Source: an uncultured Cryomorphaceae bacterium (lineage in GTDB: Bacteria > Bacteroidota > Bacteroidia > Flavobacteriales > Schleiferiaceae). From it: DNA of 64,000 nucleotides. A program made the translations under genes and the position numbers. The stretch lies in NCBI GenBank assembly GCA_937120475.1, contig CAKZJV010000007.1, positions 636,068 through 700,067 of the forward strand. The letters run 5' to 3'. Under the pieces are notes generated by a model that did not search any database, was not told where the DNA came from, and saw only the letters and a program-made list of their open reading frames with translations. Positions within the stretch are counted from its first letter, which is position 1. Every line of letters starts with the position of its first letter. This document shows positions 1-64,000 of this stretch, piece by piece.

Positions 1-2
1 AG

Positions 3-3000
3 GATACCGCACTTTGTTTCAATGAAAGTATTCACCTTTCCTTTCTGAATAATCCTCAGGGAGGTAAATCTGCTTACGATTCAGCTTCTTCTTATGGATA
101 TGTCTGGCAGTATAAACCAATATCTAACGTCATATACGATCCAGCACTTGGCTCCAATACATTGGATTCTCTACTGGTAATCAACAATGGGCTTATTCAA
201 TCCGGTAACTACGACTATCGCCTTCAACTGAGTGACCAATGCCGCACGCTGGAAACTGACACCATCCAGATCACTTTTTATGAAGCCTTGCAGCAAGCTC
301 AAATCAGCATTAATGACACCATCTTTTGTCCCCATGAATTTCCCTCCGGGACCATTAGTGTTACGGTGGCAGCAGAAGGTGGTGATTCCAACTACATTTA
401 TCAGTGGGAACGCTCCTATAATGGCATCAATTGGAGTACCACCAGCGACAGCTCGCTATCACCAGTCGATTTTACTTTTAACAGTACCAATTCTGCCCTA
501 GCCGATTTCGGTAATGACACTACCTGGTATTATCGTTTAAGAACCTACTGTCCGCGCTGTGAAAGTTCGGTGGTTAGTGATTCCATAACGCTGCATATTT
601 ACCCGGACGTAGAGACTTCGAATATTTCTGGCTATCCCTCCGGCAATAATCCCGATACGCTGTATATCTGTCACCGAACATCATTGGATTCCTTAACCGT
701 TACAGCTAGTAAGGGTGACGGTACTTATCATTATACCTGGCAATACTCTACTGATGGAACCGTATTCGATACCATTAGTGCTGCTCCTGATTCTTACAAG
801 CTGGAAACTGGAATAGATAATCTCTTTCGGGACACGAATTTTTACCGTGTTTATGTTCATGATGACTGCGACCAAACCATAGCCTCCAATATGTTTACGG
901 TAATCACCTATGATTCTTTACAGGCCGGAACTATTCAGGTGACCAACTCCCCGGGCATTAAGGACACTACACTTTGTTTCGGGGATAGTCTTAGCCTAGG
1001 TTTTGAACACCCTCCTCTCGGTGGTAGAAATGGTTTTGAGTCTACCAGCTATACCTACAGATGGCTGGAGCGTGATGCCATCGGTGCTTTCGATACGGTT
1101 CCAGGAGCGGGATTAAGCTACTTAACAGTAGTTAATGATGGTTCGCTTCAGCTCGGTGCACATTACTATAAATTACAGGTAATTGATGATTGTGAGGTGG
1201 TGGAAACGGATAGTGTGAAAGTAATTCATTATGAAGATCTTAGTAAGCCTGAAATAAGCGTCACGGATTCCATTTTTTGTCCAGGGGTATTACCATTTGT
1301 AAGTATTGAAGTCGATCAACCCGCTTTAGGGGCAGACTCTACTTATGTATATCAATGGGAGAAGTCAGCCGATGCTCAAAATTGGATTGCTGTGGACACC
1401 TCTTCTTCTACTACTCAGGACTTTAACTTCACCTCTTTGAATTCTAATGCTTCCGATTTTAAACCGGATACTCTTGTTTATTATCGTTTGAAGGCAAGTT
1501 GCCTAAGGTGCGCGGATAGTGTATCCAGTGACCCTGTTGTTATTCGCATATATCCAAAAGTTACTTCTTCACCTATTACCGGTTTTAACAACTCTAACAG
1601 TTTTGCTGATAGTATTACAATCTGCCATCGAACAGCAGTAGAATCTCTATCGGTTACTCCCAGCCAGGGAAATGGAGATTACCATTATGACTGGCAATAT
1701 TCCACCACCGGAACAAGCTTCACATCAATCCCAGCAGCTTTAGATTCCAATATTTTAAGCACAGCTTTATCCAATTTGAATAACCCGGTTAATTTTTATA
1801 GGGTAATCGTTACCGATGGTTGTGGTCAGAGTTATACCCCTTCTGAATTCAAAGTGATTGTCTACGATTCCCTAGAAGCAGGAACTATTCAAGTAAAAGA
1901 GTTTAGTCGAACTGATTCCATTGCTATTTGCGATAATGAAGAACTCACTTTGAATAGGTTGATTTACCCGGCAGGAGGTATGGCAGATACAGATGGCTCT
2001 CTTGAATTCGACTACCAGTGGCAGGTGGATACTATCACCACTTCAGGGGTGCCGGGATTTAAAAACCTGAAAAATGATACCGCTTATAGTATTTCATTTT
2101 CGCATGCTCCTGGAACTTATGAATACCGCCTTCGGGTGGTGGATTTCTGCGATACAGTTTACACCAATACCTTGAGGGTCAGGATTAAACCTCTACCCTC
2201 TTCTGAAAGTAACCAAATCCTTGGCGACCCGGTTCTGTGTGATAATCAACAGAACATCCTATTCCGCTTACAGGAAGCTTACAACCCCTTATACACTTAT
2301 GAATGGCGCTACGGTTCTGATACCGTACAAAAGCTCAATGACCCCACCTTTGCTACCTTCCCGGTGGCACCGCTTCAATCCGATACCTTGGTGGCCATTA
2401 TCAGGAACGCCCCTCCGGAGCAACCCGTTTGTGAAAGGGTAGTTAAAAAGTACATTAACCTGGATAATATCAATAAGGCTCCGGCTCAATCTCTTATTGT
2501 CAAAAAGCCAGACCTACCGCTGTTGATCTGTAGCCAGGATTCCACCCCAGGTTTACAGAACCAAACCATATATTATCAATGGGGCAAACTGGACCGTTGG
2601 TACGGGAACCTGATTTCAGAGTCGCCCTGGCTCACTCTACGTTACTTCCTTTATGATATCATTGATACCTCTCGCTATTACTACTTCGTAAGAAAAGCTA
2701 CCGACACCTCCAAATGCTACTCTTACAGCTTCTGGCCGAAGTTTGACCCCAATCATGTTATTAGTGTCCCGGAGGAAACCGGGCTGAACCGGCAGTCGCT
2801 TTATTCACTCTACCCCAACCCTAATAACGGCCATTTTTACATCCAGGGCGATTTAGAGAAGATCAGACACCTGGAATGCTTCAACCTCTATGGCCAGAAA
2901 ATGGAACTCAACTTTAACCACCAGAATGGTGCGATCAAATTAGGCCAAAAGCTTGCTACCGGCTACTACTTCATCCGGGTTAAAACGGCTACTCATCTCT

Positions 3001-3029
3001 TCGTCACTAAAATCCTCATCATGCCATGA
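3..3029 (+). CDS. T9SS-exported repeat protein, 5' end missing
   Basis: The reading frame is open to the left edge of the window, so this is the C-terminal part of a larger cell-surface or secreted protein; an in-frame TTG at 162 is not the true start. It is built of Ig/PKD-like beta modules in units of about 950-960 bp: the start of the window (DTALCF) recurs as DTTLCF near 963 and in part near 1912 (DSIAIC). Each unit holds three modules marked by motifs such as FCP, RLxxxCxRC and ICHRT, with many Y-x-W and paired Cys. The last ~70 residues form a type A T9SS sorting domain (YPNPNNG, then GYYFIRV near the end). It overlaps the next gene by ATGA, so it heads or lies inside the envelope operon. 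Adhesin or surface filament roles are possible; no enzymatic motif is seen. Confidence 0.85.
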   Translation, partial: DTALCFNESIHLSFLNNPQGGKSAYDSASSYGYVWQYKPISNVIYDPALGSNTLDSLLVINNGLIQSGNYDYRLQLSDQCRTLETDTIQITFYEALQQAQISINDTIFCPHEFPSGTISVTVAAEGGDSNYIYQWERSYNGINWSTTSDSSLSPVDFTFNSTNSALADFGNDTTWYYRLRTYCPRCESSVVSDSITLHIYPDVETSNISGYPSGNNPDTLYICHRTSLDSLTVTASKGDGTYHYTWQYSTDGTVFDTISAAPDSYKLETGIDNLFRDTNFYRVYVHDDCDQTIASNMFTVITYDSLQAGTIQVTNSPGIKDTTLCFGDSLSLGFEHPPLGGRNGFESTSYTYRWLERDAIGAFDTVPGAGLSYLTVVNDGSLQLGAHYYKLQVIDDCEVVETDSVKVIHYEDLSKPEISVTDSIFCPGVLPFVSIEVDQPALGADSTYVYQWEKSADAQNWIAVDTSSSTTQDFNFTSLNSNASDFKPDTLVYYRLKASCLRCADSVSSDPVVIRIYPKVTSSPITGFNNSNSFADSITICHRTAVESLSVTPSQGNGDYHYDWQYSTTGTSFTSIPAALDSNILSTALSNLNNPVNFYRVIVTDGCGQSYTPSEFKVIVYDSLEAGTIQVKEFSRTDSIAICDNEELTLNRLIYPAGGMADTDGSLEFDYQWQVDTITTSGVPGFKNLKNDTAYSISFSHAPGTYEYRLRVVDFCDTVYTNTLRVRIKPLPSSESNQILGDPVLCDNQQNILFRLQEAYNPLYTYEWRYGSDTVQKLNDPTFATFPVAPLQSDTLVAIIRNAPPEQPVCERVVKKYINLDNINKAPAQSLIVKKPDLPLLICSQDSTPGLQNQTIYYQWGKLDRWYGNLISESPWLTLRYFLYDIIDTSRYYYFVRKATDTSKCYSYSFWPKFDPNHVISVPEETGLNRQSLYSLYPNPNNGHFYIQGDLEKIRHLECFNLYGQKMELNFNHQNGAIKLGQKLATGYYFIRVKTATHLFVTKILIMP

Positions 3030-4660
3030 GAAAGCTTATCTCAAATAGCCTCTTATGGATAATGATCCTGGTATCTGCCGTATCTGCAGCTCAGGATCAA
3101 AAGTGGTATGAAAGTGAGTTGGGTATCAGGAAGGCGAAATTGGAGTGTTTGAAGTTGTTGGATCAGGTAGAAATACATTCAGGTTTGAAGGGTGAGAGCC
3201 TTGATGAATATGACGACTTATTCATAGATAATTCTGTTAAAATTGTTAATGAGGTACTTCCTTCTAATACTATAAATCGACCAAATAGAAAAGAATTCTA
3301 TTTGGATTCACTAAAAAAGTACGACCCCAAAAGTGATGTGCAAATTCTTCGGGTAACTCCTTACTATTCTGAGTTTGCCTATAACTCTACCGGGCTTCCA
3401 ATAATTCAAGTGCATGCTTACAAACGTCTTATTTATAAGGGCAACCAAAAGATTGAATACTCTGATACCCTGAATTTGATCTACCAATTTACTGAGTCTT
3501 CTTTTTCTGGGAAGTTTAAGATAACCCAAATACTCCTAAAAGACCAAAGAGCTAAGTATTTGATAGTTAAATATAGCAATGGCTTAAATAAAGTTGACAG
3601 TATCAGTCTAACCGTCTGCATAAATAAGTCTAAAAAAAAAATACACCAATCAGAAGATGGAGCATACTATACCCTTCTGAAAGATATTAAGTCAGATACT
3701 ATTCTACACATCCAAGCAGAGTCTGATGATATAATTGGAAAAAGTAAATTCTTAGTATTACTGGATAACATCGGCTCTGACGTGAATCAGGGAAATTACC
3801 TGAAGACAGGTATCCACCGAAAAAAGTGGTTTGTGATGCCCTATTTCAACCACATCAATGAACAAGGCAGTTATAAAACAAATGACACAGAGCATACTAT
3901 AGACGGTACCGTCACTTTGATTGAATACGGACTTAACTTCGGTAGAATTCTTAAAGAGTATCCAATTAAGTCAAACAAAACTCCAAAGCAATCCGAGAAG
4001 AAACCTTTGTCAGTGAAAGACAAACGTAAACTTGTTTTATCCGGCTTGGGAGGAATAGGCCATCAAAAAATAACATATCAATTAAAGAGTGGTATTTATC
4101 AGGATCAATTCGAAACAGTCGACCCTGGAGGTCAAGATTATTTGAGACTTGTGGATTTAGATAATGTCATAGAAACAAACTCTACCAACATGATAAGCTT
4201 GAACCTTGGCCTAGATTCCAGACTCCAGCTAAACAGATACTGGAGTCTGAGCTTTACTGGCGGCTTACAGTTAAATATGGTTGCCAGTTTAAATTACAAA
4301 AATTCTTTTGTTGGAGAATTTAATGGATATTATAAAGAGTACGGGGATACTCTCTCATCAGGTTCACAATATGGTGATATCTATGATTTTGGTCAACCCA
4401 CCAATATTGAATCTGACGGAAAATCCCAACATCAAATTTTCACATATTCCTGGCTTTTCAACTTCTCTTCTTTTCACAGGATCACGAAGAGGCTTTATAT
4501 AGCACCCTCTTTAACAATCCGATCTCTGCCAAACCCCTATATCCTTAATGATGAACCTTTCGTAATAGATGAGGAAAATACCAATAGCCTGCTTAATTAC
4601 CTTAAAATGGGTCAAGAGCCTTTAATAGGTTATGGCTTACTTCTAAAATATTATCTCTGA
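3026..4660 (+). CDS. Exported protein, probable outer-membrane beta-barrel
   Basis: I do not recognise the family. The 544-residue product starts with a clear signal peptide (MRKLISNSLLWIMILVSAVSAA). The C-terminal half (about 330-544) alternates polar and hydrophobic residues in short strands with aromatic caps, for example LNLGLDSRLQLNRYWSLSF, and ends in LLLKYYL, a typical barrel-like C-terminus with an aromatic near the end. The N-terminal half (25-320) is polar and probably periplasmic. The ATG at 3026 overlaps the stop of the upstream T9SS gene (ATGA), and the next gene starts 1 bp after this stop, so translation is probably coupled. A role as outer-membrane partner or anchor of the upstream surface protein is inference only. 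Confidence 0.75.
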   Translation: MRKLISNSLLWIMILVSAVSAAQDQKWYESELGIRKAKLECLKLLDQVEIHSGLKGESLDEYDDLFIDNSVKIVNEVLPSNTINRPNRKEFYLDSLKKYDPKSDVQILRVTPYYSEFAYNSTGLPIIQVHAYKRLIYKGNQKIEYSDTLNLIYQFTESSFSGKFKITQILLKDQRAKYLIVKYSNGLNKVDSISLTVCINKSKKKIHQSEDGAYYTLLKDIKSDTILHIQAESDDIIGKSKFLVLLDNIGSDVNQGNYLKTGIHRKKWFVMPYFNHINEQGSYKTNDTEHTIDGTVTLIEYGLNFGRILKEYPIKSNKTPKQSEKKPLSVKDKRKLVLSGLGGIGHQKITYQLKSGIYQDQFETVDPGGQDYLRLVDLDNVIETNSTNMISLNLGLDSRLQLNRYWSLSFTGGLQLNMVASLNYKNSFVGEFNGYYKEYGDTLSSGSQYGDIYDFGQPTNIESDGKSQHQIFTYSWLFNFSSFHRITKRLYIAPSLTIRSLPNPYILNDEPFVIDEENTNSLLNYLKMGQEPLIGYGLLLKYYL

Positions 4661-4661
4661 G

Positions 4662-5627
4662 ATGACAAAGTTTAATAAGTCAGAGAAGTGGTACTCCATT
4701 ATTTTAGGCCTAATAAGCTTGGGGGTTCTATATGTGCTTTCAGATAATCCCGACTGTTCAAATGGATTAATTGGTGAGATAATTTCTGAAGTTTATGCGG
4801 AAGAGGATGGCGTTGTTCGATTAAAGGCATATTACATAGACACTGCCAATAATCAAGTAGAAATTGAGGCAAAGGAATTCCGGGCACTCTACTATTTTAA
4901 AAATAATCCTAGGGATAAGAAAAAGCTGGATCTTTCAAAAAACGGAGAGGTTTTATTCTGTGAGGAACAGCAGGACTATTACAAATTTATTGTAGAGTTT
5001 GCTCAACCTTGCTTCCCTAATGATACAATAAACAACGACTTTAAACTGGTACTTAAAAATGATATCAATCGTTCTGACTGCCCTTTTCAATTAACTGATG
5101 ATGATATTCATATCATAAATTCAAATTGTAACGTGACAATCAAAATCAAAGACTCAGAAAAAGTCGATACAGATTTATGGATCTCGATTAACGGCAAACA
5201 CGGTGATTACGCTAAAAACAGGATGGTCTGGAACATAGGGCCTGACATGAGTAACCAACCTGCAGATGTATGGGTTGTATCAGGTTCAGACACTTTGAAA
5301 AGTGCTCAGAATGAAAGCAACATATATAATTGTGTAGACCCACAAGAATATGATAAATATGCTCACCTGTTGAAAGATTATGCTGAATCTTATGGCAATG
5401 ATCCGAGTAATCTTAATGCCCTGGCTAAGTTTCAACAATTAAGTATGCGCACTTCAAAAAATTCTGTTGTTCACATCCACGTAGGCGATCAAATCTTCAT
5501 CCATGTACAAGATTTTGTAAATCATACCTACCAAGAGTATTTGAATTCTGATGCCACCTATGAACTCGTACATCCTCCTACTCTCAATAAAAATTCCCAA
5601 TGGGAGATGACCTTTCAAAAGAGATGA
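4662..5627 (+). CDS. Membrane-anchored or exported protein of unknown function
   Basis: This 321-residue protein has an N-terminal hydrophobic segment (about residues 12-27, IILGLISLGVLYVLS) preceded by lysines, which fits a signal anchor or uncleaved signal peptide. The rest is hydrophilic, rich in Asp and Asn, with scattered cysteines (DCPF, SNCNV, NCVD) that could form disulfides in the periplasm. I see no catalytic motif and do not recognise the family. The gene starts 1 bp after the preceding stop and its TGA overlaps the ATG of the next gene at 5624, so it is part of the same operon. Confidence 0.7.
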   Translation: MTKFNKSEKWYSIILGLISLGVLYVLSDNPDCSNGLIGEIISEVYAEEDGVVRLKAYYIDTANNQVEIEAKEFRALYYFKNNPRDKKKLDLSKNGEVLFCEEQQDYYKFIVEFAQPCFPNDTINNDFKLVLKNDINRSDCPFQLTDDDIHIINSNCNVTIKIKDSEKVDTDLWISINGKHGDYAKNRMVWNIGPDMSNQPADVWVVSGSDTLKSAQNESNIYNCVDPQEYDKYAHLLKDYAESYGNDPSNLNALAKFQQLSMRTSKNSVVHIHVGDQIFIHVQDFVNHTYQEYLNSDATYELVHPPTLNKNSQWEMTFQKR

Positions 5628-6229
5628 AAAATTTTTGTATTATACTTCTTATCATGGCCCCACTCTTTACGCTGTTTTCGCAGCCGAAAGAAAATAACGC
5701 CCTTGTATATATAGAAGTGAGTAATAAATCACTGGGTAATGATACCATACCAACATTTCTGGATGATTTTTACCAAAATCTGGATACCTCGGAAACAAAC
5801 CTGCTGGTATATCTAAGCAATGGAGATTCCCCATTGATTTATAACGGTCAAAATCACCAAATGAAAGACTCTATTAGATATGCGGTAAAGTTCTGGAGAA
5901 ACCAAATGGTAAGCAACCCCAATACTGATGTAGACCTTGAGATTTTAATTGACACAACCCTTACTTATTTTAATTGGAACGGATATATAGAAATCCTCTT
6001 TATCATCTCAGAAAAGACTCTAAAAGTTAAAAACTGCCTGGAAGACATATTGGGTGATTTCTTAGTAACCAACAATCTTACTGATAAAGAAGGAATGATA
6101 AAGGAAAATGTTGAAGTAAGCATTAAAATTGAGAAGGACCTTTCAAATAAGAAGCCGCAGCAAGACTTAGAGTATCGGCCTTGGTTTTATGATCAATATA
6201 ATGTTAATCTTCAATTTTATCCTTTTTAA
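5624..6229 (+). CDS. Small exported protein of unknown function
   Basis: I chose the ATG at 5624 rather than the in-frame ATG at 5600: it gives a standard signal peptide (MKNFCIILLIMAPLFTLFSQ) and an ATGA overlap with the preceding stop, matching the coupling seen elsewhere in this operon. The 201-residue product is predicted to be periplasmic or secreted. Its start resembles the N-terminus of a vWA-like fold (ALVYIEVSNKSLGNDT, then a hydrophobic strand LLVYLSNGDSP, and DLEILIDTT), but MIDAS residues are not convincing. No family recognised. It lies 3 bp upstream of the vWA/SH3-like gene. Confidence 0.65.
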   Translation: MKNFCIILLIMAPLFTLFSQPKENNALVYIEVSNKSLGNDTIPTFLDDFYQNLDTSETNLLVYLSNGDSPLIYNGQNHQMKDSIRYAVKFWRNQMVSNPNTDVDLEILIDTTLTYFNWNGYIEILFIISEKTLKVKNCLEDILGDFLVTNNLTDKEGMIKENVEVSIKIEKDLSNKKPQQDLEYRPWFYDQYNVNLQFYPF

Positions 6230-6232
6230 AAT

Positions 6233-8821
6233 ATGAAGCCTTTCCTGATTTGTATTTCTATCCTTTTAATGTCACTTCAAGCTAATGGCCAACAAACCTA
6301 TACTCCGAAGGCACTTCCTTATGAGTTTACAACTTTTCAAAAGTGGAGTTTTCTGGAAGACTTCTACTTGGGCCATAGAAACCTAAGTGAACTAACAACC
6401 ACTTGGGACGGAAGTGAAAAATTTCCCTGGAAAGTATATAGCGACCGTGTACGAAATGAAATTTACGACACCTATGAATTTAAGAAAACAACTGTAGGGA
6501 GAGTGGATATAATGGATGAACTATATGTGATTGATGTACATAAAGACTGGGCTAAGGTAGTGACAGGTCAACTGGTTAAAAATAGGATTGAAACAAATGC
6601 AAGATCTGTTGTAGGCTGGATCCAGGCCAGCAATCTGGTACTATCCCCCTATTCTGTACAAACCAGTAACTCCATAGCGGAAAAAGCCCTTATCCTGCTT
6701 AACCTAGAAGATCCTACAGAATTAGAGAGATATATGAATGAGAAAAAGAATACTGATACTATATCAGATTATAATTTCTTCGGTTCTCCTGGTTCTGCAC
6801 AAAACGTATATAGAAATGAACAGGAATTGGAAATCCGTTATGTTCTGAAGCACGTTACGGTTAAAACCAGAGTTTACAAACTTTTATCACTTCACGACAA
6901 CCTCGCCAAACAAACATCATCAGAAGTAAAAGCGGATGTGAGTGGGTGGATTTTCAACAAATTCTTAACACCCTGGCAAACCCGGGTCTGCCTGGAGAAA
7001 GCCTTTGATGAAAAAACTACCAGGGCTTACCTTGACCCCATTTCCGGTAAACCGCGAGAAATACCGGTTTTTTTAGATAGAGCGGACTTGGGGAAGTTTA
7101 ACAGGGTTATGAATAATTCTGATGCCCGAGATCAGGCACTGATTGAGGATGCCTATATCACTTATGAAATTGATGGTAGCAGACTGAATAAAATGACAAT
7201 GAGGCTTCCTGTTCTTCCAGATAAAGATTCTCCTGGCCAGGATATAAAAACGGTTGCCGCCATATCCAAGGTTTTGGAGTCTTCAGCTAAAGGTTCGGTT
7301 AACTCAAGCCAATTGGATGCGAACGTAGCTAAGGTTCGCCAAAAGTTTGAAGTACTTCGAAAAGAAAAACGTAACAATATCAACCTCCTTTTTATCATTG
7401 ACGCGACTAACAGCATGGAGAGAAATTTTAAGTCTGTACAACGAGGTCTGGATGCAATGATCAGCATTATTAAAGACAAGAATATGATAGCCAGGATTAG
7501 CATAGCAGTATATCGGGACACTTTAGATGGTAAATCGGCTTTTCAATGCTTTCCTTTAAATGGTAACATAGATATGGTTAGGAGTTACCTGGACACTTTA
7601 ACCGCGTATAGTATTGCCGGAAAAAATAGCAAATACGAAGCCCAATACAATGGAATCTTAAAAGCCATTGAAAAGAATACTAATAGCGCTTTAAAAGATA
7701 ACAGGCTCAAGAAGACACACGGCAATATAGCCATACTTATTGGAGATGCAGGAAATTATCGAAAGGCAGATAAACAGCGTGAGGAGGTAATTTCAAAATT
7801 ATTGGAATATCAATTTGGCCTTATAGCCTATCAGGTCACTTACGGAGTAGATTCATCTTACCTGCATTTTCATACGGACGTATTAAATTATTTACATGCA
7901 CTGGGTAAGAAAAATCCCTTTAAAGGCCAACTTAAACCTTCAATTGGCAATATTGAGGCCGATCTTCATTACTCCGAATTAAAGTTCATATCTCCAACGG
8001 ATGGACTGAAAAAAAGCGTGAATCAACTTGGCGTATATCAATTCTATTATACCAATGAGAATGATCCTATGAACGAACAACGACTAATGGGTGGCATTCT
8101 TGATGGAGTTCAAAAATATGTCACTGCATTAGATTCTGGCATCACGGAAGACCAGGGTTTTATTGATAATCCCGAGCTTTTAGAAAGTAATGATCACTTT
8201 ATAATGGCTAAAAAACAGGCTTTGATAGACGATCTCAGAAGTTCGGGTCTTAGCGAAACGGCTATTTCTAATTGGTTGGAAAGCAAGCAGGGCTTTTCAG
8301 TAAAGGGTTACACGCAAATGCGCTTTTATAATGAAGAATACGATTGTTTTAAGCCTGTGGTGTTCTTGTCTCAATCTGAATTCGAAGAGATTGAGGATCA
8401 ATTAACAGATATGCATGAAGAACTGAATTCGGCTGAAGCACACAAAAAACTATATAGTGCGCTTTTAGCAGCAACTAAAAAGGCAATGGGTGAGACTTCT
8501 GATAAAAATATTAAAACCTTCACCTTAAATAAAATTTGGGGCATACTCTTCAACATTCCTTTTGATCAGAATAAAGTACTTATTGACGAGAATAATGGTG
8601 AAAGTTTAGCAGATATACAATTACAAGAATTATTAAACTGTACACACTCCGAATGCGATTGCTTATTGAACAATCTTCTGGAAGCGAGGAAAAAATTTAG
8701 CACAGAATATTTGGATAAGGAGTATTCTTTTTTCTTTCATGAAGTCAAGTATTACTGGATTCCCTTGCACCTATTTCCCGGAAATGTAATCACAAGTTGC
8801 AATCGAAATAAATCCCGCTAA
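6233..8821 (+). CDS. Exported vWA-domain protein with SH3-like domains (TssR-like?)
   Basis: The 862-residue product has a signal peptide (MKPFLICISILLMSLQANGQ). Residues ~70-140 look like an SH3-like module (VYSDRVRN ... VVGWIQASNLVL), and a second GW-type motif lies near 240 (VSGWIFNKFL). A von Willebrand A domain spans ~385-620: strand NLLFIIDATNSM carries a D-x-T-x-S MIDAS-like motif, followed by IAVYRDT and IAILIGDAG. The C-terminal ~200 residues are helical. The combination of N-terminal PW-x-VYSDR, SH3-like and vWA domains resembles TssR of the Bacteroidota type VI secretion system as I remember it, but no other T6SS gene is present. The stop abuts the start of the ABC transporter gene with no gap, which suggests the two proteins act together in the periplasm. 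Confidence 0.75.
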   Translation: MKPFLICISILLMSLQANGQQTYTPKALPYEFTTFQKWSFLEDFYLGHRNLSELTTTWDGSEKFPWKVYSDRVRNEIYDTYEFKKTTVGRVDIMDELYVIDVHKDWAKVVTGQLVKNRIETNARSVVGWIQASNLVLSPYSVQTSNSIAEKALILLNLEDPTELERYMNEKKNTDTISDYNFFGSPGSAQNVYRNEQELEIRYVLKHVTVKTRVYKLLSLHDNLAKQTSSEVKADVSGWIFNKFLTPWQTRVCLEKAFDEKTTRAYLDPISGKPREIPVFLDRADLGKFNRVMNNSDARDQALIEDAYITYEIDGSRLNKMTMRLPVLPDKDSPGQDIKTVAAISKVLESSAKGSVNSSQLDANVAKVRQKFEVLRKEKRNNINLLFIIDATNSMERNFKSVQRGLDAMISIIKDKNMIARISIAVYRDTLDGKSAFQCFPLNGNIDMVRSYLDTLTAYSIAGKNSKYEAQYNGILKAIEKNTNSALKDNRLKKTHGNIAILIGDAGNYRKADKQREEVISKLLEYQFGLIAYQVTYGVDSSYLHFHTDVLNYLHALGKKNPFKGQLKPSIGNIEADLHYSELKFISPTDGLKKSVNQLGVYQFYYTNENDPMNEQRLMGGILDGVQKYVTALDSGITEDQGFIDNPELLESNDHFIMAKKQALIDDLRSSGLSETAISNWLESKQGFSVKGYTQMRFYNEEYDCFKPVVFLSQSEFEEIEDQLTDMHEELNSAEAHKKLYSALLAATKKAMGETSDKNIKTFTLNKIWGILFNIPFDQNKVLIDENNGESLADIQLQELLNCTHSECDCLLNNLLEARKKFSTEYLDKEYSFFFHEVKYYWIPLHLFPGNVITSCNRNKSR

Positions 8822-11383
8822 ATGAAACTCTACCAGATAAAGAACTTAACTTGTAGTTATAAAAAGTCAGGGGCGGTACTCAAGATTTCTGACTTAACCA
8901 TTGAAGAAGGCAAAGTATATTTCATAATTGGCTCTTCAGGGGCGGGTAAAAGTACCTTGCTGGAAACTCTTGGACTAATGAATGATCCTTTTTCCCTAAA
9001 GGACAATGGTGAGTCTACTAAATTTTCGATTTACAACAGAAAAGAGGGTCAATATATCAATGTAATGCAAGATTTATGGATCAAAGGTGACAAGAGAAAG
9101 AGTACATATACGTTAGCCGAATTCCGGAACCGCTACCTGAGTTTTATTTTCCAAAGTCCTAATTTTTTCACCAATTTATCAGCTCTTGAAAATGTTATGA
9201 TCACACAGATCATACAGGGGGCAAACCTGGATGAAGCCTCTTCCAATTCCAAACCTGGCATTTATGAGTTACTGGAAGAGGATGTAGCCAAGGATATAGT
9301 AGAAAATAAACGTCCGCCAAACAATCTATCAGGCGGTCAAAAACAAAGGCTGGCCTTTCTCAGGGCTTTAAACGGCAATTATGATATTCTCTTGGCTGAT
9401 GAGCCAACTGGCAACCTTGACTTCAAAAAGTCAGAACAGCTTATTGACCTCCTGGTAAGCACCATAAAGAACAAAAACAGAACAGCCATAATTGTAACGC
9501 ATTCCATAGACCTTGCTATTCAATATGCCGATGAAATAATTGTTATAAAACAAGACCCGGAAATCAAAGGTAGTAAAGAGCATACAGCTGGTCTTATCGA
9601 TAAGGAAAGTATATTTTCCAGGAAAGAAGGTTCCGAAATATGGATGCACACACATGGAAATATTACTTCCAAGCCTGATCTGAGCAAAAAACTCAAAGAA
9701 TATTTTCCTGCACCACGAAATGCAAATGAAGATGCCATTGAGCCTGTTGAATATCAAACCGGGCTTCCTAAACTCCTCCCTTATACAAGAACTTTTCTTG
9801 TTCCTGAGTCCCGGACTATTCGTAAAAAATGGTACATTTTAGCACTCCTCTTTATCATCAGTTGTGCTTCCTTATGGTTGATCGGATTCAGTCAGGGCGC
9901 TAGCGACTATCTCGATAAAAAGATGAACGGCCCTTTTGTTACCATGCTCAACGTTAATATTCCCGGAAGTTCTCAATACGATATACGAAAAGACTTCCCA
10001 CCTTTCTTTAGCGATAAAAGTGCTGATGAATTCTATGGTTTAGAGAGTTTTCATTTTAAGCAATACACACGAGTGCATTTTAAAGCTATCAATAAGCCTT
10101 ATGAATATGCTGAGGGCCAGGTAACGATGACCGAAAATAATGAACCAATGTTTCGCTACCTCTTCCAGAGCGCTGACATTGATATCCGCCTGACCCCGAA
10201 ACCTATTTTGATGAAAGAAGCAGACAATGCCTCAAGGGAGGTGGGTTCTTCTCTATCGGTCATTGTTACGGAAGGTTTTCTAAACGACCTGGGCTATGGT
10301 TCAGAAAATAAGTGGCCTGCTTTCCTGCAATTAAAACATACTATAAATGGGAAAGACTTTTACATTCCACTACCCATTGAGGGCGTAGTATCTCAATTGC
10401 CTAATGGCAGCGATGTATTTGTACCGGAAGACATCTATAATGCTATACGAAAACTATACGGTAATGGTAAAAAACTACCGGAACACGATCCGTTCAACCC
10501 AAACATACAGGCCTATCAAACCCGGGCAATTGTATTTGTGCCTCCTCCCGGCACCCCATCTGGCTCTTATCCCGTAGAGTACTTCAAAAACCTGGAAAAG
10601 CGGATTATTCATCCCGATTTTGACGTAAATATTACCCGCAAAAGAGATGAGGCCACTTTCCGGAAAGGAGCTTTTTACTTCCTGTCTTTCCGTGATTCCT
10701 TACAAAAAGTAGAATACATGAATTACCTGGCTCAGGCTTTAGATTCGGTTCCTCATGTAATAATGGATGATTATAAATACCACATTGGTCAAATGAGAGA
10801 GACGGTGAAGGATGAAATGCGCGTTCAATATATTTCCTTAGGTTTCAAGCCCAGTGCTCTTGATAAGATAGATACCGTAGCCACATTGATCGAAGAAAAA
10901 TTTACTTTAAAACCAGAGCTCAAGGATATCGAAAACATGAAGCTTTTTGGAATTTTCAAGAAAACTTCAAGTTGGTTATCCTGGTTTCTTAAGATAATGG
11001 CCAGTGCGCTCATAAGTTATGGCCTTATCAGTATATTTATTCAGCATATCAACCAAAACAAAAAGAATATTGGCACCCTGAAAGCATTTGGCATCTCCAA
11101 TATCCGGATTACACTCTCCTACCTATCCATTGCCATCACCTTCATTTTACTCCTTTTCTTTTTGTCACACGGTTTGGTTTATGGGTTCGGTGAATGTGCT
11201 ACACATTTCTTTTTCCATAATGAAATACGAATAGATTGGAAAAATAACAACCTCTTTCATTATAGCTGGTTCGACATGGAAATAATGGTATGGTACCTCA
11301 TTACACCCATAGTAATTTTGTTTTTTGTAATATTCGGAAGTTTATACAGTAAAACTCCTGGGGATCTTATTTTTAATCGATAA
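8822..11383 (+). CDS. MacB-like ABC ATPase-permease fusion
   Basis: This 853-residue protein joins a full ABC ATPase to a MacB/FtsX-type permease. Walker A is GSSGAGKST (37-45), the signature is LSGGQKQR, Walker B plus D-loop is ILLADEPTGNLD, and the H-loop is VTHS. After the ATPase come one transmembrane helix (about 337-355, WYILALLFIISCASLWLIGF), a large periplasmic domain of ~370 residues, and three C-terminal helices, the topology of type VII ABC proteins such as MacB, which transmit mechanical force rather than move substrate across the inner membrane. The first two helices enclose an ectodomain longer than typical for LolC. Its partner is probably the vWA protein encoded immediately upstream. 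No MacA or TolC gene is present in the window. Confidence 0.88.
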   Translation: MKLYQIKNLTCSYKKSGAVLKISDLTIEEGKVYFIIGSSGAGKSTLLETLGLMNDPFSLKDNGESTKFSIYNRKEGQYINVMQDLWIKGDKRKSTYTLAEFRNRYLSFIFQSPNFFTNLSALENVMITQIIQGANLDEASSNSKPGIYELLEEDVAKDIVENKRPPNNLSGGQKQRLAFLRALNGNYDILLADEPTGNLDFKKSEQLIDLLVSTIKNKNRTAIIVTHSIDLAIQYADEIIVIKQDPEIKGSKEHTAGLIDKESIFSRKEGSEIWMHTHGNITSKPDLSKKLKEYFPAPRNANEDAIEPVEYQTGLPKLLPYTRTFLVPESRTIRKKWYILALLFIISCASLWLIGFSQGASDYLDKKMNGPFVTMLNVNIPGSSQYDIRKDFPPFFSDKSADEFYGLESFHFKQYTRVHFKAINKPYEYAEGQVTMTENNEPMFRYLFQSADIDIRLTPKPILMKEADNASREVGSSLSVIVTEGFLNDLGYGSENKWPAFLQLKHTINGKDFYIPLPIEGVVSQLPNGSDVFVPEDIYNAIRKLYGNGKKLPEHDPFNPNIQAYQTRAIVFVPPPGTPSGSYPVEYFKNLEKRIIHPDFDVNITRKRDEATFRKGAFYFLSFRDSLQKVEYMNYLAQALDSVPHVIMDDYKYHIGQMRETVKDEMRVQYISLGFKPSALDKIDTVATLIEEKFTLKPELKDIENMKLFGIFKKTSSWLSWFLKIMASALISYGLISIFIQHINQNKKNIGTLKAFGISNIRITLSYLSIAITFILLLFFLSHGLVYGFGECATHFFFHNEIRIDWKNNNLFHYSWFDMEIMVWYLITPIVILFFVIFGSLYSKTPGDLIFNR

Positions 11384-11400
11384 GGTACACTTTTTAAAAT

Positions 11401-12255
11401 ATGCAATTGGAATCATTAGGAAATGCAATCACAGACGATTGGCAGGGCTTATTAGTAATCACGTTAGCTTTGATTACAATTTTATCCACGTGGTTTATCC
11501 ACCTATATAATGTAAAACAAAATAAAAAAGAAAAAAGTGGATTTAAAATTGTTGAAAAAAAGCTCTCCATTAAATCATCAAAAGAATTAAAAAAATATCC
11601 TGAATTAAAAAAAATTTATAACGAAAAAGATATAGATAATTTTAGCATTTCTACAATTGCACTTTGGAGTACCAGATATTTTGTGCAAAATTTTGACGAT
11701 TTTAGAATTAATTTTATTAAAAACAATTCTGAAATACAAATAGTCAATTATAAAATTATAAAAATAGGAATCAATGATGTAGACATCAATCTAAGTGAAA
11801 ATCCCGATAATAAATTAATGTCAACTCTAGAATTTAATGATATTTCCAATACTAAAGATAAGAATGGAATTCCTTTTAACAGAGGTATTGTAATCCACCT
11901 GGCACATTCTGGAAATGTTAAAGACCTTATAGCGCAACTTGAACCCCGTCAAAATGGTAGTTTTAGGTCTTATTATATTTATACAAGAAATTATTTGATA
12001 AAATTATTTCCGGGTATTATCAATGTAAGAATTCGCAAATTTATATTATGGATTACTATTATACCCTGTGTTATAATTATCTTTTTTTTATTTGACGAAA
12101 ATTTAAATATTGTTAAAAAAAACAGTCTATTCATACTAAGTTTTTTGTTAATAATAATGATGTTAATTCCATATTTAATTAATAAAATTGTTATAGTTCC
12201 TAAAAATTTTTTTAAAGACTTTTACATTATCAGGCCTCAAAATTACTTTAAGTAG
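11401..12255 (+). CDS. AT-rich membrane protein of unknown function
   Basis: The 284-residue product has one N-terminal helix (about 17-36, LLVITLALITILSTWFIHLY), a lysine- and asparagine-rich soluble part, and two C-terminal helices (about 205-225 and 232-255). I do not recognise the family. Base composition is far from its neighbours: the line 12061-12120 holds 10 G+C of 60, while a line in hsdM (13441-13500) holds 38 of 60. That argues for acquisition by transfer, and its position between the envelope operon and the restriction locus is typical of cargo in a defence island. It could be a defence effector that acts on the membrane, but nothing in the sequence proves that. Confidence 0.7.
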   Translation: MQLESLGNAITDDWQGLLVITLALITILSTWFIHLYNVKQNKKEKSGFKIVEKKLSIKSSKELKKYPELKKIYNEKDIDNFSISTIALWSTRYFVQNFDDFRINFIKNNSEIQIVNYKIIKIGINDVDINLSENPDNKLMSTLEFNDISNTKDKNGIPFNRGIVIHLAHSGNVKDLIAQLEPRQNGSFRSYYIYTRNYLIKLFPGIINVRIRKFILWITIIPCVIIIFFLFDENLNIVKKNSLFILSFLLIIMMLIPYLINKIVIVPKNFFKDFYIIRPQNYFK

Positions 12256-12365
12256 TTCCAATACTCTACAGCAATTCTTTTTCATAAACTAGCTTAGACC
12301 TATATCCAGTCTTCCCCCACCCTCCCCCAAAACCCCTAAATTAGCCGGCTTACACTTTCATACCT
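12256..12365. other. Spacer before hsdM with a C-rich tract
   Basis: The 110-bp gap between the AT-rich gene and hsdM holds a strikingly cytosine-rich run at about 12310-12337. The sequence TACACTTTC near 12351 is close to, but does not match, the TAnnTTTG promoter element. No terminator is evident. Confidence 0.3.
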
Positions 12366-14366
12366 ATGGACCACAGCCAGCACAACAAGATTGTTGCCTT
12401 TATATGGAGCATTGCCGATGATGTGCTCCGTGATGTATATACACGCGGCAAGTACCGCGACATCATCCTCCCCTTTACCGTACTCCGCAGGCTAGATGCC
12501 CTGCTGGAACCCACAAAAAAGGAGGTGCTGGAGATGCACCAAAAGCTCAATGAGCTCAAGATCGACAACCAGGCACCCCAGCTCCGCAAGGTAACCGGCT
12601 ACGTATTTTACAATACCTCCCCCTACACCTTCAAAACCTTGCTCAACGATCCTACCCACATACGCCTCAACCTGGAGACCTACCTCGATGGTTTCAGCAC
12701 CAACGTGCAGGACATCATCAGCAAGTTCAAGCTGCGCAACCAGCTGGACACTATGGAGGAGAGCAACATCACCTACCCCCTTATTGATAAGTTCCGCTCT
12801 TCCCAGATCAACCTGAGCCCCCAGCCCGTAACCAACAGTAAGGGCGAAGAAATACACCCCGGCCTTTCCAACCTCGGTATGGGATACGTATTTGAAGAGC
12901 TCATCCGCAAGTTCAACGAAGAGAACAACGAAGAAGCCGGGGAGCACTTCACCCCCCGCGAGATCATCCAACTGATGACCCACCTGGTGTTTGAACCTGT
13001 AAAAGACCGCATCAAGGATGGTACGTATTTGATCTACGACCCGGCCTGCGGCAGTGGCGGTATGCTCACCGAAGCGGAGGCACTCGCCAAAGTGTTGAAT
13101 CCCCACGCCAGCTTCCACCTCTACGGGCAGGAGGTAAACCCGGAAACCTATGCCATCTGCAAGGCAGATATGCTCATTAAGGAAGAAGACCCCGAGAAGA
13201 TCGCCTACGGCTCCACCCTTTCCAACGATGGCTTCCCCGGGCTGGAGTTCGATTTTATGCTCACCAATCCCCCTTACGGAAAGTCCTGGAAGATCGATTA
13301 CGACAGCATAGTGGAAGGCTCCGGCAGCAAAAAGGAGATCATAGACCCCCGCTTTAAGACCGGCATACCGCGCAGCAGTGACGGGCAAATGCTCTTCCTC
13401 TCCAATATGATGGCCAAGATGAAGAAGAACAGCGAGCTGGGCAGCCGCATAGCCTCTGTACACAACGGCTCCTCCCTCTTTACCGGTGATGCCGGCAGCG
13501 GGGAGAGCGACATCCGCAGGCGCCTCATTGAAAAAGACTGGCTGGAAGCTATCATTGCCTTGCCCGAAAACATCTTTTACAATACCGGCATACCCACCTA
13601 CATCTGGATCATCAGCAACCGAAAGCCCGAGCATCGCAAGGGCAAGGTACAGCTCATCAACGCCCTGGACCTCTACACCAAGCTCCGCAAGAACCTGGGC
13701 AGCAAGAATTGCGAACTCACCGGGGAACACATCCGCGAGATCACCCGTCTTTTCATGGATTTTGAAGAATCCGACATCTCCAAGATCTTCCCCAACGCCT
13801 GGTTTGGCTACTCCCGCATTATTGTAGAGCGGCCCCTGCGCCTGGCCTTTCAGCTTTCGCTGGATAAAGCCGGTGAACTGGTGGAAAAGCTGCACCTACA
13901 AACCATTTGGGAAAGCCTGGTGCAGCAGTTTGGCACCGAAGTGATAAAAGATGCCAATCCCCTGAAAAAAGCGCTGGATAAGGCCCTGAAGAAAGAAGGC
14001 ATCAAACTTACGCCTAAAAACAAAAAAGCCCTGCTGGACGCCATCAGTTGGAAGGACGAAACGGCCGAACCCATCGTGAAGAAGAAAGACAAGAACGGCC
14101 GCCTCCATTATGAACCGGATACCGAGCTGCGCGACAGTGAGAACGTACCCCTGGAGGAAGATATAGAAGAATATTTTGCGCGGGAAGTGTTACCCTACGT
14201 CTCCGATGCGTGGATCGATTACGACAAGACCCAGACAGGCTACGAGATCAGCTTTACGCGCGAGTTTTACCGGCACCGCCCCCTGCGCTCCCTGGAAGAT
14301 ATTGCGGCCGACATCCTGGCCCTGGAAGAAGAAACCGAAGGCTTACTCAAAGAAATTGTGGACTGA
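12366..14366 (+). CDS. hsdM: Type I restriction-modification methyltransferase subunit
   Basis: HsdM transfers a methyl group from S-adenosylmethionine to N6 of adenine in the target site and is needed for both modification and restriction. The 666-residue protein has the helical HsdM N-terminal domain (about 5-150), the AdoMet motif DPACGSGG (225-232) and the catalytic NPPY (301-304). The C-terminal ~170 residues are an extension rich in Lys and Glu, longer than the classical EcoKI subunit but common in Bacteroidota. The stop TGA shares its A with the ATG of the next gene. Composition is clearly GC-rich compared with the surrounding genes. Confidence 0.95.
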   Translation: MDHSQHNKIVAFIWSIADDVLRDVYTRGKYRDIILPFTVLRRLDALLEPTKKEVLEMHQKLNELKIDNQAPQLRKVTGYVFYNTSPYTFKTLLNDPTHIRLNLETYLDGFSTNVQDIISKFKLRNQLDTMEESNITYPLIDKFRSSQINLSPQPVTNSKGEEIHPGLSNLGMGYVFEELIRKFNEENNEEAGEHFTPREIIQLMTHLVFEPVKDRIKDGTYLIYDPACGSGGMLTEAEALAKVLNPHASFHLYGQEVNPETYAICKADMLIKEEDPEKIAYGSTLSNDGFPGLEFDFMLTNPPYGKSWKIDYDSIVEGSGSKKEIIDPRFKTGIPRSSDGQMLFLSNMMAKMKKNSELGSRIASVHNGSSLFTGDAGSGESDIRRRLIEKDWLEAIIALPENIFYNTGIPTYIWIISNRKPEHRKGKVQLINALDLYTKLRKNLGSKNCELTGEHIREITRLFMDFEESDISKIFPNAWFGYSRIIVERPLRLAFQLSLDKAGELVEKLHLQTIWESLVQQFGTEVIKDANPLKKALDKALKKEGIKLTPKNKKALLDAISWKDETAEPIVKKKDKNGRLHYEPDTELRDSENVPLEEDIEEYFAREVLPYVSDAWIDYDKTQTGYEISFTREFYRHRPLRSLEDIAADILALEEETEGLLKEIVD

Positions 14367-15319
14367 TGGAAAAAACGATATACCCACCGGCTTTACAGCT
14401 CGGCAAACTCGAAAAAGTGGACCTGCGCCACATCTGGACCCACGAGGCCCTGGATTTTACCCAGTGGCTGGCGCGCGAAGAGAACGTACAACTGCTCAGT
14501 GACGAGATCGGCATACAGCTTAGCGAGGTACGGGCCGAAGTGGGCATTGGCGGTTACCAGGTGGATATGGTAGCGGAGGATGAAGACTCCGGCCGCAAGG
14601 TGATCATTGAGAACCAACTGGAGCAGACGGATCACCGCCACCTGGGCCAGCTCATTACCTACGCAGCCGGTTACGATGCCTCCTACATCATCTGGATTGT
14701 GAAGGATGCCCGCGAGGAGCACCAGAAGGCCGTGGAGTGGCTCAACAACCACACCGGCTCGGACCTTAGCTTTTTCCTCATTAAAATGGAACTGTGGAAG
14801 ATTGGTGAAAGCCTGGCTGCGCCCAAATTCAACCTGCTGGTGGAGCCTAACGACTGGGCCAAGACCCTGCAGCAAAACCAGGCCGAAACCCGTGAGTACA
14901 CCGAACTGAAGCTGAAGCAAATGGAATTCTGGAAGGAATTTATCAGCTATGGCGAAAGCGGGGGCACTCCCCTGCGCCTGGGCCGCAAGCCCCGCGCCCA
15001 GCACTGGTTCAACATCAGCTTCGGTACTTCTGAGGCCCACCTTTCCCTTACCGTAAACAGCCGGGAAGAATATATGGGTTGCGAGGTATATATGCCCAAA
15101 TCGGAGCGACTGTACCAGCGTTTTTGTGAACAGCGCGAAGCTATTGAAGCCGCTATGGAGGAAGAACTGGAATGGATGCCCCTGGAAGGTAAAAAGGCCT
15201 TTCGCATTAAGGCCACCCAACCGATGGACTTTGAGGACGAAGCGCGCTGGCCCCATTATTTTGAATGGATGCACCGCACAGCCGTGCAAATGCAACATGT
15301 GTTTGGCCGCTATATTTAA
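14366..15319 (+). CDS. DUF4268-type PD-(D/E)XK nuclease-like protein
   Basis: The ATG at 14366 overlaps the hsdM stop by one base and gives a 317-residue product starting MEKTIYPPAL; the longer upstream reading frame is only the hsdM shadow. Residues ~45-105 carry a PD-(D/E)XK-like core: GGYQVDMV (Asp), then VIIENQLEQTD (Glu-x-Gln) and a hydrophobic strand SYIIWIV, as in DUF4268 and related endonuclease-fold proteins. The C-terminal half (about 190-317) matches the rest of DUF4268 in general pattern. Its position between hsdM and hsdS, in tight translational coupling, suggests it works with the type I enzyme or protects it, but the role is not known to me. Confidence 0.8.
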   Translation: MEKTIYPPALQLGKLEKVDLRHIWTHEALDFTQWLAREENVQLLSDEIGIQLSEVRAEVGIGGYQVDMVAEDEDSGRKVIIENQLEQTDHRHLGQLITYAAGYDASYIIWIVKDAREEHQKAVEWLNNHTGSDLSFFLIKMELWKIGESLAAPKFNLLVEPNDWAKTLQQNQAETREYTELKLKQMEFWKEFISYGESGGTPLRLGRKPRAQHWFNISFGTSEAHLSLTVNSREEYMGCEVYMPKSERLYQRFCEQREAIEAAMEEELEWMPLEGKKAFRIKATQPMDFEDEARWPHYFEWMHRTAVQMQHVFGRYI

Positions 15320-15327
15320 AGGGAAGA

Positions 15328-16605
15328 ATGAGGAAGTACGAGCAATACCGCACCGACACACCGGAATGGATAGGCGAGATCCCGGAGCATTGGAGGCTAC
15401 CTTATCTAAAGCAATTATTTAAAGATAATAAGCGGAAAAATAGCTCTCTGGAAGAGCAGAACTTACTTTCACTTAGTTATGGGAGAATAATTCGAAAAAG
15501 TATTTCTCAAAATGGAGGATTACTTCCTGCATCTTTTGAATCTTACCAGATCGTACAACCCGGTTATATCATCTTGAGGCTTACCGATCTCCAAAATGAT
15601 AAGAGAAGTCTGAGAGTTGGCTATTCCAATGAGAAAGGTATCATAACCAGTGCTTATTCAGGTCTTATTCCCGGAGAAGGAGTATATCCCAAATATTACT
15701 ATTACTTTCTTCATTACCTGGATCTCATTAAACATCTATATACTTTAGGAGGTGGGGTGAGACAATCATCAGACTATAAGGAACTCGGTAAATTCAAAAT
15801 ACCATTCCCACCCCTCCCTGAGCAACGCGCCATTGCCGCTTTTTTAGACCGCAAAACCGAACAGATCCAAAGCCTTATCCAGCGCAAGCAAAAGCTTATT
15901 GAACTGCTGAAGGAGCAAAAGGCCGCCCTCATCAACCGGGCCGTAACCCGCGGCCTTGATCCACAGGCTCCCCTTAAAAACAGCGGTATCGATTGGCTGG
16001 GCGATATCCCGGAGCAATGGGAGGCTGTGAAACTGAAATTTGTGGTGAATCTAAATGTCAATCCCAAAGAAAGCGATCACAACTCCTTTAAAATAGCTTT
16101 AGAAAATATAGAAAGCTGGACCGGAAAATATGTTCCCACCACTGATGCTCCATTTGAAGGTGAGGGTACACCTTTTAATCCCGGAGATGTTTTATTTAAC
16201 AAGTTAAGACCTTACCTGGCCAAAGCTTTTTTACCGGAAAAACCGGGTATGTGCGTCAATGAGATATTGGTTTTCTCTCCAAAAGAGAATATCTCTGATG
16301 CCTACTTGTTTCGGTTACTTTTATCTCCGGATTTTATTACGCTGGTTAACAGTTCTACTTACGGGGCAAAAATGCCAAGAGCAAGTTGGAGTTTTATAGG
16401 TAATCAAACCATCCCAATACCGCCAATCGCAGAGCAAAACGAAATAGTAAAACACATCGACCAAAAAACCGCTAATGTTGATAAAACGATAAAACGCACT
16501 TTGAAGGAGATCAAATTTGTAAAAGAATACCAGCAAAGCCTCATTGCCCACGCGGTGCTGGGCAAGGTGGATGTGCGGGAGGCGGCCCCGGCCGTTCAAG
16601 ACTAA
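15328..16605 (+). CDS. hsdS: Type I restriction-modification specificity subunit
   Basis: HsdS sets the DNA sequence recognised by the type I complex. I chose the ATG at 15328 because the product then starts MRKYEQYRTDTPEWIGEIPEHW, the usual HsdS N-terminus; 425 residues result. There are two target recognition domains, each introduced by a W(I/L)G-(E/D)IPEHW/QW motif (residues ~13-22 and ~220-230), and each followed by the conserved helical spacer (PLPEQRAIAAFLDRKTEQI and PIAEQNEIVKHIDQKT). The recognition domains are AT-rich (20 G+C of 60 in line 15481) and the spacer is GC-rich (37 of 60 in line 15901), a mosaic typical of domain exchange. Confidence 0.95.
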   Translation: MRKYEQYRTDTPEWIGEIPEHWRLPYLKQLFKDNKRKNSSLEEQNLLSLSYGRIIRKSISQNGGLLPASFESYQIVQPGYIILRLTDLQNDKRSLRVGYSNEKGIITSAYSGLIPGEGVYPKYYYYFLHYLDLIKHLYTLGGGVRQSSDYKELGKFKIPFPPLPEQRAIAAFLDRKTEQIQSLIQRKQKLIELLKEQKAALINRAVTRGLDPQAPLKNSGIDWLGDIPEQWEAVKLKFVVNLNVNPKESDHNSFKIALENIESWTGKYVPTTDAPFEGEGTPFNPGDVLFNKLRPYLAKAFLPEKPGMCVNEILVFSPKENISDAYLFRLLLSPDFITLVNSSTYGAKMPRASWSFIGNQTIPIPPIAEQNEIVKHIDQKTANVDKTIKRTLKEIKFVKEYQQSLIAHAVLGKVDVREAAPAVQD

Positions 16606-16610
16606 ACACT

Positions 16611-16706
16611 ATGGCGAAAGCGGTAAATGAAAAAACCCTGGAACTCAACATTACCCAGGAAATCCTGAACCTGGCCAACAGCTTTTGGTGGTGGTTGGCT
16701 GCCTGA
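16611..16706 (+). pseudogene. Truncated reading frame after hsdS
   Basis: A 31-codon frame starts 5 bp after hsdS (MAKAVNEKTLELNITQEI) and ends abruptly at ...FWWWLAA followed by TGA. The beginning is polar, helical and GC-rich like hsdM and hsdS and looks like the N-terminus of a longer protein; the end looks like a break point, just before an AT-rich insertion. I read it as the stump of a gene that once sat between hsdS and hsdR. It could also be a genuine small peptide. The parent family is not identified. Confidence 0.4.
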
Positions 16707-16732
16707 TCTAAAAAAACAGCAAACCAAAGCTT

Positions 16733-17674
16733 ATGTATATCGACTTCAATAAATATAATTATGATCTGGTTCCGGAGGAAAGAATTGAAGCTTATAAGGA
16801 ACGTGATAAGAATAACTATAAATCACTCTTAAAGGATTGGCTTGAAGAAAATCTGGAACATATCATTGAGCGTAAATGGGAAATTCAGGAAATTCACTAT
16901 TTAAAGGATATCAGTGATTTTATCAAATTACTTAGAGAAGCAGAGCAACTCTATGAATTTGGTTTTTACACAGGCTGTATTGCTCTCACCGGAGTAGCCA
17001 CCGAAGACTTCTGCCGTTTTCTTTCCATCCAACTCGGTAAGCCGAGATACATAACATTGACTCAAAACAATAGGCTTAACAAATTAAGAGATGACGGTTT
17101 TATAACGAGTTCTACGTATAACTTAATGGATAATATAAGACTCATTCGAAATGACTGCTTACATTACCATCAAAATTTTAAGCAGAAGGAAACTGATGAG
17201 CTAAAATCCGATGCTCTGGAAGCTTTGAATAAGCTAAAAGAGGTATTAAAAACCTTGATTGGAGAGAATGAAGAGAATTATGAATCTGATTTTCAATCAA
17301 TAATTGAGGGTATAGCGTCAGGAGAAGATATCATGTCCGATAAAGAAATTGGTATTAAAGTAAAAAATGCCGTATCCCGTTTACTGAAATTTCCAATCGC
17401 ATTTGATCCCATTCAAAAAACTCAGTTCAAGACATCTTTTTTCAGGATTATAGAAATTGACCAGGATTTTGAGGAGGTTACTCTTGAGGATGTGGCTAAT
17501 GAACTTCGAGTTATAGTAGAACTACCCGAAGAAAAGCAGGATCATTTTGATGAAATGGAATTAAAAGATAATGATTATATACAGGCTACCTTAGTATCTC
17601 ATATTGATAAAAATGGTATGACAGCAGAATGGCATTTGCTGGATATAGATAAAATATCAAAGGAAAAGCCTTAG
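16733..17674 (+). CDS. HEPN-domain protein inside the type I RM locus
   Basis: The 313-residue product has a helical region (about 60-185) with the pattern of a HEPN domain: a helix with FGFYTGCIALTGVATEDF and then IRLIRNDCLH, which holds the R-N-x-x-x-H motif (R139, H144) that forms the active site of HEPN ribonucleases. The remaining C-terminal ~125 residues, acidic and beta-rich, are not recognised. The gene is AT-rich (18 G+C of 60 in line 17101) while hsdS spacer and hsdR are GC-rich, so it looks inserted. HEPN proteins are common as RNA-cleaving effectors or toxins in defence loci; here a role as backup abortive-infection effector of the RM system is inference. Confidence 0.72.
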   Translation: MYIDFNKYNYDLVPEERIEAYKERDKNNYKSLLKDWLEENLEHIIERKWEIQEIHYLKDISDFIKLLREAEQLYEFGFYTGCIALTGVATEDFCRFLSIQLGKPRYITLTQNNRLNKLRDDGFITSSTYNLMDNIRLIRNDCLHYHQNFKQKETDELKSDALEALNKLKEVLKTLIGENEENYESDFQSIIEGIASGEDIMSDKEIGIKVKNAVSRLLKFPIAFDPIQKTQFKTSFFRIIEIDQDFEEVTLEDVANELRVIVELPEEKQDHFDEMELKDNDYIQATLVSHIDKNGMTAEWHLLDIDKISKEKP

Positions 17675-17706
17675 GTTTAACCCTACTTTACTTCTCCCCC
17701 CTCCCT

Positions 17707-20685
17707 ATGAAAACCTCCGACACCTCCGAAAGAAGCCTCGAAGAACTGATTGAAGCGGACCTTTGCCGCCCGGCCGATGGTTACCAACCCTCCTACTCTA
17801 CCGATTACGATAAGGAGCTTTGCCTGATGCCGGAAAAGCTCACCGCCTTCATCCGCCAAAGCCAGCCGGAAAAATTTGAAAAGCTGCAGCAGAGGGGGAT
17901 GGATAAATTCCTGAAACGTGTAGCCAGTCAGGTCAAACAAAAAGGCATCGTAGAAGTGTTACGCAAAGGCGTTAAAGACCTGGACCTGCAGGTGCAGCTC
18001 TACTACAAGCGCCCGGCCTCCGGCCTTAGCACCCAGGTGAAAAAACTCTACCAGCACAACCTTTTTTCCGTTACCCGCCAACTCTATTACAGTGAGGCTA
18101 ACCAAAACTCGCTGGACATGGTGCTCTTCACCAACGGCCTGCCACTCATCACCATGGAGCTGAAAAACCGCTGGACCGGGCAAACTGTAAAAAACGCCAT
18201 AAAACAATACGAGCAGGACCGCAACCCTAAAGAGCCGCTCTTTGCCCTGGGGCGCTGCCTGGTACACTTTGCGCTGGACGATGAACTCATTTACATGACC
18301 ACCCACCTGCGCGGCCCTGGCAAAACCCATTTTTTACCCTTTAACCGGGGCCTCAGCGATGGTAATCCCGATCCGGACCTGCCGCAGGGAGCCGGCAATC
18401 CACCTCTTAGTGAAGGTACCACCACCGCCTACCTGTGGCGGGAAATACTGAGTCCGCCCAGCCTCAGTAACATACTGGAGAATTACGCCCAACTCCTAAG
18501 TGAAAAAGACGAAGACACCGGCCGGGTGAGCCACAAAATGATCTTTCCCCGTTATCACCAGTTAAAGGTGGTACAAAAAGCCCTGGCCCACGCCCAGGAA
18601 CATGGTACCGGGCAGCGTTACCTGGTGCAGCATTCAGCCGGTTCCGGTAAATCCAATTCCATTAGCTGGCTGGCCCATCAACTGGTGGGCCTGCACAAGC
18701 CTTCCGGCCGCAAACCGGTATTTGATACCATTATTGTGGTGACCGACCGCAGGGTGCTCGATACCCAGATCCGCAACAACATCCGGCAATTTGCCCAGGT
18801 CAAAGGCGTGGTGGAAGCCATTACCCAGGGCAGCAAACAATTGAAAACCGCCCTGGAAGACGGCAAAAAGATCATCATTACCACCGTACAGAAATTCCCG
18901 GAAATAGTGGAAGAGATCGGCAGCCTCGGTAAGCGTAACTTTGCCATTATTATTGACGAGGCCCACAGCAGCCAGAGTGGCGATACGGCCGCCAAAATGA
19001 ACATTACCCTCTCCGAAGAGCAATGGAATAAAGATGATGAACCTTCTACCGAAGATCTCATCAACGCCTTTATGGCGCAGCGTAAAATGCTGAAGAATGC
19101 CTCCTACTTTGCCTTTACGGCCACCCCCAAGGCCAAAACCCTGGAAACCTTTGGCAGCCGGCAAAGTGACGGCAGCTTTTGGCCCTTTCACCTCTACTCC
19201 ATGAAGCAGGCCATTGAAGAAGAGTTTATACTGGACGTTACCCAAAACTACACCACCTACAACAGCTTTTACCACCTCAACAAAGCCGTGGAAGATGACC
19301 CCTCCTTTGAGAGCAGCCAGGCCAAAAAGAAGCTACGCGCCTATGTAGAGAGCCACCCGCACTCTATCCGCGAAAAAGCGGAGGTGATGGTGGATCACTT
19401 TAACCGCGATGTGCAAAAGCTCATCCGCGGCAAGGCCAAAGCCATGGTGGTATGCCGTTCCATTAAAACCGCCATAGCCTACAAACGCGCCTTTGACGCT
19501 TATTTAAAGCAGATCAACTCGCCCCATAGGGCCCTGGTGGCCTTTTCCGGTAAAAAAACCGTGGACGAAAAAGAATACGATGAAAGCAGCCTAAACGGCT
19601 TTCCCGGTTCGGAGATTGCCAGCCGCTTTAAAAAGCAGGAAAACCGCTTTCTTATTGTAGCCAATAAATTCCAGACTGGTTTTGATCAGCCCCTGCTGCA
19701 CACCATGTACGTGGATAAAAAACTGCGGGGGGTACAGGCCGTGCAAACCCTTTCACGCCTTAACCGGGCCTATAAACCCCATAAGCAGGACACTTTTGTG
19801 CTGGACTTTTACAACGATGCCCAGGATATTAAAGAGGCCTTTCAGCCCTATTATACCGCTACCCTGCTCAGTGAAGAAACCGATCCCAACCGCCTCAACG
19901 ATCTGCAGGACGCTTTGGACAACAGCCAGGTATATACCTCTGAAGAGGTGCATAATTTCACGGACTTATACTTTAACAATGCCGGCCGGGAGGAACTGGA
20001 AGGTTTATTGAAACCGGTGCTATTGACCTTTAAAAATGATCTTTCCGAAGAGGAAAAAGGCAACTTCCTCAGCAATGCCCGTAATTTTAACCGCTCCTAC
20101 GCCTTCCTCTCCAAGTTGCTGGACTTCCGGAATGCCTATTGGGAGCGCCTGTACTGGTTCCTCAAACTTTTGCTTCCCAAGCTGTCGCTGGACACACGGG
20201 AAGACCTGGCCAAAGGATTGCTGCAGGCCATTGAAATGGACAGCTACCGCCTCACCCGGCAGTCTACCCAAAATATAGTGATGGACAACGAAGCCACCGC
20301 CATTGATCCCGCCCAGGCCGGTACCGGAGGCCTGGCCCCGGAACCCCAAATGGAAGAGCTCTCCCGCATCATCCGGGAGTTTAACGACCGTTTTGGCATT
20401 GATGATTGGACGCAGGACGATAAAGTAAAAAACTACCTCTTTCAGCAACTGCCGCAGGAAATGGAGCAGGATGAGGCCACCACCCGCGCCATCCGCAACT
20501 CCGACCGGCAGAACGCCCGCATTACCTCTGATAAAAAGGTGGAAGAACTGATGCAGGACGTCATATTCCAGTTTACGGACCTTTACAAGCACTTTACCGA
20601 TGACCCCGACTTTAAACGGCAGTACCAGGCCTTCATCTTTGAAAAGCTGTGGCAAAAAGCCCGGGGCGATGCCCACCAACCCTAA
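17707..20685 (+). CDS. hsdR: Type I restriction endonuclease subunit R
   Basis: HsdR is the ATP-driven DNA translocase and nuclease of the type I complex. In the 992-residue product the N-terminal PD-(D/E)XK nuclease has D137 and E151-L-K153 (in SLDMVLF and ITMELKNRW). The superfamily 2 helicase part has Walker A HSAGSGKS (around 313), the DEAH box IIDEAHSSQSG and motif III FTATP, followed by the second RecA-like domain with QTGFDQP and QTLSRLNR. The C-terminal helical domain that docks on HsdM ends the protein. All key residues appear intact, so the restriction enzyme is probably active. A 32-bp gap separates it from the HEPN gene. Confidence 0.96.
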   Translation: MKTSDTSERSLEELIEADLCRPADGYQPSYSTDYDKELCLMPEKLTAFIRQSQPEKFEKLQQRGMDKFLKRVASQVKQKGIVEVLRKGVKDLDLQVQLYYKRPASGLSTQVKKLYQHNLFSVTRQLYYSEANQNSLDMVLFTNGLPLITMELKNRWTGQTVKNAIKQYEQDRNPKEPLFALGRCLVHFALDDELIYMTTHLRGPGKTHFLPFNRGLSDGNPDPDLPQGAGNPPLSEGTTTAYLWREILSPPSLSNILENYAQLLSEKDEDTGRVSHKMIFPRYHQLKVVQKALAHAQEHGTGQRYLVQHSAGSGKSNSISWLAHQLVGLHKPSGRKPVFDTIIVVTDRRVLDTQIRNNIRQFAQVKGVVEAITQGSKQLKTALEDGKKIIITTVQKFPEIVEEIGSLGKRNFAIIIDEAHSSQSGDTAAKMNITLSEEQWNKDDEPSTEDLINAFMAQRKMLKNASYFAFTATPKAKTLETFGSRQSDGSFWPFHLYSMKQAIEEEFILDVTQNYTTYNSFYHLNKAVEDDPSFESSQAKKKLRAYVESHPHSIREKAEVMVDHFNRDVQKLIRGKAKAMVVCRSIKTAIAYKRAFDAYLKQINSPHRALVAFSGKKTVDEKEYDESSLNGFPGSEIASRFKKQENRFLIVANKFQTGFDQPLLHTMYVDKKLRGVQAVQTLSRLNRAYKPHKQDTFVLDFYNDAQDIKEAFQPYYTATLLSEETDPNRLNDLQDALDNSQVYTSEEVHNFTDLYFNNAGREELEGLLKPVLLTFKNDLSEEEKGNFLSNARNFNRSYAFLSKLLDFRNAYWERLYWFLKLLLPKLSLDTREDLAKGLLQAIEMDSYRLTRQSTQNIVMDNEATAIDPAQAGTGGLAPEPQMEELSRIIREFNDRFGIDDWTQDDKVKNYLFQQLPQEMEQDEATTRAIRNSDRQNARITSDKKVEELMQDVIFQFTDLYKHFTDDPDFKRQYQAFIFEKLWQKARGDAHQP

Positions 20686-20696
20686 ACAAAACGGAT

Positions 20697-20715
20697 ACTA
20701 AACCAAATGTTTAGT
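20697..20715 (+). terminator. Weak hairpin after hsdR
   Basis: ACTAAAC and GTTTAGT can pair as a 7-bp stem around a 5-base loop, starting 11 bp after the hsdR stop. It is AT-rich and followed only by TTAAG, so as a terminator it would be weak. Confidence 0.35.
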
Positions 20716-20924
20716 TTAAGCGGAATAAGGGTAGATCGAAAGAGAAAAATATGCCCATTCTTTCAGGATTCCATTGATAGTCTGTTTATACATTAAAAGG
20801 GGAAACAGCCTGAGAAACTATATGTCACGTACCAACTAAGCTGAAATCTCTGTTGCCATTTCACCTTTTTCGAGTCATTCTCAAAACGTTTGAAATCCAT
20901 GAGTTACGACCGGTACTTAAAACC

Positions 20925-20950
20925 AGAACCCCGGCCAAAGCCGGGGTTCT
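20925..20950. repeat. Palindromic repeat, copy 1 (AGAACCCCGGC hairpin)
   Basis: Perfect 11-bp arms AGAACCCCGGC / GCCGGGGTTCT enclose a 4-base loop (CAAA). It lies 37 bp beyond the stop of the LruC gene. The same hairpin recurs at 23190-23213 on the other side of that gene. There is no convincing T-run on either side; on the minus strand a short T-rich stretch follows, so it could assist termination of the LruC gene. Confidence 0.7.
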
Positions 20951-20987
20951 ACTGCTTAAAGCAGCTAACCAACCAAACCTATGTATT

Positions 20988-22931
20988 TTACTCCACCTTA
21001 CTGAAATCCCGGTAATCACTGGTGGCTTTGGAATACCAATCTTTGTACTGTGCACCATTGGAGTTTACCCAGGCATCAAAGTGTTTGTAAGCTTCACGAA
21101 TACTGATCTTTTCCCGCAGGTGCCTGTAAGGGGTATTAATCTCTATGGCCCAGGGGTAACCTACTTCCGAACGGTAGTAAGTACCGGTACCCGGGTTACT
21201 CACATCACTGCCCTGACCCAGTAACTTCAAGTTGGCCCGTTCCGTAGGTTTGCGATCGGTTAAATGCACCTCTTGGCTGCGTTTACCATCTGTAAAAATA
21301 AAAGGGTTCAACCCGATTTGATGATACAGGCTAAAGTTATAGGGCTGGTTGAGTTGCACCCGTAATACCAGCGTGTCGTGCAGGTTTTCAAAAGCATTGT
21401 CAAAAGCCATAACCACCGCCTTTTGCTGTCCATTCTCCAAGCCATTGCTCAATAGGTTTACCCAACCCTCAGTAATATTGCTGCCACTAGCTGAACTTAC
21501 CTGACTGGCATCAAAAGGAAACTCAAAGCCAAAGCCATTTTTAAAGGAGGCCCCGATGTGTTTAACGTATAGTTTAATCTCCAGTTCCCAGATAAAGTTA
21601 GTGGCCGAAGTCACGTATTTGTACTGTACATCCAGTACCAGATCGTTAAAATCATAATCCCCGGTATTGGGCCACAGGTCTTCAAAGGCCAGGCTGGAAA
21701 AATTATGTGCATCGGGGTAATACTGGTCAAAGGCGCGATCCGGATCCCGGGGATATTCATCGGTAAGATCATCCACCCCATCGCCATCCGCATCGTTATT
21801 GGTAATGCTGATGGTAGTCAGGTTTTGTTTATTGATGGCCTGTATGGGGTTGCTGCTTATGTAAAAGATAGCATCGTTAAAATCATTGTCGCAACCTCCG
21901 GCATCGCGCTGTATGTCTTCAAAGCCGATGAGCACCAGGTCGCGATTAGGATGATACAACTGTACGTGGTGCTGCCTTAGGTTGGCAGAAGGTTCCGGGT
22001 TGAAAGCCGTTTCGGAATAAAACTTCAGTTTATTTACATCTACCGTTTGCTGAGCCGGATTATAGGCATTTTGAAACAATACCCAGCCAATACTGGTGCC
22101 GGCCGGAAAACTTCCCAGGTGCACCTTATCACCGCTTTGTAAGCCTCCTCCCGACCAACGAAAGGAAGTATTGGGGAAAATAATGCGGGTGGTGTCGATC
22201 TCCGCCACGGAAGCCGGTGGATTGGCGGTAGGATACGTATAATAACCTAAAACATTTTTGTAGCCGGCACCTTCATGCACAAAGGTGATCCACACATCGC
22301 AAAGTTGGGTAAGGTGTAGGTTCACATCGCCCGTATTACTCAGGTACCGGGCGTTGTAGGTAGGCACCGGGTATTGCTCGGGTAAGGCGGTATTGATATC
22401 GCTCAGCAGACTGGCATCTACCTGGTCGGCTACGGTAAAATAGCCGGGAACGCCCTGCGCATCGTAATCGCCCATGAATTGATACACTCCTCCCTGACGG
22501 TCGGTTAATACCGTTAATGACGATTTTCGCTTGGCCGAAGTACCCGGCAGAGGCTCATTCAGGTCCAGGAAAGCACGATTCCCATTCACCGGGATCTCGA
22601 TATCACCGGGGAACCCCGTGTAGGTAGATACCATATATATGCTTTCCCGAGCAGTAGCCAGGTGGTAATCTGCGCTGAATTGCCCGGAAGCATCCAGTAT
22701 CCCCTTGCCGAAGAGGTTCCCGTCTTTTTCGGTATATAGCTCAAAGGTGGCACCAGCCATAGCAGGGCTCCCTTCCAAAGTGAGGTTCACCGTATGGGAA
22801 GTATTAAATGTAAACGAGGTTGCAGGTACATCGTCCATCGAATGCGTGAGATCTTTAGTACAGGAAATACCGAGTAAGATAAGCAGTGGAAGTATTAATA
22901 AAAATAGGTCAACTCTCTGTTTCATAACCAT
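20988..22931 (-). CDS. LruC-domain surface lipoprotein
   Basis: The 647-residue product begins with a lipoprotein signal (LILLGISC, Cys at ~24, in SCTKD). Residues ~40-130 look like an Ig-like beta domain; the middle part contains an LruC-like segment with the acidic motif GCDNDFNDAIF, then a calcium-binding-type stretch DADGDGVDDLTDEYP, and the C-terminal domain contains a second acidic motif GDYDFNDLVLD typical of LruC/DUF4842 proteins. It is probably anchored in the outer membrane and exposed. Two ATGs are possible (MVMK); the third codon ATG at 22925 may be used. Upstream is a TACTTTTG promoter element. It is monocistronic and flanked by two copies of one palindrome. Confidence 0.85.
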   Translation of the reverse strand: MVMKQRVDLFLLILPLLILLGISCTKDLTHSMDDVPATSFTFNTSHTVNLTLEGSPAMAGATFELYTEKDGNLFGKGILDASGQFSADYHLATARESIYMVSTYTGFPGDIEIPVNGNRAFLDLNEPLPGTSAKRKSSLTVLTDRQGGVYQFMGDYDAQGVPGYFTVADQVDASLLSDINTALPEQYPVPTYNARYLSNTGDVNLHLTQLCDVWITFVHEGAGYKNVLGYYTYPTANPPASVAEIDTTRIIFPNTSFRWSGGGLQSGDKVHLGSFPAGTSIGWVLFQNAYNPAQQTVDVNKLKFYSETAFNPEPSANLRQHHVQLYHPNRDLVLIGFEDIQRDAGGCDNDFNDAIFYISSNPIQAINKQNLTTISITNNDADGDGVDDLTDEYPRDPDRAFDQYYPDAHNFSSLAFEDLWPNTGDYDFNDLVLDVQYKYVTSATNFIWELEIKLYVKHIGASFKNGFGFEFPFDASQVSSASGSNITEGWVNLLSNGLENGQQKAVVMAFDNAFENLHDTLVLRVQLNQPYNFSLYHQIGLNPFIFTDGKRSQEVHLTDRKPTERANLKLLGQGSDVSNPGTGTYYRSEVGYPWAIEINTPYRHLREKISIREAYKHFDAWVNSNGAQYKDWYSKATSDYRDFSKVE

Positions 22932-22946
22932 TTATTTTTGTTGTTC

Positions 22947-22954
22947 CAAAAGTA
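22947..22954 (-). promoter_or_regulatory. Bacteroidota -7 promoter element for the LruC gene
   Basis: On the minus strand the sequence TACTTTTG matches the TAnnTTTG element 15 bp upstream of the first ATG. A -33 TTG at the right distance is not evident. The same octamer precedes the small gene at 23299-23385. Confidence 0.5.
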
Positions 22955-23189
22955 TATTGAAAGACGATTTTACCTTTGGATTTTCGCTAAAAGAAAAAAT
23001 AGCTGCGATGGATGGTAGGTTTTAGCAGATAAATTGTATATCTGATTTCGGATAAAAACAATTTGAAATCTCCCGAAATATTACGGGTTCAGGCACTTTG
23101 ATTTTGCTGGTGGGTCTTAAAGGAAGTTACTTCGGCAGGCTGCGCAATCGCCAAAGCATAATGCACCAGCGATCAGATACCTGGAACTA

Positions 23190-23213
23190 GAACCCCGGCC
23201 GAAGCCGGGGTTC
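23190..23213. repeat. Palindromic repeat, copy 2 (GAACCCCGGC hairpin)
   Basis: Perfect 10-bp arms GAACCCCGGC / GCCGGGGTTC enclose CGAA. It differs from copy 1 at 20925-20950 only in the loop and the outermost pair. The two copies bracket the LruC gene and its promoter. Confidence 0.7.
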
Positions 23214-23298
23214 ACCTGGTCAAAAATACACGCAGCCAGGCCGCGTGTATGCCTTACACTACTACTCTGCAAAAACAATTATTAATGATTCGCTTGCC

Positions 23299-23385
23299 TT
23301 AAACTCCGCTGTTCCTGGTGATTTCAAGGATGAAAAGAAATGCAATTATCAAAAAGAAAAGTGCTACTCTACCTTTCATAACCAT
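23299..23385 (-). CDS. Small single-helix membrane peptide (28 aa)
   Basis: A 28-codon frame (or 26 codons from the second ATG at 23379) encodes a lysine/arginine start followed by a hydrophobic helix VALFFLIIAFLFILEI and a short polar tail. It shares the start context ATGGTTATGAAA with the LruC gene, and both have the promoter octamer TACTTTTG just upstream (here 23404-23411). That promoter match is the main reason to believe it is expressed. Function unknown. Confidence 0.45.
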   Translation of the reverse strand: MVMKGRVALFFLIIAFLFILEITRNSGV

Positions 23386-23403
23386 TGGTTTTAATGGATA
23401 GGT

Positions 23404-23411
23404 CAAAAGTA
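23404..23411 (-). promoter_or_regulatory. -7 promoter element for the 28-aa peptide
   Basis: TACTTTTG on the minus strand matches TAnnTTTG, 18 bp upstream of the first possible ATG (23385). Identical to the octamer before the LruC gene. Confidence 0.45.
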
Positions 23412-23675
23412 GCCCCGGTTGTAAGGAGTCATATAATTTTTCGGTGGGTAGCTACATCGGAAAGGTGGATGGAAGGATTGGTTCGGTGAATTGAAGACAG
23501 GGAGTAAAATATTCAATACTACGGTATTGACGGCTTGCTTCGAGGCTCTGCGATTACCGAATGATCTTCTGATCGTATTTTACTAAAAAGACAATGTAAG
23601 CTATCAGAAATACATCCGATTATCCATTATTGCAACCACATATTAGGTTTTAAAGTCATTAGCTAAACAAAATGA

Positions 23676-26183
23676 TTAGCTTTCCTTTTCCAGGTTGGCA
23701 ATAACTTCTTCCCATTCTGTAACCATCAGTTCCACCTTTTCAATGGGTTCCTGTAACTCAGGTGGCATTTTCTGTAGTTCTTTATCATGGTTACCCATTT
23801 TCTGTAAAACCAGGTAGTAGATAGCCGGAAAACGTTGCTGAAGTTCCGGCTCCCGAAGAAAATTAGTGTGGAGGTAGGAATACTGTTTTTTTGCCAAAAA
23901 GAGAGATAGAATACTTACCAAATCTGAAATAATATCATCTTTTACTTGATCAAAAACAATGTTCATATAACCAAAGGCAAGAGGATATTCATCGGCTAAA
24001 ATTAAACTGGTGATTACACCATCCAAACGAACTGGCCAAAACGTAAATTCGTATAAGGTGTCAAATAAATTTTCTGGAGCAATATGTGACAGTTCTTTTA
24101 TTTCTGTTACTAATTCTACGAGCTCTTTATATTTTACTGTTTCATCAGCTAAATATGATAGTGCAAGAAAAAAAATAGCCGCAGAATTTCCTTTTAAAAA
24201 AGCCTCACTAAACAATTCCCTGGCCTGTGAAAAATTTCCCCTAGTCAGTAAATAATAACCATAGTCACATAAAGCTTTAGTTCTATTGACTTCAAGAGCT
24301 TTCTGGTAATATTTTTCAGATTTTACTTCATCTTTAAAACTTAAGAAGTTAGCCAATTTTAAAATTGCTGTAGAGTCTCCTGCCTCATGGGCTTTGAGAA
24401 ATTGATTTTCTGCTTTAACCCATTCATTTTTTCTTATATAAATTCTTCCCAAGGAAGTTAAGGCATGTAAATTTTTATTCTCTTCCCAATCCATAAGAAA
24501 ATAACGTTCGGCATTCGAGTATTTATCCTGAGCTTCATAAATTGCACCAATTAAGAAATAGAGATTATCCGCTCCATAAGTAGTAGCTTTCAACCAATAT
24601 GATTCAGCCAATTCATATTTTTCTAAGTCAAAAGCTAAAAAACCCATGTACTGATTAATATATCGTTGAGTAAGAGAGTCTGACTTTGCTTGTTCAATAA
24701 GAGACTGTAAGTGATCGTAATTCCAAGGCCCTACTCTATTTATTCCTACCTTAATATCCCCAAGTTCACTTTTAATCTTATCAAACCTCTGATTATTAAG
24801 ATATTTATGGATTGAGTTTATGAGTCTCTCCGAATCCGAAGGAAGCATATTTATTACGCCCTTATACTTTCTCATTTTACCAATTAGTTCATCACGCTGT
24901 TTCACATCTATTAAATTGGATGAAGCCAAGGCTTGTGACATCAAAATAGCATGATCTGGCTTTAACGTTCCAGCTTCAATACCTTCCATATGTTTACGTA
25001 AACGGTATTTAAACTCCCGTTTAGTATACAGGGTTTCAATAAAGCTGCTCAACCATTTAGCCTTAAGTTGGTAGCGCCTGGGGGCCTGGGTCATCAGGTA
25101 CCAAATGTTGAAAAAGCGCTCTTCAATGCGGTATAAATGGTTTTTAGTATCCGTAGGTATTTTTTCAATGATGCCGTTCTTTTGCAGCTTATTGAGAAAC
25201 GAAGAAACGGTTTTGCTGGCTAAGCCCAACTCTTTGGCTATTTCCCCGCTGCTCATAGCCTCCCATCTCAAAGCCATAACGTGCACAATGGGCTGCTCCT
25301 GTTTGGAAAGGCTTTGTACCCGTTGAATATAGAGTTCGTTTACCCGGTCCATCAGTAGTTTGAGGTCTTCCACCGAGCCACCCTCGGAATCATCCATCAG
25401 TACCTCAAAAAAAGTGACCAGGGTACGGGGTACACCCCCACAAAGGATACGAATGTTGTCCACCCGCTCCGGTTGAGTTTCCAATATTGAAATCACACCG
25501 TTAGCTTGATGCTTTTTAGCCAGGTGCATTAACAGGTCGTTGGTCTCCTCGCGGTTGAGCTTTTGCAGCTTAATGTTTTTAAAGAACTCGAAGAATGGAG
25601 CTTTATAATCCCCGGTATTTTTACCTATAAAGCGTGCTGAGCCCGCCACTATGCGAATACAATTACTGGTGATCAGTATTTCACGCAAGCGTTGGTGTTC
25701 CTTTTTTTCAAAACGTTCCAGTATCTGGAAGAAATTATCAATGAAGACCACCGCCACCACATCCTGAGCCTTCAGGTTCCTTTCCAGTTCTTCAAAAAGT
25801 GCATCCGAGCCTTTCTCTTTCCTGTCTTCCAGTTTGTCCACCAGGTCTTCAAAGCGTTCATCTTCTTCCAGGTATTCCGCCACACGTTCCCAAAGTATCG
25901 CCAAACCGGTAATCCCGAATTCTTCCTCATTAAATTTACAAGGCACATAATGCTTTCGCAGTTTGGGGTCATTCTGTAATTCATAGGTCAGGCGAAACAT
26001 CAGCGTGGTTTTCCCCATCCCCCGTTTGGCCTCTATTAAAAAATGCTGAGAGGGTTCATTGGTCTGGTCTTCGGCAATCTCGTCCAATAACTTATCATAA
26101 ATATCATTACGGATCACAAAATCCTGGATCAGTTCTGTTCTGTCTTTATGTTGGGGGCGGTATAAATATTCTGCACGGGCCAT
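23676..26183 (-). CDS. AAA/STAND-like ATPase with wHTH and TPR-like repeats
   Basis: The 835-residue protein has a P-loop near the start (A52-KRGMG-K58-T59; the usual first Gly is Ala) and a Walker B strand VVAVVFIDNFF in which the expected catalytic Glu after Asp is Asn. A winged helix-turn-helix lies around 305-345 (SGEIAKELGLASKTVSSFL). From ~480 to ~760 the sequence is a series of ~35-residue helical repeats (AESYWLKATTYGADN, AERYFLMDWEENKN, AENQFLKAHEAGDS), TPR/Sel1-like. This order, NTPase - wHTH - repeat sensor, is that of STAND regulators and defence ATPases. It is the second gene of an operon with the smaller ATPase, 11 bp downstream of it. Confidence 0.82.
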   Translation of the reverse strand: MARAEYLYRPQHKDRTELIQDFVIRNDIYDKLLDEIAEDQTNEPSQHFLIEAKRGMGKTTLMFRLTYELQNDPKLRKHYVPCKFNEEEFGITGLAILWERVAEYLEEDERFEDLVDKLEDRKEKGSDALFEELERNLKAQDVVAVVFIDNFFQILERFEKKEHQRLREILITSNCIRIVAGSARFIGKNTGDYKAPFFEFFKNIKLQKLNREETNDLLMHLAKKHQANGVISILETQPERVDNIRILCGGVPRTLVTFFEVLMDDSEGGSVEDLKLLMDRVNELYIQRVQSLSKQEQPIVHVMALRWEAMSSGEIAKELGLASKTVSSFLNKLQKNGIIEKIPTDTKNHLYRIEERFFNIWYLMTQAPRRYQLKAKWLSSFIETLYTKREFKYRLRKHMEGIEAGTLKPDHAILMSQALASSNLIDVKQRDELIGKMRKYKGVINMLPSDSERLINSIHKYLNNQRFDKIKSELGDIKVGINRVGPWNYDHLQSLIEQAKSDSLTQRYINQYMGFLAFDLEKYELAESYWLKATTYGADNLYFLIGAIYEAQDKYSNAERYFLMDWEENKNLHALTSLGRIYIRKNEWVKAENQFLKAHEAGDSTAILKLANFLSFKDEVKSEKYYQKALEVNRTKALCDYGYYLLTRGNFSQARELFSEAFLKGNSAAIFFLALSYLADETVKYKELVELVTEIKELSHIAPENLFDTLYEFTFWPVRLDGVITSLILADEYPLAFGYMNIVFDQVKDDIISDLVSILSLFLAKKQYSYLHTNFLREPELQQRFPAIYYLVLQKMGNHDKELQKMPPELQEPIEKVELMVTEWEEVIANLEKES

Positions 26184-26194
26184 ACTCTATATTC

Positions 26195-27373
26195 TTAGGT
26201 TAATGCTTTTTTCCACCAGGCAGCTAATAGTGGTGAGGTAAAATGGTAATCTTTTCCTTCGTTATCTGAAGTGATATAACCATCGTTCTCCAGTACATCA
26301 ATAAGCCGGTGATAGTCATGGAGTAGATCACGCGCATCAGCGATGTTCACTATTTCGGCTTTGGATATTTCACCTTTAACGGCTGCATTGTTCAACACAT
26401 CCATAATGAAGCTGTATTCATCTCCTTTGAAAGATCGCCTCAGGCGCGAGAACCAATCCTCAAAATAGTTACGCTTATCCAGGCTTGCGTTAAAGGCCTG
26501 GTCAATCATCTTGTTAGTAATTACTATAGGTTTATCGCTTTCCATCGGCAAGAGGTCGTCACATCCTTCTAAAATTAATTGCACATAAAAAGGCAGCACC
26601 CATTGAAGTTTTTCGATCATATAATCAATTGCCTGTTCAGGAAAATCCACACCCGTGCCTTCCGTTAGCTGTTGCACCAGCGCTTTGGTTTCAAAATCGC
26701 GATACGATTTCATGCGAAAGGGGTTAATATCATTGATGGTCCGTGTGAGATTAATGTTTCCCACTACATTACCAAGACCAATAGAACCTGCGTAAACAAA
26801 TTGTAGCCTACCATTGGTCTCCGGCATTTGTCTTAATTCACGGTTAAGGCTCAGGAATTCCCGGGCTGCAGCCAGATCCTGATCTTCCAGTATGTTTTGA
26901 ATGGTTTGAGCATATTCATCAATCAGCACCAGGTAAGTCTGGTCTGGTTCCAACTTTTTGCAGAGGCTTATGATCTCTTCGTAATAATTGGCCCTTTGAC
27001 TTTCAAACTCAATATTCTGAAGACCTGCGGATTTGATTCCTCGGTCTGAAAACAGTCTTTTGACAGCTTCTGTAATACGACCCTTTTGATCGAGTTCCTT
27101 TACCAGGCTTTCGTAAATACGCTTGAAAAAACTGTTCTGATCGTTAACTGCCTCCGTAATTTCATAGATGGCGGTATAACTGTTTCTCGGGTTTTCCCGG
27201 AGATCCATTAGTATAGAAGTCTTACCAACTCTACGCGGAGCTGAAAGTAAAATATGTTCTCCCGCTTCTATACGATCCCAAAGATTGTTAAGCTCATCTT
27301 TCCGCCTATAGTAGTACCTCCCTTTTACCCAATTACCGGTTTTAGTAATGATACGTTTTCGCTGAAATTCCAT
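26195..27373 (-). CDS. AAA ATPase with C-terminal winged helix
   Basis: The 392-residue product has a P-loop A45-PRRVG-K51-T52 and a Walker B LVLIDEYAQT, both in the style of archaeal-type and STAND-related ATPases (first Gly of the P-loop replaced by Ala, as in its neighbour). The C-terminal ~90 residues look like a winged helix (GEISKAEIVNIADARDLLHDYHRLIDVLENDGYI is the helix pair and wing region). It is the promoter-proximal gene of a two-gene operon. Its start at 27373 lies only 2 bp from an operator-like palindrome, so it may be autoregulated by its own winged helix or by the partner. Confidence 0.82.
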   Translation of the reverse strand: MEFQRKRIITKTGNWVKGRYYYRRKDELNNLWDRIEAGEHILLSAPRRVGKTSILMDLRENPRNSYTAIYEITEAVNDQNSFFKRIYESLVKELDQKGRITEAVKRLFSDRGIKSAGLQNIEFESQRANYYEEIISLCKKLEPDQTYLVLIDEYAQTIQNILEDQDLAAAREFLSLNRELRQMPETNGRLQFVYAGSIGLGNVVGNINLTRTINDINPFRMKSYRDFETKALVQQLTEGTGVDFPEQAIDYMIEKLQWVLPFYVQLILEGCDDLLPMESDKPIVITNKMIDQAFNASLDKRNYFEDWFSRLRRSFKGDEYSFIMDVLNNAAVKGEISKAEIVNIADARDLLHDYHRLIDVLENDGYITSDNEGKDYHFTSPLLAAWWKKALT

Positions 27374-27375
27374 TT

Positions 27376-27395
27376 TGACAAAATTATATTTGTCA
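27376..27395. promoter_or_regulatory. Operator-like palindrome 1
   Basis: Perfect inverted repeat TGACAAA-N6-TTTGTCA, 2 bp upstream of the ATPase start codon. It overlaps the -7 element and the expected transcription start. An identical repeat lies 27 bp upstream. Confidence 0.65.
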
Positions 27396-27424
27396 AATAT
27401 AATGACAAATTTTTATTTGTCAAG
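27394..27424 (-). promoter_or_regulatory. Core promoter of the ATPase operon
   Basis: On the minus strand TTG (27424-27422), 19 bp, then TATATTTG (27401-27394) matches the Bacteroidota promoter TTG-N17-23-TAnnTTTG. Transcription would start near 27388, leaving a ~15-base leader. Both palindromes lie on it. Confidence 0.65.
27403..27422. promoter_or_regulatory. Operator-like palindrome 2
   Basis: Second copy of TGACAAA-N6-TTTGTCA, located between the -33 and -7 elements, offset by 27 bp from copy 1. Arms and spacer length are identical to copy 1; only the spacer sequence differs. Confidence 0.65.
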
Positions 27425-27453
27425 TTCAGCATAGTGTAATCAGACTTTCTAAA

Positions 27454-28269
27454 TCAGAGATTTATCGCCTCCCCCTGCTTCTCCGTTTCCTCCTTCGGCA
27501 GTATCTCGTTATTATCCCACAGGCCGGTGAGCAGGGTTTCGGCATAGGCATCCGGTAAGTGCTTGCGTATCATCAGGTCGTGGGTATAATCGGCATTAAA
27601 GGTGAAGGAGCGGTGCTCAAAACGGATCTCACCGTCTGCATTATCCATTAGGGCGTACCACACCCGGGGTGTACCATCGTTAGCGGGCATACCAATCACA
27701 CCCGGATTAAGCCAAAGCTTATCGTTTTGCTGGTGGGAAAACGGCAAACCGCAGTGCCCGGCTACAATGATGTCGGCAGCGGTATCCTCAAAATTCTTTT
27801 GCTTGATGCTCCAGGGTGTAGAGCGAAATACGTATTCCGAAATGAAATGATAGGAACCATGTACCACGACTACCCTCTTGCCCCCATAATTGAAGCCCAG
27901 GTTCAGCGGTAAGGTATCCATCCAGTCCACGCTGTTTTGGCTCAGGTTTACCTGGGCGTAAGGGTACCAGTTTTTGGCAAAGCTCTCACATCGGCCGCCT
28001 TCCTTGAATTCGCAACCGCAGTCCAGGCCGCCTTCGCGCAGGTTCTGCTCCACGTTACCGGCAATGGCATGTACCCCCCACTCGCGAAAGAGGTTCACCG
28101 TTTCCTCCGGCTGGGCGCAGTAGCCCACAATGTCACCGGTACAGATGATGTTAGAAGGCTTTACCCCCTCCTCCTCGGCCAACTTCATCAGCTTTTCCAA
28201 GGCCTGCAGGTTGGAATAGACTCCACCGAACAGCAGCATTTTACCTTCTATAGTTCCCAGGTCTTTCAT
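27454..28269 (-). CDS. Divergent calcineurin-like metallophosphoesterase
   Basis: The 271-residue protein keeps several motifs of the two-metal phosphoesterase family: CTGDIVGY (GDxxG), AGNVE (in place of GNHE), VVVHGS, VAGHCGLPF (GHT-like) and NPGVIG. The first motif, normally D-x-H, reads GGVYSNLQAL, so the first Asp and His are lost, and the His of GNH(D/E) is Val. I recall a subfamily with GGxYSNLQA starts that share these changes, so it is probably a lineage rather than a decayed gene. Several Cys sit in one stretch (CGCEFKEGGRC). Its ATG overlaps the stop of the upstream symporter gene (ATGA). Confidence 0.8.
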   Translation of the reverse strand: MKDLGTIEGKMLLFGGVYSNLQALEKLMKLAEEEGVKPSNIICTGDIVGYCAQPEETVNLFREWGVHAIAGNVEQNLREGGLDCGCEFKEGGRCESFAKNWYPYAQVNLSQNSVDWMDTLPLNLGFNYGGKRVVVVHGSYHFISEYVFRSTPWSIKQKNFEDTAADIIVAGHCGLPFSHQQNDKLWLNPGVIGMPANDGTPRVWYALMDNADGEIRFEHRSFTFNADYTHDLMIRKHLPDAYAETLLTGLWDNNEILPKEETEKQGEAINL

Positions 28270-29618
28270 TCCTTGCGCATCGCTATTAAGGGTATAAAGT
28301 AAAGCAATAAACTCAGTACAGTCCCCAACAAATTAGCCGATAACAACTCTGCATAAGGTCCACTGAAAAACACTAAACTTTTTGGATACCAGCCCCCGGC
28401 CAGTAATATCCCGGATACCAAGCCACAACCTACCGCCAGTAAAAAGGACAGTTGTGGAGCTTTTTGCTTCCAGAACAGGAAAACCGGGGCCAGCCCAATC
28501 ACCATGGTTCCGCTGATGGTGGTAGCCGACAAAATAGTAGGATCTAAAAACACCGGGATAGTGCCTAATACGGTGAGTATCGCCATAGCTAAACGCCCGT
28601 TTAGTACGGTAATCTTGTTCTTCCAGTCTATGATAGCCAGTTTCGAAAAGGAAGCAAAGGTGCTGTCCAAGGTGGACGATGCTGAAGTGATCATAATGGT
28701 GTTCATCAACAGCATCATACCCACCCCCAGGGTCCGGTTTACCAGCACTGGAGCCTGATCGCCTTCCAATCCCTGGTTTTGGGCGTACACGCCCACCAGG
28801 CTGAAAAGTAAAATGCAGATAAAACCAATTACCGTTGCCCAAATAAAGCTCTTGCGGGTGGTGTGGGGATCGCTGATAAAAGCACGGTCCGTCATCACCG
28901 GGTCATGAAAAGGATAGCTGAATACCTGGAGAAGCACCACCCAGATCAGGTTGATGCCACCTTCGGAGTTCCAGGAACTGCTTTGGGCTACGTACTCTGC
29001 TCCACCTTCCATATCCGGCATCAGCATCACCAGTATTACAAAGAGGATCACCCCAAAGAGTACCATCTGTATGGCATCGGTAAAGAGAGAGCTTTGCAGC
29101 CCTCCTTTAAGAGCGTAAGCCAACGTTAATGCGGTAAACACCAGAACCGCTCCATAATAGGGCCAGCTTCCACTTTCTCCAAAGTAGGAACCGATCACCA
29201 TGGTATTGCTCCATACCTCGTTAAAAAGGCGTATCGCGATCAACACTGAAAAGAGCACCAGTGCCTTACGCCCAAATTTCTTTTCCAAAAACTGGTGAAT
29301 ACTCTGGAATTTGCCTTTTACACGCAGATTGAACAGCACCAATCCACACACCAAAAAACTCAGGTAATAACCCGCATAGGCCAATCCGCCCAGGATGCCA
29401 TAGCTCATGCCCAAGTTGGCGGCATTGGTAATGCTCTTGGCAAATATCCAGGAGATCACCAGGCTGCTGGTGAGCAATAACATTCCGGGCTTCCGGTTTT
29501 GGGTAGCGGCTTTAAAAAACTGCTCCACCGTACGCGCCCTGGGTGACAGCCATAGCATGACCAAGCCAAAGCTGATCACAATGATCCATTGGAGGGTAAT
29601 GGGGTTACTCAAGTTCAT
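28266..29618 (-). CDS. Sodium:solute symporter family protein
   Basis: The 450-residue inner-membrane protein has about twelve hydrophobic helices and the character of the SSS family: ITLQWIIVISFGLVMLW at the start, then SSLVISWIFAKSITNAANLG (the conserved helix 1-2 region) and GGLQSSLFTDAIQMVLF (the family signature region GGxxAVxxTDxxQ). Substrate cannot be told from sequence. It is translationally coupled to the metallophosphoesterase downstream, so the two may serve one process such as uptake and dephosphorylation; that is inference. Confidence 0.9.
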   Translation of the reverse strand: MNLSNPITLQWIIVISFGLVMLWLSPRARTVEQFFKAATQNRKPGMLLLTSSLVISWIFAKSITNAANLGMSYGILGGLAYAGYYLSFLVCGLVLFNLRVKGKFQSIHQFLEKKFGRKALVLFSVLIAIRLFNEVWSNTMVIGSYFGESGSWPYYGAVLVFTALTLAYALKGGLQSSLFTDAIQMVLFGVILFVILVMLMPDMEGGAEYVAQSSSWNSEGGINLIWVVLLQVFSYPFHDPVMTDRAFISDPHTTRKSFIWATVIGFICILLFSLVGVYAQNQGLEGDQAPVLVNRTLGVGMMLLMNTIMITSASSTLDSTFASFSKLAIIDWKNKITVLNGRLAMAILTVLGTIPVFLDPTILSATTISGTMVIGLAPVFLFWKQKAPQLSFLLAVGCGLVSGILLAGGWYPKSLVFFSGPYAELLSANLLGTVLSLLLYFIPLIAMRKE

Positions 29619-29630
29619 TTATGGTTTTCA

Positions 29631-29661
29631 GACCTGTCAGGTTTTGGAAACCTAACAGGTC
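29631..29661. repeat. Long hairpin, GACCTGTCAGGTTT palindrome
   Basis: Arms of 14 bp (GACCTGTCAGGTTT / AAACCTAACAGGTC) with one mismatch and a 3-base loop are followed on the plus strand by TTTTTCTTTTCTT. It resembles a rho-independent terminator reading rightwards, but no plus-strand gene lies upstream. Similar palindromes are widespread in Bacteroidota genomes as I remember them. Confidence 0.65.
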
Positions 29662-29692
29662 TTTTTCTTTTCTTCATCTTTTAACAACCCAG

Positions 29693-29786
29693 CCCTTCGA
29701 CAAGCTCAGGGGGTGGGTTTTTACCTCGCGATTATCCATTTCGGGTAACCTTTAATTTACTTTTTACCTGTGAGCTTGTCGAAGGG
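29693..29786. repeat. Inverted pair CCCTTCGACAAGCTCA / TGAGCTTGTCGAAGGG
   Basis: A 16-base motif at 29693-29708 recurs as its exact reverse complement at 29771-29786. The arms bracket a T-rich stretch with a GGTTTTTACC-like centre. This motif is a dispersed repeat seen in many bacterial genomes (from memory). Confidence 0.65.
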
Positions 29787-29814
29787 CATCTCACCAGATC
29801 GGCCAGGTACCAGC

Positions 29815-29831
29815 CAGGTTTTGAAAACCTG
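29815..29831. repeat. Palindrome CAGGTTTTGAAAACCTG
   Basis: Perfect 8-bp arms around one G, sharing CAGGTTTT with the hairpin at 29631-29661. It lies 14 bp beyond the susD stop and may be part of its 3' end signal. Confidence 0.55.
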
Positions 29832-29844
29832 ACTAGTCTCTGGT

Positions 29845-31278
29845 CTAGTTTTCCCACCAACCGGGACTGTTATATGTATCCCCACCAATCCGACCGGCTG
29901 CTTCCACACGGTTGGTATTATTAGCAGCCTGCTCGGTTTGTGGATAGCGGTAACGCACTGGATATTGATCGCCATTCAGGTTATCGGCTGCCACTTCCAG
30001 ACTGGGAATACCAGTCCTGCGAATACTGAACCAGGCTTCATGGCCATTATTGAAAAGGGCCAACCACTTTTGGGTCAATATCTTTTCCAGGTCGTTGATT
30101 CCGGTTAAGACCACTTCGGGCTGTAAAAGGTAGGTAGCCGGAAGTTCCGTTTCGTAATAATCGAACATGGCAGTGATGCCCTGCTGGTAATAGGTAGCTG
30201 CGGAACCTCCGATCAGCCCGCGGGAAGCGGCTTCGGCCAAAGCCAGTTGCAACTCTCCGTACAACATAAATTGAGCATCGATACCATCGGGTACATCGCG
30301 TAAAATAGAACCAAGCAGCGACACATCCCCTAAATCATAAGCATTCTGGCTGGCACGGCTCAGCCCGTTGGGGATACCCTCATACACCGGATTAGCCGTA
30401 TTAGCAGAATTGGCCGTGGGTTTAAAATAAACAGCGATACGCGGGTCGTTATAAGCTTCCAGAACACCGTCAATGGTGGTGCTCATGCGCAAGTCCGTAT
30501 ATCGGCCAATACGCTCATTGAAAATAAACCATTGGTTAGGCGCACTGCTCAGATAGGGTACTGCCGCATTATCGGCATTGGAGGTCATCAGGTTGCCGGA
30601 ATTGACCAGGGCTTGTAGCTCAGCACTTACGTCCTGCCGCTCACTGATGCGCAACAGGTAACGCACTTTCAGGCTGTTAGCAAAACGAAGCCAGGCATCC
30701 AGGTTCCCGCTGAATAAAATATCACCCTGTACGGTTTGGTTGGAGATACTGCTTAAGGTAGTTGCAGCTTCGTCCAGCAACTCCAGAATGCCACCGGCAC
30801 CGGTGTAGATATTCTCCTGGGTATCGTACTCCGGGGTAAAATTACCGATACTTTGCCCTTGTATAGCTTCCGTCCAGGGCACATCGGCCCAAAGGTCAGT
30901 GAGTTGTGCACCGATCCAGGCCCTCATAATCTTGCCGACCGCACGGTACGCATCATTACTGCCTTCAGCCTCGTTCATAGACTCGATATCGTTGAGCAGG
31001 CGGTACAGCGTATTCCAGTAATCCACATTGGTCCCCAAATCGTAGCGATCTACCGGCTGAAACTCAATATTGGAAGTATGCTGCGCCAGCATATTCCCGG
31101 CCAACCAACCCTGACGGGCGTTGCCATCGGCCGCTTCCCAAATTACATTGGATAAGAGGAATTGTGCGGAAACCGTTTCCGGGGCATTGGGATTTTTATT
31201 GATCTCTTCAAAATCCTTGGTGCAGGAAACGGCCAGTACCAAGCTTAAGGCGGAGGTATATAGAATTAACTTCTTCAT
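29845..31278 (-). CDS. SusD/RagB-like outer-membrane lipoprotein
   Basis: SusD proteins sit on the extracellular face of a SusC channel and bind the ligand, acting as the lid. The 477-residue product has a lipoprotein signal ending LAVSC (Cys19) followed by TKDFEEINKNPNAP, a typical SusD_2 family start. Helical TPR-like parts follow (for example LYRLLNDIESMNEAEG and the region RAVGKIMRAWIGAQLTDLWADVPW), and the C-terminus has the family pattern ILTQKWLALFNNGHEAWFSIRRTG. It follows susC by 6 bp. No glycoside hydrolase or other degradative enzyme lies beside it, so the ligand may be a peptide or another nutrient rather than a glycan. Confidence 0.93.
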   Translation of the reverse strand: MKKLILYTSALSLVLAVSCTKDFEEINKNPNAPETVSAQFLLSNVIWEAADGNARQGWLAGNMLAQHTSNIEFQPVDRYDLGTNVDYWNTLYRLLNDIESMNEAEGSNDAYRAVGKIMRAWIGAQLTDLWADVPWTEAIQGQSIGNFTPEYDTQENIYTGAGGILELLDEAATTLSSISNQTVQGDILFSGNLDAWLRFANSLKVRYLLRISERQDVSAELQALVNSGNLMTSNADNAAVPYLSSAPNQWFIFNERIGRYTDLRMSTTIDGVLEAYNDPRIAVYFKPTANSANTANPVYEGIPNGLSRASQNAYDLGDVSLLGSILRDVPDGIDAQFMLYGELQLALAEAASRGLIGGSAATYYQQGITAMFDYYETELPATYLLQPEVVLTGINDLEKILTQKWLALFNNGHEAWFSIRRTGIPSLEVAADNLNGDQYPVRYRYPQTEQAANNTNRVEAAGRIGGDTYNSPGWWEN

Positions 31279-31284
31279 GATGTT

Positions 31285-34200
31285 CTAAAATTGGGTTTTG
31301 ATGCTGAAACCGTAGCTGCGGCTGGAAGGATAGGACATATCATCCACTCCAAATCGGAGGTCCTGACCTTGCATGGCACTGAGCTCAGGATCAAAATGTG
31401 GGTTTTCGGTAAAGAGTAGAAGATTGTTGCCAATCACCCCTACGCTGATGCCTTCAAAACCAATGGTTTTTACCCACTTTTGCGGAAGCTCATAGTACAG
31501 GCTCACCTGGCGCAATTTCACATAGGAGGCATCATAGAGCGCGGTGGCTTCATTTGCGCGGTTGTTGTACTGGTTGTAGAAATCCACCGCAGGAATGGCA
31601 GTGGTATTTTCCACGTAATTCGGATTTTCTTCGGTACCAATATTGACTACTCCGTCCCCGATCACACCGCTTTCACGGCCTTCGAGTGATTCTTCCAATA
31701 CTCCGGAAGACAGACCCAGCGACTTGGTGCGCGAAACAATGGTTCCGCCTTGCCTCCAATCTACCAAAAAGCCAAAGGTTACCGGACCAAAACGGAACTG
31801 GTTGTTGAAGCCGATAATGAAATCAGGATTGTAGTTCCCCAGCAGTTGCAGTTCACCATCACGTACCGGAATACCGTTCTGATCATAAACATCACGCCCC
31901 TGGTATTGCTTAATACCGGTTCCGTACATATCTCCTACCCGGCCACCTTCTTTTACAATGTAGAATACGCTGTTATCGCCCCCGGAATAAATACGGGTAA
32001 AACCGATCACGTATTGATCTACCCCCGGTGGTAATTCCTCCACCACCGCGCGGCTGCTGGTAAAATTGGCAGATGAAGTCCAGGAGAAGTTATCTTTTTT
32101 GATGATGGCAGCCTGTAGCATCAGTTCCAGCCCTCGTGTGCGAACCACTCCACCGTTCTCTACCCTTTCGGCAAAACCACTGGCGGCCGAGGCCGGTAGC
32201 CTTACGATCTGGTCGGTATTGCGGGTTTGGTAGGCCGCTACATCCAACATTAAACGGTTGTTGAAAAACCATACTTCACCGCCTATCTCAAGGCTGTTTT
32301 GCCTTTCAGGACGCAAGCCGGAGTTCAGTAAGGTAGAAGTATTGGTTACCAGTGGTGAGGAGCCGTAGTTACGATTAAAGCGCAGGGTATTGCGCAGTTG
32401 GTAGGCACGGGTATCGTTCCCTAAACTGGCTATACTGAAGCGAGCCTTAGAATAGCTGATCCAGTTGGGCAGGTCCATAAAACGATTGAACACATAGCTT
32501 ACCGAAGCGGAGTAGTAGCCAAAAGATTCACTGCCGGCCGGTAGGGTGCTGGACCAATCGTTGCGGTAGGTTAAATCCAAAAATACGCCCTGGCGGTAAC
32601 TAATCTGGCCGATACCGTATAAGCTGTTGATACGCTTTTCGCTGTTGTACTGAGCGATTTCCAGCGGAATTTTGGAGTTTTCCAGGTTATACACATTGGG
32701 TACGGAAAGCTGCCCGGCCTGGGTGGATTTATTTTCAATGGATTGATCCATGCGGTTGGCCCCGGCCGATACCGCATAACGCCAATTGCTGTTGATCTGG
32801 TCTCGCCAGGTCAATAAGAGATCAGTATTGATCTCCTTAAAAGCTATATCGTCTTCACGGTAGGCTCCGTTGATCCAACGCTTGGAGCTGAAGGCGCGTT
32901 TAAACTGTCGTTGATCTACGTAATAGTCGATACCGCTACGCAGGCGCAGGCTTAACCTTTCGGAGAAATCGTAGGTCAGTGCTCCGTTCCCCAAAATACG
33001 GTCTTTATCAAAGCTATTGGTGTTTTCATACACCGTAAGGAAGGGGTTGTCCATCCACTGGTAGTTAAAGTTGTACTGCTCAAAACCCTCCTGCCCGGCC
33101 TGCCAGTAATCGCGTAGGCTTTCGATATTGTTTTGTCGCCCCATCCAGTTGAAGATGTACATTACGTTTTCCGAACCGTAACCCAGACCCGGCCGGTTGT
33201 TGCTTTTGGAATTGATGTAATTGGCAAACAGGCTGGCACTGAATTTATCGGTCAGTTGCTGCCTCCCGCTCAGGGCTATACCGTTACGTTGCAGGTCGGT
33301 ATTGGGAATAATGCCGGTATTGTCCAGGTTGCTATACGAGAGGCGAAAGCTGGAACGATCATTACCACCGCTCACTGAAACATTGTTCTGATAGGTTACC
33401 CCGGTTTGGAAAAAGTCCCGCACATTATCTGGCTGAGCGGTCCAGGGTGTTGCGGTTATTGGATTTAAAGTGCCATTTACGTTACGGGCAATAATATCAC
33501 CACCTCGTACTACATTACCGTTAGCATCCATAGATGGCCCGTCAAACTGGGTAATCAGGCGGCCATCCATCACCGGACCGAAACTGCGGATACCTCCGTC
33601 ATTCACCCCCCCTCCCGGACCGGCATCCAGTCCATCATCGTAGGCAAATTCGCCCCCGGCACCGCCACCGTAGGTATTTTGATATTGCGGTAAAACCAGT
33701 GGTGTTTCAAAAGTAACGGTGGAGCTGGTGCTTACCCCCAGGCCTTGCCGGTTTCCACCCCGTTTGGTGTTGATCAGAATTACCCCATTTCCGGAACGGG
33801 CACCGTAGAGGGCAGCCGCTCCCGCCCCTTTCAGCACACTAATGGAGGCAATGTCTTCCGGGTTGATCTCCGCCAAGCCGTTCCCAAAATCCACTTCCTG
33901 TATGCCTTGTTCCGTATTCTCCAGGTCGCTGGCAATCAAATCGTTATTGATAGGTACACCATCCACCACAATCAGCGGTTGATTGGTTCCACTTAAAGAG
34001 TTTTCACTGCGAATCACGATGCGGGACGAAGAGCCCACCCCTGAAGAACCGTTGGTAACCTGCACCCCGGCCACTTGTCCGGCCAGGCTGTTCACCACAT
34101 TGGTTTGCGGCACATCGGTCAATGATTTGGGTTCCACCTCGGTTACGGAATAACCCAGCTCCGCCCGGTCGCGTTTAATACCCAGGGCGGTAACCACCAC

Positions 34201-34515
34201 ATCATCCAGTTGGGAAACACTGGGTTTTAAACTGATCTCCAGCCTACTGGTACTGGCACTTACCGTGCGCTGCTCGGTTACATACCCCAAAGCCGATATT
34301 TGAATGGTGGCAGCACTCTGAGAGAGGTTTATGGTAAACTCACCTTCTGAATTGGTAACCGTGTAGGTTTCCGTGTTCACCACCTGGATGGTTACCCCCG
34401 GTATGGGTTGGTTATTTTCGGTATCTGTAATAATGCCTTGTAGCTGGAAGTTTTGGGCAGTTACCAGGTTTATACCAAGCATCTGCACCATGCATAAAGC
34501 ATAGAATTGTTTCAT
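31285..34515 (-). CDS. SusC/RagA-like TonB-dependent transporter
   Basis: This outer-membrane channel imports ligand captured by SusD, powered by TonB. I chose the ATG at 34515 because it begins a signal peptide (MKQFYALCMVQMLGINLVTAQ); the longer frame adds 19 residues without a signal. The 1076-residue product has a carboxypeptidase-regulatory-like domain (about 25-105), a plug (about 115-235, including GVQVTNGSSGVGSSSRIVIR and PLIVVDGVPI), and a long 22-strand-type barrel. The C-terminus FSIKTQF ends in Phe as usual for outer-membrane proteins. No TonB box is obvious. Confidence 0.94.
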   Translation of the reverse strand: MKQFYALCMVQMLGINLVTAQNFQLQGIITDTENNQPIPGVTIQVVNTETYTVTNSEGEFTINLSQSAATIQISALGYVTEQRTVSASTSRLEISLKPSVSQLDDVVVTALGIKRDRAELGYSVTEVEPKSLTDVPQTNVVNSLAGQVAGVQVTNGSSGVGSSSRIVIRSENSLSGTNQPLIVVDGVPINNDLIASDLENTEQGIQEVDFGNGLAEINPEDIASISVLKGAGAAALYGARSGNGVILINTKRGGNRQGLGVSTSSTVTFETPLVLPQYQNTYGGGAGGEFAYDDGLDAGPGGGVNDGGIRSFGPVMDGRLITQFDGPSMDANGNVVRGGDIIARNVNGTLNPITATPWTAQPDNVRDFFQTGVTYQNNVSVSGGNDRSSFRLSYSNLDNTGIIPNTDLQRNGIALSGRQQLTDKFSASLFANYINSKSNNRPGLGYGSENVMYIFNWMGRQNNIESLRDYWQAGQEGFEQYNFNYQWMDNPFLTVYENTNSFDKDRILGNGALTYDFSERLSLRLRSGIDYYVDQRQFKRAFSSKRWINGAYREDDIAFKEINTDLLLTWRDQINSNWRYAVSAGANRMDQSIENKSTQAGQLSVPNVYNLENSKIPLEIAQYNSEKRINSLYGIGQISYRQGVFLDLTYRNDWSSTLPAGSESFGYYSASVSYVFNRFMDLPNWISYSKARFSIASLGNDTRAYQLRNTLRFNRNYGSSPLVTNTSTLLNSGLRPERQNSLEIGGEVWFFNNRLMLDVAAYQTRNTDQIVRLPASAASGFAERVENGGVVRTRGLELMLQAAIIKKDNFSWTSSANFTSSRAVVEELPPGVDQYVIGFTRIYSGGDNSVFYIVKEGGRVGDMYGTGIKQYQGRDVYDQNGIPVRDGELQLLGNYNPDFIIGFNNQFRFGPVTFGFLVDWRQGGTIVSRTKSLGLSSGVLEESLEGRESGVIGDGVVNIGTEENPNYVENTTAIPAVDFYNQYNNRANEATALYDASYVKLRQVSLYYELPQKWVKTIGFEGISVGVIGNNLLLFTENPHFDPELSAMQGQDLRFGVDDMSYPSSRSYGFSIKTQF

Positions 34516-34597
34516 AATGAATGTTTTAAAAAAAATATTAGCAGGCAACCCACCCGGTTTGGAGCAGGTCATTGTAAAAAGGAAAATCAGGATGGTA

Positions 34598-35332
34598 TCA
34601 GGCCCTGGCGGGTGGACCGCGCCTGCCCAATGCGCTTTGTAATTCCCGGATGGAAAACGGGAGGTGATGAGTGGTTACCCGAACTGGCTTGACCTGGAGG
34701 AGGCCCAGCAGAAAACGATACAGAAAATGATTATCCGGAAGCTCCTTGAGCAACTGTAGCAGATCGGTGGCACCATCCACATCTGCCAGTTCCTCTAAAA
34801 AGAGAAAGTTACCGTTAATCCGGTCGGCATAATACACCAGGTGCTGCTGAAGACTTGCCGTAAGCCAGGGTAACTGTAAAAACCGGATTTTATGGTAGGC
34901 CTGCCGGGTAAAGCCCAGGAGGTAAACGCCACCGTCACGCGATGGACCAATCACCATTTGATGATCATTGAGGGCTCCAGCGGCCTCCTTCAGATGTTTT
35001 TCGGTAAGCAAAGGTGTATCCGAACCTACACTGATCACTTTTTCGTAGCCCAGCGCAAAAACGTCTTCAATGGCATTGGCGAGGCGTTCGTTGAAATCGG
35101 CACCCCGCTGATCGGTATCGTAGGTTATGATGGTAGGATACCCACTATTACCGAGGGTTTGGCGGGTTTGTTCCAGCAAGGTACCGGCTACCCGGTAATT
35201 ATCGCTTATCGTTCCGGCCGGAAGGAATTTCTTTTCCAATGCTTCATTGCGCGCGGTGCGCGCAAACAGCAGCAGGGCCGTTTTATGGTCCGCACGGTTA
35301 ACGGGCATTACTGGTATATGTGAAAGAAGCAT
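34598..35332 (-). CDS. TIGR04282-like arsenosugar glycosyltransferase
   Basis: The 244-residue protein has the GT-A-like pattern of the DUF2064/TIGR04282 family: NKxxLLLFAR-like start (TALLLFARTARNEALEKKF), the pair VISVGSDTPLLTEKHL, and GPSRDGGVYLLGF, where the SD and DGG motifs are the likely nucleotide and metal sites. In the arsenosugar pathway proposed for Bacteroidota and cyanobacteria such proteins occur beside the radical SAM enzyme ArsS, as here (18 bp downstream of arsS). The exact reaction is not established to my knowledge. A second ATG at codon 9 is possible. Confidence 0.82.
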   Translation of the reverse strand: MLLSHIPVMPVNRADHKTALLLFARTARNEALEKKFLPAGTISDNYRVAGTLLEQTRQTLGNSGYPTIITYDTDQRGADFNERLANAIEDVFALGYEKVISVGSDTPLLTEKHLKEAAGALNDHQMVIGPSRDGGVYLLGFTRQAYHKIRFLQLPWLTASLQQHLVYYADRINGNFLFLEELADVDGATDLLQLLKELPDNHFLYRFLLGLLQVKPVRVTTHHLPFSIRELQSALGRRGPPARA

Positions 35333-35350
35333 CTGTCATTTCAAAAGGCG

Positions 35351-36433
35351 CTAGGTAACTGCACCCTGGCAACTGGAACCGGCTCCGGCCGTACAGCCGT
35401 AGCAATGTTGGTGAATGAATATCGGACGTTTGTTCAGGGCTTCAATGTCAAAATCTTTGATGTGCTGCGATTTGGGAGCCGCTACTTTCATGGCTAGCAT
35501 CTGGTTAAAATCACAGTCGTACATATAGCCATCGTAATCTACCGAAATGGTATTGCGGCACATCACGTTCATAGCGGCCGTAGGATTGAATGCCTGCACC
35601 AGGGTTTCCATGTAATCGTCATAGTTTTCGCTGGCCAGCAGGTAATCCAAAAAGCGTGAGATCGGCAGGTTGGTAATGGTAAAGAGTTCATGGAACTCAA
35701 TATCAAAAAGCTTTTTCAACTCCCGTTTGAAATCGGCTTGTAACTGCTCCTGGTTGCCGGGCAAAAAGGCACCGCTCGGGTTATAGACTAAATCCATTTT
35801 CAGCGGACTATCCGGCATACCGTAACCCACGGCATTCAACATTTTCAACGCTTTGATGGAATCGGAAAAAACTCCCTCTCCCCTTTGGCGGTCGGTTTTG
35901 GCTTTGTTGTAATACGGCAAGGAGGAAATGACGTGTACGTTGTTCTCAGCAAAGAATTCCGGTAAGTCGTAATACTTTTTATTGGCCAGGATGATGGTGA
36001 GGTTGGAGCGAACTATGATGTCTTTCACCCCTATCTTTTTAGCTTCGGTTACAAACCAGCGAAAATCCGGGTTCATTTCCGGGGCACCACCGGTAAGGTC
36101 CAGAGTATGGATATCAGTCTTTTTCATAATATCCAGGATGATCTGCATATATTCACGCCCCATGATCTCACGCCTGTCGGGACCGGCATCAACGTGGCAG
36201 TGCTTGCACACCAAGTTACACATATAACCCAGGTTTACCTGCATGATCTCGATATTAGTAGGGCGTAACGGATACTCCCCCATCTGCTCGATCTTATCTT
36301 TAAAAGTGGGCAGGCTACCGTCCGCAAAATCACCTCCTGAGAGCACTTTCAGTTGCTCTTCAACCTGCGCCAGTTTATGATTTTTCCCTTTGAGGGATCT
36401 TTTACTCTCTTTCTTTTTGGTTTGCACCTCCAT
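35351..36433 (-). CDS. arsS: Arsenosugar biosynthesis radical SAM protein ArsS
   Basis: ArsS is thought to build the 5'-deoxy-5'-dimethylarsinoyl nucleoside precursor of arsenosugars. The 360-residue product has the radical SAM cluster motif C72-x3-C76-x2-C79 (MCNLVCKHCHVDAGPDRRE region), the SAM-binding LDLTGGAPEMNP, and the C-terminal family tail HQHCYGCTAGAGSSCQG, which offers more Cys for an auxiliary site. It lies between a peroxidase-like gene (1 bp upstream) and a glycosyltransferase-like gene. The methyltransferase ArsM that supplies dimethylarsenite is not in the window. Confidence 0.93.
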   Translation of the reverse strand: MEVQTKKKESKRSLKGKNHKLAQVEEQLKVLSGGDFADGSLPTFKDKIEQMGEYPLRPTNIEIMQVNLGYMCNLVCKHCHVDAGPDRREIMGREYMQIILDIMKKTDIHTLDLTGGAPEMNPDFRWFVTEAKKIGVKDIIVRSNLTIILANKKYYDLPEFFAENNVHVISSLPYYNKAKTDRQRGEGVFSDSIKALKMLNAVGYGMPDSPLKMDLVYNPSGAFLPGNQEQLQADFKRELKKLFDIEFHELFTITNLPISRFLDYLLASENYDDYMETLVQAFNPTAAMNVMCRNTISVDYDGYMYDCDFNQMLAMKVAAPKSQHIKDFDIEALNKRPIFIHQHCYGCTAGAGSSCQGAVT

Positions 36434-36434
36434 A

Positions 36435-36770
36435 CTACATTGATAGTTTTTTCACTTTATTCATCATCTGCACCCCGTGTACCAGCGAAGCTCCTCCCCG
36501 TATGGCCCCTGCCACGTGTACCGCTTCCATCATTTGCGACTCGGAAACACCCATCTTCAAAGTATCCTTGGTATAAGCATCAATACAATACGGACATTGA
36601 ATGGCGTGGGATACCGCTAAGGCGATCAAGGCTTTTTCACGGGCGGTGAGAGCTCCTTCTTCAAACACTTTTCCGTACCAGTCGAAAAACTTTTCGGCCA
36701 GTTCGGGTTCAAAATCAGCGATGTCCTTGAATTTTTTGAGGTCTTCTTCCTTATAATAAGGTTTGCTCAT
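36435..36770 (-). CDS. Arsenosugar-associated peroxidase-like (AhpD/CMD) protein
   Basis: The 111-residue protein belongs to the carboxymuconolactone decarboxylase/AhpD fold: TAREKALIALAVSHAIQCPYCIDAYT carries the redox pair C59-x2-C62 with the upstream Glu and downstream aspartate pattern, and MMEAVHVAGAIRGGASL follows. Short single-domain members of this type are found next to ArsS (TIGR04169 as I remember). It is the first gene of a three-gene operon with arsS and the glycosyltransferase. Its role is probably redox protection or handling of an arsenic intermediate; that is inference. Confidence 0.88.
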   Translation of the reverse strand: MSKPYYKEEDLKKFKDIADFEPELAEKFFDWYGKVFEEGALTAREKALIALAVSHAIQCPYCIDAYTKDTLKMGVSESQMMEAVHVAGAIRGGASLVHGVQMMNKVKKLSM

Positions 36771-36973
36771 GCAGATTATTTAGTTTTCACGTTGCGAGAC
36801 AGCCAATGTAAGCGAAAAATGATGAACGCTATCGTCCGGTAGCTTACATTTTACCAAGGCTGTGCCCAGTTTTACTTACGCAGGAGGTTTGGGAATGGAT
36901 TGAGCATGCAGCAATAATTGAGGTGACCATTTTTTTATTGTCAAATACTTTGGCAAAATATTTATTGCCAACC

Positions 36974-37843
36974 CTACTCGTAGATCTCAAGGCCAAAGGC
37001 TGGTACCGGGTAATAACCTAAAACGGGGTACTCACTGCGCCACTCTTTACTTCTATACCGATAACGGGAAAAGGTGGGATGATCTTTAATCTGTTCCTCA
37101 TCCATAGGAACGTAAACCATGCTGTGGCTACAACTTTGACGATCATCGTCATCCACATCTTTATCATACGGGCAGCCGATCCATTCTACGCCCGCAAAAA
37201 CACCCTCCACCGGCAGCAAGAGATTCTCACTTTGCAGGTCAATGATGGCCTCTTTCTTCATTTTACGATCCAGTTCAAAGATCACTTCCACCGGTAGTTT
37301 TTCTCCCGGGGTATTGTTGTGATTACGGTAAAATATAACTTTCATGGCCAGGGATCGTTTCCTGGACCATCGTTTGGTATGAAACACAAAGGATTTGATC
37401 CTCTTCTCTTCTACAAAATCATTGTGAATCAGGGTGATCCATTCAAACCCCTGGTAAGCCCCCATGGTGTGTCGCTTACGCAAACGTTCTACCCCGGCAA
37501 ACACTACCTTGGGTTCAGACGGGAAGTTTAACGTGACTTCCTGAAGCACCTGAGGGTTATCGTCTAAATGAATAAGCTCCTCAATATCGGCCACATGCAC
37601 TTGAAATGTTTTGAAGTTCAGATGAGAGACCTCTATATCGGTGATACCTTCTTCCAGGTCCAATAAAGCCCAACCTTCGCTATTGGTATAGGTTCCTCCG
37701 CTTATTGAACCGTTTTTAAGGTAGGTGATATTGGCATAAGGCACGGGCTCTTTGGTTTGTAGAGACACTACCTGCACTTCTTTTTGTGCGGTACACGTAA
37801 GGACTACGGCAAGCATAAGTCCTAAAAGGTTAAGGTATTTCAT
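36974..37843 (-). CDS. Exported protein with carboxypeptidase-regulatory-like domain
   Basis: The 289-residue product has a signal peptide (MKYLNLLGLMLAVVLTCTAQ). Residues ~22-95 form a beta domain of the CarboxypepD_reg-like type (VPYANITYLKNGSISGGTYTN, then TDIEVSHLNFKTFQVHV), which is often the N-terminal part of TonB-linked or surface proteins. The remaining 190 residues are not recognised and contain a Cys-rich patch (WIGCPYDKDVDDDDRQSCSHS). No operon partner: the neighbours on this strand are more than 100 bp away. Confidence 0.75.
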   Translation of the reverse strand: MKYLNLLGLMLAVVLTCTAQKEVQVVSLQTKEPVPYANITYLKNGSISGGTYTNSEGWALLDLEEGITDIEVSHLNFKTFQVHVADIEELIHLDDNPQVLQEVTLNFPSEPKVVFAGVERLRKRHTMGAYQGFEWITLIHNDFVEEKRIKSFVFHTKRWSRKRSLAMKVIFYRNHNNTPGEKLPVEVIFELDRKMKKEAIIDLQSENLLLPVEGVFAGVEWIGCPYDKDVDDDDRQSCSHSMVYVPMDEEQIKDHPTFSRYRYRSKEWRSEYPVLGYYPVPAFGLEIYE

Positions 37844-37958
37844 AGAGCGGTTAAATTACGGTTTCCCGGAGAATATCAAATCCGGATCTAAGCAGTGGCT
37901 CTATTTGTTGAAGAATACTACTTACCCGGCCTTCGCCAGGCCACCTTTAGCAAATCAC

Positions 37959-39599
37959 CTACGAAAAACTATGCTCTCCCTTAATTTCCTTACTGAATAC
38001 TTTGTGATTTTCGGAGTAATCGATGGGTACTTCAATCAGGTGAACGCCTTTTCCATTTAAGCAGCGGCTGAGCACTTCCTCCAATTGCTCTCCTTTTTCA
38101 AGGGTGTGGCCGGTAGCCCCGTAACTCTCAGCGTAGGCTACAAAATCAGGGTTACCGTGCGAAAGACCGTAATCTTCAAAGCCCATATCCCCCTGTTTCC
38201 ATTTGATCATACCTAAGCCCTTATCGTTGATGATCATCACCACCAGGTCCAGCTGCAAGCGCACGGCCGTTTCCAGCTCTGCAGAGTTCATCATAAATCC
38301 ACCGTCACCACAAATGGCCATTACCTTACGCTCCGGGAATACAATTTTAGCGGCTATAGCCGAAGGCAGCCCCGCCCCCATGGTAGCCAGAGCATTGTCC
38401 AGCAACACGGCATTGGGGTGTTCTGCTTTGTAATTCCGGGCAAACCAAATCTTATACATCCCATTATCGAGGGTAAGCGTACCGGTTTCCGGCATAGTTT
38501 TCTGAACGATGCGAACCAGGTGTTGCGGCTTTACCGGAAAACTTACTTCCACCTCCGCTTCCCAAATTTTTTGCCGCTGTATTTTTTTTACTTTTTCAAA
38601 AGGCTCAAAATCCCATTGGCCGCCCTGGAGGGCCTCCCCCAACTGCTCTATGCTGTGGCGGATATCCCCGATCAATTCATAGCGGGGTTGGTACACCTCT
38701 ACAATATGGGCGGGTTTGTAATTGATATGCAGTACATCAAAAGTACCGGCCTGCGCTACAAAAGGCGGTTTTTCTACAATATCATGTCCTATATTAATAA
38801 TCAGGTCAGAAGCTTCAATGGCATCGTGCACATAATCCGATTCGCTAAGGGCGGCCGTACCGATGTAGTAGGAGCTGCGCTCATCTACCGCCCCCTTGCC
38901 CATTTGGGTGCAGAAAAAGGGAATTTTTGTTTTTTGAATGAATTCCGAAACGGCCTTGCAGGTTTCAATACGTTTGGCGTTGGCCCCGATCATGATCAAG
39001 GGGTGCTGCGCTTTTTTAATAATTTCCACCGATTTATCCAGATGGGCCTGTGCGGCTTTTCCAATATCCTGGTACTCGCGCCTTTCAATAATAAACTCTC
39101 CGACATCCTCTTGTGCTACATCCTCGGGCAGTTCCAGGTGGGTGGCACCCGGGGTTTCGTATTTAGCCAGCCGGAAGGCCTGGCGCACTTTAAAAGGTAT
39201 GGAGTTAACGGTGGTCACCTGCTCGGAGAATTTGGTGACCGGCTTCATCATACCTACTACGTCAATAACCTGGAAAGCGGCCTGCTTGCGGTTGTTCAAC
39301 GGTTTTTGACCGGTAATCATCACCATGGGCATGGCTCCAAGATGCGCATAGGCGGCACTGGTCAGCAAATTAGTAGCACCCGGCCCTAGTGTGGACATGC
39401 ACACCCCTGGTTGCCCGGTAAGCCGGCCGTATGTAGCGGCCATAAACCCAGCGGCTTGCTCATGACGGACCAATATCAGTTTAATAGAAGATTTACGCAG
39501 GGATTCCAGGAGGTCCAGGTTTTCTTCCCCGGGAATACTAAAAATATACTCTACACCCTCGTTTTCCAGGGCTTTAACAAAAAGGTCGGATGCTTTCAT
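37959..39599 (-). CDS. Acetolactate synthase-like ThDP enzyme
   Basis: The chosen ATG at 39599 gives 546 residues beginning MKASDLFVKALENEGVEYIF, the usual start of the family; the longer frame adds only 15 unusual residues. The protein has the catalytic glutamate in LVRHEQAAGFMA, the Pyr-domain motif STLGPGATNLLTSAA, and the ThDP-binding GDG-N30 motif AICGDGGFMMNSAELETAVR ending with IINDKGLG. It resembles single-gene acetolactate synthases (AlsS-like) more than biosynthetic IlvB, and no regulatory subunit gene or decarboxylase is adjacent. Other ThDP enzymes such as sulfoacetaldehyde-type or oxalyl-CoA decarboxylases are possible. Confidence 0.85.
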   Translation of the reverse strand: MKASDLFVKALENEGVEYIFSIPGEENLDLLESLRKSSIKLILVRHEQAAGFMAATYGRLTGQPGVCMSTLGPGATNLLTSAAYAHLGAMPMVMITGQKPLNNRKQAAFQVIDVVGMMKPVTKFSEQVTTVNSIPFKVRQAFRLAKYETPGATHLELPEDVAQEDVGEFIIERREYQDIGKAAQAHLDKSVEIIKKAQHPLIMIGANAKRIETCKAVSEFIQKTKIPFFCTQMGKGAVDERSSYYIGTAALSESDYVHDAIEASDLIINIGHDIVEKPPFVAQAGTFDVLHINYKPAHIVEVYQPRYELIGDIRHSIEQLGEALQGGQWDFEPFEKVKKIQRQKIWEAEVEVSFPVKPQHLVRIVQKTMPETGTLTLDNGMYKIWFARNYKAEHPNAVLLDNALATMGAGLPSAIAAKIVFPERKVMAICGDGGFMMNSAELETAVRLQLDLVVMIINDKGLGMIKWKQGDMGFEDYGLSHGNPDFVAYAESYGATGHTLEKGEQLEEVLSRCLNGKGVHLIEVPIDYSENHKVFSKEIKGEHSFS

Positions 39600-39689
39600 G
39601 CGGTGATTTAATGAGATCAACAAATTAACACCAGGCACTGGCATTGTTTAAAATTGTAAAGGCCCGGTAGCAAACTTTTTATCTTTCGG

Positions 39690-41372
39690 CTACTTCCCGA
39701 TAGGAGTCCCCAATATTTTCTCCAATATCCGCAAACTGATCCAGTAAGTAGGCTTCACCCCTTCTGCTCCCAGACTGCCGGAAGAAAGGGTACTCCCCGT
39801 AACCAAAGGATTATCCGAAGCATAATAGGCATAGCGAACTTTAACATCAGCGGCAATACTCTTGCGGATACGTGCGGCACTCTGGATGGCCTTTTGATAA
39901 TGAGCTCCCTCCATCTCCAGGCCAATAGCATTCCAGGTAGAAGTTTGAAAATGGTGCAACACATCACGGTTTTGGAGGGAGGTTCCAAGCACCGTGATCA
40001 TAGGGCCTTCGTAAACTCCCAGTCCGGTATCTTCAAAATCAGACTTGGATAAATCGTTTTGAAAAGGGTAGTTATCAGCCGTTCCCTCAAAAACGTGCGC
40101 AGTAGGTATCATCAAATCTCCTTTATTGCCTTCCAAAATGCCCGCCTTACCCATTATGGAAACGGACTTCACGTTGAGGCTTTGAGAGAGGTTTTCACTT
40201 TCAAAGGGTTTGAGTAATTCGTCCATACACTCAAAAGCCTGCTCACCAAAAGCGTAGTCCATCACCAAAAGCAGGGGCTTCTCGCCCTCCGGGTTTTTGA
40301 GATTCAGGGGAAGCCTTTCCAAATCCACTTTTTCCAGGTCTATCAGTTGTACCGTAAGGTTGGTTCCCGAGCGGTCACGAATTTCAGTTAAACCGTTTTC
40401 AAGGGCATATTCACGAATAATCCGATTACTATCCGCTGCTCCGCGGCTGCTGGTGTGTACGGCTAAATCTTCCAGGTTTGTAAACTTTTGATCCTGTAAA
40501 GCCTGGAAGCCATAAAGGGTATTCAAAAAACTATGCAGGTTGGCACTAATGATATGCACCGGGCGACTGAGCCAGTTTTTTTGAGCTATCACATCCTTTA
40601 ACGCATGGGCCCACTTTTCACCGTAAATATGATGGCCCACCACATCCTTAAGTTTGGCAGAAACCATTACCTCGCGCCTGTTATCGTTCACATGTTCATC
40701 AATAGCCACTTTACCCAGCCAGTAGGCAAAGTGATAGAGGCTGTTACAACCGGGGCTACGCTCAAAATCCTCAACGGCCTTGCGGGTTTCCTCCACCGTG
40801 CGCCCCAATACATTGCTCAGGTAAACCAGGGCCCTCTTTTCATCAAAGCTCTGCTCATTCTCCTGGAATTCCACTACCTCCGAAAGACGTAACCAGTTAT
40901 CAGTAGGCCGGTCTTTTAAGTCCAGGGCGTGGGTACATATCTTTTCAGCTTCAATGTATAGATAGGTAAGGTGGGTCAAAATATCGTAAATATCGCTACG
41001 GCCCCGGCTCATTTCCACGTACATACGGTCGTTATCGATACGGTAACAGTTGCGCCTTCGTTTAATGGGCATAATCACCGTATGCCCGGCTTCTTCAAAA
41101 CCTTCACGGGCCACCAACTGTATAAAGCGGCACTCCTCAATCCCCTTGGGCAAGCGTTCGGCTACATACAGCAGTCCCTCCATATCCACCCGTTCCGTGT
41201 CGTCAATGTCTCCGTAAATTTCCGGTTTCAGAATGTGTAAGGCCTCAATCAGCGATTTACCACTTACCCCCAGGGGTTTATAGCTGCCACGGATAAAAAG
41301 GTGGCGCATGGTAATGTACATCCGCTCAATGGCGGCACGCGATTCACGGGAGCGTTGTTTGGAGTAGTTCAT
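39690..41372 (-). CDS. Conserved protein, nucleoside-phosphorylase-like C-terminus (DUF6909?)
   Basis: The 560-residue protein has no signal. The N-terminal ~330 residues are helical and unfamiliar. The C-terminal part (about 350-560) has features of the nucleoside phosphorylase/AMP nucleosidase fold: beta-strands such as KPLLLVMDYAFGEQAFECM, SIMGKAGIL, the block GPMITVLGT, then NAIGLEMEGAHY (the (V/I)xMEx signature near the base/ribose site) and AYYASDNPLVTGS, reminiscent of the SDxPL motif of AMP nucleosidase. The family may be the one listed as DUF6909, which I recall only loosely. Monocistronic. I am confident it is a gene, not about its activity. Confidence 0.7.
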   Translation of the reverse strand: MNYSKQRSRESRAAIERMYITMRHLFIRGSYKPLGVSGKSLIEALHILKPEIYGDIDDTERVDMEGLLYVAERLPKGIEECRFIQLVAREGFEEAGHTVIMPIKRRRNCYRIDNDRMYVEMSRGRSDIYDILTHLTYLYIEAEKICTHALDLKDRPTDNWLRLSEVVEFQENEQSFDEKRALVYLSNVLGRTVEETRKAVEDFERSPGCNSLYHFAYWLGKVAIDEHVNDNRREVMVSAKLKDVVGHHIYGEKWAHALKDVIAQKNWLSRPVHIISANLHSFLNTLYGFQALQDQKFTNLEDLAVHTSSRGAADSNRIIREYALENGLTEIRDRSGTNLTVQLIDLEKVDLERLPLNLKNPEGEKPLLLVMDYAFGEQAFECMDELLKPFESENLSQSLNVKSVSIMGKAGILEGNKGDLMIPTAHVFEGTADNYPFQNDLSKSDFEDTGLGVYEGPMITVLGTSLQNRDVLHHFQTSTWNAIGLEMEGAHYQKAIQSAARIRKSIAADVKVRYAYYASDNPLVTGSTLSSGSLGAEGVKPTYWISLRILEKILGTPIGK

Positions 41373-41468
41373 GGTTGGCTAATTTAATAAGATGAAGTCG
41401 TTTATATTCGTTAGAGGTAATGAACTTATTATACTAAATCCCTTGCGGTCACTTTTAAACTTTTGTGT

Positions 41469-42173
41469 ATGAAAATTCTCCAAATCCTACTGCTATCCTG
41501 CTTTACCGTTTCATGGGCCCAGGCACAATTCGACCTGGATTCCAATTACTACAGCGCTTCTTACCTGAGTTTTGGTTACGGAAACTTTTCTGCCGCTGAA
41601 CTTCAATCTTTCGCCCCCAACTTAAGTGCTCCTGGTCCTGATAAGTTCATCTTCGGGCTACAGTCCCTGGTAATGAAGCGGAATTTATGCATCGGTTTTG
41701 GTATGAATGGTATGCTGGGAAATACGTTGGAAAACGAGCAAATGGAATTTAATCATAGTGCCTTTTTATTTGGCCTGGATGTAGGTTACCCATTACTCTC
41801 CACCGCCAAACACAAACTTTACCCAAAACTGGGCGTGGTTTGGGTGATTGAGTACTTGCAGATCAACCAAAAGCAGAATCTTAATTTACAGCAAGTTCAA
41901 CAAAACTTTGAGCGCGAAATTAATATTGACAAGGGCAGCTTGGGATTTGACTTTTCACTCAACTGGGATTTTGTACCCCGGTGGAAGGAAATTAAGGGAA
42001 GGCAAGGTTACGGAGGCTTTTTGATAGGATTATCGGCAGGATACCTTTGCACTTTGGCCAATGATAATTGGAAATATTCCGGGGGTGAAATTAACGGTGC
42101 CCCCACTTTTGGTACTCAAGGCTTTTACGTAAAGCTTACGCTGGGTGCTGCCACTACGGCCAAAGATGACTGA
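41469..42173 (+). CDS. Exported protein of unknown function
   Basis: The ATG at 41469 gives a 234-residue product with a signal peptide (MKILQILLLSCFTVSWAQAQ). The rest is rich in Gly, Phe and Tyr with alternating strands (YLSFGYGNFSAAEL, CIGFGMNGMLGN, GGFLIGLSAGYLC, GFYVKLTLGAA), as in small 8- to 12-strand outer-membrane barrels. I do not recognise the family. It lies 81 bp upstream of the S41 peptidase gene on the same strand; co-expression is plausible. Confidence 0.65.
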   Translation: MKILQILLLSCFTVSWAQAQFDLDSNYYSASYLSFGYGNFSAAELQSFAPNLSAPGPDKFIFGLQSLVMKRNLCIGFGMNGMLGNTLENEQMEFNHSAFLFGLDVGYPLLSTAKHKLYPKLGVVWVIEYLQINQKQNLNLQQVQQNFEREINIDKGSLGFDFSLNWDFVPRWKEIKGRQGYGGFLIGLSAGYLCTLANDNWKYSGGEINGAPTFGTQGFYVKLTLGAATTAKDD

Positions 42174-42254
42174 TTGAAAAGAGCCAGGAACTCTATAATT
42201 AAATCCAAACCGGAAAAACGTATTTTTAGGTTTCCACCCAAACAGCTTCAATCC

Positions 42255-43607
42255 ATGCCGCGCATCTTATTAAGTCTTTTCTTTTACCTGATTTTTCAAA
42301 CCGCTTTTGCCCAGGAGTTTACCGCTGAAGAAACCCGTGAGGATCTTGCCTTTTTACGCAAAAGCATACAGACCTACAATCCAGCTCTTTATACCTACAA
42401 CCCTGATTTTGATGCAGCTTCTGAACAGATTACCCAGGAAGTGGACGGGGAACCGGTATCCCTTATCGCCTATTTCCAAAAGGTGAGCCGGATGTGTGCG
42501 CTAAGCAATGAAGGGCACTTTAAGCTGGGGGACTGGCAGGATACGGTACACCAACCGTTTATGGACTTTAGGTATCGCTATATGCCTTTCTCCATCAAAC
42601 TTATCTCCGGACGGTTTTATGTGGATGAAGACTATTCTTCGGAGCAGCTGATGAAAAAAGGAGACCAAATTCTGGAAATCAATGGCCGCAAGCCGTCCGA
42701 GATACTCCACTCATTTTACCCCTACCTCTGCAGCGATGGCCACATTAAAACTTACCCCAACCTTCAAATTGAGTCGGGCTTTCCCTGGTTGTATTATTTG
42801 TACATAGAGCAACCGGAATCTTTCACCTTAACGGTTCAACACCAGGGAACACCTGCGCGCAAGGTGCTGGTCAAAGCCATCGCAAAAGATCAGCAGGTTG
42901 AGAACTATAAAAAATACGTAGCTCCATTTCGTGAAGCACTTCAGCCGGAAGATGCATTTTACACCCTAACCCATACCGACCACTATTCCATGCTTACACT
43001 CCCCTCTTTTGATTACCGCGTAATTGAAAAATACGGGGTTAAAGCTACCCGGCTTTACAAAAACATCTTTAAAGAACTACAGGAAAAAGGAGTGCAGAGA
43101 TTGGTCATCGACCTTCGCAACAATACCGGTGGCCGTAATGAGTTCGCTTTTGAAATGATCCCTTTTATACTAAAAAACGACCATGGCGATGAATTCATGA
43201 AAAAGTCGGTTTCGTGGGAAGGAAAGGAAAGAGAATACCGTTTGCCCAGGGCTTCCAAATACCTATTCAAAGGCGATATTTATGTATTTGTGAACGGCAA
43301 AACCTACTCAGCGGGGCACAGCCTGGCGCGTTACCTGGTGGAATATGGAAATGCCGTTGCCATTGGCGAGGAGAGCGGTACCCGCTATGAAGGTTTTGCT
43401 GCGGGTTCCACCCAATACGTTACCTTACCCAGCAGCCAAATAGGGATCGGTATTCCGCGCTACCTCAATTATTATCCCAGCTCGGGCAAGCAAACTACCA
43501 AAAACCGGGGTCTTCTACCCTCACAAGCAATAAGTTATACCCTCGAGGATTGGTTAAACAACAAAGACCCTTACCTGGAGAAACTATCGATACTCTTAAA
43601 GGATTAA
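42255..43607 (+). CDS. Exported S41-family peptidase
   Basis: I chose the ATG at 42255: it begins a clean signal peptide (MPRILLSLFFYLIFQTAFAQ), while the longer frame starts with a basic stretch. The 450-residue product has an N-terminal helical part (25-120), a PDZ-like portion around 120-160 (LMKKGDQILEINGRKPSEIL), and the S41 fold with VIDLRNNTGGRNEFA and VNGKTYSAGHSLARYL, where the Ser of YSAG is the expected nucleophile, followed by AIGEESGTRYEGFAAG. It probably degrades peptides in the periplasm or outside. The usual Lys general base I cannot assign with certainty. Confidence 0.85.
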   Translation: MPRILLSLFFYLIFQTAFAQEFTAEETREDLAFLRKSIQTYNPALYTYNPDFDAASEQITQEVDGEPVSLIAYFQKVSRMCALSNEGHFKLGDWQDTVHQPFMDFRYRYMPFSIKLISGRFYVDEDYSSEQLMKKGDQILEINGRKPSEILHSFYPYLCSDGHIKTYPNLQIESGFPWLYYLYIEQPESFTLTVQHQGTPARKVLVKAIAKDQQVENYKKYVAPFREALQPEDAFYTLTHTDHYSMLTLPSFDYRVIEKYGVKATRLYKNIFKELQEKGVQRLVIDLRNNTGGRNEFAFEMIPFILKNDHGDEFMKKSVSWEGKEREYRLPRASKYLFKGDIYVFVNGKTYSAGHSLARYLVEYGNAVAIGEESGTRYEGFAAGSTQYVTLPSSQIGIGIPRYLNYYPSSGKQTTKNRGLLPSQAISYTLEDWLNNKDPYLEKLSILLKD

Positions 43608-43687
43608 AGTGGCTGATCACCTGTTCGCATTATGAAAAAAGGGAGTGTAATCTTCCCTACCTTTAAGCCTCACCGAAATTCAGAATT

Positions 43688-44113
43688 ATGAGCGACCAAA
43701 ATCCCAAAGTAACCGGCATAGGCGGCATCTTCTTCCGTTGTAAAAACCCTGATGAAATCAAAGAGTGGTATGGCAAAAACCTGGGGCTGGCGGTAGGCCC
43801 TTATGGCTCCTCCTTTGAGTTTCGAAATGCTCATCGCCCGGACGAGATCAATTACCTGCAATGGTCCACCTTTGCGGAGGATACCGATTATTTTGATCCT
43901 TCGGAAAAACAATTCATGATTAACTACCGGGTACAGAACATTGAAGCTTTGGTAAAGCAGCTAAAGAGTAATGGCGTAACCGTAGTAGATGACATTGTGG
44001 AATACGACTACGGTAAATTTGTGCACATTATGGACCCGGAAGGAAACAAAATAGAACTTTGGGAACCGGTGGACCATGTCTTTACCAAAATGGGTGGCCC
44101 CACCACCAAATAG
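43688..44113 (+). CDS. VOC-family (glyoxalase-like) protein
   Basis: The 141-residue protein is a single vicinal-oxygen-chelate domain: VTGIGGIFFRCKNPDEIKEWYGKNLG opens the first beta-alpha-beta-beta-beta unit and FVHIMDPEGNKIELWEP closes the second, with the glutamate in IELWEP a likely metal ligand. Substrate not predictable. Upstream TACCTTTA at about 43658-43665 is one base off the promoter octamer. No operon partner. Confidence 0.85.
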   Translation: MSDQNPKVTGIGGIFFRCKNPDEIKEWYGKNLGLAVGPYGSSFEFRNAHRPDEINYLQWSTFAEDTDYFDPSEKQFMINYRVQNIEALVKQLKSNGVTVVDDIVEYDYGKFVHIMDPEGNKIELWEPVDHVFTKMGGPTTK

Positions 44114-44527
44114 CATTTTCTTATCCTTTCTGTGAGAAGAATAAACACCTGGATTTTTTTATCCCGTGCAAAACCAACACTGTGTAGCAGACGTAATAAA
44201 TCCTTTCTTTTGCACCCTTTGCTGTTTGCGCCATTAACAATCAAACCAACGTAAGAGGCGTTGGTGACCGCGTTCAGCTTGCCAGCGGTTAATTGGGTTA
44301 TTCGGCAGAGTACCGCCACACATATCGATAGCTATAATATTTACCTCAATAGTGCATCCGGTGCGCGCATTATCTTGAAGAGAATTTACAGTGCTACCTT
44401 ACGTATTGACACGATAAATTGTAAGACAGGCTACGAAATGTAAATACTTTTATGTTCGATAATCCGTTATATATCGATGTTATAATTGCTTTGAAGTTTT
44501 GTTATTATCAGTAAGAAGCATGATCTG
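44114..44527. other. Intergenic region before the sensor kinase
   Basis: No gene supported. It contains one copy of a 23-base element (44195-44217, AATAAATCCTTTCTTTTGCA-CCC), repeated with one change at 52941-52963. An ATG at 44520 opens only a 3-codon frame that ends at TGA just inside the kinase start. Confidence 0.5.
44195..44217 (+). repeat. 23-base promoter-like repeat, copy 1
   Basis: Matches 52941-52963 in 22 of 23 positions. The core TTCTTTTGCACCC is close to the -7 element TAnnTTTG followed by a start site, so both copies could be promoters or remnants of one mobile piece. Confidence 0.4.
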
Positions 44528-47521
44528 TTGAGCACTTATAAAATATTTCTATTTTTTTATTTGATTTTCTTTCATTGCGAGCTTATTGCGCAAGGAAACT
44601 TTGAGCAGTTTAATGTAACCAATTACACCGTAGAAGACGGCTTACCCAGCAATGAGCTTTACGATGTCCACCAGGACAGCTTGGGAAACCTCTGGCTAGC
44701 TTCTGACCATGGCCTGGTAAAGTTTGACGGCCAAAAAATGCAGACCTATGGGCTGGAAGATGGCTTACCGGATGAGGTGATCCTTAAAATATACGAAGAT
44801 GATAAGCATCGCATGTGGCTGCTTACCTATACAGGGGGAGTCTGCTATATGGAGAAAGGAAAATTCATTATTCCTTCTTTTAATAATCGTTTATTGAAAT
44901 TACTCCCCAGAAAACAATCATTCGTAAACAAAATAGCGGTAGTGCATGATGAAGTGTATTTATGGTGTACAGACTGCTCCTCCTCTTACTTTAAAGCACT
45001 GGTAGGCGGAAGAATAGAAAAAGTAGAATTAACAGAACTATACAAGAAACTGGATACAAAAAATCCAAATGTCCGATGGATACTCGAATTGGAGAATGAA
45101 GAATCGCTCATGGGAGTTTACATCAGCGATACGGCCGTCAAATCAAATATGCTTATTCCGGAAGATACTGGCCTCTGGTATAAAGAAGAAAAACACGCAG
45201 GCAAGAAGATTACGTTTTATCATTTAAACGGTTGGGGTAAGGGGTATCATGGTACCCATTGGAGGAGTGAGCAGGTGGATATCCTGATGCACGAAGGTAA
45301 AGCCTTAAGTAGGGATAGTTCGGGAATGTCTTTTGTGTTTGATTTTAAATCACGAGTGTTTGACGCAGAAAAGTCGCAAGCCGGTTATTTTTTCCCCTTA
45401 TTCAACGGTGGGCTTCTACAGTTTAAAAATAAGTTAGACTCAGTCAATCTTGTTGGTCACTACCTTAAACAGTACATGTTCACTTCAATATGTAAGGATC
45501 GGCAAGGCAGGCTTTGGGTCAGTACCCAAAACAACGGCCTCCTTAGAATTAGTTCTCTCGAACAAGGCATGTTTCAAATCACTGAAAAACATCCTGGTGT
45601 GTCTATGGCTAATCCTGTTCACCTCAAACAGGATACCTTAAAATACATCAAAGGCCAGGTGTTGTACGTTCACCCCATCAAAGAAGGTGAGCTTATAAAC
45701 CCAAAACAATACTTTCTTAAAGGACCCGATATATTTACTAATAGCTTAGAAAGGGTGGTATGGCTACCAGATGGCAGTTTCTTTTATCACTTTCTACATT
45801 TTAAGATCAGACCAAAAGACAATGACACGCTTCAAGGAGTAAGTTGGGCACCTCCAAGAAACGGTTATATCCAAAAACTATACAGTGGTAAAACAGGAAC
45901 AGAAGTATTAGGAGCCACTAACTTCGGTTTTTTCTTATTGGACTCAACCGGTTTTCAATTTGATTCGGAAAAAGTAGGTTTTAGAGCGAAAGTGTATTGC
46001 CTGGTACGGAAAAACGAAGATGAATTTCTTCTAGGCACTCAGAACGGCTTAATCTACTATAACAAAGCCACACATCAATGGCGAAAATCAGATGCATCGG
46101 TGCTCCAAAGCCCGATCAAGGATATAGCTCAAGATCAATACGGAAGAGTTTGGATTATACCTAAGGGACAAGGAGTGGTTATCCTTGACCGTGACTCCAT
46201 ATTCAGGATAACTAAAAAGGAACATTTAAGCAGTGATGTGTGCCATAGCCTTTTAATAGATAGTAACGAAGCCTGGATAGGCACGAACAACGGACTTAAC
46301 TTACTACGCTTTAATCAAAGGGGCATTACCGAAACAACCTTTCTTGGACCCAGAGAAGGCCTTTTCCTGGATTACATTGATCATGTAGTGAAAGATGGTA
46401 GCTCAATTTTTGCTTTTTCCGGAAAAAAGTTTGCACGTTTAAAAACGTCCCTGCCGAGTTCCGGCATACCACCCGTTTCCATCATTGAAAAAATAGAGGT
46501 AGGAGACACCAACTATAGCATTCCTCACCTTAATGCGTTTCAGCCAAAGGCGGGCGATAATCACATTAGCTTTCATTACCGCGTCAATACCTTGCTGGAC
46601 AGTAAGCTGATTTGGTATAAATATCGCCTACTGGGAAAAGAAAACACCTGGACTTACGGCCATGAAAGAGTGGCTTGTTTTCACGACCTGGAACCAGGTC
46701 ACTACACTTTTCAATTGATGTCCCGAAATGCACAGGGTATTTGGAGTAAAGCGCCATTGGAATACAGTTTTTTTATACCCAAGCACTTACACGAAAGGTG
46801 GTGGTTTAGGATCACTTCCTTCGTATTGACCGTTTTGTTGTTCGTTTTCCTGGCCGAGCAATACAGAAAAAATCAACAAAAGAAACTGTTTGTAAAACAC
46901 CAGCTTTTGCGCTCTGGTATCAATGCTTTAAAAGCACAGATGAATCCACATTTTATTTTCAATGCGCTGAACTCTGTAAGACACCTGCTCCTTTACAAGA
47001 AAAACAATGAAGCAGATGTCTATCTCAGCAAGTTTTCTGGTTTGCTAAGAGGCTTATTAAATGATATGGAGCAGGGCAAAACCAGCCTTGCTACAGAACT
47101 AAAGATGATTAGAAACTACCTGCAATTGGAAGAGATGCGAATGGGCAACGCATTTAATTGGGAAATTACACTACAGGACGGGCTTAAACCGGATGAGCTA
47201 CTAATCCCTCCGATGTTAATCCAACCCCTGCTTGAAAATGCTATTTGGCATGGTTTAAACACTTCAAAAAAGGAAGGAAAGATTAGTGTTCACTTTTACC
47301 TGAAAGATAAAATCCTGTATGGTATTATTTGTGATAACGGTGAGGGCTTTAACCCTAAAGTAGCCCGTAAGACTAAAAGCAGCGGGAACGGCTTGGGTTT
47401 AAAAAATATAAAAGAGCGTTTGGCACTTCTTCGGGAATTTGACGGTAAACCTTATGCCATACAGATCGAAAGTGAACCAAATGGTACAGGAACAACAATT
47501 AAACTGAGCATACCACAATAG
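44528..47521 (+). CDS. Reg_prop/Y_Y_Y sensor histidine kinase (LytS type)
   Basis: The 997-residue protein starts with TTG; no in-frame ATG precedes the signal peptide (STYKIFLFFYLIFFHCELIAQ). The periplasmic part is a beta-propeller of reg_prop repeats (EDGLPSNELYDVHQDSLGNLWLAS, IYEDDKHRMWLLTYTGG, DRQGRLWVSTQNNGLL and more), then a Y_Y_Y domain near 680-760 (YKYRLLGKENTW), one helix around 770-790, and a His_kinase/HATPase part: NPHFIFN with H808, PLLENAIWHGL (N box) and GNGLGLKNIKERL (G box). It forms a two-component pair with the LytTR regulator, 1 bp downstream. Confidence 0.93.
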   Translation: MSTYKIFLFFYLIFFHCELIAQGNFEQFNVTNYTVEDGLPSNELYDVHQDSLGNLWLASDHGLVKFDGQKMQTYGLEDGLPDEVILKIYEDDKHRMWLLTYTGGVCYMEKGKFIIPSFNNRLLKLLPRKQSFVNKIAVVHDEVYLWCTDCSSSYFKALVGGRIEKVELTELYKKLDTKNPNVRWILELENEESLMGVYISDTAVKSNMLIPEDTGLWYKEEKHAGKKITFYHLNGWGKGYHGTHWRSEQVDILMHEGKALSRDSSGMSFVFDFKSRVFDAEKSQAGYFFPLFNGGLLQFKNKLDSVNLVGHYLKQYMFTSICKDRQGRLWVSTQNNGLLRISSLEQGMFQITEKHPGVSMANPVHLKQDTLKYIKGQVLYVHPIKEGELINPKQYFLKGPDIFTNSLERVVWLPDGSFFYHFLHFKIRPKDNDTLQGVSWAPPRNGYIQKLYSGKTGTEVLGATNFGFFLLDSTGFQFDSEKVGFRAKVYCLVRKNEDEFLLGTQNGLIYYNKATHQWRKSDASVLQSPIKDIAQDQYGRVWIIPKGQGVVILDRDSIFRITKKEHLSSDVCHSLLIDSNEAWIGTNNGLNLLRFNQRGITETTFLGPREGLFLDYIDHVVKDGSSIFAFSGKKFARLKTSLPSSGIPPVSIIEKIEVGDTNYSIPHLNAFQPKAGDNHISFHYRVNTLLDSKLIWYKYRLLGKENTWTYGHERVACFHDLEPGHYTFQLMSRNAQGIWSKAPLEYSFFIPKHLHERWWFRITSFVLTVLLFVFLAEQYRKNQQKKLFVKHQLLRSGINALKAQMNPHFIFNALNSVRHLLLYKKNNEADVYLSKFSGLLRGLLNDMEQGKTSLATELKMIRNYLQLEEMRMGNAFNWEITLQDGLKPDELLIPPMLIQPLLENAIWHGLNTSKKEGKISVHFYLKDKILYGIICDNGEGFNPKVARKTKSSGNGLGLKNIKERLALLREFDGKPYAIQIESEPNGTGTTIKLSIPQ

Positions 47522-47522
47522 G

Positions 47523-48278
47523 ATGAAACGGAACCCAATTACAGCCTTTATTGTTGATGATGAACTTAAAGCCAGGCAAGTACTTGCTCAGTTGCTCAAG
47601 CAAAACTGTCCACAGGTACAGATATTGGGCAGTGCAGCCAACCTTAAAGAGGCCCGTGAAAAGCTCCGGGAGTTACCAGTTGACATCGTCTTTTTGGATA
47701 TAGATTTGGGTGAAGAGAGTAGTTTCACCCTGCTCGATGAAGAAGAAACCAATGCAAGCCATATTGTATTTACCACAGGACACGGTGAATATGCCCTAAA
47801 GGCATTTGGCTACCATGCCACTCATTATCTATTAAAACCTATTGATGTAGATGAGCTTAAAGAAGCTGTAAATCGTGTACAAACGCTAAAAGGTAGCCAT
47901 CAGGAAAGTAAGCCTGATCCGCAAAAAAAGTCAAATCAACCCACAAGCCGTATCGCCTTAGCCGACTTATACGGCTATGAATTGGTAGAGGTTTCCGATA
48001 TTATCCGCTTAGAAGGAAAGGGTGCATACACCAGCATTATCATGAAAAATGACCATACAAAAATGGTGAGTAAGTCTTTAGGGCACTTTGAAGATAAACT
48101 TACTCAAAACCATTTTTTCCGGATTCACAAAAAGCACATCATCAACGGAAAGGAACTGGTGAAATGTACCAGGGAAAAGACACCGGTAGTCACCATGTCC
48201 AACGGAGACGAATTATCAGTTTCCTGGAGGTTACGCAGCCGTTTCTTCGAGTTCTTAAAACAGACTACCTCTTTTTAA
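47523..48278 (+). CDS. LytTR-family response regulator
   Basis: The 251-residue protein is the partner of the upstream sensor kinase. The receiver domain (5-120) has the acidic pair D12-D13, the phosphoacceptor D59 in IVFLDIDLG, and the Lys in LLKPID. A short linker leads to a LytTR DNA-binding domain (about 150-250: VSDIIRLEGKGAYTSIIMKN, SLGHFEDKL, FFRIHKKHIIN). The target could be the large T9SS protein gene at 48708, the next gene downstream, but no paired LytTR site was identified. Confidence 0.94.
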   Translation: MKRNPITAFIVDDELKARQVLAQLLKQNCPQVQILGSAANLKEAREKLRELPVDIVFLDIDLGEESSFTLLDEEETNASHIVFTTGHGEYALKAFGYHATHYLLKPIDVDELKEAVNRVQTLKGSHQESKPDPQKKSNQPTSRIALADLYGYELVEVSDIIRLEGKGAYTSIIMKNDHTKMVSKSLGHFEDKLTQNHFFRIHKKHIINGKELVKCTREKTPVVTMSNGDELSVSWRLRSRFFEFLKQTTSF

Positions 48279-48707
48279 CGTAACTCATTCCTTTTTTCAA
48301 GCACCATCATCGGCAAAAGCTTTGCGTTCATCTCCGTTTATAGGTTAGTGGTAAAGCGGGGGTTTCCCCTTTTCAAATATAGAGCTAGGTTTAGACCTAG
48401 AAATTCATTTTAGAACAGATTTTACTTGTATAAATAGCCGTACATGCACTTTATCAAGGTCACTGGTTATCTGATACCGTAAGGTTTATTCCGGATTGGT
48501 TTCTTATTCAAAACAAATAAACTTTATGTGTCATGAAAAAACTACCCCCTACTCATTGGTTCAGTCTTTTTGACTTTCCCAGCGAAAAGCCAATGTGATT
48601 TTTCCTGCAATTATCCCTATCAAAAAACTGAAAATCAGTAGATATAATGACTTCAAAAAATGCATGTTCTTAAAAAATTTAATCGATAAACTAAAAAATA
48701 AAATGTT
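48279..48707. other. Intergenic region before the M43-like gene
   Basis: Contains a possible 34-codon minus-strand frame (48561-48665). I see no tRNA, repeat or strong terminator after the response regulator gene. The A+T-rich end (48655-48707) probably carries the promoter of the M43-like gene. Confidence 0.45.
48561..48665 (-). CDS. Possible small membrane peptide (34 aa)
   Basis: The frame encodes MHFLKSLYLLIFSFLIGII followed by AGKITLAFRWESQKD: a single hydrophobic helix with a positively charged C-terminal tail. It starts 43 bp from the divergent M43-like gene. There is no promoter octamer that I can see, so it could be chance. Similar unlinked single-helix frames occur at 23299-23385 and 55915-56013. 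Confidence 0.3.
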   Translation of the reverse strand: MHFLKSLYLLIFSFLIGIIAGKITLAFRWESQKD

Positions 48708-51700
48708 ATGAGAAAAATTGGAATTTTTCTGTTTATGTTATCTATTACATATGTTTATTCACAAAGCATCCCGCTCCCCCCAAATATGTGTGGTGGAGCT
48801 ACCGATGATGCATCAGCGCCTTTAGTGCCAGGAGTAGATGGCTCAGAAAGCCTAGATTGCGGAAAATCTAGTAACGATTATATTGAGTATTACAGGCATT
48901 TAGAAAGCTATATACCTGATGCTAATACAGCTCAAAAAACGGTTCACATCAATTTTGTTATCTGGCAAAACGATGCAGGCACAACTAATTGGCAAAATAC
49001 CCCAGCGCATATTCAGCGTTTGGAAGATATGATTGATGCCCAGCCTAATAGTGTAAATGCGCAATGGTATGATTTTAATCCGCTACCAAGCGACCCACTT
49101 CCAGGGGTTACTCATATAAATGATAAAAAAATACGGTTCAAGTTAGAGAACATATTTTTTATGCAAGATACACAGGAGTCCCAATCTGGTAATGTCTTCT
49201 CAAAACAAAGTAAACTTTTTGCTGCTCATCCTGAAGCAAAGGATCAGATGAACATTCACATTATAACTTATGCTTCAAGTGGCTATTGGGGATTTAAAAC
49301 TTCTGTAAACGGGGATCCTGTTATTTTAACGCAAGATGATTCGCATAATTCGGGCTATAGCTGCGATCCTACCTGCACTGGTACCGGATGTCCAGCGTGT
49401 CCAGTATCAATAGCTTGCGATAATGGGAATTGTTATCGTGACTGGAGTTTAATGTTTCATTTGAAACATGAACTCGGCCATGGACTTGACTTATTGCACA
49501 CATATGGTACTACTTGTTGCCCGGAATCGTGTAATATCAATGCATTAGACTTTTTGGATGACGTATTTGAAGTAAATGCTCCATGGTGTACTTCTGGTCC
49601 TCAAGGAAATTGTGACATTTGTTATCATACTAAAGGAAATAATGCCCATGCCTCACCAAATGATGGAGAGACCAATAACCTTATGGGCAATGATCAAGAC
49701 AGGTACCTCAGCCCTAAACAACTGGGAAAGGTACACAGGGCAACAAGTATAAAAAGCCTTAGAAAATTCACCAGTGGATTTTCTGATGCCCCTATCGAGG
49801 TTACTAAAAATGAAACCTGGGATTTTCAAATGCAGCTCTACAGGCCGTTAGTTATTAAAACAGGTAACACCTTAACTATTAAATGTAAGTTATATATGCC
49901 TCAACAGGGATATATACTTGTAGAAAATGGCGCCAAACTCGTGATTGATGGAGGGGAGATTACCAAAAGCAACCCTAATGCCGGTGATCACTGGGAAGGC
50001 ATTTATATAACTGGAAATAGCAACTTGCCCCAAACCCCAGGCAATCAGGGTGTACTTGAAATTAAAAACGGTGGTAAACTATCCCACGCCTCTACTGCCA
50101 TAGCCAACTACTTGCCTGGTACAGGTGGAGGTTTTTATACCTGGGGTACCATGGGGGGCATAATTGATGCGCAAGATGCTATTTTTGAAGACAATGGCCG
50201 CGATGTAGAACTAGTTACTTACCACGATGGCAACAAGCCCTATCTGGCAGTATTTGACAATTGTCAATTTATAAGAACAACTGATTATCATAGGGAAAAT
50301 ATGCTGGCTCACATTACTATGTGGGATGTAAGCGGGGTAAAAATTACGGGGTGCACCTTTGCCCATACACCAAGTACCAATTTTCCTTATGGCCCTGGTG
50401 CTATCTATACTATAGATGCCACTTATAATGTAAATAAGAACGGTGCTGGCCCCGGTTGCACCTTTACAGGCTATGCGGATGCCATACGAAGCACTTACAG
50501 TGCCCTGGCAACGGTACCTAATCCCACTACTATCAAAGCCGCAACGATTAACAATAGTAAGCACGGCATTTACCTCAACAGTTCCATCGGGGCCACCGTA
50601 GCAAACAACACGATCAACATTGTTACTTCACCGGATTATACCCCTCCAGGCTCCCAGCCTGGAGCATACGGTATCTACATGGATTTCAGCAATAGCTTTA
50701 AACTATACAACAATACCGTTACAGGTCTGGGTACAAATATATTGGACCCTGCCGTAGGCATTGTGGTAAAAGACAACTGCGGTGAAAGCGATAAGATATC
50801 GCGCAACATTATCAACAACTTCCGTTGGGGAGTCAGTATGATAGGAGCCAATCAAAACCAATACGATGCGGTGTATGGCCTAACCTGTGTGTGCAATGAC
50901 TTTGGTGGGACCCAGGACAATGCCGTAGACTTCCAGAAAGAAGACGGGGACATTGCCAAAGACCAGCTTTTAGCGGGCATAGGGGTGGCCAACAACCTGT
51001 TTAGCAACAACCCTGGCTTAGCCCACATCGATAATTTTGGGAGCAAGTTTACTTACCACTATGGCTCTGGCAGCGGGGCCATAAACGGTAGGGCCGAGCC
51101 CGTCCCCCAAAAAGTATCAAGCTTAGTCGACCTGAACCACGTAACCAACTTTACTGTAGATTATGCGGAGCAGTGTTCTGGTTCTGCAGTGGCTCCAGGT
51201 GGTGAACTAGGGGAAATTTTTGCCTTGGAGGGCTCTTTGGAAAACGACAGGGACTTAAGGGACAACCTGATAGACAATGGCAGCACCCCAGCTTTGGAGG
51301 CTCAAATCTTTTTTGCTGATGACCAAACGGAATACCAAGACCTGTACGTAGACATGATGAACATGTCCCCTTACGTTTCCATTGAAAACCTGTTGAATCT
51401 GATAGAAATATCAGAATTCCCCGAACTGGCGCTGCGCAATGTAATGGTGGCCAACCCCCATGGTGCCCGGGAAAACGAGGTATGGGAAGCTTTGGTTAAT
51501 AGACAACCGCCCCTGAGCCAGCAAACCCTCAATGATATAGAGGAAGAACAACAAACTTTTACCGCTATGGATGTGCTAAATGCTGATATCAGTAGCCAGC
51601 AGACCGAGAGCCACGGGAAAAGCCTGGACCTCCTGGAATTTTATGCAGAACAGATCGCTGCTAATGACGATCATACCACTGAAATAAAAACCCACCTCAA

Positions 51701-52361
51701 ATACAGGGATGAGGCACATTTCAGGTATGCCCTCATTGATATGTACCTGGCCGAACAAGACTTTGCAACCGTGCAAAATGAGTTGGATATATTGCCCATT
51801 GAATGTGGGCTAGACAATTTTCAGCAACTTGAATACAACGGCATGATCCAGATATATGATGTGTTGGATAACTATGCCAGTCAAAGCGAGTGGGGAAGTC
51901 TTGAGCCTGATGATATAACCATGCTGCTAAACATTGAACAGACAGGTAGTGGTATGGCTGTGGGCAGGGCCAGGGCTCTTTTGAAACTCAACCAGGTAGA
52001 CATTCCCTATATTGAACCCATGCCAATTGATGGCAGTATGAAAACTAACATCTCTACTGCAGTTAACAGGCCTGAGCGACCTAATGAAGCAGCCACCAGT
52101 TTTAACCTATACCCTAATCCAGCCCAAAAAGGCCATACAATATTGCAGTGGAAATGGTTTGAAGCCGGGCTGGAAGAGGAAAAGGCACTCAAGATTTACA
52201 TAAGAGATATGCAAGGCAAGCTCATAAATACCCTTACAGTAAATGATCCTCAAAGCAACACTAAATTTATTCCCACTAAAGGTTTTGTTCCAGGTGTGTA
52301 TTTACTTACAATAGAACAAGATGGGAAAACTATAGACGTTCACAGGTTAGCCATTGAATAA
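48708..52361 (+). CDS. T9SS-exported M43-like metalloprotease with beta-helix
   Basis: The 1217-residue secreted protein has a signal peptide (MRKIGIFLFMLSITYVYS). A pappalysin-like protease domain (about 60-345) carries the zinc motif HELGHGLDLLH: both the E and all three His of HExxHxxGxxH are kept but the eighth residue is Asp instead of Gly. A Cys-rich loop and a possible Met-turn (NNLMGNDQD) follow. Residues ~385-800 look like a right-handed beta-helix of short repeats (GVLEIKNGGKLSHAST, TINNSKHGIYLNS), and ~830-1100 is helical. The C-terminus is a T9SS type A sorting domain (YPNPAQKG ... PGVYLLTIEQDG). A strong terminator follows. Confidence 0.88.
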   Translation: MRKIGIFLFMLSITYVYSQSIPLPPNMCGGATDDASAPLVPGVDGSESLDCGKSSNDYIEYYRHLESYIPDANTAQKTVHINFVIWQNDAGTTNWQNTPAHIQRLEDMIDAQPNSVNAQWYDFNPLPSDPLPGVTHINDKKIRFKLENIFFMQDTQESQSGNVFSKQSKLFAAHPEAKDQMNIHIITYASSGYWGFKTSVNGDPVILTQDDSHNSGYSCDPTCTGTGCPACPVSIACDNGNCYRDWSLMFHLKHELGHGLDLLHTYGTTCCPESCNINALDFLDDVFEVNAPWCTSGPQGNCDICYHTKGNNAHASPNDGETNNLMGNDQDRYLSPKQLGKVHRATSIKSLRKFTSGFSDAPIEVTKNETWDFQMQLYRPLVIKTGNTLTIKCKLYMPQQGYILVENGAKLVIDGGEITKSNPNAGDHWEGIYITGNSNLPQTPGNQGVLEIKNGGKLSHASTAIANYLPGTGGGFYTWGTMGGIIDAQDAIFEDNGRDVELVTYHDGNKPYLAVFDNCQFIRTTDYHRENMLAHITMWDVSGVKITGCTFAHTPSTNFPYGPGAIYTIDATYNVNKNGAGPGCTFTGYADAIRSTYSALATVPNPTTIKAATINNSKHGIYLNSSIGATVANNTINIVTSPDYTPPGSQPGAYGIYMDFSNSFKLYNNTVTGLGTNILDPAVGIVVKDNCGESDKISRNIINNFRWGVSMIGANQNQYDAVYGLTCVCNDFGGTQDNAVDFQKEDGDIAKDQLLAGIGVANNLFSNNPGLAHIDNFGSKFTYHYGSGSGAINGRAEPVPQKVSSLVDLNHVTNFTVDYAEQCSGSAVAPGGELGEIFALEGSLENDRDLRDNLIDNGSTPALEAQIFFADDQTEYQDLYVDMMNMSPYVSIENLLNLIEISEFPELALRNVMVANPHGARENEVWEALVNRQPPLSQQTLNDIEEEQQTFTAMDVLNADISSQQTESHGKSLDLLEFYAEQIAANDDHTTEIKTHLKYRDEAHFRYALIDMYLAEQDFATVQNELDILPIECGLDNFQQLEYNGMIQIYDVLDNYASQSEWGSLEPDDITMLLNIEQTGSGMAVGRARALLKLNQVDIPYIEPMPIDGSMKTNISTAVNRPERPNEAATSFNLYPNPAQKGHTILQWKWFEAGLEEEKALKIYIRDMQGKLINTLTVNDPQSNTKFIPTKGFVPGVYLLTIEQDGKTIDVHRLAIE

Positions 52362-52395
52362 AGAGACCTTCTTTTTAAGCAATTGTTCAAGAAAG

Positions 52396-52430
52396 CCGCC
52401 TTATCAAGTTCGATGAGGCGGTTTTTTTTT
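52396..52430 (+). terminator. Rho-independent terminator after the M43-like gene
   Basis: CCGCCTTA (52396-52403) pairs with TGAGGCGG (52414-52421; one G-U pair) around a 10-base loop, followed by nine T at 52422-52430. It lies 34 bp after the stop codon. Confidence 0.85.
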
Positions 52431-52515
52431 AGGTTTTCAATAATCTCATTCAGGTCAACATCCTATAAATTCATAAGTCAATTATGGTCAGTTGATTTAC
52501 TTACAGCACCTTAAA

Positions 52516-52719
52516 TTACTTAACAAATGGCATTGGTAATGCTTCTGACCTATAACAGCTTCTTCGGCTTTCCAGCCACAAAACCTTTAAGATAAAAGGC
52601 TCAAAGCACGCCATATCTTCAAAGGCTTTTTGACTGTATTTTTCAAAAACCAGTTTGCCCAAACTCTTCGCATTGGGGAATTTGCCATCCGGATATTGAA
52701 AACGCTCTTCGTTTAACAC
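52516..52719 (-). pseudogene. Doubtful frame or gene remnant
   Basis: A 67-codon frame with a GTG start (LNEERFQYPDGKFPNAKSLG) that continues upstream in frame for 14 more codons until a TAG. The residue composition is protein-like (KAFEDMACFEPFILKVLW), but there is no ATG and no promoter. It may be the tail of a decayed gene. No family recognised. Confidence 0.25.
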
Positions 52720-52940
52720 AGGCTTACATTTTGCAGCACCATCACCAATAAGACGTTGAATCTTGCCATGCTATTCAGAATAGATCATAGCTTATGCTGT
52801 AGCTTTGGGATAAGCATTTATATTTTGGATAATGGAGCGCCACTCTGAGTGGATCACCTTAGAATGCTATATATCGAGAGGAAATATAAATTGAGCTGAT
52901 TTTTTTAATGAAGGGCAAACCTCAACTATACAAGGGATAT

Positions 52941-52963
52941 AATAAATCATTTCTTTTGCACCC
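52941..52963 (+). repeat. 23-base promoter-like repeat, copy 2
   Basis: AATAAATCATTTCTTTTGCA plus CCC; see copy 1 at 44195-44217. Here it lies 112 bp upstream of the SET-domain gene and may be its promoter (TTCTTTTG is one base from TAnnTTTG). Confidence 0.4.
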
Positions 52964-53074
52964 AATTAATTGGGGTTAACATCTGTTTATCAGGCAGGGT
53001 ACAAGGCAAATGAATGCGTATAGCCGGGAAACTTTTTTAAACCCCAGAACTTAACTGTAAGTAAAAATAAAACG

Positions 53075-53674
53075 ATGATTCATCCCCATACCGAATTAAA
53101 ATTTATCAGTAATGAAGTAGGCTACGGTGTAGTGGCCACACAAATGATACCGGCCGGTACCATAACCTGGGTTATGGATAAACTGGACCGCGAGTTCAGC
53201 CCGGAGGATTTTCAGAATATGGAACCCATTTACCAAAATATTCTGGACACCTATACCTTTCGCAATAACCAGGGTAACCTCATTTTGTGCTGGGACAATG
53301 GACGTTACGTAAATCACAGTTTTAATTCCAACTGCCTCACCACCGCCTACGATTTTGAAATTGCCATACGCGATATTCAGGTAGGAGAACAACTTACCGA
53401 TGATTACGGCTACCTGAATATTTCAGCTCCATTTAAAGGGATCAATGAAGGAACCAGGCGAAAAACGGTTTATCCTAAGGACCTCTTAAAGTATCACAAG
53501 GTTTGGGATAATAAGATTAAAAAGGTTTTCCCTAAAATCACCAAACTTGATCAGCCCCTCAAACCGGTTTTAAACTCCGAAACCTGGAGCCACGTAGAAA
53601 GGGTAATTAAAGGTGAAGAGCCGATGGAATCCATTTTGTCCAATTACTATGATGAGGACAAGCATGGCTCCTGA
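53075..53674 (+). CDS. SET-domain protein
   Basis: SET proteins transfer a methyl group from S-adenosylmethionine to lysine. The 199-residue product has the core motifs: VGYGVVATQMIPAGTITW (the first strand with G-x-G), GRYVNHSFNSNCLTTA (the NHS-NC motif that binds the cofactor and forms the knot) and VGEQLTDDYGY (the E-x-x-x-D-Y motif with the catalytic Tyr). No Cys-rich post-SET motif follows, only a short helical tail. The target is unknown. It is a single gene between the T9SS protein gene and tex. Confidence 0.85.
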   Translation: MIHPHTELKFISNEVGYGVVATQMIPAGTITWVMDKLDREFSPEDFQNMEPIYQNILDTYTFRNNQGNLILCWDNGRYVNHSFNSNCLTTAYDFEIAIRDIQVGEQLTDDYGYLNISAPFKGINEGTRRKTVYPKDLLKYHKVWDNKIKKVFPKITKLDQPLKPVLNSETWSHVERVIKGEEPMESILSNYYDEDKHGS

Positions 53675-53717
53675 AGCTTAAGGACGCTGGTCCCGGGATA
53701 CTTGCAAGACTGTACTT

Positions 53718-53743
53718 AAAGCCTGCCTGCCTAAGGCAGGGCT
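53718..53743. repeat. Imperfect palindrome upstream of tex
   Basis: AAGCC-TGCC-TGCC on the left pairs with GGCAGGGCTT on the right around TAA, leaving a small bulge. It sits between the SET gene and the tex promoter and could end SET-gene transcription, though no T-run follows. Confidence 0.35.
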
Positions 53744-53759
53744 TCCCGCCAACTACCCT

Positions 53760-53767
53760 TACCTTTG
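53760..53767 (+). promoter_or_regulatory. -7 promoter element of tex
   Basis: TACCTTTG matches TAnnTTTG 18 bp before the ATG at 53786; transcription would start near 53773. No -33 TTG is seen at the expected distance. Confidence 0.5.
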
Positions 53768-53785
53768 CGGCCCAGAAAATATTTT

Positions 53786-55924
53786 ATGTCCGCACAACTC
53801 ACTCCCGTACTCTCCCAGCAACTACAACTTCCCTCCCGCTCCGTACAAAATACCCTAACGTTGCTGGACGAAGGAGCTACGGTACCTTTTATTGCGCGCT
53901 ACCGAAAGGAGATGACCGGCAGCCTGGATGAAGTACAGGTGGGTAATATTAGGGAAGCTTACCAGCGTTTGCAGGAACTGCTAAAACGTAGGTTATCCAT
54001 TTTAGAGAGCTTAAGGGAGCAAGGATTACTGAACCCGGAGCTGGAAGAAAAAATCAATGCGACCTGGTCGCCTACCGAGCTGGAGGATATTTACCTGCCT
54101 TACAAGCCCAAGCGAAAAACCCGGGCCAGTATGGCGCGGGAAAAAGGACTGGAACCACTGGCCGGCACCTTGATGAAGCAGGAAATTGAGGATGTGGAGA
54201 GCTTTGCCGCACGTTTTATTTCAGCTGAGGTAAACAATGTAGATGAAGCCCTGGCCGGAGCGCGTGATATTATAGCAGAATGGGTTAACGAAAGGGCTTA
54301 CGCCCGCAACACCATCCGTAGGCTATTTGAACGGGAAGCTGCCATTACCTCCAAGCTGGTAAAGGGTAAGGAAGAAGAGGGGAATAAATACCGTGATTAC
54401 TTCCGGTTTTCCGAAAGCCTGAGGCGCATCCCCAGTCACCGTATGCTGGCCCTCAGGCGTGCCGAGAGCGAAGGCATCCTACGCGTTGCCATAGCCCCTC
54501 CGGAAGACAAAGCCCTGGATCAACTGGAACGCATTTTTGTAAAAGACCGCAATGAAGCGGCTGAACAAGTTAAGCTGGCGGTAAAAGATTCCTACAAAAG
54601 GCTGCTTGCCCCTTCCATAGAAACGGAATTTCGCAGCAGCAGCAAAGAAAAAGCCGATGCTGAAGCCATAACCGTATTTGCGGAAAACCTGCGGCAACTA
54701 CTGCTTACCCCTCCCCTTGGCCCCAGGCGTATTCTCGCTATCGATCCCGGTTTTAGAACTGGCTGTAAAGTAGTGTGCCTGGATGAGCAGGGAAACTTGT
54801 TGCACAATGAAAATATTTACCCCCACCCTCCACAGTCCGAAGGAGGTAAAGCGGCTGCCAAAATCAGTAACCTGGTAGAAGCCTACAAAATAGAAACCAT
54901 TGCCATTGGTAATGGTACTGCCGGGCGAGAAACGGAAGACTTTATCCAAAGGCGTTTACGCCTTAAAAAAGGAGTTACCGTTTTTATGGTAAACGAAGCC
55001 GGGGCCTCCGTATATTCGGCTTCCCGGGTGGCGCGTGAGGAATTTCCCAATTATGATGTAACGGTTCGCGGAGCCGTATCCATTGGCCGCAGGTTGATGG
55101 ACCCCTTGGCTGAGCTGGTAAAAATAGATCCGAAATCCATTGGCGTAGGACAATACCAGCACGATGTGGATCAGAACCAATTGAAAAAAAGCCTGGATAC
55201 GGTGGTAGAAAGCGTGGTGAACCAGGTAGGTGTAAACCTGAATACCGCCAGTAAACACTTGCTCCATTACGTTTCGGGCCTGGGCCCTAAACTGGCGGAA
55301 ACCATAGTGGAACACCGCGCAGAGCATGGCCCCTTTCAGAGTCGTCAAGATTTATTGGAAGTAAAAGGTTTAGGACCCAAGGCTTTTGAGCAGGCTGCCG
55401 GTTTCCTGCGCATCCCCAACGGGGAAAACCCCCTGGATAATTCAGCTGTACACCCCGAAAGTTACCCGGTAGTGCAACAGATGGCAAAGTACCTGGAACT
55501 TCCGGTGAAGCGTTTGATCGGGGCAAAAGAAGCGTTGCAAAAAATCAAGCTGCAGGATTACGTGAGTGAGCAAAGCGGTTTACCCACTTTAAAGGATATT
55601 GTGGAAGAACTGACCAAGGTAGGCCGCGACCCTCGCGGGAAGGCCAGGGTATTTTCTTTTGATCCCGGCATCCGCAAGGCAGAAGATCTGAAGGAAGGTA
55701 TGACCCTGCCGGGGTTGGTGACCAACATCACCAAGTTTGGAGCCTTTGTAGATGTAGGTGCCAAACAGGACGGACTGGTGCATATTTCGCAATTGGCCGA
55801 CCGCTTTGTGAGTGACCCCAACGAGGTGGTACGCCTTAACCAGGAAGTACTGGTGAAGGTATTGGAGGTGGACCTGGCACGTAAACGCATTCAGTTGAGC
55901 ATGAAGGACGTGCATCAGCCATAA
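53786..55924 (+). CDS. tex: Tex-family RNA-binding transcription accessory protein
   Basis: The ATG at 53786 gives 712 residues beginning MSAQLTPVLSQQ; the extra seven codons upstream would include the -7 promoter element, so they are unlikely to be translated. Domains in order: N-terminal helical domain (QNTLTLLDEGATVPFIARYRKE), the YqgF/RNase H-like core (ILAIDPGFRTGCKVVCLD ... IGNGTAGRETEDF), helix-hairpin-helix (LGPKLAETIVEHRAEHGPF) and a C-terminal S1 RNA-binding domain (GLVTNITKFGAFVDVGAKQDGLVHIS). Length and order are standard. Tex is a housekeeping RNA-binding protein. Confidence 0.96.
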   Translation: MSAQLTPVLSQQLQLPSRSVQNTLTLLDEGATVPFIARYRKEMTGSLDEVQVGNIREAYQRLQELLKRRLSILESLREQGLLNPELEEKINATWSPTELEDIYLPYKPKRKTRASMAREKGLEPLAGTLMKQEIEDVESFAARFISAEVNNVDEALAGARDIIAEWVNERAYARNTIRRLFEREAAITSKLVKGKEEEGNKYRDYFRFSESLRRIPSHRMLALRRAESEGILRVAIAPPEDKALDQLERIFVKDRNEAAEQVKLAVKDSYKRLLAPSIETEFRSSSKEKADAEAITVFAENLRQLLLTPPLGPRRILAIDPGFRTGCKVVCLDEQGNLLHNENIYPHPPQSEGGKAAAKISNLVEAYKIETIAIGNGTAGRETEDFIQRRLRLKKGVTVFMVNEAGASVYSASRVAREEFPNYDVTVRGAVSIGRRLMDPLAELVKIDPKSIGVGQYQHDVDQNQLKKSLDTVVESVVNQVGVNLNTASKHLLHYVSGLGPKLAETIVEHRAEHGPFQSRQDLLEVKGLGPKAFEQAAGFLRIPNGENPLDNSAVHPESYPVVQQMAKYLELPVKRLIGAKEALQKIKLQDYVSEQSGLPTLKDIVEELTKVGRDPRGKARVFSFDPGIRKAEDLKEGMTLPGLVTNITKFGAFVDVGAKQDGLVHISQLADRFVSDPNEVVRLNQEVLVKVLEVDLARKRIQLSMKDVHQP

Positions 55925-56013
55925 ATGTTCCTCACGTAAAGGGCCAGCAATACAATGCTAATGATCATGACTACAGGTACGATCAGCGCGATTTGAGTTT
56001 TTAAAGCTTTCAT
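55915..56013 (-). CDS. Possible small membrane peptide (32 aa)
   Basis: ATG at 56013 opens MKALKTQIALIVPVVMIISI, then VLLALYVRNIYG: a basic N-terminus, one hydrophobic helix and a short polar end. The stop lies inside the antisense end of tex (10 bp overlap). The shape is that of a real single-helix peptide. No promoter octamer was found, so confidence is low to moderate. Confidence 0.4.
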   Translation of the reverse strand: MKALKTQIALIVPVVMIISIVLLALYVRNIYG

Positions 56014-56260
56014 AATACAACGGTATTTTTTGGTTATTTACCCTATGACAGTTAAGTAGGACACTACACGTATGCACCAGTAATTTTTTAGTGATTGGAA
56101 AGTGCTGACCAAGTGCAGAAAGTAGAACTAAGAGGTACCAATACGGTACAAACCACATGTGATAGAAAGCAATAAACTTGATTTCGATACCCAGGATTGG
56201 TAGTATTTAACATTTACAACTTATTTGGTTGTTAATTATAAATACAACTATATTTGTTGT
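55925..56260. other. Intergenic region between tex and satD
   Basis: Apart from the small frame at 55915-56013 and the satD promoter/palindrome at 56224-56262, nothing is seen; no terminator with a T-run follows tex. Confidence 0.5.
56224..56256 (+). promoter_or_regulatory. satD: Core promoter of satD
   Basis: TTTG (56224-56227), 21 bp, then TATATTTG (56249-56256) matches the Bacteroidota -33/-7 promoter. The expected start, five or six bases downstream, falls at or next to the A of the satD ATG (56261), so the mRNA could be leaderless. Confidence 0.55.
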
Positions 56261-56262
56261 AT
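56242..56262. promoter_or_regulatory. Operator-like inverted repeat over the satD start
   Basis: ATACAAC (56242-56248) and GTTGTAT (56256-56262) form perfect 7-bp arms around 7 bases. The spacer holds the -7 element and the right arm includes the A and T of the start codon. SatD itself has a C-terminal helix-turn-helix, so autoregulation is possible. Confidence 0.55.
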
Positions 56263-56896
56263 GAAGAATAAACACTTAGTACTCATCGGAGACGTTATTC
56301 AATCCCGTAAAAAATTTAATCCCGGGCAATGGCAACATTTCCATAATGCTATCAGTACCTTGAATCAGGATATGCAAGAGGCACTCCATGTGCCCCTGGT
56401 CATTTATTCAGGAGACAGTTTTGGAGGTATTGCCAAGGACCCATCCTCCGCTCTAAAACTCCTTTTACTGATACAAGAACAACTAAAGCCCATTAAAGCC
56501 AGGATGGTATTGGTAGAAGACGAGGTATCCTTCGGCTTGGAGAACAGGAACTTCCTGGAACTGGAAGGACCGGCTCTTTGGAAAAGTTCTGAAAAAATGC
56601 AGGAATTGAAAGATACCGGTGGCTATTTTATGGCAGAGCTTCAAAATAACGCCTTGTCACTATCGGTTAATGCCGCTTTAAACCTTATAATTGCTATTAA
56701 ATACGATTGGGATGAACTGGAATGGTCCATTTACCAGCAATATCCCCATCAAAAAAACCAGCAGGAAATTGCGCAGCAACGGGGTGTTTCACAGCAATAC
56801 ATTTCCAAGCTAATACGCCAATCCAAATTCCATTTGGTTAAAAACGCTGAAAAAGATTTAATACAACTTACCCATGGAGCCAGTGCTAACGCCTGA
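56261..56896 (+). CDS. satD: SatD-family protein
   Basis: I chose the ATG at 56261 (MKNKHLVLIGDVIQSRK) over an upstream alternative because the promoter and palindrome occupy that upstream sequence. The 211-residue protein fits the SatD family: VLIGDVIQSR opens the first strand, SGDSFGGI and ARMVLVEDEVSFG follow, and the end has a helix-turn-helix (QQEIAQQRGVSQQYISKLIRQS). SatD was named in an acid-tolerance locus of Streptococcus mutans, where its function is unclear. It overlaps the next gene by 23 bp. Confidence 0.85.
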   Translation: MKNKHLVLIGDVIQSRKKFNPGQWQHFHNAISTLNQDMQEALHVPLVIYSGDSFGGIAKDPSSALKLLLLIQEQLKPIKARMVLVEDEVSFGLENRNFLELEGPALWKSSEKMQELKDTGGYFMAELQNNALSLSVNAALNLIIAIKYDWDELEWSIYQQYPHQKNQQEIAQQRGVSQQYISKLIRQSKFHLVKNAEKDLIQLTHGASANA

Positions 56897-57281
56897 GTAC
56901 ACGGAGATTTTACTGAAAACCCTGGTAATTATAGCCGGTTTTGTGGCCATTTTATTCATCACCGACTTTATCTTTAAATGGGTAATTCTGCGTAACCAGA
57001 AAAAAGTGGACGTAAATGGTGACGGCAAAGTGAATAAGGTTGATGCCCGGCTCATGCGTGAAGGCTACATTATCGGAAAATGCGAAAACCTGATCATCCT
57101 TATTTTTGTCCTGGCTGGTGAACTTACGGGATTGTCGCTCATTTTTGCTGCAAAAAGCCTGGCGCGAAAAAAAGACATTGACAACAATGCCGGTTTCTTT
57201 TTAGTGGGCACCCTGGTAAACTTTACCGCTACTCTTATTTTAGCTTATGCCCTGAAATTTTTACTGGCTTTTTTGTTTTAA
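56874..57281 (+). CDS. Small membrane protein with EF-hand-like loop
   Basis: The 135-residue protein has helices at about 14-36, 77-95 and 108-130. Between the first two lies DVNGDGKVNKVD, which fits the 12-residue EF-hand/dockerin calcium-binding loop (D1, N3, D5, K7-V8, D12). SatD proteins often have a membrane partner; this one is short and does not look like the DUF3307 proteins I remember in that position. The start codon lies inside satD, so translation is coupled. Confidence 0.7.
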   Translation: MEPVLTPEYTEILLKTLVIIAGFVAILFITDFIFKWVILRNQKKVDVNGDGKVNKVDARLMREGYIIGKCENLIILIFVLAGELTGLSLIFAAKSLARKKDIDNNAGFFLVGTLVNFTATLILAYALKFLLAFLF

Positions 57282-57299
57282 AGGATAAAAGAATAGAAA

Positions 57300-58127
57300 T
57301 TGGAAATAGGTAAATACAATACGCTCAGCATAGCCCGAAAAACCGATCACGGGCTGTACCTGCAGGATGAAGATGAAAACGAAGTACTGCTTCCCAACAA
57401 GTATGTACCCCATGATTTTAAGCTGGGTGAAAAGCTGGAGGTATTCATCTACCTAGATGGTGAGCAACGGCCCATTGCCACTACCTTAAAACCCAAAGCC
57501 ATAGCCGGTGATTTTGCCTGGTTGCAGGTAAAGCACCTCTCTAAAGTCGGAGCCTTTTTAGACTGGGGCCTCGAAAAAGACCTCTTAGTACCTTTTGCGG
57601 AGCAGGAACAGCGAATGCAGGAAGGCGACTTTTACGTGGTATATGTTTTTGTAGATGAGATTAGTGAACGCCTGGTAGCTTCATCGCGTGTGGAAGATTA
57701 CACCGAAAAAGAAGATATATCGCTACCGGTGGACCAGGAAGTGGATTTGTTAATTGCACGGCAAACCGATTTAGGTTACACGGCCATTATCGATAATCGC
57801 TACCTGGGCCTGCTTTACGCCAATGAAGTTTTTAAAAAGATCCGCACCGGTCAGCGCTTGCGGGGGTTTGTAAAAAAGGTGCGTGACGATGGCAAGATCG
57901 ACCTGAGCCTAGAAAAGCAGGGCTACGCCAGCGTAGAGCCCAATGCTCAGAAAATACTGGAAATACTGGCCCGCAATAATGGCTTTTTGCCGCTGCACGA
58001 TAAAAGTGACCCGGACGAGATCAAACGCAGGCTGGAGATGAGTAAAAAGACTTTTAAGAAAGCGATTGGCGGATTATACAAAGAGAAGCGTATTACCATT
58101 ACGGAAAACGGTATTCGCCTGAACTGA
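57300..58127 (+). CDS. cvfB: CvfB-like S1 RNA-binding protein
   Basis: The frame begins with TTG at 57300 (EIGKYNTLSIARKTDHGLYL); no in-frame ATG lies nearby. The 275-residue product has tandem S1-like modules: residues 5-60 (HGLYLQDEDENEVLLPNKYV), 70-140 (LQVKHLSKVGAFLDWGLEKDLLVPF) and 150-205 (ARQTDLGYTAIIDNRYLGLLY), then a C-terminal winged helix (KKTFKKAIGGLYKEKRITI). That is the CvfB layout. CvfB homologues affect virulence-gene expression in Staphylococcus, but the general role is RNA binding. It ends 1 bp before the convergent acyl-carrier gene. Confidence 0.9.
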   Translation: MEIGKYNTLSIARKTDHGLYLQDEDENEVLLPNKYVPHDFKLGEKLEVFIYLDGEQRPIATTLKPKAIAGDFAWLQVKHLSKVGAFLDWGLEKDLLVPFAEQEQRMQEGDFYVVYVFVDEISERLVASSRVEDYTEKEDISLPVDQEVDLLIARQTDLGYTAIIDNRYLGLLYANEVFKKIRTGQRLRGFVKKVRDDGKIDLSLEKQGYASVEPNAQKILEILARNNGFLPLHDKSDPDEIKRRLEMSKKTFKKAIGGLYKEKRITITENGIRLN

Positions 58128-58128
58128 A

Positions 58129-58386
58129 TCAGTTTTTTTCGTTACTCAGCTTCTCCGTAATATCGATGGCCTCACCCACCGTTAACATTTTTTCAGCCGT
58201 GTCATCGTCAATCTCAATGTCGAACTCCTCTTCCATATCCAGAATGATATCCACCAGGTGAGCCGAGTTGATCTGCAGGTCTCGAAGCATATCCGTTTGA
58301 GCCGTCATATTTTCAAAGGCCGCCTCATTTTGAACATAAGGACGGATAATTTCCTTCAGCTTTTCCTCTATTTCCTTTCTACTCAT
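58129..58386 (-). CDS. Acyl carrier protein (divergent)
   Basis: The ATG at 58386 gives 85 residues (MSRKEIEEKLKEIIRPYV); 9 codons of the longer frame are left out. It has the four-helix ACP pattern with LRDLQINSAHLVDIILDMEEEFDIEI: the phosphopantetheine Ser is kept but the usual DSL reads NSA. The acidic second helix, which docks on partner enzymes, is intact. It is the last gene of the operon with the ketosynthase and probably carries a dedicated acyl chain, separate from the housekeeping ACP. Confidence 0.88.
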   Translation of the reverse strand: MSRKEIEEKLKEIIRPYVQNEAAFENMTAQTDMLRDLQINSAHLVDIILDMEEEFDIEIDDDTAEKMLTVGEAIDITEKLSNEKN

Positions 58387-59665
58387 AGTGCTTCCATCTT
58401 TTGAAAATGACACAACTGTTTACATCGCCAAACCCAAAACTTGATTTGGCAATGATATCGATTTTAGCGGATTCCTGCTTGCGCACCACCGCTTTTTCAT
58501 CAATGCAATCGGCAATTTCAGGATGAAGGTCTTCAGAGTTGGCCGAAACATGTACAAATTGCCTTTGCAATTGTAATAATGCCGCTACACATTCAATAGA
58601 TCCCGCAGCACTCAGGCAATGCCCGGTAAGCGATTTCACCGAATTCACCCTTGGAAAATCCCTACCCTTACGGTTCAGGGCAGCGGCCCAATTCTGGATT
58701 TCCAGAACATCGCCCATAGTGGAGGTAAGGTGCCCGGAAATCAAATCGACCTGTTTAGGTTCAATGCCTGCATTTTCCAGGGCACCGGTTATGCAACGTT
58801 GAGTGCCTTCATTATTAGGGGCGGTCATAGTACCCGAGCCTCTTTGTCCGCCTGAATTGGTAAATCCGCCCAGCACCTCTCCGTAAATGGTAGCGTTTCG
58901 GGCCAGGGCGTGCTCCAACTCTTCCAGTACCAGCGCACCTCCCCCACTTCCGGGAACAAAGCCCGAAGCGGTAGCACTCATGGGGCGTGAAGCCTTTTCG
59001 GGCTCTTCATTGTGGCGATACGTCAGTACCCGCATAGAGTCAAAACCACCCCAAACGTGTGGGCCATCGGCATCGCAGCTTCCGGCCAGCATTACTTTGG
59101 CTTTACCCGCCCGTAGGTGTTCCATGGCCATAATCACCGACTCCGTACCGGTACTGCAGGCCGAAGCATTGGAAGTAACCCAGTTACCCAGCCCCAGGCG
59201 CCCGCCCAAAAAGGCACTGATGCCGCTGGGCATGGTTTGTTCCACCACGGTAGTGCCCAGCTTACGTACCTTTTGCTCATCGGTTTTGTAAATGGCCTCC
59301 CGCAGGGTGTTCACTCCGCTCATACCGGTGCCAAAAATGCACCCGTAGTCCCACTGCGGACTGCTTTCCCGCGATTCAGGAATGGGTAAGCCAGCATTTT
59401 GCCAGGCTTCCATACCGGCAATAATTCCGTAAATAACGCCTTTAGCATTCAGTCGTTTGCGTTCCAACTCCGTAAAGTGGTGCTGCATCAGTTCCTCAGT
59501 CAGTTCAGGAACACCGCACAGCTGGCAACGAAAGTTCAATTGCTCCAATTCGGGTAGATACCGGATACCGGACTTCCCTTTTTGCAGAGCTTCTTCAAAG
59601 GCTGTAAGACCAACTCCATTGGGGGCTACTACTCCCAGTCCGGTTACTACTATTCTTTTTTTCAT
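58379..59665 (-). CDS. Beta-ketoacyl-ACP synthase (FabF-like)
   Basis: ATG 59665 gives 428 residues (MKKRIVVTGLGVVAPNG); the longer frame adds 11 unlikely residues. The Cys-His-His triad appears complete: Cys in SNASACSTGTES, His in SGHLTSTMGDVLE (GH-x-TST as in FabF) and His in KSLTGHCLSAAGS. Condensing enzymes of this type extend an ACP-bound chain. Here it lies between the ACP gene (8-bp overlap) and the dehydratase gene (4-bp overlap). Confidence 0.93.
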   Translation of the reverse strand: MKKRIVVTGLGVVAPNGVGLTAFEEALQKGKSGIRYLPELEQLNFRCQLCGVPELTEELMQHHFTELERKRLNAKGVIYGIIAGMEAWQNAGLPIPESRESSPQWDYGCIFGTGMSGVNTLREAIYKTDEQKVRKLGTTVVEQTMPSGISAFLGGRLGLGNWVTSNASACSTGTESVIMAMEHLRAGKAKVMLAGSCDADGPHVWGGFDSMRVLTYRHNEEPEKASRPMSATASGFVPGSGGGALVLEELEHALARNATIYGEVLGGFTNSGGQRGSGTMTAPNNEGTQRCITGALENAGIEPKQVDLISGHLTSTMGDVLEIQNWAAALNRKGRDFPRVNSVKSLTGHCLSAAGSIECVAALLQLQRQFVHVSANSEDLHPEIADCIDEKAVVRKQESAKIDIIAKSSFGFGDVNSCVIFKRWKHYE

Positions 59666-60102
59666 GGCCGTATCAACCCGCTTAATTGCCCGTAACAAGT
59701 TCGCTCCTGCTCACGGTTGTACATCGAAATCTCACACTTCAGCTTTCCCATTCGCCAGTATATTTTCCGGGACACCACTTTTACCGTTTCACCGGGCCAT
59801 ACCGGTTTTTCAAAATGTACATGGCTCTCAGCAAAAGCAATTTTAAGAGATTCATCCACCTTACCTTTTAAGCTTAACAGATACACTCCCAAAGCCACCA
59901 AACCTATCTGTGCCATACACTCCGTAAGTAATACACCGGGGGTAATTGGTTGAGCCGGAAAGTGCCCGGCATAAAAGCTGGCCGACTCCTTAAAAGTGTA
60001 GGTTCCGGTGGCTCCGTTCTCATCAATGTGCTCCAGGTCATCCACAAAGCAAAAGGACGGGCCATAAGGCAAAAGGTCGAGTATGTGTTGGTATTTTTTC
60101 AT
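59662..60102 (-). CDS. FabZ/FabA-like 3-hydroxyacyl-ACP dehydratase
   Basis: The 146-residue hot-dog protein has the FabZ motif GHFPAQPITPGVLLTECMAQIG with the catalytic His (H of GHF) and Glu (E of TE). The N-terminus ILDLLPYGPSFCFVDDLEHI is typical (LLPhr-pF-lvD). It dehydrates the 3-hydroxyacyl chain and fits between the ketosynthase and the reductase. It overlaps the reductase gene by one base and the ketosynthase gene by four. Confidence 0.9.
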   Translation of the reverse strand: MKKYQHILDLLPYGPSFCFVDDLEHIDENGATGTYTFKESASFYAGHFPAQPITPGVLLTECMAQIGLVALGVYLLSLKGKVDESLKIAFAESHVHFEKPVWPGETVKVVSRKIYWRMGKLKCEISMYNREQERTCYGQLSGLIRP

Positions 60103-60941
60103 CAGGCTACGGATTCTCCACCATCCACGGGAATTACTGCACCATTAATCCAGAGCGCTTCCTTGCGGCTCATCAAATACACTACATTGGCCACATCATC
60201 AGGCGTGGTAAGCCGGCCAAAAGGATTTCGCTCTTCACTTCGGGCACGGATCAATTCATGACCTTTGATGAAGCGTAAAGCACGGGTATCGGTAACCCCT
60301 GGCTGCAAGATGTTCGAGCGGATGCCGTAAGGCGCAAACTCCAGGGCAATGGAACGGGAAATAGCTTCAAGGGAAGCTTTAGCGGCTGATACGGCTGCGT
60401 AATTACGCCAGGCCCTGCTGCTGCCTTCACTGGTAAGAGCCAGCATCATCGCCTCCTGGGCCAGGCAATTCGAATCATGCAGGACCTTTACCCAATTGTA
60501 ATAACTCAACGCCATCGCCTGTATCGTCAATTGGAAATCCTGTTCCTCTAAAAAGTATTTTTCGTCTTCAAAAATGGCTGAAATTTTCTCCGCAAAACGC
60601 GTATCGCTCTTTTTTACAGGCACCATTAGCTTCAGGTTGCCTTTGGCTATAGAGTGCAGCAGCAGTGAAAGCCTGATGCCTTCGTTCTTTAGTTTACCGG
60701 CCACGGCCTGCACCACTTCGTTACTCAGTGCATCCTTATTAAAGGAAATAATAGTGCGATTATATTGCTGCTTAAGCTCCTGTAAATGCAACTCCGTTTC
60801 GCGCGCCTGCTGCTTTCGTTCCCGGTACAGCACCACCAGGTTAAAACCATCGCGCGCCAGCTTTTGAACACTGGCCCATCCCATGCCACTACTTCCTCCC
60901 AATATCAAAGCCCAGGGATTTTTTTGCAAACTCATCTCCAT
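60102..60941 (-). CDS. SDR reductase, enoyl-ACP-reductase-like
   Basis: The 279-residue protein is a Rossmann-fold reductase (ALILGGSSGMGWASVQKLA, GGSSGMG as nucleotide site; VLYRERKQQARETEL). The active site reads NYAAVSAAKASLEAI: Tyr and Lys are separated by six residues, as in FabI/FabL enoyl-ACP reductases, rather than by three as in ordinary ketoreductases. With KAS and dehydratase next to it, this suggests saturation of the acyl chain. No separate ketoreductase is in the operon, so the 3-keto step would depend on a housekeeping FabG. Confidence 0.87.
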   Translation of the reverse strand: MEMSLQKNPWALILGGSSGMGWASVQKLARDGFNLVVLYRERKQQARETELHLQELKQQYNRTIISFNKDALSNEVVQAVAGKLKNEGIRLSLLLHSIAKGNLKLMVPVKKSDTRFAEKISAIFEDEKYFLEEQDFQLTIQAMALSYYNWVKVLHDSNCLAQEAMMLALTSEGSSRAWRNYAAVSAAKASLEAISRSIALEFAPYGIRSNILQPGVTDTRALRFIKGHELIRARSEERNPFGRLTTPDDVANVVYLMSRKEALWINGAVIPVDGGESVA

Positions 60942-61990
60942 TCCAATAATAAACGTTGGGCCGAAAAACCAGGACCAAAACTCAGCATCAAGCCCTTTTC
61001 ACCCACCGCTATGTCTTTTTTCAAATATTCCTCTAAAACGTAAAGCACCGTGGCACTGGACATATTTCCGTATTGCCGCAACACCTCCTTGGTAAGATCG
61101 ATATTTTTACCGGAAGCGTGCAGGATCTCCTCCACCATTTTCACAATTTTTTTACCCCCCGGGTGAAAAATAAAGTGCTCTATATCGTGTATCTCCAATT
61201 TATTCCGCTGCAGGAAGGGATAAATGATCCGGTCAAAGTGTTCTTCAATCTTAGCCGGTACCTCAGGGTCTAAAACCATTTTAAGACCGCTGTTTTTCAG
61301 TTCAAAACCCATCATATGCAGTTCATTGTAAAAATGATACATACCATGATCCCTGATCACCGGTAGCACCCGTTCTTCATCAGGCCCCAGTATGGTGCAA
61401 GCCACACCATCACCAAATATGGCAGCACTTACCACGTTGGTCATGGAGTAATCATCCTGCTGGAAGGTACTGGTGGGCGATTCCATCGCTACAATAGCGG
61501 CCCGCTTCTCAGGCTGGGCCCTCAGCAGGTCGCGGGCATAAATAAGAGCCGATGTACCTCCGGCACAACCCATTTCGGTAACCGGCAAACGAATAATATC
61601 CTGGCGTAATTTAAGGCGATTGATCAGGTAAGCATCCACCGAAGGTATCATAATACCCGTGCAACTGGTGGTGATGATATAATCCAGATCTCCAGGTTGA
61701 AGATGCGCCTGCTCCAGGGCACTTTGCAGGGCCTGTTCCGCCAAATCGGTCATTTTATGAGCATACCAGTCGTTCTTCTCCTCGAAAGAGGTTTTGGTAA
61801 ACACATCCTGCGGTGAAAGGATGGAGTAACGCCTGTCCACCTGGGCATACTTGAAAATGCGCATCACTTTATCGGCAAAACGCTGGTCCTTGCCCTCCAG
61901 CCAGGCCTCTACAAAAGGCAATATCTCTTCGGTAGAGCGGGAATGCGCGGGCAAAGCTTTAGTAGAAGTAAGTATTTTACTTTGTTTCAT
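60932..61990 (-). CDS. Type III polyketide synthase (chalcone/stilbene synthase-like)
   Basis: Homodimeric type III PKS enzymes extend an acyl-CoA or acyl-ACP starter with malonyl-CoA and cyclise it to resorcinols or pyrones. The 352-residue product has the complete triad: Cys in VTEMGCAGGTSAL, His in FIFHPGGKK and Asn in QYGNMSSATVL. The GFGPG-like loop reads LSFGPGFSAQ. Length is normal. It overlaps the reductase gene by 10 bp and lies 6 bp after the methyltransferase gene, so the whole operon is tightly coupled. Confidence 0.95.
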   Translation of the reverse strand: MKQSKILTSTKALPAHSRSTEEILPFVEAWLEGKDQRFADKVMRIFKYAQVDRRYSILSPQDVFTKTSFEEKNDWYAHKMTDLAEQALQSALEQAHLQPGDLDYIITTSCTGIMIPSVDAYLINRLKLRQDIIRLPVTEMGCAGGTSALIYARDLLRAQPEKRAAIVAMESPTSTFQQDDYSMTNVVSAAIFGDGVACTILGPDEERVLPVIRDHGMYHFYNELHMMGFELKNSGLKMVLDPEVPAKIEEHFDRIIYPFLQRNKLEIHDIEHFIFHPGGKKIVKMVEEILHASGKNIDLTKEVLRQYGNMSSATVLYVLEEYLKKDIAVGEKGLMLSFGPGFSAQRLLLEWR

Positions 61991-61996
61991 AAAGTT

Positions 61997-62707
61997 TTAA
62001 AGGTTCCGTATAAAGATACTGTAGCGGAAAGCCCATTGCCAGCGAATGCTGTAATCTTCAATACCAGCTTGTTTTAGTATTTCCTCCCAATCAGCCCGGG
62101 TAAAACTTTTTCGGATAGAGAGTTTACCATCGTGTTTACTTACGTACGAAAAGTTAAAAATGCGCGAAACTATCTGAAACAAACGGTAGGCCAGCGGACT
62201 GCGCTGTAAGTCGTTAATGAGGATGTAACGGCTGCTACCCCTGGCATTCCTTAATATGTGTATAATTTGCTCTTCGCTAAAATGATGCATGAACAAATTG
62301 AACAATAAAACATCGGTTTGGTGCTCACTAAACAGTGGAGAAAGTACGTTCACCAGCTGCCATTGAATGGGGTAAGCTTTGGCAAACTCGCGGGCCAGTG
62401 CCAAAACGTTCGGATTTCCGTCAAGCCCGGTAAGTTGTACTTCAATATTTTGCGAGCCACTCCAATCACTGAGCTTTCGCAACATATCTCCCCCACCGCA
62501 ACCGGCATCTGATATTTTGAGGGGTCCTTCATAAGAGTATTCCTGTAATACGACTTTTAAATTTTTTAGAATGGGAGCATAACCTCCTAAAAAACGGTTG
62601 ATTCGCTCCAACTCCCGAAGGTTACGTTTCAGGTCATTACCCTGCAATTCAAAATCATCGAGGATTTCTTTTTCGTAGCTGCGGGTTTTAAAGGAAAGGC
62701 TTCCCAT
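61997..62707 (-). CDS. SAM-dependent methyltransferase
   Basis: The 236-residue protein has the class I methyltransferase fold: motif I ISDAGCGGGDML, motif II GLDGNPNVLALA, and the later strand DVLLFNLFMHHFSEE. In actinobacterial phenolic-lipid operons a methyltransferase follows the type III PKS and O-methylates the alkylresorcinol; the position here suggests the same job, though N- or C-methylation is not ruled out. It overlaps the FAD oxidoreductase gene by 20 bp. Confidence 0.88.
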   Translation of the reverse strand: MGSLSFKTRSYEKEILDDFELQGNDLKRNLRELERINRFLGGYAPILKNLKVVLQEYSYEGPLKISDAGCGGGDMLRKLSDWSGSQNIEVQLTGLDGNPNVLALAREFAKAYPIQWQLVNVLSPLFSEHQTDVLLFNLFMHHFSEEQIIHILRNARGSSRYILINDLQRSPLAYRLFQIVSRIFNFSYVSKHDGKLSIRKSFTRADWEEILKQAGIEDYSIRWQWAFRYSIFIRNL

Positions 62708-63809
62708 GCGATAAACCTACGGTTTTTTTGAGCAAATAGGGTGAGCGCATAGCTACCTGTAAGGCCAATGAAAATGCTTTGGGCGACTCCATCAACCTTT
62801 GTGCATAACGGCCAAAAATCAGCCTTCTATTAAAGGCCCTTTCCCACTGTTTTTGATAAGTACGCTCCATTTCTTCGCGGCTAATGCTACCCTGTAAAAA
62901 CCGGGCACCCTCCCGGGCGGCTATAGCCCCCGCTTGAATGGCCATGGCCATCCCATTGCCACATAGGGGGTGGATTAACCCGGCCGCATCACCACACATC
63001 AACAGGTGGTTTTCTACCGTTTTTTTGGATGAAAAATTAACCTGGCTGATCACCAGCGGTTTATTAAAAAGCCGTTGAGAATTTTCCAGTACGGCTTTTA
63101 ACGCGGGGTTCCGACTTAAATGCTGCTCTTCCAGTTTATCAATACTTCCGTATTCGCTAAATAAGTCCTGCTGGAGCAGATAGCAAAAATTTACCTTATC
63201 CCCTTCTACGCATGATACCCCTGCGTAGCCACCTTCAAAATAATGCAATCCCACGGCATCGGCAGGCCATTCCGTTTTAAGGTGCCACTTAATACCCATG
63301 TATGCTGAATGCCGGCTAAAAAAACTACGCTCCATAGTCCGGTCCAGGTTAGAACGTTTGCCAAAAGCACCTAGGAGTAAACTGCATTGCAGAGCTTCAC
63401 CGGAAAGCAACTGAACCGTGAAAAAATCACCATCGAAAGAAAAAGAACTTGCGGTGTCATGGATAAAAACAACGCCATTTAGTTTAGCTTTTTCGTATAG
63501 AAAATGATCCAGGGTATAACGGCTAATCCCGAAACCACCAATCTGCATCTGGCATCGGGCGGCTTTTCCCTGTTCATTGCTCAAGATAAAATTATCGATT
63601 TCCTTGATGTCATGTTCCGCGGGAAAAAGTTTGTTTTTTACCAGGTAATCCTTTACCTCATTGGAAATATATTCTCCACAAACCCGATGAAAGGGATAAG
63701 TTCTTTTTTCAATTACAATAGTGGGTATGTGCATTTGAGCCAATGAGATACTAGCGATTAATCCTGCTAATCCTCCTCCTATTACAATGGCATTTTTTTG
63801 TTTTTTCAA
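62688..63809 (-). CDS. FAD-dependent oxidoreductase (geranylgeranyl-reductase-like)
   Basis: The frame begins with TTG at 63809: an in-frame TAA lies two codons upstream, so no ATG is available nearer the start. The 373-residue protein has the N-terminal dinucleotide motif VIGGGLAGLIASISLA (GxGxxG), VIEKRTYPFHRVCGEY with the Cys typical of geranylgeranyl-reductase-like enzymes, and the second FAD motif LLMCGDAAGLIHPLCGNGMAMA. Such enzymes reduce or hydroxylate lipophilic substrates. It is the first gene of the type III PKS operon and diverges from a plus-strand gene at 63904. Confidence 0.88.
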   Translation of the reverse strand: MKKQKNAIVIGGGLAGLIASISLAQMHIPTIVIEKRTYPFHRVCGEYISNEVKDYLVKNKLFPAEHDIKEIDNFILSNEQGKAARCQMQIGGFGISRYTLDHFLYEKAKLNGVVFIHDTASSFSFDGDFFTVQLLSGEALQCSLLLGAFGKRSNLDRTMERSFFSRHSAYMGIKWHLKTEWPADAVGLHYFEGGYAGVSCVEGDKVNFCYLLQQDLFSEYGSIDKLEEQHLSRNPALKAVLENSQRLFNKPLVISQVNFSSKKTVENHLLMCGDAAGLIHPLCGNGMAMAIQAGAIAAREGARFLQGSISREEMERTYQKQWERAFNRRLIFGRYAQRLMESPKAFSLALQVAMRSPYLLKKTVGLSHGKPFL

Positions 63810-63903
63810 CGCTTACTAGGGAGTTATTTTTTGATTACCAACACTTTAGGTTATAATATTAAATAATAAGTATTTTCGTACATATAATTCAGTAAAACCA
63901 GCT

Positions 63904-64000
63904 GTGAATAATTTAAGTTTAAGCGTGTTCATGTGGTCCGTTTTAAGTTTATTTCGGGCCTTTATCATTACTGTAGGCCCGCTTATAATACGGAAGATAC
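63904..64000 (+). CDS. 5' end of a plus-strand gene, probably membrane protein
   Basis: A frame open to the window edge starts with GTG at 63904 (NNLSLSVF) or ATG at 63931 (MWSVLSLFRAFIITVGP). The visible 32 residues are hydrophobic with basic residues at the end, suggesting a membrane segment. It is divergent from the type III PKS operon across a ~95-bp AT-rich gap that must hold both promoters. Family unknown. Confidence 0.4.
   Translation, partial: MNNLSLSVFMWSVLSLFRAFIITVGPLIIRKI

Follow-up and report, generated by a model that had tools for sequence, protein, structure and literature searches.

The window, by which we mean the whole 64,000 nt stretch of DNA analysed here, carries on its minus strand two ATPase genes, ATPase-1 and ATPase-2, which are separated by 11 bp and preceded by a Bacteroidota-type promoter with two palindromes (Table 1). 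On this strand, the TTG at 27423-27421 is followed by N19 and the -7 element TATATTTG at 27401-27394, and the ATG of ATPase-1 is found at 27373, 2 bp from the end of operator O2. The initial annotation described TGACAAA-N6-TTTGTCA as two identical operators, one between the promoter elements and one over the -7/start region. Both copies were recovered with perfect 7+7 arms and a start-to-start distance of 27 bp, and the strand-wise coordinates agree with the placement of O1 between the elements and O2 over the -7/start region. Identity holds for the arms, which are the same in both copies, but not for the N6 centres, which differ.

Table 1. Positions of the ATPase operon, its operators and the second array in the window
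Feature	Position	Strand	Description
ATPase-2 (P0002, 835 aa)	23676..26183	-	STAND/ORC-like NTPase core, winged helix and TPR array; proposed operator-binding repressor
ATPase-2 winged helix, codons 296-355	25119..25298	-	recognition helix 323-335 (K324), wing 343-349 (K347, N348)
ATPase-1 (P0001, 392 aa)	26195..27373	-	AAA+ ATPase with acidic C-terminal winged helix
Operator O2	27376..27395	-	TGACAAA-N6-TTTGTCA; covers the start region and the final two bases of the -7 element
Bacteroidota-type promoter TTG-N19-TATATTTG	27394..27423	-	read from the sequence; same frame in relatives
Operator O1	27403..27422	-	TGACAAA-N6-TTTGTCA between the promoter elements; overlaps two bases of TTG
Arsenosugar genes	34598..36770	-	peroxidase-like (TIGR04169), ArsS (TIGR04167), TIGR04282-like glycosyltransferase (below its cut-off)
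Second array	36924..36970	.	imperfect palindrome pair with 27-bp spacing; lies 153 bp before the arsenosugar operon

A scan of the window with up to 3 mismatches yielded 9 matches against 4.55 expected, and loose matches therefore carry little meaning. The 3,645,549-bp genome contains two exact copies of the palindrome, both at the ATPase promoter, and four sites with at most 1 mismatch, including these two. Tandem arrays with up to 3 mismatches occur twice in this genome, at the ATPase promoter (site 1) and at the second array of the window (site 2).

The AlphaFold model of ATPase-1 (mean pLDDT 91.8) has a winged-helix-like fold at its C-terminal end, and its nearest solved folds are PABY2304 (2qen) and SSO1545 (2fna). 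For the ATPase-2 model (mean pLDDT 83.8), the top Foldseek match was 6mfv, a STAND-TPR structure that we take to be PH0952, with Apaf-1 and Orc1 also near. Alignment of about residues 1-368 by VIA-align gave Z scores of 21.6 for Orc2 (1w5t), 21.2 for SSO1545 and 21.0 for PABY2304, and this region has the AAA+ core with a C-terminal winged helix that characterizes Orc1/Cdc6. TnsC and Orc1/Cdc6 are also among the structural neighbours of the ATPases. The organization of ATPase-2 is that of a STAND protein: R54, G55, G57, K58, T59 and D149 of the nucleotide-binding domain are invariant (Walker A/B); the NTPase and helical domains match the folds of Apaf-1, CED-4, NLRs and Orc; a winged helix follows the helical domain at residues 296-355 in the secondary structure of the model; and TPR profile matches together with the model indicate a repeat sensor, the helical repeats running from the core winged-helix region to the C-terminus. 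The Pfam HTH matches all fall at 290-344, within the core, and no separate DNA-binding effector domain was found among them. The archaeal ATPases SSO1545 and PABY2304 resemble both ATPase-1 and the ATPase-2 core (Z about 21), to which ATPase-2 adds the TPRs; we know of no operator or DNA-binding role for either of them.

Matches to mad8 of MADS defence were weak (2.5e-5 for ATPase-1; 48 of the 56 ATPase-2 members). The neighbour scans covered 109 of the 184 collected neighbour proteins, in which mad2 was found in 4 and mad3 in 2, possibly as cross-hits. A defence island was rejected as a context, since the neighbours of the operon are mixed and give no consistent picture.

Conservation of the array with the operon

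We compared the best 80 of 303 loci from an ATPase-2 search, which come from many phyla. ATPase-1 was detected by tblastn in 75 of these 80, where its match lies a median of 9 bp from that of ATPase-2; ten had no readable ATPase-1 start (absent or cut), which left 70 upstream regions. Palindrome pairs at a distance of 27 or 28 bp, allowing a total of up to 3 mismatches, were present in 50 of the 70 and never in 20 rounds of shuffles, and at least one site was present in 63 of the 70 against a mean of 1.05 in the shuffles. Most of these upstream regions carry two to four TGACAATAAA-like palindromes, usually in 27-bp steps, and the site-to-site spacings peak at 27 and 54; a SAR324 locus (L053) has about ten copies. 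Within the 702,381 bp of the loci, 92 of the 96 palindrome pairs lie on an ATPase-1 upstream region and the other four extend the L053 array.

A divergent set of 20 loci has no 27/28-bp pair. Inspected by eye, these loci show either GTTGGCAAC-like arrays with a 15-bp phase or palindromes of the form GAATTTATTC-N6-GAATAAATTC, apart from a few that show neither type. The upstream regions L022-L037 form a divergent branch with the 15-bp-phased GTTGGCAAC arrays, and L026, L028, L030 and L033-L035 a further branch with the GAATTTATTC-N6-GAATAAATTC palindromes.

An array model, R1, was trained on 30 of the 49 tandem sites, among them the ATPase site of the window. Searched against the window's own genome, it recovered exactly two arrays, site 2 with an E value of 1.9e-10 and site 1 with 5.2e-10, followed by a next match at 0.04; as site 1 belongs to the training set, only site 2 is an independent match. 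Among the genomes of 29 relatives, 25 had matches at E<=1e-4, all of them at the promoter of the homologous operon, and the other four had weaker matches or none; as the training set drew many of its arrays from these same genomes, the informative part is the absence of other arrays. ATPase-1 stands beside the array in 29 of the 30 loci inspected. One genome (G582) has two further, weaker arrays with TGCCAAT-type palindromes, and the one whose neighbour gene was read (L177) precedes another ATPase-1-like gene. The operator thus lies on the operon's own promoter and is kept with the operon (50/70 loci; 25/29 genomes). Recurrence at many unrelated promoters, which according to the initial annotation would point to a global regulator rather than to autoregulation, was not seen in the genome-wide search, and a global regulator was rejected as the main reading because there are one to a few arrays per genome.

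In the ATPase-2 tree the phyla are intermixed, as expected if the operon was transferred and carried the array along. In just 9 of 63 loci does the next gene downstream share the strand and lie within 100 bp, so the cassette usually consists of two genes. This cassette is old, and the array, which is part of it, moved with the operon across phyla. Among 198 relatives, ATPase-1 had a match at E<=1e-3 in 3, the only strong one being its own, and the tandem pattern was found in 7 genomes, where every place outside the window's own genome has 2 mismatches. A search of the genome contig collection with ATPase-1 found no relative.

The promoter elements within the array differ between Bacteroidota and the other loci. 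Loci were assigned to Bacteroidota by record titles and by the phylum group of the window's own genome, which we take to be Bacteroidota in view of its promoter and of gene families such as SusD and TonB plug. TAnnTTTG at N19 was present in 9 of 22 Bacteroidota arrays and in 0 of 33 others (Fisher p 8e-5). TAnnnT at N17 shows the opposite bias, with 20 of the 33 other arrays against 4 of the 22 from Bacteroidota (Fisher p 0.002). Outside Bacteroidota, the frame reads TTGACA-N17-TAnnnT, in which the TTGACA of the first palindrome serves as -35 and the -10 hexamer lies in the spacer; in Bacteroidota, TTG serves as -33 and the -7 element at N19 lies in the spacer, borrowing TTTG from the next arm. 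The promoter type differs from phylum to phylum, and the array is kept. With one operator frame for two promoter types, a transferred cassette could keep its switch under other sigma factors. The 27-bp step amounts to about 2.6 helical turns, which would place neighbouring dimers on different faces of the DNA.

The structural kinship to Orc1/Cdc6 and TnsC, the ten or so copies in L053 and the existence of arrays without the genes might also suit a site that serves replication or movement of the cassette, like an iteron or a transposon end, at which the Orc1-like ATPases would act as initiator or as transposition ATPase. We consider this very improbable and rejected it, because no second array was found off the ATPase-1 upstream regions in the 702 kb of loci, the array occupies a promoter frame where a gene starts, no phage or viral-contig match was obtained at the sensitivities used and ATPase-1 occurs in just 5 of 72,556 plasmid records. 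A phage origin was rejected as well: 50,697 phage records contained no match to ATPase-1, and the viral contigs contained neither an exact array nor a confirmed relative of ATPase-2 at the sensitivities used.

Two plasmids carry related gene pairs. A Moraxella plasmid, which was used in no model, has three palindromes with TAACTATA-like arms in 27-bp steps before the same gene pair, and these are missed by the array model. In the related ATPase pair of the Segatella plasmid H3 (L182 2850-6030), no such array was seen; there the second ATPase has just 298 aa and a WYL-domain gene lies directly upstream.

Candidate readers of the operator

According to the initial annotation, the repressor is probably a protein with a winged helix that the operon itself encodes. 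Both ATPases have a winged-helix-like region. We compared how the columns of the two proteins follow the operator class. The classes were first set by word count; for the final covariation, L022, L025 and L037 were relabelled by hand to class C for their 15-bp arrays, and L084, L094 and L106 were dropped. N348, K347 and K324 of ATPase-2 ranked top for class A versus the TTTGCAA class B, and the same three columns had already been on top before relabelling and dropping. Seven of the top 15 class-following columns of ATPase-2 lie in its winged helix (p=9e-4; 0.0098 in a four-class version of the enrichment test), compared with 4 of the top 15 of ATPase-1, which show no focus (p=0.34; 0.83 with four classes), although classes B, C and D are each a single clade, so that the covariation reflects about three events and the p values overstate it. 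The mean net charge of recognition helix and wing is +3.1 for ATPase-2 (n=103) and -1.9 for ATPase-1 (n=93).

Loci with ATPase-2 but no adjacent ATPase-1 bear on the same question. In Croceivirga (L093), ATPase-2 is accompanied by two operator-like sites 53 bp apart and by TATATTTG; a profile search found no ATPase-1 in this genome, and the 55-position array model had no match in it. Three other such loci had enough flanking sequence. L080 has one site, with ATPase-1 relatives elsewhere in the genome; at L051, a CRP-like gene upstream of ATPase-2 is preceded by two sites with a spacing of 25 bp, and no ATPase-1 was found; L106 lacks a class-A site, and its helix is odd.

Three points favour ATPase-2 as the likely operator binder: the operator class is followed by its predicted reading residues, it has a basic winged helix while that of ATPase-1 is acidic, and sites are kept in a genome in which ATPase-1 was not found. 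The acidic charge, the lack of enrichment of the top ATPase-1 columns in the winged helix and the sites in that genome make it rather improbable that ATPase-1 binds the operator instead, alone or in a complex with ATPase-2, even though ATPase-1 is the first gene of the operon, has a winged-helix-like C-terminal fold and shows the C-terminal column T379 among its top columns for operator class. The earlier proposal that the operon encodes its own winged-helix repressor is thus supported at the level of sequence comparison, with ATPase-2 as the candidate; that the repression would be tight is suggested by the position of the sites.

We propose that the palindromes are probably the operators of a two-gene cassette that regulates itself and moves horizontally, in which ATPase-2 would bind and repress its own operon. 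A dimer of ATPase-2 would contact each 20-bp palindrome with the winged helix that belongs to its nucleotide-switch core. On two phased sites, it would cover the -33/-7 promoter and the start point and keep the operon repressed, until a signal sensed by the TPRs and the ADP/ATP switch released it and both ATPases were turned on. In this scheme we infer DNA binding, dimer formation, repression rather than activation, the signal and the role of ATPase-1. Points that count against it are the small number of events behind the covariation, the 53-bp distance and the missing model match in L093, the state of L080, L051 and L106, site 2, and the arrays in four genomes in which no ATPase-2 core was found. 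We give about even chances to the more detailed version, in which the core winged helix reads the 27-bp-phased array directly, the ADP/ATP state and the TPR signal set its occupancy, and the host promoter is threaded through the fixed frame.

Sequence alone cannot tell repression from activation. The two palindromes of the window lie on the -33/-7 elements and the start region itself, and a protein bound there would block polymerase. This argues against an activator site from which a MalT-like ATPase-2 would turn its own operon on, a reading that we regard as unlikely. It would agree with the presence of one or more extra sites upstream of the promoter at some loci and with the description of bacterial STAND regulators, MalT among them, as activators for the most part (PMC6468293).

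The proposed autorepression by ATPase-2 has partial parallels in known systems. PH0952 and MalT likewise consist of an NTPase core with a winged-helix domain followed by a TPR sensor, and have a separate DNA-binding domain, putatively ArsR-like and N-terminal in PH0952 and C-terminal in MalT (PMC6468293). ATPase-2 differs in that no separate HTH was seen and the core winged helix itself probably reads the DNA. In Saccharolobus islandicus, the Orc1-type AAA+ transcription regulator Orc1-2 binds promoters including its own through its winged helix, an earlier case of such an ATPase at the promoter of its own gene (PMC9738581). It differs from the cassette in being a global regulator of the DNA damage response with a hexanucleotide site, and in having no TPR, no partner ATPase and no phased palindromes. 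The plant NLR Rx1, also of the STAND type, is reported to bind and distort DNA, but it is an immune receptor and is not known to use such an operator (PMC4599002).

In the open part of PubMed Central we found no description of the operator, which is no proof of its absence from the literature. STAND ATPases, to which apoptosome and NLR proteins are related, have mostly been studied as signalling hubs. If the proposal is true, ATPase-2 would need no additional DNA-binding domain for nucleotide state and TPR signal to set its DNA occupancy, and the STAND nucleotide switch could be read out directly, in a testable way, at the operator. The cultured genera concerned are Chitinophaga, Pseudoalteromonas, Marinomonas and Algoriphagus.

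Arrays apart from the ATPase operon

Site 2, before the arsenosugar operon, has a weaker -7 element, AGTATTTG. A genome of the same genus (G002) shares the gene order from a 289-aa ORF to a phosphoesterase with 80-83% DNA identity, and contains neither site 2 nor the ATPase operon. Of 395 genomes drawn from the phylum, 10 had an array match at E<=1e-4. The array occurs together with ATPase-1 in five of them (G000, G404, G286, G202 and G458) and as an orphan in four (G226, G276, G333 and G544); the tenth, G308, has only half of a match, which on visual inspection falls within a coding frame. In the four orphan-array genomes no ATPase-2 core was found, the matches being to TPRs only.

In G276, the array (L188 1501-1553; L218 4670-4904) adjoins a broken, degenerate TPR tail of ATPase-2, and a distant, partial relative of ATPase-1 is encoded elsewhere in the genome; the array looks like a deletion relic of the operon. 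The array of G544 (L189 1501-1553 / L219 6800-6852) adjoins the ATG of a 216-aa ORF, and neither ATPase was found in this genome.

Both site 2 and the arrays in these four genomes without the ATPase-2 core would be expected if a separate regulator encoded elsewhere bound the palindromes and the ATPase operon were only one of its targets. Against this, the array follows the operon through many phyla in one to a few copies per genome, its sequence changes with the predicted reading residues of ATPase-2, and that of G276 adjoins a broken ATPase-2 tail as a deletion relic would; a separate regulator therefore appears quite unlikely to us. We lean towards relics of the cassette as the explanation of the four orphan arrays. 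Site 2 may be either a relic or a recruited target, the former being slightly favoured. The array also marks present or former places of such operons. At the G202 locus (L018), a repeat of three copies (2773, 2970 and 3167) in 197-bp steps lies between ATPase-1 and ATPase-2.

Follow-up and report, generated by a model that had tools for sequence, protein, structure and literature searches.

Operons uniting a methyltransferase (MT), an FAD-dependent enzyme and a type III polyketide synthase (PKS) are known to produce alkylresorcinols in planctomycetes and cyanobacteria (PMC10896814) and quinones in actinobacteria, where the pkq operons give rise to polyketide quinones acting in respiration (PMC9927152). 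In planctomycetes, the MT and FAD pair brought about a single methylation, and the role of the FAD enzyme stayed unknown there (PMC10896814). Regarding the priming of these synthases, acyl-ACP has been proposed as the starter of HidC (PMC10896814, PMC8086630), CylI accepts ACP-bound chains and forms an alkylresorcinol (PMC8086630), and germicidin synthase is another ACP-fed type III PKS (PMC6274091, PMC8086630). Furthermore, the fatty acid synthase ArsA of Azotobacter passes ACP-bound chains directly to ArsB and ArsC (review PMC6274091), and arsA belongs to the arsABCD operon (PMC4314083). Type III PKSs represent 10.7% (PMC10734526) or 9% (PMC7440613) of the predicted biosynthetic clusters of Flavobacteriaceae. 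Our literature search, covering mostly open-access papers, found no report of the product of a Bacteroidota type III PKS cluster.

The operon described here lies in a stretch of 64,000 nucleotides from an uncultured Cryomorphaceae bacterium, hereafter the window. It has the same MT/FAD/type III PKS trio as hidABC of picocyanobacteria and the planctomycete operons, in the order FAD-MT-PKS instead of MT-FAD-PKS, and it carries a beta-ketoacyl-ACP synthase (KAS), a dehydratase (DH), a reductase (SDR) and an acyl carrier protein (ACP), whereas no KAS, DH, reductase, ACP or phosphopantetheinyl transferase (PPTase) has been reported in those operons. The pkqABC and S. griseus-type operons of Mycobacterium and Streptomyces likewise group a type III PKS, an MT and a hydroxylase or oxidoreductase, but they consist of three genes and have no acyl-ACP set. 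The likeness to the hid and pkq systems is one of family assignment and gene adjacency, the MT and the FAD enzyme being putative counterparts of HidA/HidB or PkqB/PkqC. In the cyanobacterial cyl (cylindrocyclophane) pathway, type I PKSs lengthen a fatty acid previously attached to an ACP, while KAS and DH are found here.

The initial annotation had set the locus apart from the Azotobacter type because of its on-board acyl-ACP set. This distinction has to be narrowed, since ArsA already supplies ACP-bound chains from within its operon and CylI also takes ACP-bound chains; indeed, the arsABCD operon of Azotobacter vinelandii contains its own acyl synthesis, as do the 98 distinct operons considered below with KAS, DH and ACP, a ketoreductase being missing. 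The difference that stands is the nature of the machinery, a multidomain type I synthase in arsABCD and discrete type II enzymes here, accompanied by a dedicated ACP, by tailoring through an MT and an FAD enzyme and, in many operons, by a PPTase. What appears to be new is that such discrete enzymes, a dedicated ACP and usually a PPTase are joined to the MT/FAD/PKS trio in an arrangement fixed across Bacteroidota.

Organization of the operon

The operon comprises seven minus-strand genes at 58129-63809, transcribed in the order FAD, MT, PKS, SDR, DH, KAS and ACP (Table 1). The seven open reading frames of the initial annotation are all found at these positions and on this strand, and Pfam and NCBIfam uphold their families. 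All are discrete single-domain enzymes, and none has the architecture of a multidomain type I fatty-acid synthase.

Table 1. Genes of the operon in the order of transcription, with positions in the window
Feature	Position	Strand	Evidence
FAD-dependent oxidoreductase, 373 aa, first gene	62688..63809	-	PF01494; GG-red-SF; structure model
SAM-dependent methyltransferase, class I, 236 aa	61997..62707	-	PF13649; NCBIfam NF004851; DxGCGxGD motif
Type III polyketide synthase, 352 aa	60932..61990	-	PF00195/PF02797; C142-H276-N309
FabL-like enoyl-ACP reductase (SDR), 279 aa	60102..60941	-	PF13561; FabL best; Y181-x6-K188
FabZ-like 3-hydroxyacyl-ACP dehydratase, 146 aa	59662..60102	-	PF07977; FabZ models; H47, E61
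Beta-ketoacyl-ACP synthase, FabF/FabB type, 439 aa as ORF	58379..59698	-	PF00109/PF02801; C181-H323-H360
Dedicated acyl carrier protein, 94 aa as ORF	58129..58413	-	NCBIfam ACP models; INSA motif, S50

Neighbouring genes overlap by up to 37 bp or lie at most 6 bp apart. The KAS probably starts at the ATG at 59665 and the ACP at the ATG at 58386, which would shorten two of the overlaps. Reading the sequence past the end of the window places the 5' end of the operon at 63809, with no same-strand ORF of at least 130 aa directly upstream, and a promoter scan gave sites no more numerous than in shuffled sequences.

Conservation and linkage across Bacteroidota

Scanning contigs with the PKS gave 564 encoding stretches, the best 80 of which were examined together with the loci of relatives and an even draw across the phylum. 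Once identical PKSs were removed, 98 distinct operons with all six of FAD, MT, PKS, DH, KAS and ACP were retained. The order FAD-MT-PKS-(SDR)-DH-KAS-ACP is kept throughout the examined operons, in several Bacteroidota families, which supports the proposal that a dedicated acyl-building set is coupled, in a fixed arrangement, to the PKS and its MT and FAD tailoring enzymes. The seven-gene order expected from the window is borne out as a six-gene core (98/98 distinct operons), the reductase being present in only 48/98. Among the four loci without the full set, three are truncated by the end of a contig; in the fourth (L065), a PKS of 63% identity stands with no partner gene nearby. Of the named relatives, an Owenweeksia MAG (L027) comes closest, its PKS being 78% identical to that of the window, which makes a marine member of Flavobacteriales the probable source.

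The catalytic residues initially read as intact (KAS C-H-H, FabZ-like H and E, SDR Y-x6-K, PKS C-H-N) are present and invariant. This applies in 100/100 operon loci to C181-H323-H360 and K355 of the KAS, H47/E61 of the DH, S50 of the ACP, the C142-H276-N309 triad of the PKS and the DxGCGxGD motif residues of the MT, and in the 48/48 loci with a reductase to Y181-x6-K188 of the SDR.

Out of 395 Bacteroidota genomes, a PKS of the strict clade (E<=1e-180) is encoded in 33, whereas 27 have a distant type III PKS (E of about 1e-62 to 1e-77); the genomes with a cassette-type KAS scoring at least 684 bits are precisely the 33 that encode the strict-clade PKS. The partner set is present in 20/20 sampled strict-clade regions and in 0/20 sampled distant type III PKSs. 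Furthermore, PKS distances correlate with those of KAS (0.95), DH (0.89), ACP (0.87), MT (0.94), FAD (0.93) and PPTase (0.87), with a Mantel p of 0.001 and a contribution of vertical descent. Chance is excluded by the recurrence of the gene order in 98 distinct operons from several families, and accidental co-localisation was rejected on the basis of the strict-versus-distant sampling and of the KAS/PKS co-occurrence.

These data bear on the nature of the starter. CoA thioesters are the substrate of most type III PKSs (PMC6274091), in agreement with an ordinary acyl-CoA-fed enzyme beside which the fatty-acid genes would be co-localised duplicates with a minor role in supply. Such an arrangement is hard to reconcile with the strict linkage, the dedicated ACP, the usual presence of a PPTase and the 100% retention of the catalytic residues in 100 loci, and we consider it very improbable. 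Such tight linkage of the PKS to an ACP system of its own would provide a clear rule, with acyl-ACP and not acyl-CoA as the starter.

Putative acyl-supply enzymes and an eighth gene

The assignment of the SDR as an enoyl reductase is supported by its best solved relative, FabL (3oic, 135 bits, the next scoring 102), on which ground a ketoreductase role was rejected. The NCBIfam FabL equivalog is also its best match, at 130 bits and under the cut-off of 328, so that the protein is FabL-like and not FabL itself. Similarly, the KAS scores 291 bits on the fabF model (cut-off 494), and the ACP matches acyl-carrier NCBIfam models with scores under their cut-offs. A housekeeping FabF-ACP pair is encoded at C7:2262256-2263746; the operon KAS is 30% identical to this FabF and the operon ACP 39% identical to the adjoining ACP. 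On sequence grounds, both operon proteins are paralogues that have diverged from the housekeeping pair.

The route had been described as complete-looking, a view that is not supported, since no ketoreductase occurs within the operon in any locus examined and half of the operons have no enoyl reductase gene. Without an operon ketoreductase, a housekeeping FabG would be needed, and a FabG scoring over its cut-off is encoded elsewhere in the genome (C7:719988-720701). Along the PKS tree, the FabL-like gene switches between presence and absence at least 8 times; it is found, for instance, in 1/32 Flavobacterium operons versus 14/18 Winogradskyella operons.

In 88/98 distinct operons, the ACP gene is immediately followed by a gene of about 165-200 aa whose product carries the motifs GND (GxD), WSxKEAxxK and SxSHxG and exceeds the PF01648 cut-off in both members scanned. 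By these motifs, it is a phosphopantetheinyl transferase, and its position after the ACP in 88/98 operons points to a carrier-based route. The window operon and its close kin do not have this gene, and the three genomes searched from its genus, its own included, yielded no PF01648 match above the cut-off, while nine other genomes of the same family do have one.

The type III PKS and the mode of ring closure

The window PKS scores 63 bits on PF00195 and 78 bits on PF02797 (cut-off 27). Its actinobacterial relatives are about one third identical to it, and plasmid searches returned only distant type III PKSs, of at most 35% identity among the matches listed. On the DarB model it reaches 28.6 bits for a cut-off of 550, which sets it apart from DarB. 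An Azospirillum match was dropped as an ArsC-like reference, because it is a PKS accompanied by an isoprenylcysteine-type methyltransferase and useless for ArsB/ArsC mapping.

With the same acyl-ACP supply, the PKS might lactonise its intermediate and deliver a methylated alkyl-alpha-pyrone of the BpsA/ArsC/Pks11 type instead of a resorcinol. Bacterial type III PKSs commonly yield pyrones, and the best solved sequence match of the window PKS is Pks11 (195 bits, 209 with a profile). The structure model (pLDDT 83.3) gives another order, as Foldseek ranks CylI, a resorcinol former that is also matched as a complex with its resorcinol product, first by E-value and Pks11 next; this ranking is not decisive, because the TM-scores of both are alike (0.83-0.90).

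In Azotobacter, the choice between resorcinol and pyrone depends on ArsB Trp281 versus ArsC Gly284, Met293 being freed in the absence of the Trp (review PMC6274091). Two residues of the window PKS, F229 and M238, lie nine residues apart and are invariant in 100 loci, and F229 was matched to ArsB Trp281/ArsC Gly284 solely by its 9-residue spacing to ArsC Met293. At this presumed cyclisation position, the invariant Phe is bulky, as is the residue of the resorcinol former ArsB, and differs from the Gly of ArsC. In the profile alignment, the corresponding residue is Trp in Pks11 and Leu in CylI, so that a bulky side chain fits resorcinol formation without proving it. Given that Pks11, the closest solved sequence, is an alkylpyrone maker with a bulky Trp, resorcinol is preferred over pyrone only tentatively. 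Two properties of the tailoring enzymes also speak against a pyrone: an FAD enzyme with an aromatic-hydroxylase fold would be better suited to a phenol, and the operon MT is not of the isoprenylcysteine type, unlike the MT beside the Azospirillum type III PKS. Taken together, we regard a pyrone product as rather unlikely.

Tailoring enzymes and proposed pathway

The FAD enzyme is similar in sequence to the geranylgeranyl-reductase family (GG-red-SF, 94 bits). The nearest folds of its structure model (pLDDT 88.9, residues 276-284 being poor) are flavin halogenases (Bmp2 brominase) and 3-hydroxybenzoate 6-hydroxylase. From these folds and the sequence family, it is plausible that the modelled enzyme performs an aromatic hydroxylation. 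The MT matches NCBIfam NF004851 with 136 bits; a PDB search with its profile gave weak matches alone, which are silent on C- versus O-methylation.

We lean towards a pathway in which an acyl-ACP assembled by discrete type II enzymes would prime the PKS, a coupling for which the comparative evidence is good, and in which a methylated and hydroxylated alkylresorcinol or quinone membrane lipid would probably be the product. Judging by which enzymes are conserved, a PPTase would convert the dedicated ACP to its holo form, and the operon KAS would use malonyl-ACP to elongate the chain borne by this ACP. The ketone would be reduced by the housekeeping FabG, the FabZ-like enzyme would then carry out the dehydration, and the resulting bond would be saturated by the FabL-like reductase, or by a housekeeping enoyl reductase where the gene is absent. 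The acyl-ACP would hand its chain directly to Cys142 of the PKS, which would add malonyl units and close the ring, most likely to a 5-alkylresorcinol. Finally, the MT and the FAD oxygenase would methylate and hydroxylate this ring, giving a methylated alkylhydroquinone or benzoquinone lipid that may serve as an envelope component or as an auxiliary electron carrier. For a major environmental phylum, this would supply a candidate phenolic lipid or quinone.

The putative supply block beside other genes

Five genomes possess a cassette KAS scoring 553-625 bits and no strict-clade PKS. In two of them (L198 and L199), an SDR-DH-KAS-ACP-PPTase block lies in divergent orientation to a group of genes with DarB among them (635 and 615 bits, cut-off 550); DarH, checked in L198 only, scores 454 bits (cut-off 300). 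The same reductase-DH-KAS-ACP-PPTase block thus adjoins darAB dialkylresorcinol/flexirubin clusters, where the ring is closed by the DarB ketosynthase and not by a type III PKS as in the window operon. In the three others (L200-L202), DH-KAS-ACP has GNAT-like and family-2 glycosyltransferase genes as neighbours, with an SDR in L200 only and a PPTase detected in none. On the KAS tree, the five PKS-free sequences group as a single branch without strong support (89/72) next to the PKS-linked ones; the outgroup is very long and the root unsure, so that the tree gives no direction of exchange.

The presence of this block beside two unrelated resorcinol makers, type III PKS and DarB, makes it look like a portable acyl-ACP supply module. 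In another reading, the KAS-DH-ACP set would not prime the PKS but would make a lipid or polyene moiety of its own, to be attached to the phenol at a later stage. Flexirubins offer a precedent, as they couple a KAS/DH-made polyene to a dialkylresorcinol (PMC3992019), and the lack of an enoyl reductase in half of the operons and the occurrence of the block with glycosyltransferase and GNAT-like genes point the same way. The operon, however, has no conserved ligase or acyltransferase to join the two halves, this KAS clade co-occurs exclusively with this PKS clade, and a single KAS is found here versus several in the flexirubin cluster (PMC3992019), which leads us to consider a separately made part improbable. 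The membership of the operon in a flexirubin/aryl-polyene cluster was also rejected, as the genome has only one other KAS match and the operon no DarB.

Retaining the acyl-ACP-primed PKS, we tentatively put forward, as a possibility, that in Bacteroidota the block has been exchanged between two mechanistically unrelated enzymes, type III PKS, its partner in most cases, and DarB, and that the type III version leads to a dedicated methylated alkylquinone that would act alongside menaquinone as an additional quinone of the respiratory chain or the membrane. The block common to the DarB clusters would then offer a simple case of a supply module swapped between two ring-forming enzymes. Finally, genes encoding an MMPL transporter and a YceI protein flank the operon in Winogradskyella (16 loci with both).

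The supply block and the type III PKS apart from each other

The SDR-DH-KAS-ACP-PPTase supply block (PPTase, phosphopantetheinyl transferase) also occurs beside dialkylresorcinol genes in two Bacteroidota genomes, both of which lack the type III PKS operon. At three further loci, which perhaps represent a glycolipid or lipo-amino-acid pathway using the same block, the neighbours of DH-KAS-ACP are a GNAT-like protein on one side and, on the other, a glycosyltransferase of family 2; the SDR is present in L200 only. All the usual partners are missing beside the strict-clade PKS (close relatives of the window PKS) of L065, which offers a natural test of whether such a PKS can work without the cassette. 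In the sister species (L016), PKS and SDR are separated by two inserted genes, one of which has a product of 751 aa resembling a PAS-type sensor.

Within the window's family, distant type III PKSs (26-29% identical) occur in three genomes, in loci where KAS, DH and ACP are not present. These clusters are possibly a prenylated relative; one cyanobacterial hierridin-like cluster has been described as such a case (PMC8086630).

Flanking genes and PPTase

YceI-like and MMPL-family genes both flank the operon in L029 and 15 further loci (Winogradskyella and kin); the former directly precedes the operon and the latter, a transporter, comes directly after the PPTase, which suggests export or carriage of the operon's lipid. 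In the window's genus, a search of three genomes (G000, G001 and G002) for a phosphopantetheinyl transferase detected no PF01648 match above the cut-off, although holo-ACP is expected to be essential. The cysteine-rich pair of L003, divergent from the operon, is mutually similar, with signal-like N-termini.

Features at loci of related Bacteroidota (L003: sequence reaching past the window's end)
Locus	Coordinates	Feature	Remark
L029	5624-6142	YceI-like gene	directly before operon
L029	12387-14636	MMPL-family transporter	directly after PPTase
L198	6776-14544	SDR-DH-KAS-ACP-PPTase, DarB, DarH	dialkylresorcinol genes adjoining
L199	6155-13792	SDR-DH-KAS-ACP-PPTase, DarB	dialkylresorcinol gene adjoining
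L200	7097-12246	SDR, DH-KAS-ACP	GNAT-like, glycosyltransferase flanks
L201	4825-9189	DH-KAS-ACP	same flanks
L202	5606-9856	DH-KAS-ACP	same flanks
L016	7971-10637	two genes inserted between PKS and SDR	sister species
L065	7998-9053	lone strict-clade PKS	63% identical
L024	1711-5505	distant type III PKS, MT, FAD, UbiA-type prenyltransferase	
L025	1083-4895	distant type III PKS, MT, FAD, UbiA-type prenyltransferase	
L026	4735-8638	distant type III PKS, MT, FAD, UbiA-type prenyltransferase	prenyltransferase Pfam match checked in this locus of the three
L003	8598-9548	two tandem cysteine-rich proteins, each ~140 aa	just past window's end, divergent from operon
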